44,102 nucleotides of DNA from a virus, in the IMG/VR virus record IMGVR_UViG_3300023171_000002, positions 1-44,102 of that record; one strand, given 5' to 3'. Shown one piece after another: positions 1 through 44,102 of the stretch; position 1 is the stretch's first letter, and every line of letters starts with the position of its first letter. The notes under the pieces were generated by a model, which worked only from the letters and a program-made list of their open reading frames with translations, was not told the DNA's origin and ran no database searches. Both the position numbers and the translations under genes were made by a program.

Positions 1-127
1 CGGAGCTGTGTCGATCGACTGCCATTGATATTTATTGCGCTCAGCCAAAAGTGCTCTGGCCATTGGCATCCACTCATCTTCACCCGCCTTGGGGTAGGTC
101 ATGTATGCGCGCTTCGCGGCTCTAAGG
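1..127. repeat. Left copy of 127-bp terminal direct repeat
   Basis: These 127 bases are identical to 43976-44102. An exact overlap at the two ends of a contig is what a de Bruijn assembler leaves on a circular or circularly permuted molecule, and 127 is a common largest k-mer. A gene reads through the joined ends, so the unit genome is 43,975 bp. A genuine 127-bp terminal repeat of the virion DNA cannot be excluded from sequence alone. Confidence 0.9.
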
Positions 128-150
128 ATGTCTTCTGGAATTTTGCTCAT
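1..150 (-). CDS. DUF551-like protein, N-terminal part (continues at 43975-43817)
   Basis: This is the 5' part of a leftward gene split by the contig ends. It starts at ATG 150-148, overlapping the TGA of the upstream gene (147-149) in an ATGA junction. Across the circular junction it continues to 43817, giving 102 residues. The N-terminus reads MSKIPEDILRAAKRAY, followed by a helix around GEDEWMPMARALLAE. The later part contains W-x-x-I-D-T-A-P-K-D-G and a closing HWRPAMPLP, the signature of small phage DUF551-type proteins. Function is unknown. The intact frame across the join is strong evidence for circularity. Confidence 0.75.
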   Translation of the reverse strand, partial: MSKIPEDILRAAKRAYMTYPKAGEDEWMPMARALLAERNKYQWQSIDTAP

Positions 151-425
151 TCCCATTCCCTCGCGCTTCTAAGGTGCTGAACATGGCTTTCGAAATCAGC
201 CTGAGCGCCTCGCATATACTCGTCATCGTTCATGTATGACGGAGAAGCGGGCCGAACCTCTGCACACTTCGCATACGTTGCACCGAGGTCTTCACCCAAA
301 CGGTCTATGGCTTGGATAAGATGAAGACGATGATCATCGACATTCCTGCCGGTCAGCTCATCAGCGAGACAGCGGATAAGAAAAAGCCTCGCGTTAATTT
401 CTGGTGCGGCTGACATTGCGGTCAC
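147..425 (-). CDS. Small hypothetical protein
   Basis: A 92-residue protein in the leftward chain of small genes. It probably starts at GTG 425, because an AAGGGA ribosome-binding site lies about 10 nt upstream; the ATG at 416 is too far from it. It is mostly helical and charged, with no motif I recognise. Its stop overlaps the start of the DUF551-like gene (ATGA), which suggests translational coupling. The neighbours are other small unknown early proteins, so an early accessory role is likely but unproven. Confidence 0.6.
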   Translation of the reverse strand: MTAMSAAPEINARLFLIRCLADELTGRNVDDHRLHLIQAIDRLGEDLGATYAKCAEVRPASPSYMNDDEYMRGAQADFESHVQHLRSAREWE

Positions 426-451
426 GGTTCTGCTTTCCCTTCTGGGGTGGG

Positions 452-853
452 TTAGGCGGCGGTTTTCCGCTTGGGTTTCAGTGCTTGTTTCTTCGCCTTG
501 ACTTCCGCAGCCAGGATAGAAATTTTAGCCAGTAGATCCGAATTAGCATCGTCTCCGAGCCTCCCATCCATTTCGAGTTCGTGCTTCAAGTTCATGATTT
601 GCTTTTCGCACATGTCGTAGTAGGCAGACTTGATGCGACGGAGCATTCCGCCCTCAACGGTCTTTGCACGACCGATGCGGATATGGTTCAGGGTCCAGAA
701 CGGCAGCCCGTATTTGCTCTCGATGCGCTCAAGAGCTGGGAGTGTATCCCCCCATCCTGTTGTCTCTTTGGCTACCATCTTCAAGATGAAGCCTTGGGCC
801 TCGATTGCGGCGCTCATTTCTTGCTCCGTATGCTTTGTTTCTTTGCACGTCAT
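452..853 (-). CDS. Hypothetical protein, possible DNA-binding
   Basis: A 133-residue protein starting at ATG 853, preceded by an AGGAG ribosome-binding site. The middle (about residues 45-75) holds a stretch resembling helix-turn-helix, with KYGLPFWTLNHIRIGRAKTV followed by a helix; the C-terminus is a lysine-rich tail ending KPKRKTAA. This fits a small nucleic-acid-binding protein, but I do not recognise the family. It is divergent from the gene at 900, with a 46-bp gap containing an inverted repeat, so the two could form a small regulated pair. Confidence 0.55.
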   Translation of the reverse strand: MTCKETKHTEQEMSAAIEAQGFILKMVAKETTGWGDTLPALERIESKYGLPFWTLNHIRIGRAKTVEGGMLRRIKSAYYDMCEKQIMNLKHELEMDGRLGDDANSDLLAKISILAAEVKAKKQALKPKRKTAA

Positions 854-873
854 GCATTCTCTCCTGGTGCATC

Positions 874-896
874 TTGTTCGTGTTCAAGGAGAACAA
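874..896. promoter_or_regulatory. Candidate operator: inverted repeat between divergent genes
   Basis: The 46-bp gap between the divergent starts at 853 and 900 contains TGTTC (881-885), a 5-nt spacer AAGGA, and GAACA (891-895). An additional TTGTTC lies at 874-879. The palindrome overlaps the AAGGAG ribosome-binding site of the rightward gene. It could be an operator or a small RNA hairpin hiding that site. No convincing -10 box was seen. Confidence 0.3.
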
Positions 897-899
897 ACG

Positions 900-1121
900 A
901 TGCAAACAGGGACTTCAAATTTCATAGAGAGCGACGAGTTAGACACGCCAATGTCGAATGTCGTCGCTCTCTTTAGGTCCGCCGCTGCGGAACCAGTTTC
1001 GATAGGCCAGGAGTTCGCCTGGATACTCGATGAACTCGCTGTAAGAATGCGCGGGAACTTCGACTACCCAAGAGTGGTTGTCAGCTCGAAGTCTGCACAT
1101 CCTTCCACGTCTCAAAATTGA
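900..1121 (+). CDS. Small rightward hypothetical protein
   Basis: A 73-residue ORF starting at ATG 900, with a good ribosome-binding site (AAGGAG, 8-9 nt upstream). It runs against the surrounding leftward genes. It begins MQTGTSNFIESDELDTPMSN, and its last 41 nt overlap the 3' end of the HNH gene on the other strand. No family is recognised. The site and the divergent arrangement with the gene at 853 support it. The C-terminal tail, which is antisense to the HNH gene, may be an extension created when that gene was inserted. Confidence 0.45.
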   Translation: MQTGTSNFIESDELDTPMSNVVALFRSAAAEPVSIGQEFAWILDELAVRMRGNFDYPRVVVSSKSAHPSTSQN

Positions 1122-1593
1122 GGATGCTCTTGATGGTGGTGCGGTGAACTCGAAATTTATTGGATAGCTGCCTGAAGCCCGTCACGCCTGGAACGTATTC
1201 AGCGCGGATTTGAGAAACCTCTGCCTTCGTTAGTTTTGCTCTAGCAAAAGCGGCTTCTTTAACGGGGTATTCCCGAAGCTCAGACCGAGGCGGGTGAACT
1301 GTCCCGTGGTTTACCGCGTCCAGATAATTATCGAGAAGCGTGCCCCAATAGAGATGCTTTGGGTTTACGCAGCCAAGGTGCCCGTTACCGCAGGTATGAA
1401 GGGCCATCGGCCCATTCATCTTGGTGTCCGCATGGGCCCGGTTGCACATCCACCGATGCGCAGCACGGAAGCCGCCAAAATTGATACAGCCGTAACCGTG
1501 AGTGTCCCGGCTAAACGGAAACTCAAGACAATCGGAGCCAACATGGTCTACATGCTCTTCAAGCCATTTTTTAACTGTGCCGGGTCTAGTCAT
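1081..1593 (-). CDS. HNH homing endonuclease
   Basis: A 170-residue HNH nuclease. It starts at ATG 1593 (MTRPGTVKKW), behind an AAGGAAA site. The region from about residue 40 to 85 has AAHRWMCNR, then ALHTCGNGHLGCVNPKHLYWGT, the His-Asn-His/Cys core of free-standing phage homing endonucleases. The C-terminal part (KLTKAEVSQIRAEY ... RQLSNKFRVHRTTI) looks like a helix-turn-helix target-binding module. It breaks the otherwise tightly coupled leftward chain, with gaps of about 93 bp upstream and 227 bp downstream, as expected for an inserted mobile gene. It is one of three HNH genes in the genome. Confidence 0.85.
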   Translation of the reverse strand: MTRPGTVKKWLEEHVDHVGSDCLEFPFSRDTHGYGCINFGGFRAAHRWMCNRAHADTKMNGPMALHTCGNGHLGCVNPKHLYWGTLLDNYLDAVNHGTVHPPRSELREYPVKEAAFARAKLTKAEVSQIRAEYVPGVTGFRQLSNKFRVHRTTIKSILNFETWKDVQTSS

Positions 1594-1686
1594 CGGTGTT
1601 TCCTTATTGAGAGGTGCTGGGCCGACCGGGAGGACAGCCGGCCCAGACTTTGACGGAGCGAGGGGAGCGCTCAACGCCAAGACAAA

Positions 1687-1887
1687 TTACTGATGCCGAG
1701 CACCGAATAGGATGCGTTCTTCTTCGGTCTCAGGGATGAGCGCAGTAGTCTGCGTTTCCCGGCATTCCGCGAGATAGCGGCCGAGCTTGGACACGCCCGT
1801 GAGGAAGATCCATGTACCGAAGCCACCGGCGACAATCCAAGCTGCAGCCACAGGGAGAATGCTTGACCAGTCTATGTCTATGAACAT
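1687..1887 (-). CDS. Small single-pass membrane protein
   Basis: A 66-residue protein starting at ATG 1887 behind GGAGAA. Residues about 10-32 (ILPVAAAWIVAGGFGTWIF) form one hydrophobic membrane segment; the rest is charged and probably cytoplasmic. It overlaps the upstream gene by 10 nt, so it belongs to the same leftward operon. The family is not recognised. Its role could be host membrane modification or exclusion, but nothing in the sequence decides this. Confidence 0.6.
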   Translation of the reverse strand: MFIDIDWSSILPVAAAWIVAGGFGTWIFLTGVSKLGRYLAECRETQTTALIPETEEERILFGARHQ

Positions 1888-2231
1888 GCTAGTTCTCCGT
1901 GGGTTTCGGCGGTTGAAGGTGGTACTGCAGATAAATTGAGCCGATCAGCGACGATTGGATGATTAATGAGGAGCCATTCGGCATGTTCAAACTCACTGTT
2001 ATCCATGTGCTGGAACCACGGCCATTCCTCGCCGTATGCATTGTTCAGCTTGGCATATTCACAGGCGGCGGCATGACACTCGGTATGGGTGTGGGTGCTG
2101 TAAGTGTCACCCTCATAAACGCCGAAGCCGTAATGGGCAGGAGATCCGGCATCGATCATCTTGTTGCACTGCTCGCAGACGTACTGCTTTCGTGTTCTCT
2201 TGATGTCTCGGGAGGAGTGGAAGTCGCTCAT
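1878..2231 (-). CDS. Small putative zinc-binding protein
   Basis: A 117-residue protein starting at ATG 2231, coupled to the upstream stop by an ATGA overlap. Near residue 18 it has C-E-Q-C (YVCEQCNKMI), followed by H33, a histidine cluster THTHTECHAAACEY and further cysteines. This pattern suggests a metal-binding finger. It could bind nucleic acid or protein. It is expressed with a run of other small early proteins, one of which (3063-3287) also has paired CxxC motifs. Confidence 0.6.
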   Translation of the reverse strand: MSDFHSSRDIKRTRKQYVCEQCNKMIDAGSPAHYGFGVYEGDTYSTHTHTECHAAACEYAKLNNAYGEEWPWFQHMDNSEFEHAEWLLINHPIVADRLNLSAVPPSTAETHGELACS

Positions 2232-2842
2232 GGTGTCTCCCTTACTGGTGGTGGCGGAGAGGCGAGAGAGGAGCGAAGAAATTGGAGAAATCCGTTATGA
2301 TAAGCGACAACTTCAAAAATTTTCGCTTCGGTTTCGTTCATTTCATCGACGCGAATAGGAAGCATTGGAGTTTTATTCAGATGCCGATCTACCCACCCGA
2401 GGAGGTCTAAACTCTGGTTCTTCTGCGACAGATAATCCGATGCAGTAGCGGCAAAGCGTGGGTCAAGCGGATGAGGCATGAACTCGACCGGATCGACAGG
2501 GCTCTCGCCCTCGATATCCCACCAGTAGGCGCGCTTCCCGTCATCAGACCAAAGGCACTCAAATATGCGACCATCATCGTCACGCGCCCATATGGGCAAG
2601 GAATTGCCAATTGGCAGTCCGATTGCAGAGCCGATCACCTGATCGATGCTCTTGTCTGCCTCGGAGATCGGCTTCCATGCGAATTGGCGCAGCGCTTCCT
2701 CAGCCTTCTCAGCGCGGGCTATAGCGTTGGAGTAGAGGGTGGAGAGTTGGGTTATGTCGTCAAATTCGTAGCATTTCTGCATGCTTTCGAGATCGCCGCC
2801 GAATTGGGCGTGGGCAGCGAGAACGTCAGGATGGATTTTCAT
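2228..2842 (-). CDS. Hypothetical protein with DUF551-like central region
   Basis: A 204-residue protein. The start is set at ATG 2842 (MKIHPDVLAAHAQ) because it overlaps the upstream stop as ATGA; a longer open frame upstream lies inside the membrane protein gene. The N-terminal third is helical. The middle has FAWKPISEAD, then IWARDDDGRIFECLW and YWWDIEGE, resembling the W-x-x-I ... W pattern of DUF551 proteins. The C-terminus is again helical, ending in a proline run. Molecular role unknown. Confidence 0.6.
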   Translation of the reverse strand: MKIHPDVLAAHAQFGGDLESMQKCYEFDDITQLSTLYSNAIARAEKAEEALRQFAWKPISEADKSIDQVIGSAIGLPIGNSLPIWARDDDGRIFECLWSDDGKRAYWWDIEGESPVDPVEFMPHPLDPRFAATASDYLSQKNQSLDLLGWVDRHLNKTPMLPIRVDEMNETEAKIFEVVAYHNGFLQFLRSSLASPPPPVRETP

Positions 2843-3066
2843 ACCCGGTTCCACTTCCAATGATTGCGGCCGTACAGCACCCACAGGGCAGCATTCATCG
2901 GCAGGAGGCCGTAAGCGCCCGTTGTCAGTATCCAGAGGAGCCAGAGAGCTTGATTGACCAGACCGTACAGCCAAGCATTGCGGGACTTATTCCCGGCAAG
3001 GATCGTCATGTAGATCGTGATGGCCGAAAGCAGCCAAGGCAGTTGGTCGCGGATGATCTCGCTCAT
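2839..3066 (-). CDS. Small multi-pass membrane protein, PnuC-like segment
   Basis: A 75-residue protein with about three hydrophobic stretches (LLSAITIYMTILAG, LYGLVNQALWLLWILTT, LLPMNAALWVLYGR). The pattern W-L-Y-G-L-V-N-Q-x-L-W and the closing YGRNHWKW recall the repeat of PnuC-type vitamin transporters. It is far too short for a full transporter. ATGA overlaps on both sides show it is part of the leftward chain. A membrane location is well supported; transport is only a resemblance. Confidence 0.55.
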   Translation of the reverse strand: MSEIIRDQLPWLLSAITIYMTILAGNKSRNAWLYGLVNQALWLLWILTTGAYGLLPMNAALWVLYGRNHWKWNRV

Positions 3067-3080
3067 TGCAGCCTCCCCGT
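3063..3080. repeat. 18-bp direct repeat at a gene start (copy A)
   Basis: The sequence tcattgcagcctccccgt occurs here and again at 3284-3301. On the minus strand each copy supplies a GGGGAGG ribosome-binding site plus the ATG of a gene (2839-3066 and 3063-3287). An exact 18-bp match 221 bp apart points to duplication of a start module, or to recombination at this site. Confidence 0.7.
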
Positions 3081-3287
3081 GGCCGAAGTGGATGTTCTTT
3101 GATACGGAGACATATCCCCATCATGCGGTCGTGCATTCGACTGCACAGGCCCAATCTTTTCAGTGCAAGGAACGCAGCGAAAATGTTCATGGTCCAACCC
3201 GCACGAAGCAAAGTCATAGATCGCCGCAGAGGAGCCAACGGATGACATGAACCTGCCGCAGTCATCGCATTTCGGAAGATTGGTCAT
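3063..3287 (-). CDS. Small zinc-ribbon-like protein
   Basis: A 74-residue protein starting at ATG 3287, behind a strong GGGGAGG site. It has two CxxC pairs, C7-x-x-C10 (PKCDDCGRF) and C37-x-x-C40 (FRCVPCTEK), spaced as in a zinc ribbon or a treble-clef finger. The C-terminal 25 residues look disordered. Its stop overlaps the next gene's start (ATGA). The 18 bp around its start are repeated at the start of the following gene. Confidence 0.6.
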   Translation of the reverse strand: MTNLPKCDDCGRFMSSVGSSAAIYDFASCGLDHEHFRCVPCTEKIGPVQSNARPHDGDMSPYQRTSTSATGRLQ

Positions 3288-3301
3288 TGCAGCCTCCCCG
3301 T
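3284..3301. repeat. 18-bp direct repeat at a gene start (copy B)
   Basis: Second copy of the 18-bp element also found at 3063-3080. It contains the ribosome-binding site and ATG of the zinc-ribbon-like gene. Recombination between the copies would delete exactly that gene while leaving a usable start. Confidence 0.7.
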
Positions 3302-3336
3302 TGTTCTGTCTGTGAGGTGGTTAAGGGTGGGAGGGG

Positions 3337-3978
3337 TCATTGAGCTGCCGCCTGCGCTGAAATGGTATCGTTGCAGTTGGCGATCTGCATGGCGCGCTTG
3401 TTGCGCTCTATCATCTGTTCGGCTGTGATGACGGGGGCGTCCTTGAGTGCCATGATGCGCTCGAAATATTCGGCCTTTTCCTCGTTGAACTCTTCCGGCG
3501 TGGGAGCGAGGCCGTTGCGCTGCTTGTATTCCTGGTGCTCGTTCAGGAAGCCAAGGCGAAGGGCTTTGACGCGGGCCTGAGCCTCTGGCGAACGCTCTAC
3601 AACAGGCTCTGGCTTCATCGAGTCCAGAGTGGCACGGGCTCTGGCCAGATCGTCGCTGATCAACCGCTGTTCGGCGCGAACCATCGCAGCCAGTTCAGGG
3701 GGAAGCGGGATGAAAGACTTGCGATCGATATCGTATTCGCCGCGAACCAACTTCTTGCAGGCAATAGTTAGAGCCTCGCTCGACAATCCCGAAAGGGCGT
3801 AGGAATAGACCTTGTTGACATCTTCCGCCTTGATCGTGCTAGGGAGGCCCATGCCACCAGTCCGCAACGTGCGGATAGCCTTTGCCGCACCTTCTTCACC
3901 GCAGGGGCGAAGCTTGTCAGCGATGGCGGTAATCTGCTGCTGCAAGGTCGATGATGTTGCTACTAGCGCCGTCGTCAT
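3337..3978 (-). CDS. Putative replication accessory protein (helicase-loader-like)
   Basis: A 213-residue protein following, and overlapping by 62 nt, the initiator-like gene. The start is set at ATG 3978 (MTTALVATSSTLQQQ), with GGGA about 10 nt upstream; a longer frame upstream is antiparallel noise within the neighbour. Residues about 50-100 (KVYSYALSGLSSEALTIACK ... SFIPLPPELAAMVRAEQR) resemble the N-terminal region of phage P-type replication proteins, where a helical domain precedes a P-x-P-x-E segment. The C-terminal half is helical and charged. The position after an O-like gene supports a role in helicase loading, but no ATPase motif is present, so this stays tentative. Confidence 0.5.
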   Translation of the reverse strand: MTTALVATSSTLQQQITAIADKLRPCGEEGAAKAIRTLRTGGMGLPSTIKAEDVNKVYSYALSGLSSEALTIACKKLVRGEYDIDRKSFIPLPPELAAMVRAEQRLISDDLARARATLDSMKPEPVVERSPEAQARVKALRLGFLNEHQEYKQRNGLAPTPEEFNEEKAEYFERIMALKDAPVITAEQMIERNKRAMQIANCNDTISAQAAAQ

Positions 3979-4741
3979 TGTCGTGTTTCCCGTTGATGAC
4001 TTTGTCGAGTTCCCGGTCAACAGCCTCGTTGTGAAGCTGGAAGGCCGTCTTGCGTGGCGGGCCGGTCGTATTGGCCTTGTTGTTTCGGACCCAGTACCGC
4101 CATGTGGCGGGCCAATCCTGCTTGGTGGCCGAGGCCCCCGATTTCGAAATCCAGAAGTCTCTGAACTTGTCCGCTTCGAATTGAACGGCTTGGGAAGACA
4201 TGCCGAGGTCAGTGGCAAATTGCCTGTCTGCTTCGGAAGGCTCCCAGTCGTCAGCGATGCGAGTTCCTTTTTTTGGAGAAACGGTAGTTTCTCTTTTTTC
4301 ACTCTGGCTTCTGGCATCTGGTATCTGGGCTTTAACCTGCCCCTTATCCGATGGGTTAACCGAACCTTGGCTAACCCCTTGATTTCTAAGGGACGGGTTT
4401 CCGCCTCTCATTCCATTATCTCTGTTCGATCTCGCCTTCATCTCGTCGCGAACCATGCGTCTGCTCAAGATGATCCCGTGGTCTGTGACGCTGTAGACGC
4501 CATTTCTTCCCAGCTCTTTCAGGGACGATCGGACGGCCTTCAGGGGCACATCAATCAGCCGAGCAAGAGCCTCGTCAGTCACGGCTATGCCATTCACCAT
4601 GAGGTGACCGTATGGGTCAGCCTCGTGCATGATCCCGAGCATTTCGAGCCAGACGTACCGGCTCAAAGGCTCACACATTCTCAGGGCTGGGTCGGCTCGC
4701 CAGTCGGATGGGTAGAATTTCATCCACGGCTGCTTCACCAT
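3917..4741 (-). CDS. Replication initiation protein, O-like / DUF1376-like
   Basis: A 274-residue protein starting at ATG 4741, in a TAATG overlap with the Cro-like gene. The N-terminus (MVKQPWMKFYPSDWRADPAL ... SRYVWLEMLGIMHE) is the typical winged-helix opening of phage replication initiators and DUF1376 proteins. A second helix-turn-helix-like stretch (LIDVPLKAVRSSLKELGRNG) follows at about residues 60-85. After a polar linker rich in S, N and K, residues about 165-215 carry FRDFWISKSGASATKQDWPA and TWRYWVRN, a motif seen at the C-terminus of such initiators. It probably recognises the phage origin. No iterons were found inside the gene by eye. Confidence 0.7.
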   Translation of the reverse strand: MVKQPWMKFYPSDWRADPALRMCEPLSRYVWLEMLGIMHEADPYGHLMVNGIAVTDEALARLIDVPLKAVRSSLKELGRNGVYSVTDHGIILSRRMVRDEMKARSNRDNGMRGGNPSLRNQGVSQGSVNPSDKGQVKAQIPDARSQSEKRETTVSPKKGTRIADDWEPSEADRQFATDLGMSSQAVQFEADKFRDFWISKSGASATKQDWPATWRYWVRNNKANTTGPPRKTAFQLHNEAVDRELDKVINGKHDNDDGASSNIIDLAAADYRHR

Positions 4742-4956
4742 TACGCGGACGCCTTTTCCATGCGCCGATGGGCGATCATGAAAGCGCGGATTTCCGCTTC
4801 TGTTTCTGGCCATACCCGGCCAGACTTCCCTCTGACGCCGACACTGCGAAGCCGCTCGAACAGCCGGCCATTGCCAACTGACCGACAGAAGTTCGGTTCA
4901 CTCATGCCTGTTTCAGCAAGGAAGGCTTCAATGTCTGTGAGAAGGTTCGTTTGCAT
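4741..4956 (-). CDS. Cro-like small DNA-binding regulator
   Basis: A 71-residue protein, the first gene of the leftward transcript and divergent from the repressor. The start ATG 4956 gives MQTNLLTDIEAFLAETGMSE; residues about 8-30 read like a helix-turn-helix (IEAFLAETGMSEPNFCRSVG), followed by basic residues. No Shine-Dalgarno sequence precedes the ATG. Instead a CATAAT -10 box lies 8 nt upstream, suggesting a leaderless message. By position it would be the lytic switch protein. Sequence similarity to classical Cro is not obvious. Confidence 0.6.
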   Translation of the reverse strand: MQTNLLTDIEAFLAETGMSEPNFCRSVGNGRLFERLRSVGVRGKSGRVWPETEAEIRAFMIAHRRMEKASA

Positions 4957-5042
4957 GAGGGCTATTATGCACGCTTTTGCGTTCGCCGCAAGTGCCCGCA
5001 ACAACGTTCATGCAATTAATTTGAAATCTGGTAATTAGCAGC
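4957..5042. promoter_or_regulatory. Divergent early promoter/operator region
   Basis: This 86-bp gap separates the leftward Cro-like gene from the rightward repressor. For the leftward direction, CATAAT (reverse complement of 4964-4969) and TTGCGG (reverse complement of 4986-4991) are spaced 16 nt. Overlapping that -35 is an inverted repeat TTGCG (4977-4981), N5, CGCAA (4987-4991), with a further CGCAA at 4997-5001, a likely repressor operator. Rightward, TAATTA (5032-5037) is a possible -10 only about 6 nt before the repressor ATG, again implying a leaderless transcript. Confidence 0.5.
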
Positions 5043-5348
5043 ATGGCTACCGATTGGCGAACCAGACTCACAGATGCAATTGAGAAAGACGGTCGTTCCC
5101 GTCGCGAAATCGCACGCGAATGCGGGTTCGGAACCAATTTTGTGAGTGAACTGCTAGCTGGCGAAAAAGCGCCCAGCACTGACAGGGTAGTCAAGCTGGC
5201 AGAAGTTTTAGAGATCAGCCTGGCTTATATATTTACGGGCGTGGAAATGTCTCGGCAGGATGAAGAATTTCTGAAGATCGTGGCGGGTATGTCCGACAAA
5301 GAGAAAGAGCACCTGTTAGGTCTGCTCGAAACTCGCCAGAACAAATAA
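5043..5348 (+). CDS. HTH-type repressor (CI-like, XRE family)
   Basis: A 101-residue transcription regulator. Residues about 8-60 are an XRE/HTH_3 domain: TDAIEKDGRSRREIARECGF, then NFVSELLAGEKAPSTDRVVK and LAEVLEISLAYIF. The short C-terminal part (KIVAGMSDKEKEHLLGLLET) is an amphipathic helix likely used for dimerisation. It lacks the S24 autoproteolysis domain of lambda CI, so induction by RecA-stimulated self-cleavage is not expected. It is divergent from the Cro-like gene across an operator-like region and is the best candidate for the lysogeny repressor. No Shine-Dalgarno site precedes its ATG. Confidence 0.8.
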   Translation: MATDWRTRLTDAIEKDGRSRREIARECGFGTNFVSELLAGEKAPSTDRVVKLAEVLEISLAYIFTGVEMSRQDEEFLKIVAGMSDKEKEHLLGLLETRQNK

Positions 5349-5637
5349 CGTTCAAAATCACAACGTCCCGCTGTGCCCGTGTGAGCGCCATCCACGACAG
5401 CGCGATTTTCTCCGTCATATCCATAGTGGCGATAATCCCTCCCCTGTTACAGGCTCCATCCCTGCCCATCCATTGAACGCCAGTGCGTGCGCTTTGTAAA
5501 TGGGGATAAATTCCTATACCACGTTTTCGGCCGTTTTGTCGTGCACTTTTTTGCGTTCATCACGCTTGACGTGACCGCAAAAGCGTGCGATGTTGTGTAG
5601 GTAAGCAGCGGCCACAACCACCCAACCGGAGACGAAG
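5349..5637 (+). promoter_or_regulatory. Intergenic control region with candidate rightward promoter and inverted repeat
   Basis: This 289-bp gap precedes the cassette of small rightward genes. TTTGTA (5493-5498) and TATACC (5515-5520), 16 nt apart, form a candidate promoter. Downstream a perfect 7-bp inverted repeat CACGCTT (5561-5567) / AAGCGTG (5581-5587) overlaps a second -35-like TTGACG (5566-5571), which lacks a good -10. This may be an operator. The last 32 bp are the first copy of the repeated leader. I see no gene here on either strand. Confidence 0.35.
5606..5637 (+). repeat. Repeated leader, copy 1 (short form)
   Basis: The element begins cagcggccacaaccacccaa, followed by ccgg (5606-5629). 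It then goes directly to GGAGACGAAG, the ribosome-binding site of the gene at 5638. Compared with copy 2 it lacks about 37 nt lying between two ACCGG repeats, as if deleted by recombination between them. Confidence 0.8.
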
Positions 5638-5889
5638 ATGAAATCGCATGAAGCTCACCACATCGCACAGCTCGCTCTTCGCGGCGACATCAAGGACCGC
5701 GCTCTAATCCAGGAAGCCTACGGGCAGTTGGTAAATGTCGCATCGACGAGCTTCGGAACCGAAGCATTTCTGTTGGCTGATCGCTTCCCTGACATTTGCG
5801 ACCGCTCTGACCTCGATTGGCTCAACGAGATCGACGACGAGGAAGGCTCCAACACCAGCTTTTACGACCCGATCTACTCCGACGCTTGA
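5638..5889 (+). CDS. Small acidic hypothetical protein
   Basis: An 83-residue protein, first gene of the rightward accessory cassette, with a GGAG ribosome-binding site carried inside the repeated leader. The N-terminal half is helical (HHIAQLALRGDIKDRALIQE) and the C-terminus strongly acidic (WLNEIDDEEGSNTSFYDPIY). No family is recognised. Small acidic proteins in such a position are often DNA mimics or anti-host factors, but here that is only a guess from composition. Confidence 0.65.
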   Translation: MKSHEAHHIAQLALRGDIKDRALIQEAYGQLVNVASTSFGTEAFLLADRFPDICDRSDLDWLNEIDDEEGSNTSFYDPIYSDA

Positions 5890-5933
5890 TCGCGTTCGGC
5901 ATGGTCCTTCGGGGCCATATCGAAACTGATCCG

Positions 5934-6002
5934 CAGCGGCCACAACCACCCAACCGGTGATCAGGTCGCTACATCGAAAGACGCAAACGACCGGAGACGA
6001 AG
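5934..6002 (+). repeat. Repeated leader, copy 2 (long form)
   Basis: Positions 5934-5979 match copy 3 (6509-6554) at 45 of 46 bases. The tail contains GGTCGCTACATCGAAAGAC, the core shared with copies 4 and 5, and ends in CCGGAGACGAAG, identical to the ribosome-binding region of copy 1. The ATG of the next gene follows at 6003. Confidence 0.85.
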
Positions 6003-6215
6003 ATGGAAAAGGCAATCTACACAATCGAAGCTTCCACCGAATGGGGTGCCGGTATTGGCCCGAACGGCACTGGCAAGCGCGCAAAGGTTTCCGGCTTCTA
6101 CGTTGTCAGCCCTGATGGGCGCAAGGCTCGGGCTTTCAAGGGAGCAAATGCTGAAAAGCAGGCTGCAGAATGGGCTTCCCACCTCAATGAAACTCTTCTC
6201 GGCTTAGCGGCCTAA
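6003..6215 (+). CDS. Small hypothetical protein
   Basis: A 70-residue protein following leader copy 2, with GGAG 6 nt before ATG 6003. The sequence has an N-terminal beta-rich part (AIYTIEASTEWGAGIGPNGT, then FYVVSPDGRKARAF) and a C-terminal helix (NAEKQAAEWASHLNETLLGL). The layout of a short sheet plus helix resembles small phage accessory proteins, but no family can be named. It is likely co-transcribed with its cassette neighbours. Confidence 0.6.
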   Translation: MEKAIYTIEASTEWGAGIGPNGTGKRAKVSGFYVVSPDGRKARAFKGANAEKQAAEWASHLNETLLGLAA

Positions 6216-6305
6216 TACCCGCTTCGCCCCGCCGCGAGGATGTCGCGGTCATGAACGTCGGTGGGCAGACGTGGCAGCTCGGAGAGACGGCAAATGGAGA
6301 ACAAA

Positions 6306-6500
6306 ATGACTGTAGGGCCGAAAGACTTTTTTGATGATGGCTTCGACGCAAGCCGTGACGGCGATAGCGCCTTACAGGCTGCGGCCCGCGAAGCCGGATG
6401 GGCTCTTTCAACTTTGGTTGATGAGATCAAATTTGAGAAGCGCCAACAGGTTGTCAACATCATCAATCGGCTGTCAGCGGCCCTCAAAGCCACCTCATAA
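6306..6500 (+). CDS. Small hypothetical protein
   Basis: A 64-residue protein. The start is chosen at ATG 6306 (MTVGPKDFFDDGFD) because GGAG sits 6 nt upstream; an in-frame ATG at 6294 with GGAGAGA further upstream is the alternative. The N-terminus is acidic and the rest helical. It is the only gene in this stretch without the repeated leader. Its last codons (encoding KATS) share a 12-bp identical segment with the end of the gene at 7035, suggesting related cassette ends. Confidence 0.5.
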   Translation: MTVGPKDFFDDGFDASRDGDSALQAAAREAGWALSTLVDEIKFEKRQQVVNIINRLSAALKATS

Positions 6501-6508
6501 GCAATCCA

Positions 6509-6566
6509 CAGCGGCCACAACCACCCAACCGGTGATCTGGTCGCTACATCGAAACCTCGGGAGAAG
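6509..6566 (+). repeat. Repeated leader, copy 3
   Basis: The first 46 bases match copy 2 with one mismatch (gatct against gatca). After GAAA the sequence diverges, ending CTCGGGAGAAG before the ATG at 6567. It lies immediately after the stop of the gene at 6306. Confidence 0.85.
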
Positions 6567-6971
6567 ATGATGAGCAAGAGAAACCGCCTGAAGAAAGAAG
6601 CTGAAGTAACCGCAGCATCCAAGCCCTTGTCGCCGTCATCCGGCCTGACACTCGGCTCTCACAAGTTTCCTGCCTTTGATGGCTTGTCGGCAGCGTTCGG
6701 CGCTCGTCTGGCGGACTACCCGAGGATGGAGGCTGTTCCGAAGCAGTTTCAGGAACATTCCGGCCAGTATCAGAACGTCGTCTCTTCGCTGTTTTTCAGG
6801 GGCGGAAAGCTCTCCGACTATGGCCTTGACTTCAAGCCATCGATCGACCGTGCCGCCGCCATGACCGCACTACGCGCCCTTCTCGGGTCGTTTGATCCGA
6901 AGCACGAACACAAGACCGCAGTCGTCGCATGGGCCCTGTCCGAGTGGTGTGATGGAACTCCAATCTCCTAA
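6567..6971 (+). CDS. Hypothetical protein
   Basis: A 134-residue protein following leader copy 3, with GGAGAAG just before two adjacent ATGs (6567, 6570). The N-terminal 25 residues are basic and probably disordered (SKRNRLKKEAEVTAASKP). The remainder appears globular, with DYPRMEAVPKQFQEHSGQYQ and a C-terminal helical section (AAAMTALRALLGSFDPKHEH). I do not recognise a family. It is the largest product of the leader-associated cassette and a good candidate for its functional core. Confidence 0.6.
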   Translation: MMSKRNRLKKEAEVTAASKPLSPSSGLTLGSHKFPAFDGLSAAFGARLADYPRMEAVPKQFQEHSGQYQNVVSSLFFRGGKLSDYGLDFKPSIDRAAAMTALRALLGSFDPKHEHKTAVVAWALSEWCDGTPIS

Positions 6972-6983
6972 CCCCGCAGTACC

Positions 6984-7034
6984 CCTCACCTCACCCATCT
7001 GCTCACTGCATAGAAAGACACAAGGGAGACTGAA
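6984..7034 (+). repeat. Repeated leader, copy 4
   Basis: This copy shares tcacccatctgctcactgca, then tagaaagacacaagggaga, with copy 5, with a single mismatch in the gctcact/ggtcact core. It matches the other branch of the family through the degenerate core GGTCRCTRCATMGAAA. GGGAGA provides the ribosome-binding site for the gene at 7035. Confidence 0.8.
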
Positions 7035-7220
7035 ATGCCGGAGTTGATCGCAGCGGTTCAGAACCTGCTCACGAACAAACAGTCCAAGTACACGGATCGG
7101 AACGGTCGGCGCATCAGCATTCAAGACGAGAACGGCGAACTGATGTGGCTCGTCTCGTTTGACGACATGATCGAAGTCGAAGCCGCCCTGCGCGATGTTC
7201 TCTCCAAAGCCACCTCCTGA
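7035..7220 (+). CDS. Small hypothetical protein
   Basis: A 61-residue protein with GGGAGA 8 nt before its ATG, inside leader copy 4. It begins with a helix (PELIAAVQNLLTNKQSKY), followed by DRNGRRISIQDENGELMWLV and a C-terminal helix (DMIEVEAALRDVLSKATS). The C-terminal KATS is shared with the product ending at 6500. Family unknown; it belongs to the cassette of small, individually led genes. Confidence 0.55.
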   Translation: MPELIAAVQNLLTNKQSKYTDRNGRRISIQDENGELMWLVSFDDMIEVEAALRDVLSKATS

Positions 7221-7274
7221 CCCCACCACCTCACCCATCTGGTCACTGCATAGAAAGACACAAGGGAGAATACG
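7221..7274 (+). repeat. Repeated leader, copy 5
   Basis: This copy begins directly after the TGA at 7220. It carries cacctcacccatctggtcac followed by tgcatagaaagacacaaggg. It is nearly identical to copy 4 and includes the ribosome-binding site for the ATG at 7275. The preceding 12 bp (CAAAGCCACCTC, 7205-7216) are also repeated before copy 3 (6485-6496). Confidence 0.8.
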
Positions 7275-7481
7275 ATGACGAAGACAGTGAAGCGATACGA
7301 CCTGAAGCAGGAAGGCGACTACAGCCAGGTTGAAGGCGTGATGAACGAAGTCAGCAATGGCGATTGGGTCTCTGCCGACGACTACGACACCCTGCAAGAG
7401 GAGGCCTTTCGCCTGCGAAACATCATCATCGACGCGACACTGAACGTCAAGGTGGCGCTTTCGGATCTTTCCGAGGCCTGA
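7275..7481 (+). CDS. Small hypothetical protein
   Basis: A 68-residue protein following leader copy 5, with GGGAGA about 6 nt upstream of the ATG. It opens MTKTVKRYDLKQEGDYSQVE, then continues VMNEVSNGDWVSADDYDTLQ and a C-terminal helix (FRLRNIIIDATLNVKVALS). The phrase W-V-x-A-D-D-Y-D-x-L is common at the N-terminus of small phage coiled-coil accessory proteins, but no function is attached to it. Confidence 0.55.
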   Translation: MTKTVKRYDLKQEGDYSQVEGVMNEVSNGDWVSADDYDTLQEEAFRLRNIIIDATLNVKVALSDLSEA

Positions 7482-7524
7482 CCACCGCTTAGCCCATCCC
7501 ACCAATCTAGCAGGAGTCGGAAAC

Positions 7525-7752
7525 ATGGCAATGGTTCAACCATATCACATCGAAACGGCAGATGGCCTTGTGTGGACCGGAGCCGGCTACTCTTACGATG
7601 ACCTCGACGCGCAATTCTTCGATACCGAGGAAGACGCCCTGTTTGAGATCCACACGCTCGATCTCCAGGAAGTCGTCGTGGAAAGCTACCAGCGGTATTC
7701 CAGCACCTCATTCCCCAAGATTTACGACGCGACGGAGGCTAGAGCAGCATGA
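7525..7752 (+). CDS. Small hypothetical protein
   Basis: A 75-residue protein with AGGAG 9 nt before ATG 7525. The sequence is beta-rich and acidic (MVQPYHIETADGLVWTGAGY, then DAQFFDTEEDALFEIHTLDL). The spacing looks like a small single-domain protein. Its stop overlaps the next start by four bases (ATGA), so from here the rightward genes become a tightly coupled operon, unlike the separately led genes before it. Family unknown. Confidence 0.55.
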   Translation: MAMVQPYHIETADGLVWTGAGYSYDDLDAQFFDTEEDALFEIHTLDLQEVVVESYQRYSSTSFPKIYDATEARAA

Positions 7753-7946
7753 TCACCAACCGCCCACATATCGCCGTAGAAGTCCCCGTGGACACGCTTC
7801 AGGACATTCGCGGATGGGTAGCCCATTGGGAAGAGGACGCCCGTTGCAACCTCGTTCCGACGAGGGAAAGCCTTTCGATCGTTCGCGGGCTGATTGGTGC
7901 CGCGCTCGACCAGCCGCGTGTTTTCCAGTGGGAGGCAGTGGAATGA
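7749..7946 (+). CDS. Small hypothetical protein
   Basis: A 65-residue protein joined by ATGA overlaps to the genes on both sides. It starts MITNRPHIAVEVPVDTLQDI, followed by RGWVAHWEEDARCNLVPTRE and a short helix with GLIGAALDQPRVFQWEAVE. Nothing identifies the family. Coupling to the ASCH-like gene downstream suggests joint production. Confidence 0.5.
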   Translation: MITNRPHIAVEVPVDTLQDIRGWVAHWEEDARCNLVPTRESLSIVRGLIGAALDQPRVFQWEAVE

Positions 7947-8590
7947 CCGACAAACCAATTCTGTTTTCGGCGCCGATGGTCCGCGCCTTGCTCGCCGCGA
8001 CAAAGACGCAGACCCGGCGCGAGATCAAGCCGCGAGGTACGCGTCCGAGCATCTTCAACGGCGGGTGGACTGACAGCTATGTGCTCGACCCCGGCAACGA
8101 GAGCTGGCGGCGGCAGGATATCCGTGTTGCGACCGGCGACCGCTTGTGGGTCAAAGAGACGTGGGCACCGCTGACAGCCGTAACCCACAACGATCCCGGC
8201 ACTCAGGCAATCGCAGACGGCGGTTTCTATCGCGCCGACGAAGGCACGGTTGATGGCGAAGTCTCTAAGTGGAAGCCGTCGATCTTCATGCCCCGGCATG
8301 CATCGCGTCTCACCCTGACCGTCACCGACGTGAAGGTGGAGCGGCTGCAGGATATCAGCGAGGCCGACGCGAAGGCTGAGGGCGCGATCCCATATCATTG
8401 CGCGGCTTCGAAGCTGGACTATTACGGCCCGACCCACGCCATGTGCGGCCAAGATCACCGGGCAGGCTTTTGCCAAATTTGGGAAAAGATCAACGGCATC
8501 GACAGCTGGAACGCAAACCCATGGGTAGTTGCCTACACCTTCACGGTTCAGCGCGGCAATATCGATCAGATTGAGCGGGTGGCGGCATGA
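7943..8590 (+). CDS. ASCH/PUA-like domain phage protein
   Basis: A 215-residue protein starting at ATG 7943 (overlapping TGA 7944-7946). It opens KPILFSAPMVRALLAATKTQ followed by TRREIKPRG, the hallmark of a widespread phage family with an ASCH-type RNA-binding fold, sometimes labelled morphogenetic protein in databases. Further family features are GDRLWVKETWAP near residue 68, the RLTLTVTDVKVERLQDISEA block near residue 125 and the closing WNANPWVVAYTF. The real function of the family is unclear; binding to RNA or modified bases is inferred from the fold. Confidence 0.75.
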   Translation: MTDKPILFSAPMVRALLAATKTQTRREIKPRGTRPSIFNGGWTDSYVLDPGNESWRRQDIRVATGDRLWVKETWAPLTAVTHNDPGTQAIADGGFYRADEGTVDGEVSKWKPSIFMPRHASRLTLTVTDVKVERLQDISEADAKAEGAIPYHCAASKLDYYGPTHAMCGQDHRAGFCQIWEKINGIDSWNANPWVVAYTFTVQRGNIDQIERVAA

Positions 8591-8736
8591 GATACGACCT
8601 CGGCACTATCGCCGGAGCTAATCGCCCGTCCGACATCATGAGTGCGAACCGCAGATATGGATGGGGGCTGTTCTCCATTTTCATGCTCGCTGCCAATCTT
8701 TCTCTGATCATCTTCGCTGTGTGGGGGTGGAGATGA
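8587..8736 (+). CDS. Small single-pass membrane protein (49 aa)
   Basis: A 49-residue ORF whose ATG (8587-8589) overlaps the ASCH-like gene's TGA, and whose TGA (8734-8736) overlaps the next ATG (8733). Two ATGA junctions make it convincing despite its size. Residues about 26-47 (WGLFSIFMLAANLSLIIFAV) form one membrane span after a polar N-terminus. No known family; a membrane accessory role is possible. Confidence 0.6.
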   Translation: MRYDLGTIAGANRPSDIMSANRRYGWGLFSIFMLAANLSLIIFAVWGWR

Positions 8737-8918
8737 CCACAGTAACCCAGATGCGAGAGATTTTTATATTCAGCGCGCAGGGCTGGAAGCGAGATCGATC
8801 CAGAGCCCGCACCGCCGAACAATTCAAGGTAGCCCAAGACCATTTGGAAGCCTGCCGGAAGCAAGTCGAGTTCTGGCGCTCCAGAGAGAAGGAAATCAGC
8901 AATGACAATCGCCGTTAA
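8733..8918 (+). CDS. Small basic helical protein
   Basis: A 61-residue protein starting at ATG 8733 in an ATGA overlap. It is arginine- and lysine-rich with one long helix (TAEQFKVAQDHLEACRKQVE, then FWRSREKEISND). It overlaps the following gene by 17 nt. The composition suggests nucleic-acid or protein binding; it sits directly ahead of the recombination genes. Family not recognised. Confidence 0.5.
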   Translation: MTTVTQMREIFIFSAQGWKRDRSRARTAEQFKVAQDHLEACRKQVEFWRSREKEISNDNRR

Positions 8919-9672
8919 CGAACGCGCCGTGATTGGCGGGAACAATCCGCCCGTGCCGATGACAGCCTTCGACGCGATCAAGATTGATATAGATGATCTA
9001 TGCGAGGAGGCGAACGTCTGGCTGGACGGAGAACAGGTTACTACCCAAGAGCAAGCCGACGCCATCAATACCCTGATCGATCGCATCATGAAAGCGGCCA
9101 ATGCCGCCGACGAACAGCGTGGCATCGAGAAGGAGCCGCACGACACGGCAATTGATGAAATTCAGGGTCGCTACAACAAGCTGATTGCCGGGGTTTTCTC
9201 GAAAAACAAATCAGTCACCGGCAGCGCCAAGCTGGCTATCGACGCAGCAAAGAAGGCCCTCGCTCCCTACCTCTTGAAGCAGGAGCAGGAGCAGGCAGAG
9301 ATTGCCCGTCTTGCCCGCGTCGAAGCTGACCGCCTTCAAGAGCAGGCCCGTGAGGCCATGAGGCAGCGCGATGCAGCCAATCTATCACAGGTGGCTGAAG
9401 CCGAAAGCCTCGTCATCCAGGCTAAGGCAGCGACGAAGTTTGCCGACAAAGCCGAGGGGACCAAGATCCACGCCAGAGGGGAAGGCAGGGCAATAGGCCT
9501 CCGTACTGTCTACCGCGCCGTCATGGACGACAAGAAGCTTGCGGCGTCTTGGGTATGGGTTGATCGCCAGGACGAACTGATAGCCTTCATCCAAGACCTC
9601 GCAGACAAGGCCGTTCGTGGCGGCAAGCATACAATTCCGGGATTTTCCGTCATCGAAGAGAAAGTTTTGTGA
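8902..9672 (+). CDS. Coiled-coil protein of the recombination block
   Basis: A 256-residue protein. After an N-terminal segment (AVIGGNNPPVPMTAFDAIKI, a common opening of phage recombination-associated proteins), the centre is a long coiled coil from about residue 115 to 180 (EQEQAEIARLARVEADRLQE ... AREAMRQRDAANLSQVAEAE). The C-terminal part has WVWVDRQDELIAFIQDLADK, then PGFSVIEEKVL. It is coupled directly to the Rad52-like gene. It may act as an exonuclease partner or end-binding protein, but no catalytic motif is visible. Confidence 0.6.
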   Translation: MTIAVNERAVIGGNNPPVPMTAFDAIKIDIDDLCEEANVWLDGEQVTTQEQADAINTLIDRIMKAANAADEQRGIEKEPHDTAIDEIQGRYNKLIAGVFSKNKSVTGSAKLAIDAAKKALAPYLLKQEQEQAEIARLARVEADRLQEQAREAMRQRDAANLSQVAEAESLVIQAKAATKFADKAEGTKIHARGEGRAIGLRTVYRAVMDDKKLAASWVWVDRQDELIAFIQDLADKAVRGGKHTIPGFSVIEEKVL

Positions 9673-10415
9673 TGTTCGACCAGCTCTCTGCAGAATTCCC
9701 GCGTGATGCCATTAGCTGGCGTGCGCAGTCCGTCACGAAGGACGGCACCAAGGCAATGGCTTTGGCCTATATCGACGCCCGCGATGTTATGGACCGTCTT
9801 GACGAGGTGTGTGGACCGTCTGAATGGCAGGACCGATACGAGTTCCATGGGGCTCGTACCGTTTGCTACCTGTCGATCCGCGTCAATGGTGAATGGATCA
9901 CCAAGGCTGACGGCGCTGGAGACAGTGACGTAGAGGCCGAGAAGGGAGCTATTTCTGATGCTCTGAAGCGTGCCGCAGTCAAATGGGGCATTGGCCGATA
10001 TCTCTACCACCTCAAGTCACCGTGGGTTCCATGCGAAACTTCGGACTACAACGGCAAGAAGCAGTGGAAGAGCTGGACGGCAAGCCCGTGGGATTATGTT
10101 CGCGGCCAGCCACCAGTAGCCAAGAAAGAGCCTGAAGCTCCAAAGGCTACAAGCGCCGCAGAACAAAAGCGCCAGTTGCTGGAAATCGATAAGGATTTGC
10201 TCGACGCCCATTCCGTTTCCGATGTGAAGCGGGTTGCCGACATTTGGCAGACGATTGCCACCCGTGACGGTTGGTCACGAGATTACAAGCTAGCCGCCAA
10301 GGAGAAGTTCGACGCGGCCCGCGCCAGCCTCACCGACACGGTGGACGAAATCGAAAACACCTTCCCCGGTTCTCGCACTGTCGATGACCGTATGCACCCT
10401 CTCAACGCAGGATAA
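9672..10415 (+). CDS. Rad52/Rad22-family single-strand annealing protein
   Basis: A 247-residue recombinase-type annealing protein. It starts at ATG 9672 (the preceding stop shares its A; a GTG at 9669 is the alternative). The N-terminal 140 residues follow the Rad52 fold pattern: SVTKDGTKAMALAYIDARDV, EVCGPSEWQDRYEFHG, a beta segment VCYLSIRVNGEWI, GAGDSDVEAEKGAISDALKR with AAVKWGIGRYLYHL. The variable C-terminal region is helical. It should bind single-stranded DNA and anneal complementary strands in phage recombination and repair. SSB follows 6 nt downstream. Confidence 0.85.
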   Translation: MFDQLSAEFPRDAISWRAQSVTKDGTKAMALAYIDARDVMDRLDEVCGPSEWQDRYEFHGARTVCYLSIRVNGEWITKADGAGDSDVEAEKGAISDALKRAAVKWGIGRYLYHLKSPWVPCETSDYNGKKQWKSWTASPWDYVRGQPPVAKKEPEAPKATSAAEQKRQLLEIDKDLLDAHSVSDVKRVADIWQTIATRDGWSRDYKLAAKEKFDAARASLTDTVDEIENTFPGSRTVDDRMHPLNAG

Positions 10416-10421
10416 ATCATC

Positions 10422-10856
10422 ATGGCCGGCAGTGTTAACAAAGTGATTTTGATCGGAAATGTTTGCGCCGATGTGGAAATTAGGAGGACCCAGAGCGGTT
10501 CGCCTATCGCAAATTTGTCCATCGCCACGAATGAAACATGGCGAGACAAAAATTCGGGCGAGCGCAAGGAGAAGGCTGAATTTCACCGCGTCGTCATCTT
10601 CAACGAAGGCCTGTGCAAGGTGGCTGAGTCCTACCTGAAAAAGGGGAGCAAGGTCTATATCGAAGGCTCCCTCCAGACCCGCAAATGGCAGGATAAGGAC
10701 GGCCAGGATAAGTACTCGACGGAGATTGTACTACAGGGCTTCAACTCCACGCTGACGATGCTGGATGGACCCGGCGACAAGTCGAAAGACAATCATCGAG
10801 CCGATGAACCGGCCAAGTCATTTGCCGAAGACCTTGATGATGAATTGATCTTTTAG
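10422..10856 (+). CDS. ssb: Single-stranded DNA-binding protein
   Basis: A 144-residue SSB with a full OB fold: [80 protein letters not shown] and a final [10 protein letters not shown] strand. A short acidic linker ends in DDELIF, in place of the usual bacterial D-D-D-I-P-F tip; the acidic-hydrophobic character is kept. It coats single-stranded DNA during phage replication and recombination, and sits beside the Rad52-like annealing gene. Confidence 0.93.
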
Positions 10857-10865
10857 GAGGCCGTC

Positions 10866-11294
10866 ATGAGCAAGACCGAACATCCGCCCATTTACGTCAT
10901 TCGCCGTGGCGACGTTTTGCAGCCCGAGATGCAGGCCGACGCCGAGATGATCCGCAAGATGAAGCCCGGAGAGCGTATCCGGGTGGATCTCCGCACCGGA
11001 CGGTCTCCGTCAAGGCTCCGGTTCTACTGGCAGCTGCTTAACCGGCTGATCGAAGCTACGGATTGCTGCCCGAATGTCGAAGCCCTTCACAGCGTGATCA
11101 AGCTCGATCTGGGCCATGCAACGCCTGTCCGGCTTCGGAATGGGATGACGGTTCTTGTCCCGTCCAGCATAGCCTTCGACAAGATGACGGAAGAATCCTT
11201 TGCCGAGTATCTGGAGCGGGCAATCGAGTGGATCGGATCTAACTTCGGCGTCACTCCAGACCAACTGATGAACCGTGGGGAGAAGGCAGCATGA
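10866..11294 (+). CDS. DUF1367-like recombination-associated phage protein
   Basis: A 142-residue protein with AGGAGG before its ATG. The centre contains SPSRLRFYWQLLNRLIEATD, then VEALHSVIKLDLGHATPVRL with MTVLVPSSIAFDKMTEESFA and EYLERAIEWIGSNFGV. This order (R-S-x-x-R-x-x-Y-W followed by V-P-x-S-I-A-F-D-x-M) resembles the DUF1367 and NinB-like proteins of phage recombination clusters. The exact activity is unknown. The location after ssb and before a DUF968-like nuclease supports a recombination role. Confidence 0.55.
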   Translation: MSKTEHPPIYVIRRGDVLQPEMQADAEMIRKMKPGERIRVDLRTGRSPSRLRFYWQLLNRLIEATDCCPNVEALHSVIKLDLGHATPVRLRNGMTVLVPSSIAFDKMTEESFAEYLERAIEWIGSNFGVTPDQLMNRGEKAA

Positions 11295-11530
11295 ACAATC
11301 TCGTCCAGTCGCACCTATCGCGTCATCCTAAAGCCAGACCAACCACCATATCGGACAAGATCAAGATCCAGGCCACATGCGAACAGCTACGCTCTGAGAT
11401 TGCTGGCCTACACCATGCCAACGAGTTTCGCGCCCGCGTCAATCACCAGCCGGAAGCTGGGTTGCTTGCTCGCACGGTCAATGTGCTGGGGAAGCTGTTT
11501 AAGGTGCTGGCAGCGAGGTTAGTTCAATGA
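11291..11530 (+). CDS. Small hypothetical protein
   Basis: A 79-residue basic protein coupled by ATGA overlaps on both sides. It has NNLVQSHLSRHPKARPTTIS at the start, a central helix (IQATCEQLRSEIAGLHHANE) and a hydrophobic C-terminal helix (LLARTVNVLGKLFKVLAARL). No motif is recognised. It is probably an accessory factor of the recombination or nucleotide block. Confidence 0.5.
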   Translation: MNNLVQSHLSRHPKARPTTISDKIKIQATCEQLRSEIAGLHHANEFRARVNHQPEAGLLARTVNVLGKLFKVLAARLVQ

Positions 11531-11787
11531 CGAGGATCGTAGCGGTAGCTATCCAATGCGGCGCAACCATTTCCCTGCTTCCGCCTGCCCGTCATCATAC
11601 CATTCTCCAGAGCATGGACCTGATCATGGGCATTGATACGGAGAAGGTTCTGCCGTCTGAGCAAGGGTTTCTCACGGATGAGGGCCGGTTCGTCAATCGC
11701 GTTGAGGCCTTCTACATCGCTTGGAAGGCTGAGCAGTTCTTGAAGCCTTCTAACGGGCCCGAACTCTTTTCGGAGGATCTTTGGTAA
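11527..11787 (+). CDS. Small hypothetical protein
   Basis: An 86-residue protein with an ATGA overlap upstream and a TAATG overlap downstream. It opens MTRIVAVAIQCGATISLLPP, followed by ARHHTILQSMDLIMGIDTEK and QGFLTDEGRFVNRVEAFYIA. The central phrase F-L-T-x-x-G-R-F-V-x-R-x-E-A-x-x-I-A is a frequent signature of small phage accessory proteins of unknown role. No catalytic residues can be assigned. Confidence 0.6.
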   Translation: MTRIVAVAIQCGATISLLPPARHHTILQSMDLIMGIDTEKVLPSEQGFLTDEGRFVNRVEAFYIAWKAEQFLKPSNGPELFSEDLW

Positions 11788-12176
11788 TGGGCTTCCGTAT
11801 CAATCCAGCTATTGCGCCAGACATAACACCGAAGGCCAAGCCGACGAAGAGCAAGGACTATCTTGCGTTCATCCATCTGCTCCCGTGCGTCATCACCGGC
11901 CAATATGAGGTCCAAGCCGCACACCTGTCTATGGCAGCACCAAAGTATGGCCATTACGGACGCGGCAAGGGCAGCAAGGTTTCGGATAGGTGGGTGCTCC
12001 CGCTCTCCCCAGCCAAGCACGCACGCCAGCATGAAATTGGTGAGGACCTGTTTTGGCGCAACGCCGGGATAGACCCACACATCCTGGCGTTAACCATTCA
12101 TGGCCTGTGGACTGATTTGGGCGACGATGCCGAGCCGTTCGCCACTGCCATTATCAATCAAGCGAGGCTTTCATGA
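11787..12176 (+). CDS. DUF968-like (Ref/HNH-type) phage protein
   Basis: A 129-residue protein; start at ATG 11787, with GGAGG 10 nt upstream. It contains a C-V-I-T-G segment, EVQAAHLSMAAPKYGHYGRG, KGSKVSDRWVLPLSPAKHAR and QHEIGEDLFW. The order A-A-H ... D-x-x-x-x-P-L ... H-x-x-x-H matches phage DUF968 proteins, relatives of the RecA-dependent nuclease Ref, with an HNH-like metal site. It may cut DNA in recombination or degrade host DNA. The position in the recombination block agrees. Confidence 0.7.
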   Translation: MGFRINPAIAPDITPKAKPTKSKDYLAFIHLLPCVITGQYEVQAAHLSMAAPKYGHYGRGKGSKVSDRWVLPLSPAKHARQHEIGEDLFWRNAGIDPHILALTIHGLWTDLGDDAEPFATAIINQARLS

Positions 12177-12928
12177 CCCAGCAAGAACACGGATCTGTCG
12201 CCATGGGCGATAGCACACTGCAATCCCGCGTCCAGCCTTGGATGATGGCCTGTTTTGGGCCTGAGATTTCCGCCGACCGGCTTGAACGGAACGATCGGTT
12301 CATTGAGGAAGCTTTGGAGTTGGTACAGGCCAGCGATTACCCGAAAGAGCGGGCGCTTGCTCTGGTCGATTACGTCTATGGCCGAGACCAAGGCGAGATC
12401 AATCAGGAAGTTGGCGGGGTTATGATCACGCTGGCCGCTCATTGCCTCGCCCACGGCGTTGATATGCATGAGGCAGGCGAAACGGAACTGGCCCGTATCT
12501 GGACAAAGGTTGATGCTATCCGAGCAAAGCAGGCCGCAAAGCCGACAGGATCAGCCTTGCCGGTCTCCGCTCCCCAGCCCGCCCATGGTACGTCCGCAAC
12601 GGAGCGGGTGACCTCGGATCAGCCGGTATTGTTCGGCCTTGAAGCGCAAGGTCATATTCCCACCGTCGAGGCCGCTCTTTCTGAAGGCACAGATTGGCAG
12701 CAGATAGGCCGACGCATCGGATGGGACGGTGAAACTGCGAGGCAATACTACGAGCGCCACCTTGCTCGTTCCGCCCTCGCCACCCCCACACCGAATGAGG
12801 TGCCAAGCAACCAGCATGAGTTTGTCCCTGATCAGAAATATCCATGGTTCTGCGCCCACTGTGGCTACGTTCCTCATGAGCCGTTGATGCATTTCTCCAC
12901 TCCCACACCAAAGGAGGAGTGCAAGTGA
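12173..12928 (+). CDS. MazG-like NTP pyrophosphohydrolase fused to HTH and zinc-ribbon segments
   Basis: A 251-residue fusion. Residues about 20-125 are an all-alpha NTP-PPase (MazG-like) domain: RNDRFIEEALELVQASDYPK, LVDYVYGRDQGEINQEVGGV and MITLAAHCLAHGVDMHEAGE, with the acidic E-E-x-x-E and E-x-x-x-x-x-x-D type residues. Such enzymes hydrolyse (d)NTPs and can lower alarmone or unwanted nucleotide levels. After a proline/serine linker, residues about 180-205 (TDWQQIGRRIGWDGETARQY) look like a helix-turn-helix. The C-terminus has FCAHCGYVPHE, a half zinc ribbon. The fusion is unusual; nucleic-acid targeting by the tail is inference. Confidence 0.7.
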   Translation: MTQQEHGSVAMGDSTLQSRVQPWMMACFGPEISADRLERNDRFIEEALELVQASDYPKERALALVDYVYGRDQGEINQEVGGVMITLAAHCLAHGVDMHEAGETELARIWTKVDAIRAKQAAKPTGSALPVSAPQPAHGTSATERVTSDQPVLFGLEAQGHIPTVEAALSEGTDWQQIGRRIGWDGETARQYYERHLARSALATPTPNEVPSNQHEFVPDQKYPWFCAHCGYVPHEPLMHFSTPTPKEECK

Positions 12929-13731
12929 TCAAGATTAATAGCGAACAGACGGCCTATAATATCGGCTATGACAATCCGGCGCTTCCATACAGGGGAAATT
13001 TTCTGTCACCTCACATGGTGATTTCTAACGCCTATTATTGCGGTCAAGCCGATGCGCAAAATCACGCGCCCAGAGCATCTGATTTTAGACTGGATGACTA
13101 CGATTTCCCAAGCTGCGAAAGGAAGTCTCCGGTTCCCGTCGCACCCGATGCCCGCTCCATCATCGATGAGCATAAGAACTACGAGCGCGAAATCGCGTCC
13201 CTGCAATACCGACTGGAAGAAGCCGAAAGCCACTTGGCAAGGCTATCCGTGCAGGAGTTCCCCGAAGATGTAATGCAGGTTGCCGCGCAGTCATGCCGAG
13301 ATGCCTACTACTCCCCCACAAATTTTGATGGGACTCCCTCTATAGTCTGCAAGGCTGTAGCCAGAGCCGTTCTTGCCGAGCGCCAAAAATGGAGCGCCCT
13401 CGCCCAGCAGCCTATATCCGTGCAGGCGCCTGTAGCCTGGCGATATAAAAGGACGGAGTGGGGCGAAGAGTTCTGGCATTGCTCCGCCTGTGAACCGCGC
13501 ACAAAGGAAGAAAGAGAGAGATGGGAACCCCTCTACACCGCTCCAACAGTCGGAGGTGGTCCAGAATTAAACCCAATAGAGACAGCCGCCGAAAAGGCAA
13601 TCCATTATTACAACGGGTTAGGAGACGGATACCCAAGCGTGACGGTGGTCTTCAATTGTATCGAAGATGCTGAACCTTTTCGCTCCGCAATCGAAAAATT
13701 CGTAACCCGATACGTAGGAGCGTCCAAATGA
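12925..13731 (+). CDS. Hypothetical coiled-coil accessory protein
   Basis: A 268-residue protein. The start is set at GTG 12925 (overlapping TGA 12926-12928) because AAGGAGG ends 7 nt upstream; another GTG at 12919 is too close to it. The N-terminal part is YNIGYDNPALPYRGNF and related aromatic segments. A short coiled coil (REIASLQYRLEEAESHLARL) lies at about residues 85-110. The region APVAWRYKRTEW ... WEPLYTAPT matches the recurring ending of modular phage early proteins, and a further helical piece follows. It looks like a mosaic of accessory modules with no known activity. Confidence 0.55.
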   Translation: MIKINSEQTAYNIGYDNPALPYRGNFLSPHMVISNAYYCGQADAQNHAPRASDFRLDDYDFPSCERKSPVPVAPDARSIIDEHKNYEREIASLQYRLEEAESHLARLSVQEFPEDVMQVAAQSCRDAYYSPTNFDGTPSIVCKAVARAVLAERQKWSALAQQPISVQAPVAWRYKRTEWGEEFWHCSACEPRTKEERERWEPLYTAPTVGGGPELNPIETAAEKAIHYYNGLGDGYPSVTVVFNCIEDAEPFRSAIEKFVTRYVGASK

Positions 13732-13946
13732 CCGAGATGATTGAACGGGTTGCGCAGGCGATCTTGAGAGAGAAGCAGAATAACCGGTCTGCATTCCCGT
13801 GTAACCTAGATTTGGCACGTGCCGCCATCGAAGCCATGCGAGTTCCCACAAAAGCCATGGAAGATGTCGCACGATCAACAGCAGATCCATGGTGTGAGAG
13901 TTGGCCGCTAATGATCGACGCCGCTCTCAGGGAGACGGAAGAATGA
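13728..13946 (+). CDS. Small helical hypothetical protein
   Basis: A 72-residue protein joined by ATGA overlaps on both sides. It is helical: TEMIERVAQAILREKQNNRS, LDLARAAIEAMRVPTKAMED and a closing MIDAALRETEE. The pattern I-E-R-V-A-x-A-I ... A-R-A-A-I-E-A-M is a widespread small phage and prophage helical module of unknown function, often paired with the type of protein encoded next. Confidence 0.6.
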   Translation: MTEMIERVAQAILREKQNNRSAFPCNLDLARAAIEAMRVPTKAMEDVARSTADPWCESWPLMIDAALRETEE

Positions 13947-14416
13947 AAATAACTGAGGAAATGATCGAAGCTGCCCGCTCTGCATATGCAGCAGGCGATC
14001 TGCCTAATGATGTGTGTTCTTACGAAGGCATGCGTGATGCCTTGGAGGCCGCGCTTTCCCTGGCTGAGTCAACACCCGTACCCACCGAGCCGTGTGAGTG
14101 GGGAATGGTCCCGAAGATTCTGACCCCAAGAATTGTTCAGTACCTTCAGACGAATACCGAGATGGGCGCCTACGTCTGCGAAAACCTACTGGGAGCCTAT
14201 GGCCTGATGGATGAATATCACACGGCCCTGATTTCTGCATGCGTCAAAGATGCCAGCGGTTTGTCATCAAACCCAATTGACCCCGATCCAAACCCCAAAT
14301 TCTTCGGACAAGAATGGCTTGACGAAGAATACCGCGTCGATGGGGCTGGTACGATCTGGGACCGCAAGACCGGAGAAAACGTATCCGAACGTCTTCGTAG
14401 GGAGAGCAAGGAATGA
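13943..14416 (+). CDS. Hypothetical protein with helical phage module
   Basis: A 157-residue protein; ATG 13943 overlaps the previous stop. The N-terminus (MKITEEMIEAARSAYAAGDL) resembles the helical module of the preceding gene, as if the two share an ancestral domain. The later part (DEYHTALISACVKDASGLSS ... EEYRVDGAGTIWDRKTGENV) appears beta-rich. Function unknown; it is translated as part of the rightward coupled chain leading to xis and int. Confidence 0.55.
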   Translation: MKITEEMIEAARSAYAAGDLPNDVCSYEGMRDALEAALSLAESTPVPTEPCEWGMVPKILTPRIVQYLQTNTEMGAYVCENLLGAYGLMDEYHTALISACVKDASGLSSNPIDPDPNPKFFGQEWLDEEYRVDGAGTIWDRKTGENVSERLRRESKE

Positions 14417-14730
14417 GCGACCAACGCGATATTTACGAAGTGGCCAATCAGCTCGGTGGCTATGTTGGCCCCACCACGCCTGAGTTCCTGAAGAAATTCC
14501 TGCTGCGCGAGTCTGAGGAAGCCTCAAAGCTTGCCGATCGTATCATTCACCTCGAAAAGGCACTTCGAGACATAGCCGAAGAACGTGGCAGATGCTCCAA
14601 GTGTGGGAAATTGGCCGATATGCCGAGTAATTGCGTTAGTTGCGATAACTATCGCGCTTGCACGTGGGCCCCACAAAACCCTGCAGACATTGCCCGTGCA
14701 GCTCTGGACGCAAAGGAGAGGAAGGAATGA
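14413..14730 (+). CDS. Small cysteine-rich hypothetical protein
   Basis: A 105-residue protein with ATGA overlaps on both sides. The C-terminal half contains GRCSKCGKLADMPSNCVSCD followed by RACTW: four cysteines arranged as two CxxC pairs plus one more, compatible with a zinc finger. The N-terminal half is a helix (LLRESEEASKLADRIIHLEK, then ALRDIAEE). The position just ahead of the excisionase gives no functional hint. Confidence 0.6.
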   Translation: MSDQRDIYEVANQLGGYVGPTTPEFLKKFLLRESEEASKLADRIIHLEKALRDIAEERGRCSKCGKLADMPSNCVSCDNYRACTWAPQNPADIARAALDAKERKE

Positions 14731-15020
14731 CAGTCTACACGCCGGCCACCCTTGCCAAGAAATGGGAATGTTCAGAGCGCCACGTGCGCAACCTTATCAC
14801 CAGCGGCCAATTGCCTTCATTCCGGCTTGGTGAAAAGCTCCTGCGGATCAGGGGTGAAGAAGTGGAGAAATTTGAATGCCAGATTGGCGCATCACACGAC
14901 TACGAGGAGAATATTGCCTCACCTGGGAAGACGAGGCTGGAGTCAGGCGCCGTTATAAGCTTGGAACAGCCGATCCGAAAGAAGCGAACCGCCGCGCCAC
15001 GTCTCGATATGCGGAACTGA
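14727..15020 (+). CDS. xis: Excisionase (MerR/HTH_17-like)
   Basis: A 97-residue protein starting at ATG 14727 in an ATGA overlap. Residues 1-52 form a winged helix-turn-helix of the excisionase/HTH_17 type: YTPATLAKKWECSERHVRNL, ITSGQLPSFRLGEKLLRIRG, then a helix with EEVEKFE. The C-terminal tail is basic (PIRKKRTAAPRLDMRN). It should bend DNA at att sites and favour excision. The integrase ORF starts inside it, so 145 nt are read in two frames. Confidence 0.8.
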   Translation: MTVYTPATLAKKWECSERHVRNLITSGQLPSFRLGEKLLRIRGEEVEKFECQIGASHDYEENIASPGKTRLESGAVISLEQPIRKKRTAAPRLDMRN

Positions 15021-15880
15021 CCAGACCGAAAGGTACGACGGTCAAGGATATCTGGAATGCCTACTGTCACGCCAAGGAGGGCTTGGCAGTGCTCGAGACG
15101 ATGAAACACACATGGAAGGCTCTCGAGCCAAGGTTCGGCCGCATAGAGGCGACAGAGGTATCAATTGACGATTGCCGAGCTCACACGCTCGAGCGCAGAG
15201 CAGCCAAGACCACGAAAAACCCAGACGGCATTCAGGATGGAACAATCCATACCGAGCTCGGACATCTGCGCATGGTGCTGAAGTGGGCCGAGAATAACCG
15301 GATCATTGCTCGAGCTCCACATATAGAGAGACCGGCCAAGCCAGAGCCGAAGGATTATCACATCTCGAGAGACGAGGTGAAGACACTGATGGCCTGCGCC
15401 AACGTCCCGCACATCCGCCTGCTCATCCGTCTGCTCATCAGCACAGGAGCTCGAGTGACGGCAGCGCTGCAGCTTACGTGGGACAGGGTGGAGCTCGACC
15501 GTGGGATTATCAACCTGCGTAACCCGTTCGATCGCTCGAGGCGGAAAGGACGCGCCACGGTGCCAATCAATAAGCAGTTGCTTGAGGATCTGCTCGAGGC
15601 CAAGAAACTGGCCATGTCGCCATTCGTCATAGAATGGGCCGGGAAGAATGTAGTCTCAGTAAAAAAGGGGATGAAGGCTGCGGCTATCGCGGCGGGGTTG
15701 CCGGATGTAACGCCGCATGTGTTGCGTCATTCGGCCGGCGTATGGCTGGCGGAAGACGGACACAGCATGGCGGAGATTGCGCAATTTCTCGGCCATGGGA
15801 ATACGCGGACAACGGAGAAAGTCTACGCCCGCTTTAGCCCGGAATATCTGCGCGGGCTTGCATCATCTCTCGAGCTCTAA
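14876..15880 (+). CDS. int: Tyrosine site-specific integrase
   Basis: A 334-residue phage integrase. ATG 14876 lies inside xis and has GGAG 8 nt upstream. Residues about 1-50 look like the arm-binding domain, 50-150 like the SAM-like core-binding domain, and 160-334 are catalytic. Visible catalytic residues are R193 (STGARVTAAL), probable K224 (RRKGRATVP), H281 and R284 (HVLRHS), H307 (LGHGN) and nucleophile Y317 (EKVYARF). It would recombine attP with a tRNA attB. The tRNA-derived attP lies 128 bp after its stop codon, the usual int-attP arrangement. Confidence 0.95.
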   Translation: MPDWRITRLRGEYCLTWEDEAGVRRRYKLGTADPKEANRRATSRYAELTRPKGTTVKDIWNAYCHAKEGLAVLETMKHTWKALEPRFGRIEATEVSIDDCRAHTLERRAAKTTKNPDGIQDGTIHTELGHLRMVLKWAENNRIIARAPHIERPAKPEPKDYHISRDEVKTLMACANVPHIRLLIRLLISTGARVTAALQLTWDRVELDRGIINLRNPFDRSRRKGRATVPINKQLLEDLLEAKKLAMSPFVIEWAGKNVVSVKKGMKAAAIAAGLPDVTPHVLRHSAGVWLAEDGHSMAEIAQFLGHGNTRTTEKVYARFSPEYLRGLASSLEL

Positions 15881-15949
15881 ATCAACGTAGTGCTCTTGTG
15901 GCATGCTGAACCGGAGATGAGGAACAGAAAGTGATTCTAATGCCTGAAA

Positions 15950-15987
15950 CGACCTTTCAAGAAGTGCTCTTTTCCCGTAAAAGGTCG
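15950..15987. repeat. Inverted repeat flanking attP
   Basis: CGACCTTT (15950-15957) and AAAGGTCG (15980-15987) form a perfect 8-bp inverted repeat with a 22-nt spacer, about 20 bp from the tRNA-derived core. There is no T-run after either arm, so it does not look like an intrinsic terminator. Arm-type integrase or excisionase binding sites are a reasonable reading. Confidence 0.4.
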
Positions 15988-16008
15988 GTTTGCGGCCAAG
16001 GGAACAAT

Positions 16009-16054
16009 GTTGACATCGTAGGGGTCACAGGTTCAATCCCTGTTACGCCCACCA
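16009..16054 (+). other. attP: Putative attP core: 3' half of a tRNA-Val(GAC)-like gene
   Basis: The sequence contains an anticodon loop TTGACAT (anticodon GAC at 16012-16014) and the 3' anticodon strand. A complete T-arm follows (stem ACAGG 16027-16031, loop TTCAATC, stem CCTGT 16039-16043), then acceptor strand TACGCCC, discriminator A and CCA (16051-16054). No D-arm or 5' acceptor strand lies upstream, so it is not a working tRNA gene. A tRNA 3' end next to an integrase is the classic attP core; integration would restore the host tRNA. Confidence 0.8.
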
Positions 16055-16087
16055 TCCTTTTCAAGCACTTAGCTGCTTTCTGCGAAG

Positions 16088-16118
16088 CGCCCTCTAGGTT
16101 CAATGAACTTGGAGGGCG
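16088..16118. terminator. Strong hairpin between convergent int and late operon
   Basis: Thirty-one bases fold into a 14-bp stem (CGCCCTC at 16088-16094 opposite GAGGGCG at 16112-16118, with two G-T wobbles further in) around an AAT loop. It starts 5 nt beyond the stop of the last leftward gene. No T-tract follows on either strand, so it may stop or protect both converging transcripts without being a textbook intrinsic terminator. Confidence 0.5.
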
Positions 16119-16122
16119 AATA

Positions 16123-16785
16123 TTACTGCCCCAAAGACGTGGGACGATTGCCTGACAGTCGGGACAAGTCACGCTCTAGCCTTTGCTGGTTTTCCTTCAG
16201 ATCAAAGATGATATCGCGGGCGCCGTAAGTGGATGCCTGCGCCTGCTTGATCTCGTCAATCTGCTTTTGAAGCTGAGCCTTCTGCATATCGTCGGACTGC
16301 CAGACGCGCTCCAGTTCGGCTCTCGGAACCATCTGGTCGTTGATCTTTCCGATTGATAGGTTCATCTGGCTGAATTTGTCGATGTACTCATTTCGGGACA
16401 CGACACGGTTATTCTCGTAGGTCGCACGGAAATCCTGGAACGCGGCGATCGACACGGCATCCTTGGAGACCTCGGAAATGTTGACATCCAGCCTGTCCAG
16501 ACCCTTGCTGAGGCTGCTATAGAAGAACGCGCCCCCTGTGGCTAAGACGGTGAAGCAGACGCCCGCCGCTGCCCAGATCACAGGCCATTGGGTTTTGGAA
16601 TTGCTACGAAGCTCATTCGACAGGGTGCCGATGGCCGAATTGACCGTCTGAAACCCTGTGTTCATATTGCTGCGGATATCGATCAGGTCTTTGCCTTGGT
16701 TCTCCACCCTCTCGGAGAGACGGGCATAAGAGGCAAGAGGATCAAAGTTTCCATTGCTGGACATATCAGAATTCCCTGATGACAT
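16123..16785 (-). CDS. Membrane-anchored coiled-coil protein at end of lysis region
   Basis: A 220-residue protein. ATG 16785 is used; ATG 16764 has a better AGGGA site and is the alternative. Residues about 70-90 (PVIWAAAGVCFTVLATGGAF) form one transmembrane helix. The N-terminal side is helical (ARLSERVENQGKDLIDIRSN) and the long C-terminal side is coiled coil (MQKAQLQKQIDEIKQAQAST ... FDLKENQQRLERDLSRLSG). It is the last gene of the leftward late transcript, after the spanins. A role in lysis or in the envelope is likely but unproven. Confidence 0.6.
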   Translation of the reverse strand: MSSGNSDMSSNGNFDPLASYARLSERVENQGKDLIDIRSNMNTGFQTVNSAIGTLSNELRSNSKTQWPVIWAAAGVCFTVLATGGAFFYSSLSKGLDRLDVNISEVSKDAVSIAAFQDFRATYENNRVVSRNEYIDKFSQMNLSIGKINDQMVPRAELERVWQSDDMQKAQLQKQIDEIKQAQASTYGARDIIFDLKENQQRLERDLSRLSGNRPTSLGQ

Positions 16786-16923
16786 TTACAGCACCCGAAG
16801 CCATGTGTTTTCATGATTAACGATAGGGGAATGATTGGCGGGTACAATGAACCCAGCCGTAACGAACCCGTATCGTGCGGTCAGGCCGGTGCGCTCTGCT
16901 CTAACAGGACGTTCCGGCCGATC

Positions 16924-17013
16924 TTAGTCGATCGTGAGGGCAATCGCCGTGAACACGATTGAGGCTGTGACCAAGGCCACGAATATCCATGAGATGATTG
17001 TCAATCGGCTCAT
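16924..17013 (-). CDS. Tiny single-pass membrane protein (29 aa)
   Basis: A 29-codon gene. ATG 17013-17011 overlaps the o-spanin TGA as ATGA, and AGGGAG lies 8 nt upstream. The product, MSRLTIISWIFVALVTASIV followed by FTAIALTID, is almost entirely one membrane helix with a short basic N-terminus. This is the form of small pinholin- or antiholin-like regulators and of other phage miniproteins. Coupling inside the lysis cassette supports expression; the exact role is unknown. Confidence 0.6.
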   Translation of the reverse strand: MSRLTIISWIFVALVTASIVFTAIALTID

Positions 17014-17300
17014 TGAAGCTTCTCCCTTGTCGCATCGTAGAAATCAGCGCACCGGCCGACGCGGGAGTTTGCCCGATCGGTCGAGAGGCGTTCGCGCTTC
17101 AGAACGGAAATCACCTCATCCCCTACATTGACCGGAGCGTGAGGCTCTTTCACCCTGCAGTCATCGGGGAGGGCGGGAAGAACAACGCGAGCCTGCGCCC
17201 TGCCCTGCGTCTTGGCGCTCTCATTTAAGGTCGAGCAAGAACTTGCGGTCAACGTCATCAAGACTGCAAGAACGGCCGGAAGTTTTGCGAAGAGCCTCAT
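17010..17300 (-). CDS. Outer-membrane spanin subunit (Rz1-like lipoprotein)
   Basis: A 96-residue protein. ATG 17300 has AGAGG about 10 nt upstream and lies inside the 3' end of the i-spanin gene in another frame (80-nt overlap), the classic Rz/Rz1 arrangement. The N-terminus MRLFAKLPAVLAVLMTLTAS followed by SC is a signal peptide with a lipobox-like cysteine; position -3 is alanine rather than the usual leucine. The mature part has prolines and charged residues (VVLPALPDDCRVKEPHAPVN). It would sit in the outer membrane and join the i-spanin for the last step of lysis. Confidence 0.7.
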   Translation of the reverse strand: MRLFAKLPAVLAVLMTLTASSCSTLNESAKTQGRAQARVVLPALPDDCRVKEPHAPVNVGDEVISVLKRERLSTDRANSRVGRCADFYDATREKLQ

Positions 17301-17595
17301 ATTCCGAAATCCTCTTTTCAGCTTCATCACGCTGCGTTGCTTCGGCGGCGCGGGAGTTTTTCAGTTGGACCTGATAGGCCTCGATCACGATCCGGCCGGC
17401 GGATACCTGGCGCTCTAGCTCTGCGGCCTTGGCTTCGGCAGAGATGGCGCGAACCTCAAGCACCATGCCCTGCTTGGCCTCACGAACCTCAAGGGGGATG
17501 ATGACCAGCCAGAACAGGAGAGAGGCAGCAGCGGCGCCCATTGCCATGCGGACGATGCCAGCAAAACCGCCGATGACGTTCCATAAGGCGATCAT
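17221..17595 (-). CDS. Inner-membrane spanin subunit (Rz-like)
   Basis: A 124-residue protein with an N-terminal signal-anchor (VRMAMGAAAASLLFWLVIIP, about residues 15-34), then a long periplasmic coiled coil (EVRAISAEAKAAELERQVSA ... AATQRDEAEKRISEYEALRK) and a short C-terminal segment with one cysteine. This is the layout of i-spanins, which bridge the periplasm to the o-spanin and fuse the two membranes. The o-spanin start lies within its last third. An HNH gene separates it from the holin-like gene. Confidence 0.75.
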   Translation of the reverse strand: MIALWNVIGGFAGIVRMAMGAAAASLLFWLVIIPLEVREAKQGMVLEVRAISAEAKAAELERQVSAGRIVIEAYQVQLKNSRAAEATQRDEAEKRISEYEALRKTSGRSCSLDDVDRKFLLDLK

Positions 17596-17614
17596 TGTTT
17601 CACCTCGCTGGAAT

Positions 17615-18094
17615 TTATTCTACGTGACGCCATGATTTTCGCCGCCTAATGTCAGAGACAGTTGTGAAGTGGATGCCGTATTCCGCAGCAATATCTACGA
17701 TGCGCCTGCTATCCTGACGGATGGCCCTAACCATATCGTCCGTTACCAGAGCATTTCCGTTTGCTTCGCCCGGGCGCGGGTGCGCTGTGTGCCGGGATTT
17801 CCCCATCATGTCGGCGGTATTGTCGGCCGGGGTTCCCAAGAATAGGTGATCCGGGTTCCAACAATTCCTTTTGTCACAGGTGTGAAGGACGAATATGCCC
17901 TTTGGGATTTCACCTTTATGCGCCCGATACGAATATCGGTGAACGCGCTCATTTACTGAGCCAATACGGATTTCACCGTACCCGTTATGTGTTTTGGAAC
18001 CCTGCCAAAGCCAGCACCCGCCATCTTCGATTATTGACTTAGCGTTCAGCCTGTCCAAAGCTGGGGTAATCATCATTCCTTTTTTGCGGCCCAT
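17615..18094 (-). CDS. HNH homing endonuclease inserted in the lysis cassette
   Basis: A 159-residue HNH nuclease. The start is ATG 18094 (MGRKKGMMITPAL), with AAGGAG 8 nt upstream; a longer GTG start at 18115 has no such site. Key segments are GGCWLWQGSKTHNGYGEIRI, then VHRYSYRAHKGEI, VLHTCDKRNCWNPDHLFLGT (HNH core) and a C-terminal helix-turn-helix (MVRAIRQDSRRIVDIAAEYG). The family is selfish DNA that cuts intronless alleles. It lies between holin-like and i-spanin genes and is visibly richer in A+T than its neighbours, suggesting a recent arrival. Confidence 0.88.
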   Translation of the reverse strand: MGRKKGMMITPALDRLNAKSIIEDGGCWLWQGSKTHNGYGEIRIGSVNERVHRYSYRAHKGEIPKGIFVLHTCDKRNCWNPDHLFLGTPADNTADMMGKSRHTAHPRPGEANGNALVTDDMVRAIRQDSRRIVDIAAEYGIHFTTVSDIRRRKSWRHVE

Positions 18095-18174
18095 TTTACA
18101 ATCTCCTTGTTGCACAAGTGACTGTAATATAATTATCTTTTAAAGTCGTCCTCGCGCTCCGAATTTTCGGTGGA

Positions 18175-18456
18175 TTACTGCTTAACCTCTACGCTCGTCG
18201 TAGTTGGGGCGCTCTGGTCGATGGCCTGCGTTGCAGCTGCGGCCTTGTCTTTGTTTCGATCGTCAATCACGCCGCTGAAAAGGTAGCCATTGGCGATGAT
18301 GCCGATCAGGAGGAAAGCGCCGTTCACGATATCCTGGTTAAGCCGCGTGTCTTCACCCGCAAGGGTTAGATAGATTATGACCACATAACAGACGCCAAGA
18401 GTTGAGAAGACGGCCCAGCGACGCCAGAGCCATGAGCGTTCAACAAAAGCTGGCAT
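18175..18456 (-). CDS. Holin-like small membrane protein
   Basis: A 93-residue protein. ATG 18456 overlaps the endolysin's TGA (ATGA); a longer open frame upstream lies inside the endolysin gene. Two membrane segments are clear: WAVFSTLGVCYVVIIYLTLA and NGAFLLIGIIANGYLFSGVI, joined by a short polar loop (GEDTRLNQDI). A charged C-terminal tail follows (DDRNKDKAAAATQAI). Two spans, small size and coupling to an endolysin fit a class II holin. It could instead be another lysis-cassette membrane factor. Confidence 0.7.
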   Translation of the reverse strand: MPAFVERSWLWRRWAVFSTLGVCYVVIIYLTLAGEDTRLNQDIVNGAFLLIGIIANGYLFSGVIDDRNKDKAAAATQAIDQSAPTTTSVEVKQ

Positions 18457-18890
18457 CAGCCGTCCTCGTAGAGTTTGGATTTTTTGGCCCAGTCGCGCCA
18501 TGGGGTCAGCTCGAAATGGGGCATGTCCCAAGCGTCCGATGTGGTTTTGTCGCCGTCCATGTTCCAATCGCCACCCCAGCGCAGCGGGATGCCCTTCTCC
18601 TTGGCAATCCTCATGACGATATCGGCCAGCCGCTTGAAGGCCTTCCGATCGTTCCAGTCATAGGGGAATGGGAATAGATCGAACGCGATTGCCGGCACAT
18701 AGTTGTGAGCAGACTGGCCGAACTTGGCCTTGCTCTTCCCGGTCTTATAGGCCCGGGTCTGCGCATCCCGGCCCCTGGTGCTATCGAGCACGCGGAAATC
18801 CATCTCCTTGATGGCCTCGTTGGCAATCGTCTTGAGATGCGGATGGCATTTGGACAAGTTTGTGAGCGATGCAACGCCGAAGACGGGCAT
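18456..18890 (-). CDS. Endolysin, M15-type L-alanyl-D-glutamate peptidase
   Basis: A 144-residue peptidoglycan peptidase of the VanY/M15 group. Zinc and active-site residues are visible: H62 and D71 in GQSAHNYVPAIAFDLFP, and H125 in WDMPHFELTP. An upstream S-T-R-G-x-x-x-Q-x-x-A segment (DSTRGRDAQTRAYKTGKSKA) is also typical. It would cut the stem peptide cross-link region of the host wall. There is no signal peptide, so release depends on the holin-like protein coupled downstream. Confidence 0.88.
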   Translation of the reverse strand: MPVFGVASLTNLSKCHPHLKTIANEAIKEMDFRVLDSTRGRDAQTRAYKTGKSKAKFGQSAHNYVPAIAFDLFPFPYDWNDRKAFKRLADIVMRIAKEKGIPLRWGGDWNMDGDKTTSDAWDMPHFELTPWRDWAKKSKLYEDG

Positions 18891-18994
18891 GGTGATGTCC
18901 TTTGATTGTCAGGGGTGTTTGGCGCTTGCCTGATAGGTTGCACCGATGATACGAGATCCAACCGGGGCGACATGACCCCGAGGGTGGGGAAAAG
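18891..18994 (+). promoter_or_regulatory. Divergent gap with candidate promoter and hairpin for the methyltransferase gene
   Basis: This 104-bp gap separates the leftward endolysin from the rightward methyltransferase gene. TTGCCT followed, 16 nt later, by GATACG is a possible rightward promoter. A 5-bp hairpin CGGGG (18963-18967) / CCCCG (18976-18980) sits about 14 nt before the ATG and just upstream of the GGGGAAAAG site. It could modulate translation. All of this is by eye. Confidence 0.3.
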
Positions 18995-20023
18995 ATGAAA
19001 CACAGCCGGAAGCCGACGAGACAGGACGTAACTTCGTGCTACAATTTGTTGCTAGGCCGTGAGCCCGAGAGCCAAAAGGCTGTTGATTGGCACGTCAACA
19101 CCAGCAACACCGTCGCGGACATGATCGCCAAGATTGTCCGAAGCGATGAGTTTGAAAGCCGGTTCGGGATATTCAGAACTGGGACCTTCATGGCCGCAGA
19201 CAAATTCGAGGTTGAGGTTGAATCCACCCCAGAGCAGCTTTCGAAGCTATTGGATCGCACCGCCCTCACTTGGAACGAGTTGGGCGTGGACGAGCCGCAC
19301 TGGTCGGTGATCACGGACCCCAGCTTCAAGAGCGAAAGCATTGAAGCCAACCAGGACTCATTCTACAAAACAGGCGAGGCAGAGATTGGCCGGTTAGGCG
19401 CTCTCCTGCAGCGCAATGGCCTATCCTTCAGCAAGGACGCGACTTGCATTGACTTCGGCTGTGGGGTCGGCCGGCTGTCCCTGCCTCTGTCTGATCGCGT
19501 GAATAAGGTGATCGGCGTTGACATATCAAACGGTCATCTCACCGCAGCGAGACATGCGGCCACAAAGTACGATAAGCCGAATGCCTCGTTCGTAAAGATC
19601 GATGCCGTCAGCGATCTAGACAACCTGCCATCGTGCGACTTGCTGGTCACCCTGATTGTCCTTCAGCACAACCCGCCGCCGGTCATGCTCGCCATTCTGG
19701 AAAAGCTCCTTGCGCGTCTGAATCCGGGCGGCGTTGCAGTCTTCCAAGTCCCTGTTTACCGGGAAAACTACAGCTTCTCGATTGAAGAATATCTAGCGAA
19801 AACCCGCAGCCTTGACATGGAAATGCACCCTTTGCCGCCCAGCAAGGTATTCAAGGCAGTCTCAAAGGCCGGATGCGCCGTTCTTGAGGTCCGCGAAGAC
19901 CTGCATGCCTATATGAGAGACATCGTTTCTCAGACCTTCCTCGTCCAGAAAGCGGCCGTGGAAAAACGTCCTTCGATCTGGAGCCCGTCTTATTGGCTTT
20001 CGAGCAAGACATATGACGAGTGA
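18995..20023 (+). CDS. SAM-dependent methyltransferase with DUF4214-like N-terminus (moron)
   Basis: A 342-residue protein on the strand opposite to the late genes. Residues about 8-60 (VTSCYNLLLGREPESQKAVD ... MIAKIVRSDEFESRF) resemble DUF4214, a module often attached to surface-polysaccharide enzymes. Residues about 145-270 are a class I methyltransferase: motif I CIDFGCGVGRLSL (151-163), VIGVDIS (172-178), LLVTLIVLQHNPPP and LNPGGVAVFQVP. It could methylate a host surface sugar in the lysogen. It is convergent with, and overlaps by 34 nt, the tailspike gene, whose receptor may be the same polymer. This functional link is inference. Confidence 0.7.
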   Translation: MKHSRKPTRQDVTSCYNLLLGREPESQKAVDWHVNTSNTVADMIAKIVRSDEFESRFGIFRTGTFMAADKFEVEVESTPEQLSKLLDRTALTWNELGVDEPHWSVITDPSFKSESIEANQDSFYKTGEAEIGRLGALLQRNGLSFSKDATCIDFGCGVGRLSLPLSDRVNKVIGVDISNGHLTAARHAATKYDKPNASFVKIDAVSDLDNLPSCDLLVTLIVLQHNPPPVMLAILEKLLARLNPGGVAVFQVPVYRENYSFSIEEYLAKTRSLDMEMHPLPPSKVFKAVSKAGCAVLEVREDLHAYMRDIVSQTFLVQKAAVEKRPSIWSPSYWLSSKTYDE

Positions 20024-22182
20024 ATGGCGACGGCAGCTCCGCTCGATGTCGTGACCTTTATCGAGATCGTGTCTGTGGCGCCGAAAGCGATGCCAGATGC
20101 AGTGGCCGCTTTTACCGAGAAGGACGCAGCGCCGGAAATCGTGCCCGTCAATGCGGTATCGACGTTGTTAATCCGCAAGACATATGTGAACGTCTGGCTT
20201 GCACCAGGTGCTGCACTCACCCGAACATAGAACTCCGTAACGCGTGACGGGCGAGCAACGACCGAATATGCTTCGGCCTGCGTTGGTGTCGCCTTGCCAG
20301 CCCCGAGATAGTAGACGGAATTGGTGGGAACTGACCCGCTAGCCTGATAGGTGTCATGGCGAGTGGGATTGCCCATGTCCGAGGACGAGCCCTGCGCAAA
20401 ATGGTTGACTACCATATTTGACGAGCGGTTATTCCATGCGCGGTTGAAGTTGGCGGTGGCATCCTCAACGACGAGCGAAGTGGCATAGCTTGAACTGTCT
20501 TGAATGCCGATGTTATCGTAAATATCGTTTTGCTGTGCGGAGTTGGTGAGAGCAATCGCATTCGGGAAAGTCGCAGATCCGACATTCTGAAGCGTGTTGT
20601 TGTGCACTTTGGAGCGCGTAACACCGGAAAGCAGGATAGCCGATTCATTGACCTTGCTGATGATGTTGCCACTGATCTCGCAGAAATCACCCGTCGCAAT
20701 CTGAATCGTCTTCTGGCTGGACGAAATAGCCATATCTCTATCAGAGAAAATATTATCCGGGATAATGAGGCCAGAGACCTCTGAAGCATCAACGAGAGAG
20801 CCGGCAGTTGACGCTCCCCAAGGGGAGTAAGTGTTCGCCCGGATAATCGAATTTCTGATATTCTTGGTGCCGGTCTTGCCGCGCAGGTAAACCATAGCGC
20901 CGCCGCCTGCTTGACGGTTGCACTCGATGGTGATGTCACGGTTTAGAATGCCCACTCCAGCGGCTGTGGCGTTGATGTTGACCAGGTTTGCAGACGTATT
21001 TGCAACATCCTCCACCGTGAAGGTGTTTTCGTAGATGCCGAGGGAACCTGTGCCGGGGCCGATGAGGAACCCGACGCCCGTGCAGTATAGGTCGTTGAAG
21101 GTGTAGCTGGCATCAGTCCCCGGATACGTGGTTGCATCCGAAATATCGAGGAAGTGAAACCCGCGAGCCTGGCAGTTGCGGATTTCAGCGGCTCCATAGC
21201 CGATCTGCTTGATGCATGTTCCGCCCTTGTTGGGGCTGTCAAACCGGGTCTTTGTAATCGACCACCAGCCGGCAAACTCAGTGCGCAGGCTTTCGAGCGC
21301 AAGGGAGTTTCGGTTGAAAAAGCCACCTTCCATGCGGACGAAGAAAGGCGCTTGTGCCGTTACCAGCGTTCCGTAGATGAAGCGCCACTGGTATTGCATA
21401 ACCGCCGTTGCACGGAACTCCGAGGCCCCGAGCATGAAATGGATGGGTTTGTGACGAGGTTCGAAAAGGAGGCCTGAAGGTGGGGTATATGCGCCGCCTG
21501 ACCCATCGGCCACTTGAGGCACCCAATCGATCGGCAAATTATGGAGATAGACTTTATAGCCGGGGGTGGCCCCAATGCCACCGTATGTGCAGAGGTAGTT
21601 GGCCCACAATTGCAAAGCCGCTGTATCGTTGGCTACACCATTACCAATCGCACCGAAGTCTTCCGGGTATGCGATGCCGAGCGCTTTACGTGCGTTCACG
21701 CCAAGGTCGAGCGTCACCCGCTGGGCGGCGGCATCGGCATCATCCAGTAGCGCTTTACCGGCCGCTGTCAGGTCGAAGGTTCCGGCCGTACCTGCACCCG
21801 TGAACTGAATGCCCTTATTGGCGGCACTGGTTAGCGCAGCAATGGCTGTAAGGTCCGCATCATAGGCTTGGACGTTGGTTCCGATGGCCAAGCCAAGATT
21901 TGTGCGGGCTGTGCCAACATTGGCGACATCCGAAAGATTGAGAGATGACCTGAGAAACCCGATCGGCGCATATGCATCAAACGCCTGTTTCGTCGTCAAT
22001 GGCGTCATACGCTTGGAAGGGTTGGTCCCAGCCTCCGCTTCTGCCTGAGAGGCGACGGGCGCCCCGGCATCCACCAGCTTTTGAATGGTGGTTTGCCGGG
22101 TGGTTGCGCCATCAATGGCCACAACTTCGCTAGCTACCGGGGAGTTTTCCACCGGCAGGGCATTAATCCGAATTTCAGCCAT
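19990..22182 (-). CDS. Tailspike / pectate-lyase-like beta-helix protein
   Basis: A 730-residue receptor-binding protein. Residues 1-160 are a virion-attachment region with an Ala/Thr-rich phage fibre repeat (LGLAIGTNVQAYDADLTAIA). At about 175-190, DFGAIGNGVANDTAALQ is the start of a pectate_lyase_3 beta-helix. The middle shows many N- and I-rich rungs (NIRNSIIRANTYSPWG, FCEISGNIISKVNESAILLS). The C-terminal 130 residues are a beta-rich trimerisation/binding cap. It probably cleaves or binds host capsule or O-polysaccharide. The 3' end overlaps the methyltransferase gene. Confidence 0.8.
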   Translation of the reverse strand: MAEIRINALPVENSPVASEVVAIDGATTRQTTIQKLVDAGAPVASQAEAEAGTNPSKRMTPLTTKQAFDAYAPIGFLRSSLNLSDVANVGTARTNLGLAIGTNVQAYDADLTAIAALTSAANKGIQFTGAGTAGTFDLTAAGKALLDDADAAAQRVTLDLGVNARKALGIAYPEDFGAIGNGVANDTAALQLWANYLCTYGGIGATPGYKVYLHNLPIDWVPQVADGSGGAYTPPSGLLFEPRHKPIHFMLGASEFRATAVMQYQWRFIYGTLVTAQAPFFVRMEGGFFNRNSLALESLRTEFAGWWSITKTRFDSPNKGGTCIKQIGYGAAEIRNCQARGFHFLDISDATTYPGTDASYTFNDLYCTGVGFLIGPGTGSLGIYENTFTVEDVANTSANLVNINATAAGVGILNRDITIECNRQAGGGAMVYLRGKTGTKNIRNSIIRANTYSPWGASTAGSLVDASEVSGLIIPDNIFSDRDMAISSSQKTIQIATGDFCEISGNIISKVNESAILLSGVTRSKVHNNTLQNVGSATFPNAIALTNSAQQNDIYDNIGIQDSSSYATSLVVEDATANFNRAWNNRSSNMVVNHFAQGSSSDMGNPTRHDTYQASGSVPTNSVYYLGAGKATPTQAEAYSVVARPSRVTEFYVRVSAAPGASQTFTYVLRINNVDTALTGTISGAASFSVKAATASGIAFGATDTISIKVTTSSGAAVAIHSSYVLLESQ

Positions 22183-22190
22183 GATTGCTC

Positions 22191-23069
22191 CTAGAGCTTG
22201 ATGCAGCGAAGAGTTGTGGTGGAGCGAGGGCGGGTTTCCGTCGCTGTGCGAACGACCAGGGAGGCGTTGAAGCCCGTCTTGCGCCTTGTCACCGAGGTAG
22301 CCACATCGACCGCCAAGTCAGCGCCGCCGAGGCCATCGTCAAAGAATGCGCCGGTCCAATCCGCGATATCCTCGGGACTGGCCACAGCAGTTCGCCGGGA
22401 GGAGAATCCGCCCGTGATGTTCTGGATTGCGTCAAGCTGGGACTTGCCAACGGTCAGCGTTGCATCGACCCCACGGCCATCATCGGCGCCGCGCTCGAAC
22501 TCACCACGGCTATCAAACAGCGGCATGCGCTTGTTTGTCGCAAAGTCAGCAGCCGCAGAAGCGCCACGGGTTGTAGCTACGCCGCCGTTTGTCTGGATTG
22601 GCAGGGTGGTGTTATCGAACTGACCCCAGAGGAGTTCGAACAACGGCTGAGTGTCGGCATTGGCCCGCGTGGTTGCGCCGGACGTTGGGTTGCCGATCGT
22701 GCCGCCGTTTTCCTTGATCCAGCCTGCCGGGGCTGTGGTTCGCCGGAAGCCTTGGACAGCGCCAGTTGGGACCGCAACAGCCGTTACCGATGCCGCGACC
22801 GCCGTAATCTGGGCAATGACGGCAGTCATCTGCGCGAAATTGGTGTAATCCCCATCGGCGGAGCCAGCGGCTGCATTGGTTATTTTAAAGCCAGCGGCTG
22901 AAATATTGCCAGACAGCGGCGCCGCACCGGATCGATAGAGTGCTTGGCTCAGCATTGATTGGATATCGTCAAACGGAACGTTCACTTGTGCGGCTAGCAC
23001 CTTTTGGCCGGTGACAGCCCTATCCCGCGTGACGGTTGCGTTGCCGTTTGTGTCGATTGGCATCGGCAT
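22191..23069 (-). CDS. Tail fibre protein with collar domain
   Basis: A 292-residue fibre-type protein. The N-terminus (PIDTNGNATVTRDRAVTGQK, then VNVPFDDIQSMLSQALYRSG) is a common attachment segment. It is followed by a collar-domain core (VPTGAVQGFRRTTAPAGWIK, then GGTIGNPTSGATTRANADTQ and MPLFDSRGEFERGADDGRGV), the usual P-x-G ... A-P-x-G-W pattern of phage tail collar fibres, and a C-terminal beta region ending in LRCIKL. It precedes the tailspike and probably works with it in adsorption. Confidence 0.8.
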   Translation of the reverse strand: MPMPIDTNGNATVTRDRAVTGQKVLAAQVNVPFDDIQSMLSQALYRSGAAPLSGNISAAGFKITNAAAGSADGDYTNFAQMTAVIAQITAVAASVTAVAVPTGAVQGFRRTTAPAGWIKENGGTIGNPTSGATTRANADTQPLFELLWGQFDNTTLPIQTNGGVATTRGASAAADFATNKRMPLFDSRGEFERGADDGRGVDATLTVGKSQLDAIQNITGGFSSRRTAVASPEDIADWTGAFFDDGLGGADLAVDVATSVTRRKTGFNASLVVRTATETRPRSTTTLRCIKL

Positions 23070-23145
23070 TTCTCCATGCGCAAGCGCCCCGGATTGCAGG
23101 GCATTTGAGGATCGGTTATGGTGGGTTTTTCAAATCGGGGTTTTG

Positions 23146-23436
23146 ATGGGCTGGAAGTTATTCCAAGCGGCCATATTTGGGTCGATTATCGTTCTGGCAA
23201 TAGAGTACAAATGGGAGGCTGACGGCCTCGCCATAGGCGTCCTAGCCGGAATGACATCATGGTATGCTACCGGTCTGGCAAGCGGCCTTGGTTCGCTTGT
23301 GCGGCGGCTTGCTGGCCGATCAGAGCCTCTACTACCGCAGCCAACCGTGGGTCACTTAGACGGGTGGGCGCGAGAAGTTGGTTTGATAGATAAGCCTGTA
23401 CTGGACGGCTCATCAGCCCACGACCTGCGACAGTAG
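23146..23436 (+). CDS. Rightward membrane protein overlapping an ejection gene
   Basis: A 96-residue ORF beginning at ATG 23146 in the 197-bp gap between fibre and ejection genes. It opens MGWKLFQAAIFGSIIVLAIE, then YKWEADGLAIGVLAGMTSWY, giving two probable membrane spans. This opening resembles small membrane proteins found beside tailspike genes in other phages. The last 170 nt run antisense to the ejection gene, and that part is less convincing. The ribosome-binding site is weak (GGGG). Confidence 0.45.
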   Translation: MGWKLFQAAIFGSIIVLAIEYKWEADGLAIGVLAGMTSWYATGLASGLGSLVRRLAGRSEPLLPQPTVGHLDGWAREVGLIDKPVLDGSSAHDLRQ

Positions 23437-24982
23437 GAACTGCCATACCGGTCAGAGCCCCGATTATGGCGCCGGCCGGACCTCCAGCAATAGCCCCGGT
23501 TCCCGCGCCACCGGCGCCAAGAAGGCCACCAATAGTCCGCGCATTGAGCCTGGTTGATGTTCCGCTGTCAGGGAGAGGCTTAAGAAGTGACTCACCGGCT
23601 CTAGCTAGCTCATCAAAATCACCTTCAGCGCGAGCGTATTGGCCAGCTCTCCCAGAAACTGCAGCTTGTCGCAGTTTAGCAGGCGATATGCTTCCAAGGG
23701 CCGCGTTCTCACCCGCCCCTGTTGCGGCTTTCTCAAGAACCTTCATGTTCCCATATTCGCGGCGCAGTCGTGCCCACTCTGTGGCGTCTTCAGGAGTGAC
23801 GGAACGCGTCATCCCATCGTCAAGAGTGTTGCGTAGCCCGCGAATGGCATCGGCAAACTCAGTGTCTGAGTTTCGAGCCCTGTGTGCCGTTTTGGTGAGG
23901 CGCGATCGGATAGTCTGATAATCTGCGCCCGACATATTGCCGCCGCCAGTGTTGAACCTCTCAATAATATCATCAGCGAGATTGCGAACAATTTCCCGCT
24001 GATCCGTCGGAAGGACGCGTTCATATCGGTTTAGGGTTTGCCCTATACCTTGCCCAATCTGCGGGTCAGACCGGAGAGTGTTTCTTGCGGCTACGTCACG
24101 AAACCCCGTGGATAGACGATCATTGATCGCGGTCATGTTTTCGGGCGTGGCCAACCCTTGACCACCCGCCCGACGCATTGCCGCATCGGTAAACGCCGCT
24201 GCTTGATTATCGAGGAGGTTCGCCGTAGCGCCACCGCCCAATTCGCTTTCCATAGCCTTCAGGTTACGACCACCGGTCAATTGTCCTGCAGTCGGGCGGA
24301 CGCCTTCGGCTCTGAGGACATCAGCAGCGGCAGCACGTTCTGGGGAAATACGTAGAGGCGTGATAGCCCGACCTGCTGCAGAAACCGCCATCGGCGCAAG
24401 AAGGGCGGCGGCTACACGAGCGTATGGCTCAACTGCCGACCCTTCCGTTAATTGTCCAGCGCCTTCGCTAGCAAGGCCAGGTGCGGCGCCAAACTTGAGA
24501 AGGTTCCCCGGAGACAAGCCACCAAAAGCAGCGGCACCTGGAAGAAACTCACCAACAGTTCCAGCATACTCCCCTGCCGTTGTCTGAGGCTCGTATTCGG
24601 AAGCTCCGCCGCTTATGGTGGAGACGCCTTCCCTTGCCTTTGTCCCGCTGAACGGGCTGTAAGCGCCAACCTTCTCCATTATTGCTGGATCCGGGCCACC
24701 AAAGAATGTGCCCACTTCCGGTTCCTCACCGGTCGCGGTCTCATATGCCTTGCGTGTTAGCCACGTCCCGCCAGCCTTCATGAGATCGGAAAGCGTTCCG
24801 GGCAGGCCAACGAGATCGGCCGTTCCACGTGCTATTCCAGACGCACCTGATGCGGCAACATCACCAAGAGTAGACATCATGCCTCCTGATGAGGCGTCTC
24901 CACTCTCTGGTGAACCTCCAGCTTCCTGACGGCGCCTGCGAGCACGGGCAAGAGCCAAGGCCTTCTGCTGCTCTGGTGTCAT
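23267..24982 (-). CDS. DNA ejection protein (P22 gp20/gp16-like role)
   Basis: A 571-residue protein coupled by ATGA to the upstream gene. It is Ala/Gly-rich with hydrophobic glycine segments near residues 170-200 (YARVAAALLAPMAVSAAGRA) and near the C-terminus (TIGGLLGAGGAGTGAIAGGP, then AGAIIGALTGMAVP), which could enter membranes. The centre is helical (QREIVRNLADDIIERFNTGG). This composition and the place between a transglycosylase-like protein and the fibres are typical of podoviral ejection proteins that form the channel for DNA entry. Identity is by character, not a specific motif. Confidence 0.65.
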   Translation of the reverse strand: MTPEQQKALALARARRRRQEAGGSPESGDASSGGMMSTLGDVAASGASGIARGTADLVGLPGTLSDLMKAGGTWLTRKAYETATGEEPEVGTFFGGPDPAIMEKVGAYSPFSGTKAREGVSTISGGASEYEPQTTAGEYAGTVGEFLPGAAAFGGLSPGNLLKFGAAPGLASEGAGQLTEGSAVEPYARVAAALLAPMAVSAAGRAITPLRISPERAAAADVLRAEGVRPTAGQLTGGRNLKAMESELGGGATANLLDNQAAAFTDAAMRRAGGQGLATPENMTAINDRLSTGFRDVAARNTLRSDPQIGQGIGQTLNRYERVLPTDQREIVRNLADDIIERFNTGGGNMSGADYQTIRSRLTKTAHRARNSDTEFADAIRGLRNTLDDGMTRSVTPEDATEWARLRREYGNMKVLEKAATGAGENAALGSISPAKLRQAAVSGRAGQYARAEGDFDELARAGESLLKPLPDSGTSTRLNARTIGGLLGAGGAGTGAIAGGPAGAIIGALTGMAVPTVAGRGLMSRPVQAYLSNQLLAPTRLSDPRLAAVVEALIGQQAAAQANQGRLPDR

Positions 24983-27090
24983 TGAAACAGCTTCCTATCT
25001 TCTGGCGTCATGAATTCCCAATCAGCGGCATCAACGCCAGCGGGAACCTTTGAACCATCTGCGGGGATAAGTTCTTGAGCTTTATCTGTCCCGGTTTCCT
25101 TGATCGTCTTAACCAGATTATCGACAGCGCTCTGAGGAAGGCCATTTTTTAGTGCCTCTGCCGCTACCTGACGGCGAACCCTCTTTGCCTCTACACGGGC
25201 CTTCCCGTCTCCTGGCTGGGGAAGCAGGAGTTCGCCATAGCTCTTTTCTTCGTATGGAGTGAGAGCCGCGCCAGAGTCTTTGCGAAGATAAGCCTTGACG
25301 AAGTCGTTGCCCGCGTCTTTGGCTATCTGATATTCATCGCTCTGAAGGTAGTTACCCAAATTCATTGGGATGGCACTCGACGCAGCTCCACCAAGGCTAA
25401 GAAGCGCACCCTCGTATTTATCGAGAGTGGGTGTTGCGGCAGTCATTCGTGTTGCGAAGAACGAGTCCTTGCCTTGAGCTTCCGTCAGAGACTTACCCCC
25501 GCCGCCTTGCGAAAAATTGACCTCGCCATTAGGTCCAACGGACAGAGAAGTCCCACCGCTACCGCCACTGAGCATGAACTGGTTATATTCTGGCGTTCCG
25601 GCCTTAAGCCCCGCACGATCCGCACGAATTTCCAGAGCCCTTACTGAGTCGGGGGTTTTTTCCTGAGCCAAATTCGGAGACTGGAGCCAGCTTTCGGTGT
25701 TGGGGTCATAGACATTCCCATTACCAGCATTGATAAGCGGCTGACGCTTGGGCTGACGAGCCTGATCAAGTTCGATCTGACCCAACTCAAGCTGCTGGCG
25801 ACGAAGGGGATCTGCGTCTTTCTGCTGCGCCTCGTATCTCTGGCGCTCCATCCACTGCTGCTGCTGGGCTACCTGCTCCTGCTGGCCCTGCTGCTGCTGC
25901 AGGAGAGCCTGGGCAATGGCGCGGGTCTGCGGCGTGGCCTGCGGGTCGGATAGGGCCTCTATGATGGCCGGGTTGATAGATGGCTGAGCCGATGGTTGGG
26001 CCTGTGCCATCTCTTGCAACATTGGAGCCTGCTGGGGAGTGTTGACCGTCTGCTGCTGGCCGATCGAGGATATAGCGGCGGGCTGCTGTGCTGCCATTGC
26101 CGGTTCTTGCCTACCGGGAAACGCGGCCATGGCTTCGGGAGTGCCACGAAATGCAGCAACCTCGCCAGAAAGACCCTGATCAGCAACCGGCATAGGTGCT
26201 TGCTGCTCGATCGCATCCGTTGCGGTCTGCGGCTGGGCCGATGCCATCTCAACAGGAGGCTGGCCACCGATCGCGCTCAAAACCATGCTTTCCGGGTATA
26301 GGGCGCCGGACTTGCCATGCTCCTGAATAATGAGACCACGCACGAACTTTGCAGCCATAGCGGGGTCATTCAAGTTGATATCGTCGTCAGGAGAAAGGCC
26401 CATTGACGCGGCAACATTCGCAGCAGCCTTGGTGTTTCCTGGCGTCCATCCCATATTGCCCGCAATAAGCTGATTGGCGGTCTTCTTGCCTCCATCATAC
26501 TTGCGTTTGGCAAGTTGGAACATGGCATTCATACCCGCTTCAGGAGTAGCAAATACCGCCTGCGGGTCGCCTTGGTCAGTATTGACAGATGGGCCGACAA
26601 TGCCGGGAACTTTTTGTCCAACAAACTTGATGTTGCCGGGGTTGTTATTCCTCATCCCGGCCGGGAGTTTTGCCCGCAGTGCAGGGTCGGACAGATATCC
26701 GCCAAGTTCCGTGCCATCATTGGCGAAAGAAGGGGAAACCGCCGCCCCGGCCGGTGATGTTGCGGCAATCTCTGCGGATGCGCTCGAGGCCGGAATAACG
26801 GACGATACCGCTGCGGTACCGGACGCGGTAGGAGTGCCCCCAGAAAGCGCATTAGCAATGAGTTCCTTGTTGCGGCTTGCAATGTCTGCGTCGGCATTGT
26901 CTGCCCTGCGGTAGTCGATACCGGCAAGCAGACCCTGAGCAACGCGATTGAGGCCCTGAGACCAATGGGCAACAGGGGAATAATCCATGGCTCCCTTGGC
27001 AAGGAGGTCAGCCGCAGCCCTTTCCTTCTCGACCTGAGCAGGAGTAAGCTTTTCGCCAGCGCGGCCCCAGAGGAATGCTTGATTGGCCAT
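24979..27090 (-). CDS. Internal virion protein with NNPGNI muramidase-like domain
   Basis: A 703-residue protein. Residues about 145-265 contain RNNNPGNIKFVG, then FATPEAGMNAMFQLAKRKYD and TANQLIAGNMGWTPGN, the signature of phage structural peptidoglycan hydrolases. The segment about 290-430 is Gln-rich low complexity (QALLQQQQGQQEQVAQQQQW). The C-terminal third is helical (YEEKSYGELLLPQPGDGKAR). It likely resides in the capsid, is ejected, and helps open the wall. A TAATG overlap joins it to the upstream gene. Confidence 0.75.
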   Translation of the reverse strand: MANQAFLWGRAGEKLTPAQVEKERAAADLLAKGAMDYSPVAHWSQGLNRVAQGLLAGIDYRRADNADADIASRNKELIANALSGGTPTASGTAAVSSVIPASSASAEIAATSPAGAAVSPSFANDGTELGGYLSDPALRAKLPAGMRNNNPGNIKFVGQKVPGIVGPSVNTDQGDPQAVFATPEAGMNAMFQLAKRKYDGGKKTANQLIAGNMGWTPGNTKAAANVAASMGLSPDDDINLNDPAMAAKFVRGLIIQEHGKSGALYPESMVLSAIGGQPPVEMASAQPQTATDAIEQQAPMPVADQGLSGEVAAFRGTPEAMAAFPGRQEPAMAAQQPAAISSIGQQQTVNTPQQAPMLQEMAQAQPSAQPSINPAIIEALSDPQATPQTRAIAQALLQQQQGQQEQVAQQQQWMERQRYEAQQKDADPLRRQQLELGQIELDQARQPKRQPLINAGNGNVYDPNTESWLQSPNLAQEKTPDSVRALEIRADRAGLKAGTPEYNQFMLSGGSGGTSLSVGPNGEVNFSQGGGGKSLTEAQGKDSFFATRMTAATPTLDKYEGALLSLGGAASSAIPMNLGNYLQSDEYQIAKDAGNDFVKAYLRKDSGAALTPYEEKSYGELLLPQPGDGKARVEAKRVRRQVAAEALKNGLPQSAVDNLVKTIKETGTDKAQELIPADGSKVPAGVDAADWEFMTPEDRKLFQ

Positions 27091-28058
27091 TAGGCGACCT
27101 TTCCGTAATCAACCATCTGGAAGCCTGCGCCGTCTCTGGCAACAGCCGATGGATTAACCTGCGCGACTTCATCGGCCATGACGCCCATTTCGACAGGGCC
27201 ACCGCTGGTATATCGATAGGTGTAGACCGGCAATCCCGCGTCTGTTGAGCCAACGCGGCGAATATCAGTCTTCAGCCGGCGATCGGAGTACTTGATGCCA
27301 GCTGTCAGGCCTGTGCCAAGGAGGCCAAACAAGCCGCCCATCTTGGCATTCGAGCTAGCAAGTTCTGATTGGTATTTGCTATTGACAAGACCTGTATAAT
27401 CGACTCCGCCAACCTGCGTCTGGGGCGTGTTGACAAACTCTGGTCCTTGGACCTGCGATCCGGACAGAAGCGCTCCGATCTCATTGAGCGGCTGGTTCCG
27501 TTCATAGCTGGCCTCTTGGAACGCCTGCTGCCGGCCGGTCAACGCCAATTGGTTATAGGCATCGTTCTTGGTCTGGCCAAAGTCTCCCATAGCCGATGTA
27601 TAGGCAGCTGTGCCGGGACGAATGCCAGAGTTGACGAGCTGCGCCCTCAAGGCCTCCTGCTCACGGGCAAACCGAGGGTCAAGACGCGCCGAGCCCAATT
27701 CATTGAGCTTGGCCTCTGTGGCCGAATTCACGTCGAACGGCTGCGCAAGATAGTCCTTCAGGAAGTCTGAACGCTCGTTGGCGATAGTGCCAAGGTTGAG
27801 TTCCGCCGCTTGCGTCTGATCAAGGATTTGCTGCTGCTGAGGAGAGAGAGACGTTGTCGCCGTATATTTCGGCGTGGAAACCGTCTTACCCTGAGAGTCC
27901 ACAAACGTATTGTTGCCGTTCTGGGTATAGGTCAGAGACCCATAAGGGCCTTGCTGATCAACCATGTTCAGCTGGGATTGGGTGAGCGCAGTATCTCGGT
28001 TCATTCCGCTCTGGGCTTGAGCCGTAGCGACGGGATCCGGTGCCTTCGGGGTTTTCAT
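27090..28058 (-). CDS. Virion protein with C-terminal S74-type chaperone domain
   Basis: A 322-residue protein. The main body is polar and helical, Gln/Asn-rich (SPQQQQILDQTQAAELNLGT). The last 65 residues are a peptidase S74/intramolecular-chaperone domain: KYSDRRLKTDIRRVG, with S258 and D259 as the self-cleavage residues, then YTYRYTSG, MGVMADEVAQVNP and MVDYGKVA. S74 domains usually end tailspikes; here the protein sits with the ejection genes. It may be a head or neck structural protein needing assisted trimerisation. Confidence 0.7.
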   Translation of the reverse strand: MKTPKAPDPVATAQAQSGMNRDTALTQSQLNMVDQQGPYGSLTYTQNGNNTFVDSQGKTVSTPKYTATTSLSPQQQQILDQTQAAELNLGTIANERSDFLKDYLAQPFDVNSATEAKLNELGSARLDPRFAREQEALRAQLVNSGIRPGTAAYTSAMGDFGQTKNDAYNQLALTGRQQAFQEASYERNQPLNEIGALLSGSQVQGPEFVNTPQTQVGGVDYTGLVNSKYQSELASSNAKMGGLFGLLGTGLTAGIKYSDRRLKTDIRRVGSTDAGLPVYTYRYTSGGPVEMGVMADEVAQVNPSAVARDGAGFQMVDYGKVA

Positions 28059-28448
28059 TCAGCGCTCCTGTCTGTAGCGGTATTCGTCTTTGAGCACACC
28101 AATCAGGAATGCATCACGACCCTTGCCGAATTGATTGCGCATTAGCCCCTCTATCTTCCCGCCAAGGCGTTCACCTAGTCGGGCTACTTCTGGGGTTTCT
28201 GTCGTTAACGTGAAGCGTTCGCACTTGAGGATGTCGAAGACGTAATCCCCTACGGCTCGCAAAATGGTACGGTTCCAGCCGTGACCAGCAATGGTCGCGT
28301 GGACGTTGGCGCCCTCAAAGACGTGAAAGATGACCCCGGCGACTATCTCGCCGTCTCTCTCAAGGCCAATGCATGTGAAGGGCGGGATGAAGGCGGAACC
28401 AATCTTCTCGGAGACAAAGGCCGCAACACGGTCATCGGTAACGAGCAA
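28059..28448 (-). CDS. GNAT-like N-acetyltransferase in the structural region
   Basis: A 129-residue protein, probably from TTG 28448 (no ATG/GTG is available upstream in frame; a GGGG site is 9 nt away). The sequence has FIPPFTCIGLERDGEIVAGV, then IFHVFEGANVHATIAGHGWN and ERFTLTTETPEVARLGERLG with a final FGKGRDAFLIGVLKDEYRY, following the GNAT strand order. Such small acetyltransferase-like proteins are regularly found next to head-tail genes of podoviruses. Acceptor unknown. Confidence 0.65.
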   Translation of the reverse strand: MLVTDDRVAAFVSEKIGSAFIPPFTCIGLERDGEIVAGVIFHVFEGANVHATIAGHGWNRTILRAVGDYVFDILKCERFTLTTETPEVARLGERLGGKIEGLMRNQFGKGRDAFLIGVLKDEYRYRQER

Positions 28449-28450
28449 GG

Positions 28451-30364
28451 CTAGCTACCCCAATCCGCCATGTCGTAACTCATATCAATCCCGATGATTT
28501 CCGCATCGAGAGGTACGAGAGACCCGGATGTGATCTGCGCTCCCGTCGCCAGCGAATAGCCGATGCCACCGATGGAATACCAATCACCTTGCCAGATAGG
28601 AGTTTGAGATGAACCCCACTCGCTTTCGCCCCACGTTGCCGTTCCCCATTCACTCCCGACAGGAACAAAGGAAGCGGCAGGAGGCGCCGGGAGATTGACG
28701 ATGTAGTCTTCCTGAACGGATAGCTGGGGATCGATCCTATATGGGCCTCTGGTCTGCAGGCGACCTTGACCGCCAACCTTCTGAGCGCCTGGAATGCCAA
28801 AGTCGGTAAAGAGTGGAACATACGTGGCCGTATATGGCCGGCCTTCGTCCAAGCCCGTCACCCAAGCTTCAATGATCTTGCCTTCCTGAGAGCCAAAGAA
28901 CAGCCGGCCATTGAATATCTCAAGGCACGTGCCGCTCCAGTTGGTGAACTCGGCCCATGCTCCAGTCCGAGCATTGGATATGAACATTGATGCAGGCTGC
29001 TCGTTCACTGTCGGCAGGCAGATGATAACCATCTGCTTGTCGTCCCAAAGAATGCAATCCCACGGCTCGATAGAGCGCAGGCTGACTGCCTCGTTCCACA
29101 CCGTCTCGATCGAGTAAGAGACGGCATTGGAGGATAGAATGGAGTAATCGACCTGGAGGGCTTGGGAGAGAGGAACAAAGCCGATCGATGTAGAGAAGAT
29201 CAGATCGCCACCAGCGCGAATGAAGGCCTTTGGGCCTCTAGGCTTGCCCATCTGATACCGGCCAACCTTCTGCCAATCGGCAGGAGAAGCTGGATTAATG
29301 CCAGTGTAGACAACAATTTCGCCCTCATCCGTCACAAATATGCAGTTATCATTCAGGCCGTTGCCATAGTCGAGAGACCATGTAGCGCCGAGCATAAGCT
29401 TACCACCGAGGCTGAATTCAGCCCCCATCTGGAATAGCGCAGCCGCACCTGTGATTTGATCAACTGGCAGGTAATAGACATCCAGACTATCCTTCAAAAT
29501 GAAGAAAAGCCTATTCTTATATGCCCACACATAGCTGAAATCGCTGGTGTGCAGTGGCGTTCCATCCGGCTTTGTGCCGGTAATGGCGCCATATAGCGGG
29601 TCAATGACGCCATCAGCCACGGCGGCGCCGGCAATGCTTCCGGTAATGGCTTCATTGTCCATGAATGGACCGCTGGTGATGGTCCCAATGAGGAGATACC
29701 CAGTGGTCCCAGTGGTTTCCACGACCTTCGTAATGGTTGCAGTTGCGCCGGATGTCCCACCGGTCAGGACCTCGCCCACAACGAAGTCCACCGTGCCGCC
29801 ATCATAGTTCAGCCGATTGACTGGCTGGTCCGTGATCGCATACCAGGACGTACCGTCATAGATGTGCATCGGGTCATTGCCATTGACGATAATCAGGTAA
29901 TTGCCGCCAGTTGTTGCAAACTGCTCGTCAATCCAATCACCGCCCGTCATGCCGGTGATAACGTCAAGGCCGTCAGTTGACCCTTCTCCAATGAAATCGC
30001 CGGTATCCGTAACGATGTCGTCGTCCTCGTCGGTGACCAGGATGTAGTTAATCGGTGAGGATATGGTGGTAATGTCGTAGACGGTCGTTTCGGTCGAGCC
30101 GAAGAACTTTTTGTTATTGCCAAAATTGTATGTGAACATCGCCGTTACCGGCAGATCACCAGCGCCAAGCGTTGCATAGATCTGGCAACCGCGCCGGATA
30201 ACGCCACCCGTAGCCGTTGGGAATATGTTTTCGAGGACAGCGGCGCCCTGCGGTCCAGCTGGGGGCACAGCGAGGTTCTGGTTCGATATCCAGCCCGCTG
30301 TTGCTGCCGGGAACGTCGCTGTCTGGGCCGTGCGCGGCTTCTGGCGCTGTGTCGGAGTCCTCAT
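28451..30364 (-). CDS. Tail hub / packaged-DNA stabilisation protein (P22 gp10-like role)
   Basis: A 637-residue beta-rich protein. The start MRTPTQRQKPRTAQTATFPA, then the N-terminal block GAAVLENIFPTATGGVIRRG with CQIYATLG, is typical of podoviral neck/hub proteins. Later segments (FVVGEVLTGGTSGATATITK; LSLGGKLMLGATWSLDYGNG-like strands; WGTATWGESEWGSS) are repeated beta elements. It follows the head-tail adaptor with an ATGA overlap, the same order as P22 gene 4 then gene 10. It should plug the portal and hold the tailspikes. Confidence 0.7.
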   Translation of the reverse strand: MRTPTQRQKPRTAQTATFPAATAGWISNQNLAVPPAGPQGAAVLENIFPTATGGVIRRGCQIYATLGAGDLPVTAMFTYNFGNNKKFFGSTETTVYDITTISSPINYILVTDEDDDIVTDTGDFIGEGSTDGLDVITGMTGGDWIDEQFATTGGNYLIIVNGNDPMHIYDGTSWYAITDQPVNRLNYDGGTVDFVVGEVLTGGTSGATATITKVVETTGTTGYLLIGTITSGPFMDNEAITGSIAGAAVADGVIDPLYGAITGTKPDGTPLHTSDFSYVWAYKNRLFFILKDSLDVYYLPVDQITGAAALFQMGAEFSLGGKLMLGATWSLDYGNGLNDNCIFVTDEGEIVVYTGINPASPADWQKVGRYQMGKPRGPKAFIRAGGDLIFSTSIGFVPLSQALQVDYSILSSNAVSYSIETVWNEAVSLRSIEPWDCILWDDKQMVIICLPTVNEQPASMFISNARTGAWAEFTNWSGTCLEIFNGRLFFGSQEGKIIEAWVTGLDEGRPYTATYVPLFTDFGIPGAQKVGGQGRLQTRGPYRIDPQLSVQEDYIVNLPAPPAASFVPVGSEWGTATWGESEWGSSQTPIWQGDWYSIGGIGYSLATGAQITSGSLVPLDAEIIGIDMSYDMADWGS

Positions 30365-31074
30365 GGAACATCAGGCCCTAGAGCATAGGGCCAACCAACG
30401 TGCAGATTGCCGGGACGATAGCGGGCATTGCTCCTGATGACGGTTGCGCCACGGTCGCGGGTTTGCGACTGCGAGAGGGCAATCTCATATGTCTGCATGT
30501 CCTCAGCATACTCCATGCGCTTCTGAGCCCTCCAGCGCCAGATAAGACCAAGCGTCAGCAGTCGCTCATCAAGTGCGAAGGTGTCCGAGTCAGTGGTGAA
30601 TGCAGGCTTTCCAGCACCGCTCTCATCAACCGCTATATTCTTTGAGATGTAGGGGAACTGGGCAACGGAGCTTGCACCGGGAGCCGGCTGAAACTGCATA
30701 CTGCCGCCAAGCATCATCCACCAGCCAGGAGGCGTGGCGCCGAGGAAGTAGCCGTTCTGGATCGCAACCCATGTGTCGAGATTGGGGGATTGGGTATAGC
30801 CCCAGAACCAAGAGGCGCCGTCAGAGACGCCTTGGGCAAGGTTCATGCGGTCATAGTCAACCGGCAATGGGAAAGCTGTTGCCGTCCCATCGCCAGTGAT
30901 AGTGTTGATCTTCGTCAGCGCGCTCCAATCATGCGATTTCATGATATCGACACCAACCTCAGTCACGAGGTCAGCAATCTCCACCATGGTCTTTTCGGTG
31001 CTGGAGAACAGCGTCGAGGGCTTGCGCCCTATCAGCCTTACCAGTGCACTTTGAGCAGCGCCGAGGACGCTCAC
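30361..31074 (-). CDS. Head-to-tail adaptor (P22 gp4 / T7 gp11-like)
   Basis: A 237-residue protein. Order of elements: an N-terminal helix (SVLGAAQSALVRLIGRKPST), MVEIADLVTEVGVDIMKSHD with WSALTKINTITGDGTATAFP (a signature of this adaptor group), PVDYDRM, a beta region and a C-terminal helical section (LTLGLIWRWRAQKRMEYAED). It binds the portal ring after packaging. Placement after the capsid genes and before the hub gene matches known podoviral order. Confidence 0.78.
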   Translation of the reverse strand: MSVLGAAQSALVRLIGRKPSTLFSSTEKTMVEIADLVTEVGVDIMKSHDWSALTKINTITGDGTATAFPLPVDYDRMNLAQGVSDGASWFWGYTQSPNLDTWVAIQNGYFLGATPPGWWMMLGGSMQFQPAPGASSVAQFPYISKNIAVDESGAGKPAFTTDSDTFALDERLLTLGLIWRWRAQKRMEYAEDMQTYEIALSQSQTRDRGATVIRSNARYRPGNLHVGWPYALGPDVP

Positions 31075-31785
31075 TTACGCAGCATCCCGTGCCATACCGA
31101 CGAGCGACTCGTGCGACGGGTTGCCCAGTGGGGTCTGGCCGGTCTTCTCGCGGATGAAGGCCTTGAGGGCTGGGCTGTCCATAGCCTCAAATTCAGCATC
31201 GGACAGCATGACAGCGCTTTTGACTTCAGCTGGTGAAGGCTCTTTCACCGGGATGAGCGATGCCTTGAGCGCGGCTAGTTCGGCGCGGAGCTTGTCGATC
31301 TCGGCGCTGTCGGCCCTACCGCTCTGGCGGGCCTCGATATACGAGCGGGCCATATCCTTGAGGGAATTGCCAGCCATGCCCAATGTCTTGAGATTGTCGC
31401 CCTCAAGATGATAAAGCGCCTCGATCGAGTAGATCCGGAGAGCGCGGCACAGCGAAAGGTTCGCATCCGAAATGCCATGTGACTTCAGCATCTCCAGCGG
31501 GGTGCCGGATGCTTCCTGGTCGGCGCCGGAAAGGAAAGCGCGGTATTGCTCGCCCCAGCGTTCTGCAAACGTGATGATCTTGCCGTTTTCGCGCTTCCAC
31601 ATCGCATCGACGGGGAAAACGGGGGAATAGTTCTTCGATCCGGCAAAGCGGACCTCAACGACCTGGATCATCTTCTTGATCAGGTGGCCTTCACGCTCGG
31701 AAGCGTTGATATCTTCGATGCTCTCATATCGAAACAGCGGCGTGATGGTGATCTCGCGGGTGTCGATAGCGACTGATTCAGCCAT
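31075..31785 (-). CDS. Virion-region hypothetical protein
   Basis: A 236-residue protein directly ahead of the adaptor gene. The N-terminal half is beta-rich (ITPLFRYESIEDINASEREG, then KIITFAERWGEQYRAFLSGA). A helical middle contains SIEALYHLEGDNLKTLGMAG, a heptad stretch (AEIDKLRAELAALKASLIPV) and a small C-terminal helical domain (MDSPALKAFIREKTGQTPLG), like a SAP-type motif. It is encoded in the head gene cluster and could be a minor head or assembly protein. No defined family. Confidence 0.6.
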   Translation of the reverse strand: MAESVAIDTREITITPLFRYESIEDINASEREGHLIKKMIQVVEVRFAGSKNYSPVFPVDAMWKRENGKIITFAERWGEQYRAFLSGADQEASGTPLEMLKSHGISDANLSLCRALRIYSIEALYHLEGDNLKTLGMAGNSLKDMARSYIEARQSGRADSAEIDKLRAELAALKASLIPVKEPSPAEVKSAVMLSDAEFEAMDSPALKAFIREKTGQTPLGNPSHESLVGMARDAA

Positions 31786-31819
31786 GATATTGTCCTTTTG
31801 TCTGAGGAAAGGGGCAAAG

Positions 31820-31846
31820 GAAAAGGCGACCTGTTAGAGCCGCCTC
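31820..31846 (-). terminator. Intrinsic terminator downstream of the capsid pair
   Basis: On the minus strand AGGCGGC (31845-31839), an 8-nt loop and GTCGCCT (31830-31824) form a 7-bp stem with one G-T wobble, followed by TTTT. It lies in the 81-bp gap after the decoration-like gene. It would reduce readthrough from the strongly expressed capsid genes into the tail genes. Confidence 0.65.
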
Positions 31847-31866
31847 TATGCATTGGTGATGGCTGA

Positions 31867-32205
31867 TTAGGCCGGTACGGCGTTCTTGGCGCCACGGCTG
31901 ACATGGAAGTACTGGCCGGTGACAATCGCCGTATTGACGGGCGTATAGAAGCCGCCAGCGCCGGTTGCTACCGTGTACGCCGGGACGGTCATCGTCACCT
32001 GCGTTCCGGTCGTGGCAGTTGCCGCAATGTCTGCGGATGCCTGGACCCAGTAGTATTCGCGGCCATCGTCGCCCATCTCGACATTGCCGAGTTTGTAGGA
32101 CGGCGAGGAAATGCCGTTGTTGTCCCAGTATGGGAGGCCGGTGAACACGTCTGCCAGCTGCGGGCCGAGGTTAGGCGTGGTGCGGAATGGTACAGAGTTT
32201 GCCAT
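31867..32205 (-). CDS. Small head protein, possible capsid decoration
   Basis: A 112-residue protein 24 bp after the major capsid gene. It is beta-rich: VPFRTTPNLGPQLADVFTGL, YKLGNVEMGDDGREYYWVQA, GTQVTMTVPAYTVATGAGGF and GQYFHVSRGAKNAVPA. The phrase G-R-E-Y-x-x-V-x-A-S appears in small head proteins that follow capsid genes. Capsid decoration or stabilisation is plausible from size and place. A terminator follows. Confidence 0.6.
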   Translation of the reverse strand: MANSVPFRTTPNLGPQLADVFTGLPYWDNNGISSPSYKLGNVEMGDDGREYYWVQASADIAATATTGTQVTMTVPAYTVATGAGGFYTPVNTAIVTGQYFHVSRGAKNAVPA

Positions 32206-32229
32206 GTTGGTATCCTTTCTTTGCTCGCG

Positions 32230-33240
32230 TTACGCGGTCTTGATGCGAACTTGATGGAGAGGATTCTCCACCACGAACTGACCAGACCACACGATGCCCT
32301 GTGCCCATGCGTCCTGGTTGATCGGACGAATGCCGTCGCCGGGATGGAACGGAACGAAGGACTGGCCGGGGAATTCGTAGATGGCCATGCCTTCTGTGCT
32401 GAGAGCGAAGATGGTGTTCGTCGGCATGACGTTGCCGATACCACCGGCTGCCACAACGTCTACCAGGCCTGCAGGCGTCCACACGCCAAGGCTTTCGAAG
32501 CCAAGGTTTGCAGCGCGCTGCGTGGTGATGCGCTGATGGGCGACCATCGACGCGGAGACAGCCGAGTAGGCGTTTGCATCCATAATCCAGAGATCCGGAT
32601 ACATGGCGTTGCGCGAACGAGCCAAAGCCACACGTTCCATGATCGGGCGCGCTGTCGTGGAGTCCCACGTGGTATAGCCGGATACATCGCCGGCCGGGAT
32701 GTCGTAGTAAGTCGTGCGCCAGTTCGGGACGTTCGCACGATCAATGCCGCCGTATGTGCCGGTATTGGTCACGATCGGGACAGCGCCGCCCAGGCCGATC
32801 ATCTGACGCCCACCGGAACCGGTGCCATCAGCGACAAGAGCGGCTTCCCACTCTTCCTTGATCGTCTTTTCGGCTTCAGCGATGTAGAAGTCCATCAGGT
32901 CGATGACTTCCTCTTCGCCGGTGTTGTACATCAGCTCCGTACCGGTCAACGAGAACATCGAGACAACACGCGACCAATTGAAGACCGCCGAGTTCAGCAG
33001 TTCGCGGGGCGTGATTTCGATCTTATCGTAGCCCGTAAACCACTGAGCGGATAATTTGTCGAACTGAATGGGAATGCGAAGCTCTGGACCGCCGGCGCGC
33101 TTGGTCTTGATGCGGCCCGAGTCCTTGAGGATCTTGGTCAGTGGGGTAGATTTGTGCACGATGTCCTGCACAATCTTGGAGCGCTTCGCGACGGAAGCGG
33201 TCAGCGCCTGACGGTACTGACGGTCTGTTACGATAGGCAT
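32230..33240 (-). CDS. Major capsid protein
   Basis: A 336-residue coat protein after the scaffold gene. The sequence shows an N-terminal arm (PIVTDRQYRQALTASVAKRS), then SGRIKTKRAGGPELRIPIQF, a spine-helix region (VIDLMDFYIAEAEKTIKEEW) and C-terminal strands (MAIYEFPGQSFVPFHPGDGI, then AWAQGIVWSGQFVVENPLHQ). This matches HK97-fold coat proteins of podoviral type. The order scaffold, coat, small head protein and terminator is characteristic. Expected to be the most abundant virion protein. Confidence 0.85.
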   Translation of the reverse strand: MPIVTDRQYRQALTASVAKRSKIVQDIVHKSTPLTKILKDSGRIKTKRAGGPELRIPIQFDKLSAQWFTGYDKIEITPRELLNSAVFNWSRVVSMFSLTGTELMYNTGEEEVIDLMDFYIAEAEKTIKEEWEAALVADGTGSGGRQMIGLGGAVPIVTNTGTYGGIDRANVPNWRTTYYDIPAGDVSGYTTWDSTTARPIMERVALARSRNAMYPDLWIMDANAYSAVSASMVAHQRITTQRAANLGFESLGVWTPAGLVDVVAAGGIGNVMPTNTIFALSTEGMAIYEFPGQSFVPFHPGDGIRPINQDAWAQGIVWSGQFVVENPLHQVRIKTA

Positions 33241-33251
33241 GTGTTTCTCCT

Positions 33252-34496
33252 TTAGGAGGCTTTGCGCATCTCTCTGCGAAGAAGCGTCCTGATATCGGTT
33301 GCGTCGGGATCGTCCTCATCGGGGTCTTGCCCGTTGGGAGCGCCACGGATGGATTTCGTGCCAGCTGTGTCAGAAGGCGCGGCTTTCGCGACGGCAAGCG
33401 TCTCAGGGGCTTGGGAAGATGTGACTGAAGAAGTCGGATTGATCCGAACAGCCATGTCATATGCAGCTTCAAGCCTTTCATGAGGCGTCAGGGACGCGGG
33501 AATCTTTCCAGAGGTAAGGAAGAACGCGATGTCTCCCTCAAGCTCGTAGTATCGCGGGTTGTCTTTCGCGAATGGGGCGATGATCGATTGCACCGTCTGC
33601 TCTTGGCGCATCGACTGCAGCTCCTCCTTCAGCGCGGCCACTTCCGGATCGGATTGGCGCTGCTGCTGGGGCTGCTGTTGTGGGGCTTGGCGCAATGCCT
33701 GGTCATGCGCCTGCGCATGCGCCTGCGGGTTCTGCATGACATGCTGGGCATACTGTTGCGGCGTCAGGCCGATATTGCGCAGGACCTCAGCCACACCCTG
33801 CACTGGATTGGACCGGAGCATGTTCTCGATGTTGGTATAGGATGTCAGGGCGGTCTTCAGGTCCGTACCGCTGGACTTGGCCATCTCGTCAAACTGGCGC
33901 AGTGGTTCGTAGCGCTCACCGGCCTCACGGTATCTGGTTACCTCGGCTTCATGCTCCTGAGTAAGGCGGGCAATCTCGCCCTTTACCGCATGTGGGACGT
34001 TGGCCCATACTTCCTTGGCCTTGGGCAGGAAACGAGCGGGCGGCTCGTGATGTTTCTGGCCCTCAGACTGCCTCTTATCCGTTTCCGCCCGCTCGGTTGC
34101 GACCTTCTCAGGCTCGCCCTTGTCAGCCTTGGCGTCATCTTCCGGCTTGTCGCCTTCGGTCTGGGCCTTGGCGATCTTGCCTTCTTCTGTGTCGAGCTTG
34201 GCGGGCTTGTCTTTGCCGGCCTTTTCGGCGTCCTCTACCTTGGCCTTAGCGGCGTTGGCAGCGTCTTCAGCTTTCCCCTTGGTTTCCTTGGCTTCATCAG
34301 CCTTGATGCGCGCCAGTTCGGCCTTGAGGGTATCCCCGGCGCTCTCTGGCTTTGCTTCAACCTTCGGAGTTTCGGCAACCTTCGGCTCGGATAGGTTTGG
34401 AGCGCCACCACCAGTACCAAGCGGGGCGCCACCCTGATCAATGGACGTGGAAAGGGGAGCCGTGCCCGCGATGGGCGCTGCTTGCATGTCGGTCAT
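33252..34496 (-). CDS. Scaffolding protein
   Basis: A 414-residue protein directly upstream of the capsid gene. The first 160 residues are low-complexity Lys/Glu/Ala (AEDAANAAKAKVEDAEKAGK). Residues about 165-260 are helical (VWANVPHAVKGEIARLTQEH, EAEVTRYREAGERYEPLRQF, then VQGVAEVLRNIGLTPQQYAQ). A Gln-rich linker and a charged C-terminus ending RTLLRREMRKAS follow, the latter typical of the coat-binding helix. It guides procapsid assembly and then leaves. Ribosome-binding site CAGGA precedes ATG 34496. Confidence 0.8.
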   Translation of the reverse strand: MTDMQAAPIAGTAPLSTSIDQGGAPLGTGGGAPNLSEPKVAETPKVEAKPESAGDTLKAELARIKADEAKETKGKAEDAANAAKAKVEDAEKAGKDKPAKLDTEEGKIAKAQTEGDKPEDDAKADKGEPEKVATERAETDKRQSEGQKHHEPPARFLPKAKEVWANVPHAVKGEIARLTQEHEAEVTRYREAGERYEPLRQFDEMAKSSGTDLKTALTSYTNIENMLRSNPVQGVAEVLRNIGLTPQQYAQHVMQNPQAHAQAHDQALRQAPQQQPQQQRQSDPEVAALKEELQSMRQEQTVQSIIAPFAKDNPRYYELEGDIAFFLTSGKIPASLTPHERLEAAYDMAVRINPTSSVTSSQAPETLAVAKAAPSDTAGTKSIRGAPNGQDPDEDDPDATDIRTLLRREMRKAS

Positions 34497-34558
34497 TGAT
34501 TCTATTCCTGTCTGAGGGGAATGGTGATAGGATTAGACCCAAATTAGAGGGCCCATCC

Positions 34559-34807
34559 ATGACGAGTATTTACAGTGAAAACATCGAGCAGCATGAGCGC
34601 AAAGCAGCGCTTTGGCTGCAAAACGGGCGCCCTGATTATGCAGAAGGTTCCATGAAAAAAGCGGCTAGATGGCGGGCTAAAGAACGCCAGCTGTCAATGC
34701 TTCTTTATGGGGTGTTGCCGCCGTCCCGTATGGACGCTTTGCTTGGCCAGCATATTCGCTCAATAGAGGCCAGGCTTGTGAAAGAGATGAACGCCGCTCT
34801 CTATTGA
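34559..34807 (+). CDS. Rightward small helical protein (moron candidate)
   Basis: An 82-residue gene reading against its neighbours, between the scaffold gene and the gene at 34801-35148. ATG 34559 has AGAGGG 8-9 nt upstream. The product is helical and basic: NIEQHERKAALWLQNGRPDY, AEGSMKKAARWRAKERQLSM, then RMDALLGQHIRSIEARLVKE. Its 3' end overlaps the leftward neighbour by 7 nt. A weak promoter-like TAGGAT lies upstream. Opposite orientation with its own start signals suits a lysogenically expressed moron; function unknown. Confidence 0.55.
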   Translation: MTSIYSENIEQHERKAALWLQNGRPDYAEGSMKKAARWRAKERQLSMLLYGVLPPSRMDALLGQHIRSIEARLVKEMNAALY

Positions 34808-35148
34808 ATAGCCGCGATTTCAGGCGACACGTTGCCGCTCATCACATCGTGAACGGCCTGCTTGATGTCGGCTCGGCGCTCTGCGGCGTCCGGCACGTAT
34901 TCAACTGTCTTCATGCTGTCATTGCCAAGGGCGACGTATTCTTCGCCCTGTGGGTTGCCGCTGGCCTTGTAGGTGTTTTCTAGGTCGCGGGGTGTGTCGT
35001 ACCACTTGCCGGTCGCCATCGACTGGACCGGCTCTGAGAATGAGCGAACCAGCATCGGGCAAGCGAGATGCGACCGGCCCTCATTCTGCTCTCTGACCCG
35101 GCGAAGAACCTTTCGGCCATTGCCCAAGTCGATCCAGGACATAGTCAT
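34801..35148 (-). CDS. Hypothetical protein of the head region
   Basis: A 115-residue protein starting at ATG 35148 (TGATG overlap upstream; a second ATG lies at 35142). It opens with SWIDLGNGRKVLRRVREQNE, then GRSHLACPMLVRSFSEPVQS, TGKWYDTPRDLENTYKASGN and VALGNDSMKTVEYVPDAAER. Proteins of this type lie between portal and scaffold in related phages; a minor head role is possible but not shown. Confidence 0.6.
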   Translation of the reverse strand: MTMSWIDLGNGRKVLRRVREQNEGRSHLACPMLVRSFSEPVQSMATGKWYDTPRDLENTYKASGNPQGEEYVALGNDSMKTVEYVPDAAERRADIKQAVHDVMSGNVSPEIAAIQ

Positions 35149-35450
35149 CAGGCTTTGAGCGCCGCAATGATGGTGTTGATCTTGCCGGCCAGGTCCGCAA
35201 TGTCATTCTTGACGGCCGTAATCATCGTGTTCACGGAGGCCAAGGAAGCGGCAGAGGTGTCAGTCGTGGCAGCTGTGGCGTTCGGCACTGCAGCAACAGT
35301 GTTATCAGCCGTTCCGCCCGAGCTATCGGTCAGCGCGACGATTGCCACAACGGCCGGCTTAGCGGCAATGGATGCATCGATCTGAGTGGCCACCTCTTTG
35401 GCGAGGGGCGGAACCATGCTCAGTTCTACGAGTCTATTCGTATTGGCCAT
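35148..35450 (-). CDS. Head fibre / decoration-like protein
   Basis: A 100-residue Ala/Thr-rich protein. It begins ANTNRLVELSMVPPLAKEVA, continues with a low-complexity beta segment (VALTDSSGGTADNTVAAVPN) and ends in a helix (NTMITAVKNDIADLAGKINT, then IIAALKA). The ending resembles the helical coil tail of head-fibre proteins, which typically follow a T-G-T-A-D-x-x-V repeat. The position between portal and scaffold genes agrees with a capsid surface protein. Confidence 0.6.
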   Translation of the reverse strand: MANTNRLVELSMVPPLAKEVATQIDASIAAKPAVVAIVALTDSSGGTADNTVAAVPNATAATTDTSAASLASVNTMITAVKNDIADLAGKINTIIAALKA

Positions 35451-35467
35451 ATGACTTCCTTTCGGGG

Positions 35468-35620
35468 TTAGACGCCTTGGACGACGAGCGGAATGCCGCC
35501 GCTGGCAACGATGGTGATCTTCAGTCCGGAGGCTGCAACGGTGGCCAGAGGCGCGCCGCTTGCGACATTAACGACGCGAATACCGCCACTGACGGCGACG
35601 ACAACGGGAAACCCAGCCAT
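35468..35620 (-). CDS. Small beta-repeat protein (50 aa) after the portal gene
   Basis: A 50-residue gene; ATG 35620-35618 overlaps the portal's TAA (TAATG), and AAGGGG lies 7-8 nt upstream. The product has three related units: FPVVVAVSGGIRVVNVASGA, then PLATVAASGLKITIVASGG and PLVVQGV. Short hydrophobic strands with G turns suggest a small trimeric or stacked beta element. It could be a decoration, plug or fibre-base peptide. It is too short for default gene calling. Confidence 0.6.
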   Translation of the reverse strand: MAGFPVVVAVSGGIRVVNVASGAPLATVAASGLKITIVASGGIPLVVQGV

Positions 35621-38088
35621 TATTCAGCCCCTTCCCGCTCTGCCTGACGCTCGGCCAAGCTCAATTGACGATCGGCCTGCGTTTCGGTGAATTCCTGCTG
35701 ACGAGAACCATGATGCTCACTGAAGGACTGCTTGCGCTCGTTCATTTCAGCGTTGCGCTCACCTTCAACGGCCTGCTGCTGGATGCCCTCAGCGGCCATA
35801 GCCTGGTCAACCTGCTTGGCTTCCGCATTGCTGGCGGCTGTGTATTCGGAAAGCTCCTGCTTGCGCTGATCGAGGCCAATGGAGGCGAGGATCTTGGCTG
35901 TGTCGGCCGTGAGCTTGTTGATCTGTGCTTCGGTGAGCTTGGCGGTGTTCGCCGCCTTCTCCTGCATGTCGGCCAGCTGCAATTGAAGCTTGGCTTGCGC
36001 CTCCTGGGCCTTGGTCTGATCAGCTGCCGCCTTCTGCTGTAGCTCAGCCATCTTGCGCTGGTTCTCAGCCTGATCGAGCTGGGCCTTAGCCTGGACGCTT
36101 GCAACAGCTGCCTGCGCCTTGGTCATCTCTGCCTCAGCCAGCTTATTGTTGGCGTCGGCCATAGCCTTTTCAGCCTCACCACCGCCTGCACTCTGGCCAG
36201 CCATCTGAGCGGCCATTTGTGGTGCTGCATCAACGAAGTCGTCAATGAGGCCATTCAGTTCCCGGCCAACACGATAGGGCGCCGTGACAAACTTCAGGAA
36301 CCCGCCAGCCAGAGCAGCGCCAGCTTCACCAGCTGCAGCCAAGCCCATGAGCGCCTGTGTTGACGTTGACACCACGCCGAGGAATTCATTGCGGGCTGAC
36401 TTCTCCTGCATCTCATCAGTCATGATGGTGCTGTCTGTGGCAATCTCGAATGCAAAGCCGCGTGTTCTGTCATCCCGTAGGAGTTCAATAACGTCCTCGA
36501 TCGGGACGGTCTCCTCAGCCTGCTTGAGAGGGCCGGCATACTTCTGGATGATCTGCTGTTGTGCCTGCTGGAACTGCTGGGAAGCTTGCTCAATCTGCTG
36601 AGGATCAATTGGTTGACCCTGCTGCTCGGCTTGCTGTCTGGCCTTCTCAGCCTCTTTCTTGGCATTATCGCCTAGAGCCTTCAGTTCTTCCTTAGCGCCG
36701 TCCTCGATTTCCTTGATATTCTTGGCAATCTCAGCCTTTGTCGGGATCTGCAGCTGCGACATATCCAGCAGGGTTTTCTGGCTGAATTTCTCCGAAGCTA
36801 TCTCGGCAACGATGCGGGCAACGTCACGGGCAACGCGCTGCAGTTCGTCAATCTTATCCCGAACGCGCACCGAACCGTATTGGCTCTTGAGCTGTTGAGC
36901 TCCTAGCGTCTCCTCAGCCTCAGTAGCGCCGCGCATAATGTCGGAAATGCCCGAGAGCTGATAGAAGTCCTCGATCAGCTGGCCACGTGCATCAATCAGC
37001 CCCTGAATAGCGGTGGCAATGTCTGCCAATGGCATCCACGTGACAAACCCAGCCGCAGCGTTCTGCATCAGCGAAGCGCCAGGCACTGGAATGATTATCT
37101 CGTCGTCATCAGACTTCAGCGCCTGCTGGATAGCGTCGCCAATGTCACCACCGGCCGGCACAAGGCCTTTCAGCTTGATCTTGTCGAGCAACAGATAGAT
37201 GCGGCCGGTGAGCGTGGTAATCTTGCTCAGGTGCGCGGCATAACGGACGTAATCCGGAACGGGAACAAGCGAGCGCCGGCGCAACGTGCCATATGCCGGA
37301 CGTGGGCAAGGGAAGAAATCCTTGAGCGTCAGGTGCGGCTTGCCCTCATCCAGCATCTTATCAACGCCATTCGCGACCCAATAGACCTTCTTGTCAGCCT
37401 TGTGCCAGACCTCCCAAACCCCAGCCTTCTTGCTGTCGTCGGCGCCGCCATTGTCCTTGTCGTCACGGCGTACCTCGAACATGGCGCGCTGATATGCGTC
37501 GCCGCTGCTCTTCTTGAAACGCTTGCGCATCTCCTTCTTGGTGAGCCAAGCACGACGAGCAACCCAACCCACATCAGCCCATGATCTAGCGGGCTCATGA
37601 AGGAAGTCAGTGCGGTCTACATGATCAACACAAGCGCGCTGCTGGCCTTCGTCGCTCTCATACGTGACCCACTGTACACCACGGTTGGTGAATGCCAGGT
37701 CATCGCGCAGGGAGAGCATGGACTGATCAATGTTGGTGCGATCAAAGGCCGATGTCACAACGCGCTCAATCAGCTCTGCCGTAGTGTTGTAGAGCGGCCG
37801 GCGGTCGGCAAACATCGGAGCAACAGCCGGGACAGGCACATGGGCATAGATAGCAGGCTTGAGGATTTCCATGCTGGCCCAGAACAGGTCATAGTCCGGA
37901 TCTAGCCAGTCGGTGTCGTAGTTGTTGTCACGGCTGTAGACATCATCAATGCGGCGGCATGTGTCCTGATAGTCGCGGAATGTATCCGTTGCCTTCTTGA
38001 TAGCGGTCAGGACGCGGGACGAGGACTTAGCCTCTCCACTCTCATCTACCAGCGTATCGCTGACTTCTGTTTCGATCTCATCAGCCAT
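35620..38088 (-). CDS. Portal protein
   Basis: An 822-residue protein directly after the large terminase gene, with AGGAG before ATG 38088. The N-terminal 480 residues have the portal pattern (FRDYQDTCRRIDDVYSRDNN, LKPAIYAHVPVPAVAPMFAD, DLAFTNRGVQWVTYESDEGQ). A Gln-rich helix follows at about 490-540 (IDPQQIEQASQQFQQAQQQI), and the last 180 residues are coiled coil (LDQAENQRKMAELQQKAAAD), like the long barrel of P22-type portals. The length agrees with P22-like portals, supporting headful packaging. Confidence 0.82.
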   Translation of the reverse strand: MADEIETEVSDTLVDESGEAKSSSRVLTAIKKATDTFRDYQDTCRRIDDVYSRDNNYDTDWLDPDYDLFWASMEILKPAIYAHVPVPAVAPMFADRRPLYNTTAELIERVVTSAFDRTNIDQSMLSLRDDLAFTNRGVQWVTYESDEGQQRACVDHVDRTDFLHEPARSWADVGWVARRAWLTKKEMRKRFKKSSGDAYQRAMFEVRRDDKDNGGADDSKKAGVWEVWHKADKKVYWVANGVDKMLDEGKPHLTLKDFFPCPRPAYGTLRRRSLVPVPDYVRYAAHLSKITTLTGRIYLLLDKIKLKGLVPAGGDIGDAIQQALKSDDDEIIIPVPGASLMQNAAAGFVTWMPLADIATAIQGLIDARGQLIEDFYQLSGISDIMRGATEAEETLGAQQLKSQYGSVRVRDKIDELQRVARDVARIVAEIASEKFSQKTLLDMSQLQIPTKAEIAKNIKEIEDGAKEELKALGDNAKKEAEKARQQAEQQGQPIDPQQIEQASQQFQQAQQQIIQKYAGPLKQAEETVPIEDVIELLRDDRTRGFAFEIATDSTIMTDEMQEKSARNEFLGVVSTSTQALMGLAAAGEAGAALAGGFLKFVTAPYRVGRELNGLIDDFVDAAPQMAAQMAGQSAGGGEAEKAMADANNKLAEAEMTKAQAAVASVQAKAQLDQAENQRKMAELQQKAAADQTKAQEAQAKLQLQLADMQEKAANTAKLTEAQINKLTADTAKILASIGLDQRKQELSEYTAASNAEAKQVDQAMAAEGIQQQAVEGERNAEMNERKQSFSEHHGSRQQEFTETQADRQLSLAERQAEREGAE

Positions 38089-38094
38089 GCGGCT

Positions 38095-39558
38095 CTATCT
38101 CCTGCGCACGTTGGGGAGCGGTGGCGCTAGTGCGTATCCGTCTTCAACGGCATAGATGGGTTTGGCTGCGTCTGGCTTTGGCTTGCTGCCGTTGCTCATC
38201 CGGTCGATAAGCTGGCCGACGAGACCAAGCATATCTACCTGGTCATCGTGCACCCCAACGGGGAAGCTCATCATCTCGCTTATCAGGTCACTGACGAAAG
38301 GAGCGTCTTTCAGCATCCGAAGGCCGCGTGTTGCTATCAAGCCTCTGATCGACTGTGCCCGAACTGACTTATCGCCACGTGTCGGGAACTGCTCCCGAGC
38401 AACATAAGCCTGCCGGGACATCATCCGCTTAACGAGGAATGGCCCGACGCCAGCCTTGATCTGTCCTGTCTCTTCAGCCCATCCAACAGGCTTATGCTTC
38501 AGCACCAGGTCGCAAAAGGCATCAACCCACATATCCGAGGATGTCTGCTGGCGCCAAAGATCGAGCAGCCAAGGGTTTCCCTCTGGATCCAGACCAATGA
38601 CACCATGAACTGTGTAGTCACCGCCATTCGCCGTCACAGCGTAGTCAGACGCGCCATAGACGAGCATCTGATCACGTGGCGGTAGATGATCTACGAGGTG
38701 TATCCACTCGCGCTTGAAGTAATCGCCCGTCTCAGGGCTTGGTGACTGCTGGTAGAGCGCTGACCAATCGCGAGGAGGAAGCGCCCGCTTGATCTGCTCC
38801 AATGATGCAATGTCGTACTGCTCAGGCCAGAGCGCTTTGCCAGCGTCATCAATGGCCGGGAGGTTGAGAACCACCCATCCCTCGTGATCGTGTTCGGCCT
38901 GCAGCCAGCCTGCCAGATCGTCCTCATGCCAGCGGGTTTGAATGATGACGATGCGCCCACCAGGCATAAGCCGTGTGTAGGCCGTCGATGTGTACCAATC
39001 CTTGGTCTTCTTGCGGATTACTTCGGACTCCGCGTCCTCGCGGTTCTTGACCGGATCATCAATAAGCAAAAGATGAGCGCCACGACCGGTGAGAGGACCG
39101 CCGACGCCAACCGCATAGAAAGCGCCACGCTGCGATGTCGAATGCTCATAGCCGCCTGTCTGCCCCTCGATATGGAAGCGTTTGGCACTCTTGCTGTCGT
39201 CAGCCAATCCTACGCCGGGGAATATGGCCTTGAAGCTGTCATCCTCGATCTGGTTCTTGACCTTGCGTCCGAAGTCGTCAGCAAGTTCCTGCGCATATGT
39301 GGCTGTGACCACGTAATGGTCTGGATTGCGCCCGAGATACCAAGCCGGGAAGAACTCGCTGGCTAGCATGCTCTTGCCGTGCCGTGGCGGCATCGTGATC
39401 ATGAGGCGCTTGATATCGCCGCGCTCTACTGCCTCAAGATGGCGGGCAATCAGTCTATGGTGTGCGGCGTCCCTGTATCCCGGCCATTGGTATGCTGAAT
39501 ATGAGATGAGACGCGAGAACGCAAAGTCCTCAGCTGTCGGCGCGTGCTGCGGCTGCAA
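38095..39558 (-). CDS. terL: Terminase large subunit
   Basis: About 487 residues from TTG 39558. No ATG or GTG is present in frame upstream of the conserved region; another TTG at 39636 is possible. Numbered from 39558: Walker A PPRHGKS (57-63), Walker B LLLIDD (163-168), a coupling-type TRWHEDDLAGW, and a nuclease domain with YGASDYAV (D305) and, near the end, VHDDQVD. It cuts and pumps DNA into the procapsid. It overlaps the small-subunit gene by 29 nt and is followed by the portal gene. Confidence 0.92.
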   Translation of the reverse strand: MQPQHAPTAEDFAFSRLISYSAYQWPGYRDAAHHRLIARHLEAVERGDIKRLMITMPPRHGKSMLASEFFPAWYLGRNPDHYVVTATYAQELADDFGRKVKNQIEDDSFKAIFPGVGLADDSKSAKRFHIEGQTGGYEHSTSQRGAFYAVGVGGPLTGRGAHLLLIDDPVKNREDAESEVIRKKTKDWYTSTAYTRLMPGGRIVIIQTRWHEDDLAGWLQAEHDHEGWVVLNLPAIDDAGKALWPEQYDIASLEQIKRALPPRDWSALYQQSPSPETGDYFKREWIHLVDHLPPRDQMLVYGASDYAVTANGGDYTVHGVIGLDPEGNPWLLDLWRQQTSSDMWVDAFCDLVLKHKPVGWAEETGQIKAGVGPFLVKRMMSRQAYVAREQFPTRGDKSVRAQSIRGLIATRGLRMLKDAPFVSDLISEMMSFPVGVHDDQVDMLGLVGQLIDRMSNGSKPKPDAAKPIYAVEDGYALAPPLPNVRRR

Positions 39559-39808
39559 CGGCTGCGTCTCTCTGTTCCTTGGTGGTGATGGATAGCTGCA
39601 AATCGCCTGTGATCTGCATCGGAAGAACCTTGCCAAGCAAACTCATGAACGGGCCCGGGTTCTCGCTCGCCTGCTGCGTTAGATATCCAACCAGACCTTC
39701 ATTGCCGCCCGCTTCAGTCGCAGCCTGCAGGATCGCGTCCTTTAGGAGCGCAGTCGTTTTGTTCGGCGTGCCCTTCGTTCTGCCGCCTGTCTTGATGCCG
39801 GGGGCCAT
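39530..39808 (-). CDS. Small terminase subunit candidate (DUF5681-like)
   Basis: A 92-residue protein directly before TerL. It contains GGRTKGTPNKTTALLKDAIL, then AATEAGGNEGLVGYLTQQAS and NPGPFMSLLGKVLPMQITGD. The G-R-x-K-G-T-P-N-K-T motif and the following helices are found in small phage proteins paired with TerL and in DUF5681 proteins, probably a DNA-binding start to packaging. It is short for a TerS. Position and motif make it the best candidate. Confidence 0.65.
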   Translation of the reverse strand: MAPGIKTGGRTKGTPNKTTALLKDAILQAATEAGGNEGLVGYLTQQASENPGPFMSLLGKVLPMQITGDLQLSITTKEQRDAAVAAAARADS

Positions 39809-39826
39809 AATCTAATCCGTCCTACT

Positions 39827-39979
39827 TTAGATCTTACCGAGCAAGAGGAGGATGAGCAGCACAACGACTACCAGCCCAATGCCGCCCGATGGTGCCCAGC
39901 CTGTCGTGTATCCGAAGTTTGGAAGTGCACCGACGAGGAGCAGGACGAGAATGATCAACAGGACGGTTGCTACTGACAT
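39827..39979 (-). CDS. DUF3309 small membrane protein (50 aa)
   Basis: A 50-residue gene with two hydrophobic segments. It reads MSVATVLLIILVLLLVGALP, then NFGYTTGWAPSGGIGLVVVV and LLILLLLGKI, a clear match to the DUF3309 pattern (LLIILVLLLxGALP ... WGxGPSGGLGLVLVxLLILLLLG). GAGG precedes the start. DUF3309 proteins are common in alphaproteobacterial chromosomes; function is not known. Its presence 18 bp upstream of the terminase genes is unusual. Confidence 0.75.
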   Translation of the reverse strand: MSVATVLLIILVLLLVGALPNFGYTTGWAPSGGIGLVVVVLLILLLLGKI

Positions 39980-40327
39980 GCTCTGTCCTCACGCAAAAAG
40001 GCCCCGGAAGGGCTGTTTCAATCTATTGGTGCTGTATTGCGGGGGCAAAAGGCCATTTCAGGCCAGAACGACAAGGTTATTTCAACCTGCGGTAATTGAT
40101 CCGTGGCATTCACCCGATGGGTTTCGAGGCCATTAGGGTGTTTGTTTGGTTTAAGGCCCGACCACGGTAGGCCACCTGTGATCAAATCAGGTTCAAACGT
40201 TAATCCTACACCAGGAATGATGGCTCAGGAAGGGACCGGGACAGCAAGCTGCGTCTGTTTCCCCGTCTCGCTTTCGCGCCTTCCTGATCTCTTGGCCTTT
40301 CGGCTATACTCTATGGCTTTGGAATGG
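39980..40327. other. 348-bp non-coding region before the packaging genes
   Basis: I find no credible gene on either strand. On the minus strand TATAGC, about 40 bp after the stop of the upstream gene, with TTTAGC 18 nt before it, could be a late promoter. A short hairpin GCCC (40013-40010), TTCCG, GGGC (40004-40001) followed at 39999-39995 by TTTTT is a weak terminator or attenuator just ahead of the DUF3309 gene. A pac site could also lie here or in the terminase genes. Confidence 0.35.
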
Positions 40328-40495
40328 CTAAAGTCTGCCTAGCTCGTAGGGACGGTAACCCTGCTTGTGCCACTCGTTCATAAGCATCTGGTTATGGAAT
40401 GCTGCCGCTGCCGGACTGAGCCGGCGCCGTTTAACCGGCGCGATGGCAAACCACACGATACCGAACATCAAGAGAGACCCGAAAATCGCTTCCAT
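40328..40495 (-). CDS. Small single-pass membrane protein (55 aa)
   Basis: A 55-residue protein starting at ATG 40495 behind GAGAGA. It begins with a membrane helix (MEAIFGSLLMFGIVWFAIAP), then a very basic stretch (VKRRRLSPAAAAFHNQMLMN) and EWHKQGYRPYELGRL. The orientation is likely N-out with the positive tail in the cytoplasm. It precedes a non-coding gap and the packaging genes. No family recognised. Confidence 0.5.
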   Translation of the reverse strand: MEAIFGSLLMFGIVWFAIAPVKRRRLSPAAAAFHNQMLMNEWHKQGYRPYELGRL

Positions 40496-40559
40496 TATAT
40501 TCTCTCTGAGGGGGTAAAACCGACGCAGTTCGGATTGTGTAATTAACATACTCAGGTGA

Positions 40560-41144
40560 TTATGCTTTGGCAAGCCCACCATGGTCATGAAGCGCCTGCA
40601 ATCCCCTGCGAAGCCACACCTTTTGCTGACCCTGCAGTTTTCGCATATGGTCATGATCCATAACGGCTATGTTATATGTCATGGCTCGCACCTGTGGCCC
40701 GTCCTCGCATCGAAGCAATAGGCCCGTTAGCTCCATCATCTTGTTGCTGGCCTGTCGAGCACGATTGGCCTTGTCTGCCGATATATCACCCTCATGGCCA
40801 TGGATCGTAAAGAGCGTCTGAGCCCTAGCGCTTGGGAATGGGATACCCGTCAAGCGGTGGTATCGAGCAATCGCCTCAGCGTAGGCGTCTCCTGCCGCTA
40901 ACTGCTCATCCGTGATATGCCCATCCAGGCGAATACGGCCGAGCGTGTAGCCTGCCAGTGGGCTTTCGTTCATGTTTGCTCCATGCAGGCGTTGGCGGGC
41001 CTCTACGACTACCGATCGAGCTTCCTTCTCGGTCCATGATGGTTTGATCTGGCCAGACGGAAACCTTTCCGCTCCCTCCTTTGGCGGTCTGCCTGCAGAG
41101 GAACGGCGCTTGGGGGTGCGGATCTTCAAGAGCTTACTGGCCAT
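40560..41144 (-). CDS. Basic hypothetical protein, possible late regulator
   Basis: A 194-residue protein with AGGGA before ATG 41144. The N-terminal 50 residues are basic with an R-R-S-S-A-G-R-P-P-K segment like an AT-hook (TPKRRSSAGRPPKEGAERFP). The rest is helical (SWTEKEARSVVVEARQRLHG, LDGHITDEQLAAGDAYAEAI, then QQKVWLRRGLQALHDHGGLA). It is the last protein of size before the late genes, the place where a late-gene activator or antiterminator often sits. This is positional inference only; it could also be packaging-related. Confidence 0.5.
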   Translation of the reverse strand: MASKLLKIRTPKRRSSAGRPPKEGAERFPSGQIKPSWTEKEARSVVVEARQRLHGANMNESPLAGYTLGRIRLDGHITDEQLAAGDAYAEAIARYHRLTGIPFPSARAQTLFTIHGHEGDISADKANRARQASNKMMELTGLLLRCEDGPQVRAMTYNIAVMDHDHMRKLQGQQKVWLRRGLQALHDHGGLAKA

Positions 41145-41715
41145 GTTTTGTCCCTTTTTGGTATGGTTCGCGATCAGTTCCAGTGAAGCCAAGGACGCGC
41201 TCCGCAGCTTTGCGGGCAATCTCAGCGTGCTGTTTCTCTTTGAAGGCGCCGAGGTAGACATGGCGCGGGCCATTCCAGATGCGGGCTACCCAGCTTCCCG
41301 CATATCCGTCATTGCGCGGCTTCCAATTGACGCCATGAACGCCAGACGTATTGTTGATGCGCTTGCTGCCGTTACGCTGGTTTTCGCTCTTAGTGACCTT
41401 GCGCAAATTGACGAACCGATTGTCAGCTCTGTTGCCGTTGATGTGGTCAATCTCAAAATCGGGATAAACTACGTTCTCCCCGGTCATTATCAGCCAAGCC
41501 ACCCTATGGGCTGAATAGTATTTCTTATCGATGATGATCTTGGCGTACCCATCAGCATTCGACCCTCCGGCTACCTTCCCAACGCGCTGAAGATGAATTG
41601 TGTAGAGTTCCTGCCTATCAAAATCCGACCGGGGCCGTTCCTTGAAAAAGAATGTGCCACTTTCAGGGGCATAGTTGTAATAAGCCATAGCTCGTGCTTG
41701 AGTTAACTCAGCCAT
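41134..41715 (-). CDS. HNH-AP2 homing endonuclease
   Basis: A 193-residue protein. The start is ATG 41715 (MAELTQARAMAYYNY), with GGAAGGA upstream. Residues about 60-110 have YYSAHRVAWLIMTGENVVYP, then FEIDHINGNRADNRFVNLRK, the HNH core. Residues about 120-180 carry SGVHGVNWKPRNDGYAGSWV and HVYLGAFKEKQHAEIARKAA, an AP2 DNA-binding domain. This domain pair defines a mobile endonuclease family. It overlaps the next gene by 11 nt and sits behind a 119-bp AT-rich gap, in keeping with insertion. Confidence 0.9.
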   Translation of the reverse strand: MAELTQARAMAYYNYAPESGTFFFKERPRSDFDRQELYTIHLQRVGKVAGGSNADGYAKIIIDKKYYSAHRVAWLIMTGENVVYPDFEIDHINGNRADNRFVNLRKVTKSENQRNGSKRINNTSGVHGVNWKPRNDGYAGSWVARIWNGPRHVYLGAFKEKQHAEIARKAAERVLGFTGTDREPYQKGTKHGQ

Positions 41716-41834
41716 TGTCGATCCTTCCACGATCGGTTTGGTTAGAGCCAGATAAGGGTTGCCGCCCGCTTCTGGCTCGTTGATTCTACAATGATTTGAA
41801 TAGCTTTTCACAATATACATCGAGTTAGTAACAG

Positions 41835-42437
41835 CTATCTTGCAGCTAAATGGTAAGAAGCTGTCCGATCCTTTTTCCTCTTGTGCTTGGCGATACTAAT
41901 CACATCACCCTCAAGTTCTGCTTTGAGCTTGTTGTTGGCGTGAACGGCCACCGAATGGTCCTTGTTCACAAACCGGCCAATCTCTGGGAACGAGCGCCAA
42001 GGCTGCTCTTTCTTGATAGAATACATAATAAGGTGGCGCGGGATGACTGCGGCCCTATCGCGTCGGCTACCCTTGATGATGTCCATTGTGATCCCTGGAA
42101 ACTTGCGCAGGATCTCCGCCGCAATCTCTTTCATAGACCGTCGCTGCTCGGGGATTTCCTCAGTCTGAAACACGATCTCCGAATGATATGGGCAGTACTC
42201 GTCCACCGGATTGATGGTAAATGATGTGGCCATGCTGAAGGTCGCACGAAGATTTGCCTGATATGCCCGGTACAGAACCATGTGGTAGGACACATCGACT
42301 GGCTTGCGGCTGGCAGCTATCTGCACCACTGGCGCCAGCCGTGGTGGCACTCGCGCAGGCTTTCCCATCAGGCGGGCGCGTGTTGCTGCTGCCGATCGTC
42401 TTTGCTCTGCTTCGGAAATGTGGGTATGGATGTTCAT
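41835..42437 (-). CDS. DnaA domain IV-like DNA-binding protein without ATPase
   Basis: A 200-residue protein with AGGAG before ATG 42437 and an ATGA overlap upstream. Residues about 103-173 match the DnaA C-terminal domain: MKEIAAEILRKFPGITMDII, RRDRAAVIPRHLIMYSIKKE, then WRSFPEIGRFVNKDHSVAVH and ANNKLKAEL; the D-H-S box is at 160-162. No AAA+ ATPase is present. The N-terminal 100 residues are basic and of unknown fold. It could bind DnaA boxes to start, block or redirect replication; which of these is not visible. Confidence 0.75.
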   Translation of the reverse strand: MNIHTHISEAEQRRSAAATRARLMGKPARVPPRLAPVVQIAASRKPVDVSYHMVLYRAYQANLRATFSMATSFTINPVDEYCPYHSEIVFQTEEIPEQRRSMKEIAAEILRKFPGITMDIIKGSRRDRAAVIPRHLIMYSIKKEQPWRSFPEIGRFVNKDHSVAVHANNKLKAELEGDVISIAKHKRKKDRTASYHLAAR

Positions 42438-42688
42438 GGCGTTGGCTCCTGCCCGACTGAAAGCATCACTGGCGGATGTCCAGTCCCGATGATGCATAGA
42501 ATGATGGGAGCGCCCGCATTGATAGCGTCGATTTCCTTTGGAGTGGGAAACCACGCTGTCTCCATGGCTGGCGTTTCTGGCCCTGTCACAGTGCTGTCAA
42601 GCACGACATCCCGGAGAGGTAGGCCGAAATATCCTTGTGATTTGCCTATGACTCGTGTCATACCTTCGATCATTCCCACTTGCATCAC
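42434..42688 (-). CDS. Conserved small phage protein
   Basis: An 84-residue protein, with ATGA overlaps at both ends. It reads MTRVIGKSQGYFGLPLRDVV, TGPETPAMETAWFPTPKEID and AINAGAPIILCIIGTGHPPV, a recurring small phage protein pattern (TRVxGKSQGYxGLPxRD ... AxWxPTPxEIxxINAG ... GxxHPPxxVSVG). It is conserved in many phages, but its role is unknown. The start may be ATG 42688 or 42661. Confidence 0.65.
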   Translation of the reverse strand: MMQVGMIEGMTRVIGKSQGYFGLPLRDVVLDSTVTGPETPAMETAWFPTPKEIDAINAGAPIILCIIGTGHPPVMLSVGQEPTP

Positions 42689-42918
42689 GCTCTCCCACTC
42701 TGTTCCGGCTGGCCTTCAAAACGGCCGGTGACCTCTTTCAGGGCGGCAATCATGTCCTTGCGCTCGCAGTTAGAAACGTAGTTTGTACGCGAACCCGTTT
42801 CTCCCTCGGCGTTAAACACTAGCAGGACAAAACCGTAGTCCATCCGCTCAGCATCTGCGTTCAGCACTGTGTCGAGTATATTGGCAAGCGATTGCATGGC
42901 TTTCTTCGAGTCAGTCAT
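42685..42918 (-). CDS. Conserved small phage protein
   Basis: A 77-residue protein starting at ATG 42918 in TAATG overlap with a 16-codon ORF. Features: a helix KKAMQSLANILDTVLNADAE, then YGFVLLVFNAEGETGSRTNY, VSNCERKDMIAALKEVTGRF. The phrase G-F-x-L-L-V-F ... N-Y-V-S-N-x-x-R-x-D-M-I is common in a family of small phage proteins of unknown function. Followed by another conserved small gene with an ATGA overlap. Confidence 0.65.
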   Translation of the reverse strand: MTDSKKAMQSLANILDTVLNADAERMDYGFVLLVFNAEGETGSRTNYVSNCERKDMIAALKEVTGRFEGQPEQSGRA

Positions 42919-42968
42919 TATCCTGCGCTCCTCGTCCTGTTAGGCTTAGGGCCGTAGACCTCGTTCAT
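42918..42968 (-). CDS. Tiny coupled ORF (16 aa)
   Basis: A 16-codon ORF, MNEVYGPKPNRTRSAG. Its ATG (42968-42966) overlaps the upstream TGA and its TAA (42920-42918) overlaps the next ATG, and AGGGAG lies 10 nt upstream. The proline- and arginine-rich peptide may have no function of its own. The double overlap fits a translational bridge that keeps ribosomes moving between two genes otherwise 46 nt apart. Confidence 0.45.
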   Translation of the reverse strand: MNEVYGPKPNRTRSAG

Positions 42969-43363
42969 GCTCTCAGAACTCCCTGCTGGCGAAGTCGGGA
43001 CACCATCTCACGGCGGCGTCTCATCTCGTCTTCGCTGACGACTGAAGGAATGGGCTCTGGAGGGGTGTTGCCGTAGTTGGCCGATGTGCGCTGCGTTGGG
43101 TTATGCTGATCCGTGAACCGGCTTTCCTTCTTCACCCACTCGCATCGAAAATCCGTCCATCCTTTGGAGACGTGGATTTCTGCTGCCTGCTCGGGGTTTC
43201 CGTATTCCCGGTATTGCTCGATCAGGCGCTTGGCGATGCGCGGGGTGAATACTAGCTTGCGCTTCTGCCTGGCTTTGATGATGGTTTCGGCCAGATCCTC
43301 GGGGATCACCTCGCAAAGGATCGTAAAGCCGGCCTTTTCGTCTGCATCCATTCTGATCGTCAT
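42965..43363 (-). CDS. Hypothetical protein
   Basis: A 132-residue protein. ATG 43363 overlaps the previous stop (ATGA). The N-terminal half is helical (MDADEKAGFTILCEVIPEDL, KARQKRKLVFTPRIAKRLIE, QYREYGNPEQAAEIHVSKGW). The C-terminal half is polar with a basic end (EDEMRRRREMVSRLRQQGVL). The alternation of basic helices suggests nucleic-acid binding, but I cannot name a family. It lies after the nuclease-like gene in the leftward chain. Confidence 0.55.
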   Translation of the reverse strand: MTIRMDADEKAGFTILCEVIPEDLAETIIKARQKRKLVFTPRIAKRLIEQYREYGNPEQAAEIHVSKGWTDFRCEWVKKESRFTDQHNPTQRTSANYGNTPPEPIPSVVSEDEMRRRREMVSRLRQQGVLRA

Positions 43364-43650
43364 TGTGCTGCTCCGCTTGAAACTGCCACTGCCCAATCCT
43401 GGGCGTCCTGTGCGCTGTGGAGCGTCACGACCTTCGCGCCGCGCCATGCGTCATTGAAATCACGCTGATTATCGTTCAGTGTCTTGCCGTAGCCCTTGGT
43501 GCCGCTCTTGCATTCCACCAGGAAGTTCTTGCCGCGATGACCTACCAGCAAATCCACCGGCTGATTGAGCTGGTAGACGCTGAAACCACAACCAACGAGC
43601 ATGTTGATGATCTCGCGCTCTGCCGTATCTCTCTTCGCAGCCCGTCTCAT
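43360..43650 (-). CDS. PD-(D/E)XK nuclease-like protein
   Basis: A 96-residue protein; ATG 43650 overlaps the preceding TGA, and a much longer open frame upstream crosses other genes. After RDTAEREIINMLVGCGFSVY comes PVDLLVGHRGKNFLVECKSG, with D33, E46 and K48 forming a D ... E-x-K core of the PD-(D/E)XK superfamily. The remainder is helical (KTLNDNQRDFNDAWRGAKVV). It is similar in size to VRR-NUC and small Holliday-junction or end-processing nucleases of phages. Substrate not known. Confidence 0.7.
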   Translation of the reverse strand: MRRAAKRDTAEREIINMLVGCGFSVYQLNQPVDLLVGHRGKNFLVECKSGTKGYGKTLNDNQRDFNDAWRGAKVVTLHSAQDAQDWAVAVSSGAAQ

Positions 43651-43793
43651 TCGCCAGCCGCCTGATGGATTTCCGCGATAATCTTCTGCATTTCGGCGCG
43701 AAGGCTTTCCTTCGACTGCGGTGTGTAGTGTCGAAGGGATGACCCGGCGCAACGGAGGATGCGTTCTAGATACATGTCGAGTTTGTCTGTCAC
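43647..43793 (-). CDS. Small helical hypothetical protein (48 aa)
   Basis: A 48-residue protein. GTG 43793 is preferred because AAGGGA lies about 10 nt upstream; a longer frame exists from TTG 43853 without a site. The product is helical: TDKLDMYLERILRCAGSSLR, then KESLRAEMQKIIAEIHQAAG. Its stop overlaps the nuclease-like gene's start. No family recognised; possibly a small partner of that nuclease. Confidence 0.5.
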   Translation of the reverse strand: MTDKLDMYLERILRCAGSSLRHYTPQSKESLRAEMQKIIAEIHQAAGE

Positions 43794-43816
43794 TGTTGCT
43801 TCCCTTATGCGGTTGG

Positions 43817-44102
43817 CTAGAGAGGGCTTGGGAGCGGCATTGCAGGTCGCCAATGCGAGAGAAACTTGTCGTCAAAATCGCAGGACCAGAATGCTTCTCC
43901 ATCATCCTCAATCCACCATTCATTGAGGCAAACGACGCCTGAGGTTGTGCAGAGATCAATGATGGTCCCGTCTTTCGGAGCTGTGTCGATCGACTGCCAT
44001 TGATATTTATTGCGCTCAGCCAAAAGTGCTCTGGCCATTGGCATCCACTCATCTTCACCCGCCTTGGGGTAGGTCATGTATGCGCGCTTCGCGGCTCTAA
44101 GG
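43817..44102 (-). CDS. DUF551-like protein, C-terminal part plus repeated end
   Basis: This is the 3' part of the gene that begins at 150 (minus) on the circular genome; 43976-44102 repeats 1-127. Residues visible here include GEDEWMPMARALLAERNKYQ, then W-Q-S-I-D-T-A-P-K-D-G-T, VVCLNEWWIEDDGEAFWSCD and SHWRPAMPLPSPL. The W-x-x-I-x-T-A-P-K-D-G ... W ... H-W-x-P-x-P-x-P frame is the DUF551 signature. The apparent internal start at 44077 is a product of the cut. Function unknown. Confidence 0.78.
   Translation of the reverse strand, partial: LRAAKRAYMTYPKAGEDEWMPMARALLAERNKYQWQSIDTAPKDGTIIDLCTTSGVVCLNEWWIEDDGEAFWSCDFDDKFLSHWRPAMPLPSPL
43976..44102. repeat. Right copy of 127-bp terminal direct repeat
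   Basis: Exact copy of positions 1-127. When the copies are merged the leftward reading frame and the ATGA coupling continue without a break, so the true junction is internal to a gene and carries no end structure. Confidence 0.9.

Follow-up and report, generated by a model that had tools for sequence, protein, structure and literature searches.

Serotype conversion by phages is known mostly as glucosylation and acetylation in enteric bacteria. Phage conversion of the O-antigen is established and is represented by the gtrABC genes of P22 and epsilon34 and by Sf6 seroconversion, in which temperate phages with O-antigen-binding tailspikes carry single-purpose genes for surface-sugar modification that are mobile between phage types, as we describe below for a methyltransferase gene (PMC2629481, PMC8973906). 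For phage Kapi1, the authors entertain the possibility that an altered O-antigen underlies superinfection immunity (PMC8787464). WbdD of E. coli O9a is in turn an established example of O-polysaccharide capping by methylation; it is a SAM methyltransferase of ABC-transporter-dependent O-antigen assembly, and its capping ends polymerisation (PMC3482155, PMC11231755, the latter for its modules). Furthermore, FkbM-like, glycan-type methyltransferase cargo has been described in the temperate alphaproteobacterial phages PhiLM21, Phi3LM21 and AP-16-3 of Sinorhizobium (PMC5537653, PMC10460002). Combining these precedents for the gene studied here, we propose as the best explanation, at even odds, lysogenic conversion by methylation of a host surface glycan, with masking as its probable purpose.

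The gene lies in a complete IMG/VR record of 44,102 bases (IMGVR_UViG_3300023171_000002), hereafter the window, whose head and tail genes are of the P22-like type. The window contains the following features:

5043-5348, + strand: cI-like HTH gene, possible repressor
14876-15880, + strand: tyrosine integrase
18456-18890, - strand: endolysin (Peptidase_M15_4; phrog_465)
18891-18994: gap of 104 bp between the methyltransferase gene and the divergent endolysin gene
18963-18980, + strand: short GC hairpin within the gap, with a 5-bp stem
18995-20023, + strand: methyltransferase gene, an ATG open reading frame of 342 aa with a PBS-linker/DUF4214-like N-terminal domain and a class I SAM methyltransferase domain
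19990-20023: overlap of 34 nt between the convergent 3' ends of the methyltransferase and tailspike genes
19990-22182, - strand: probable beta-helix tailspike, 730 aa, with Beta_helix and tail-fibre N-terminus matches
22191-23069, - strand: tail fibre/collar protein

Its integrase and cI-like gene mark the phage as temperate, and integrases are also present in related records. In agreement with the initial annotation, the methyltransferase gene is a lone rightward gene amid leftward late genes, flanked by the endolysin and tailspike genes on the opposite strand; it has a gap of its own and overlaps the 3' end of the tailspike gene. The overlap is due to approximately 20 C-terminal residues (window 19950-20023) by which the window protein exceeds its homologues in the phage records L003 and L004, and model confidence is low in this extra part (residues 323-342). 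Tailspikes usually share their N-terminus with relatives and diverge over the rest. The first ~70 residues of the window's tailspike are 49-53% identical to related phages and the remainder is unmatched, while its Beta_helix match (E=3.1e-4) is short of the Pfam cut-off and is accompanied by the tail-fibre N-terminus matches. The window also contains two HNH_3 endonuclease genes of likely homing type, one in the late region (17615-18115, -) and one near the right end (41134-41820, -).

The hairpin and promoter-like boxes that had been read into the gap did not hold up. Shuffled sequences fold as well as the hairpin (z=-0.30), and a promoter scan gives no match in the gap, where the best boxes under relaxed settings are equalled by 27.5% of shuffles; the sole match of the scan (19018-19045) falls inside the gene, with one found and 1.1 expected by chance. 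Hairpin and boxes are at chance level and do not count as evidence. Between the window and the contig L002, which carries a close homologue, the gap differs by 3 substitutions in 103 aligned bases and two 1-nt indels, against 22 of 160 fourfold sites of the gene (Fisher P=0.004), in one pairwise comparison in which part of the gap serves the ribosome-binding site of the endolysin. This conservation beyond the fourfold sites suggests that the gap is functional.

The encoded protein comprises two predicted domains:

19019-19168 (codons 9-58), + strand: four-helix PBS-linker/DUF4214-like domain
19430-19759 (codons 146-255), + strand: SAM-binding methyltransferase core with motif I DFGCGVGRL and a conserved QHNPPP after strand 4

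Codon differences between the window and L002 (36 synonymous, 7 non-synonymous) give a dN/dS of 0.047-0.065, which identifies this as a real gene under purifying selection. Its identity as a methyltransferase, proposed in the initial annotation, is confirmed by a Methyltransf_25 match over residues 152-246 (E=5.7e-14) that lies far above the Pfam gathering cut-off (53 versus 27 bits). The modelled methyltransferase domain is confident (mean pLDDT 84.5) and has a Rossmann-type fold; its nearest solved structures are small-molecule (natural-product and metabolite) methyltransferases. A BFVD fold search returned many generic methyltransferases and was uninformative. By sequence and model, we assign the protein to the class I SAM-dependent methyltransferases of small-molecule type and count this enzyme class as established.

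DNA N6/N4 amino-methyltransferases carry motif IV, [DNS]PP[YFW], after strand 4. In the window protein the corresponding stretch reads TLIVLQHNPPP and has no aromatic residue, so that [DNS]PP[YFW] is absent there, and QHNPPP occupies the place of the post-strand-4 motif of small-molecule enzymes. This argues against an anti-restriction role as a DNA or RNA methyltransferase and against a mad2 component of the MADS defence system, as do the absence of a nuclease or specificity partner beside the gene and the fact that the protein reaches no NCBIfam equivalog. Although PHROG names include 'tRNA methyltransferase' (E=7.9e-13) and 'DNA methyltransferase' (E=1.8e-7), and PADLOC matches mad2 (E=3.4e-19), we consider both of these roles highly improbable. 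The mad2 identity itself was rejected, as the match covers model positions 290-454 of 492 only and the model matches 15/15 family members and 8/8 control methyltransferases, 3 as well or better. Libraries and fold searches taken together point to small-molecule enzymes and not to the DNA/RNA or protein methyltransferase that had been named as the outcome contrary to a surface-glycan role. The nearest NCBIfam models (UbiG, BchM and BioC) and the natural-product and metabolite enzymes among the nearest structures would allow for a metabolic role, with a lipid, a quinone or another small molecule as substrate and no connection to glycans, but the NCBIfam scores are all below the family cut-offs and reflect the common fold, and the genomic neighbourhoods described below indicate glycans; we judge this explanation improbable.

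By profile and modelled fold, the N-terminal domain resembles the DUF4214/phycobilisome linker domain. A profile built from 15 of these domains (13 in the family, 2 in neighbouring methyltransferases of the bacterial locus L083) finds phycobilisome linkers in the PDB with E=5e-15, a best sequence score that sums several repeats, and the best Foldseek matches of the modelled four-helix domain are PBS linkers with weak E-values (0.4). The module had been called DUF4214-like, which stands as a relation to PBS linkers but not as membership of DUF4214, since the match to that family (PF13946; E=0.0084) reaches 16.6 bits against a gathering cut-off of 23.2. The match to PBS_linker_poly (E=0.0072) is also sub-threshold, and DUF4214 is matched at E<=0.05 by 3/15 family members. 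In the L083 glycan cluster, this N-terminal module also opens two further genes of methyltransferase type, one of them FkbM.

Full-length homologues with 29-40% identity are encoded by Sphingomonas, Rhizorhabdus, Altererythrobacter, Brevundimonas, Polynucleobacter, an Acetobacteraceae MAG, a deltaproteobacterial plasmid and others, and a sample of 399 genomes from the family of S. quercus includes 4 with a homologue at E<=1e-60. In the 399 genomes of that family, the window's endolysin has no match at E<=1e-25, which is no firm indication of the host. A glycosyltransferase lies within 10 kb of the gene at 6 of 14 homologue places versus 1.75 expected (P=0.0045), in a count that uses two glycosyltransferase models and corrects neither for clustering of glycosyltransferases, which would lower the expectation, nor for kinship among the places, which would make the test weaker; among the 12 closer places the figure is 4 (P=0.057). 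Two further places (L083 and L085), beyond the counted six, have glycosyltransferase-type neighbours by Pfam. One relative (L087) lies within an ABC-transporter-type polysaccharide cluster, recognised by Pfam for its glycosyltransferase and by reading for its other genes, a setting that resembles that of WbdD. Five homologues (L081, L084, L089, L168 and L169) have no glycan neighbours. L168 was discarded as a prophage case, as its homologue apparently lies outside the phage genes, adjoining a chromosomal FadL-like gene (by reading). In Sphingomonas quercus (L169), a second chromosomal copy of the family adjoins a beta-helix protein gene (7835-9277 and 9540-10682, -), possibly as the remains of a phage or as a pairing with a polysaccharide lyase. 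The enrichment of glycosyltransferases supports the tie to surface-polysaccharide pathways to which the initial annotation had pointed. Judging from this genomic context, the substrate is rather likely to be a host surface glycan.

Among viral records, L002 shares the gene and its gap with 95% DNA identity, and the homology begins at window position 18888, the start codon of the endolysin gene. Since the endolysin of L002 is GH19-like and unlike that of the window, gene and gap have moved as one cassette, and we count cassette mobility as established by this comparison. This sharing of gene and gap without the endolysin, together with an empty slot in the related phages L205 and phiGT1, agrees with the earlier view of the gene as a moron insofar as inserted cargo is concerned. 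The homologues in L003 (58%) and L004 (57%) have DNA similarity to the window confined to the gene; in both records the methyltransferase gene is a single gene that converges on the tail-fibre side and has lysis genes on its other side. L004 also encodes a 220-aa alpha/beta-hydrolase between tail fibre and methyltransferase (2932-3594, -), possibly an esterase with the same glycan as its target. The homologue in L012 faces tail-type genes and that in L007 a probable structural gene, so that members of the family face a tail or probable tail gene in at least four other phages. In L006, a shorter relative is located between a tail-type protein of ~1560 aa and a Gly_transf_sug glycosyltransferase gene, and the relatives in L005, L009 and L011 show no adjacency to tail genes. 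The viral contigs L013, L014, L015 and L016 have series of genes of sugar-nucleotide, glycosyltransferase-like and methyltransferase type, and their phages may glycosylate their own virions or the host. P0001 had no tblastn match among named phages (INPHARED), and a genome scan with a single sequence as query gave no confirmed match.

The position beside tail genes and the relatives in phages with sugar genes (L006 with its Gly_transf_sug gene, L013-L016) would also fit a methyltransferase made late in infection that modifies the phage particle itself, with the tailspike or a virion glycan as conceivable targets. We consider this quite improbable, as no glycosyltransferase is found among the window genes scanned and the gene opposes late transcription in the window, L003, L004, L007 and L012.

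The slot between tail and lysis genes carries other genes in further phages. An isolate-derived prophage record (L170), whose endolysin is 87% identical to that of the window, encodes an FkbM methyltransferase (6222-7082, -) on the opposite strand between the tail genes and the endolysin. In Rhizobium phage RHph_I3_18 (L209), the best-matching named phage by its neck/stabilisation protein, the slot is occupied by a zinc-ribbon Methyltransf_23 gene (EVC14_020, L209:18643-19650), which is co-directional with the late genes, and late expression is therefore possible in that phage; EVC14_020 has no match in any other INPHARED phage. Elsewhere the slot contains an annotated acetylesterase (RHph_N2) or an HNH endonuclease (L171). 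The recurrence of methyltransferases of three families in this slot, in cases picked by inspection without a counted control, is suggestive. It speaks against a surface-glycan methyltransferase that is kept for host fitness (against other phages, grazers, drying or on plant surfaces), unlinked to this tailspike, with the slot as a cargo-tolerant place in late operons, because the three kinds recur beside host-recognition genes. Such a fitness role would also account for the glycan context of the family, is in line with the HNH endonuclease in L171, and has precedent in morons with other functions beside tailspike genes (PMC2629481); we regard it as unlikely. A broader proposal, which we put forward as a doubtful though conceivable one, is that alphaproteobacterial temperate phages have in common a site for conversion genes, flanked by the host-recognition gene and the endolysin and repeatedly filled by unrelated sugar methyltransferases, which would cap or decorate the polysaccharide of the neighbouring tailspike and mask the receptor in parallel to Gtr and O-acetylation.

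For the window, lysogenic conversion would proceed as follows. The moron, which together with its upstream region forms an insertion between tailspike and endolysin in this temperate P22-like phage, would be expressed in lysogens, where the PBS-linker/DUF4214-like N-terminus could dock the enzyme on the glycan-assembly machinery of the host. The methyltransferase domain would then transfer a methyl group from SAM to a surface-polysaccharide sugar still in the cytoplasm, and the methylated sugar would form part of, or cap, the polymer that the tailspike presumably recognises. The lysogen could thereby become hard to infect for this phage and its relatives through superinfection exclusion. For this full chain, including receptor masking and with superinfection exclusion as its inferred outcome, our expectation falls somewhat short of even. 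If methylation is a third common conversion chemistry among environmental alphaproteobacteria, prophage genes labelled merely 'methyltransferase' could be assigned a testable part in receptor masking, and their location next to the spike gene would aid in matching spikes to their sugars.

In the open-licence literature, we found no paper combining DUF4214, methyltransferase and polysaccharide, and none joining O-methylation, phage resistance, polysaccharide, methyltransferase and adsorption; both are weak absences. The principle of surface-sugar conversion by phages is already known from gtr of P22 and epsilon34 and from Sf6, and FkbM cargo is on record. However, conversion by P22, epsilon34 and Sf6 attaches glucose or acetyl groups and the gtr products are membrane proteins, whereas the window encodes a predicted soluble SAM methyltransferase with a PBS-linker-like domain and a proposed role in conversion. 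The FkbM-like genes of the Sinorhizobium phages belong to a different protein family. WbdD contains a kinase domain and a coiled coil and methylates phosphate, whereas the window protein has neither kinase domain nor coiled coil. In contrast to phycobilisome linkers, the N-terminal domain of the window protein is fused to a methyltransferase, is no part of a phycobilisome and falls under the DUF4214 cut-off. Within the open literature, what looks new is that this two-domain family forms a mobile cassette in phages and that unrelated methyltransferases recur in a single slot next to the host-recognition gene.
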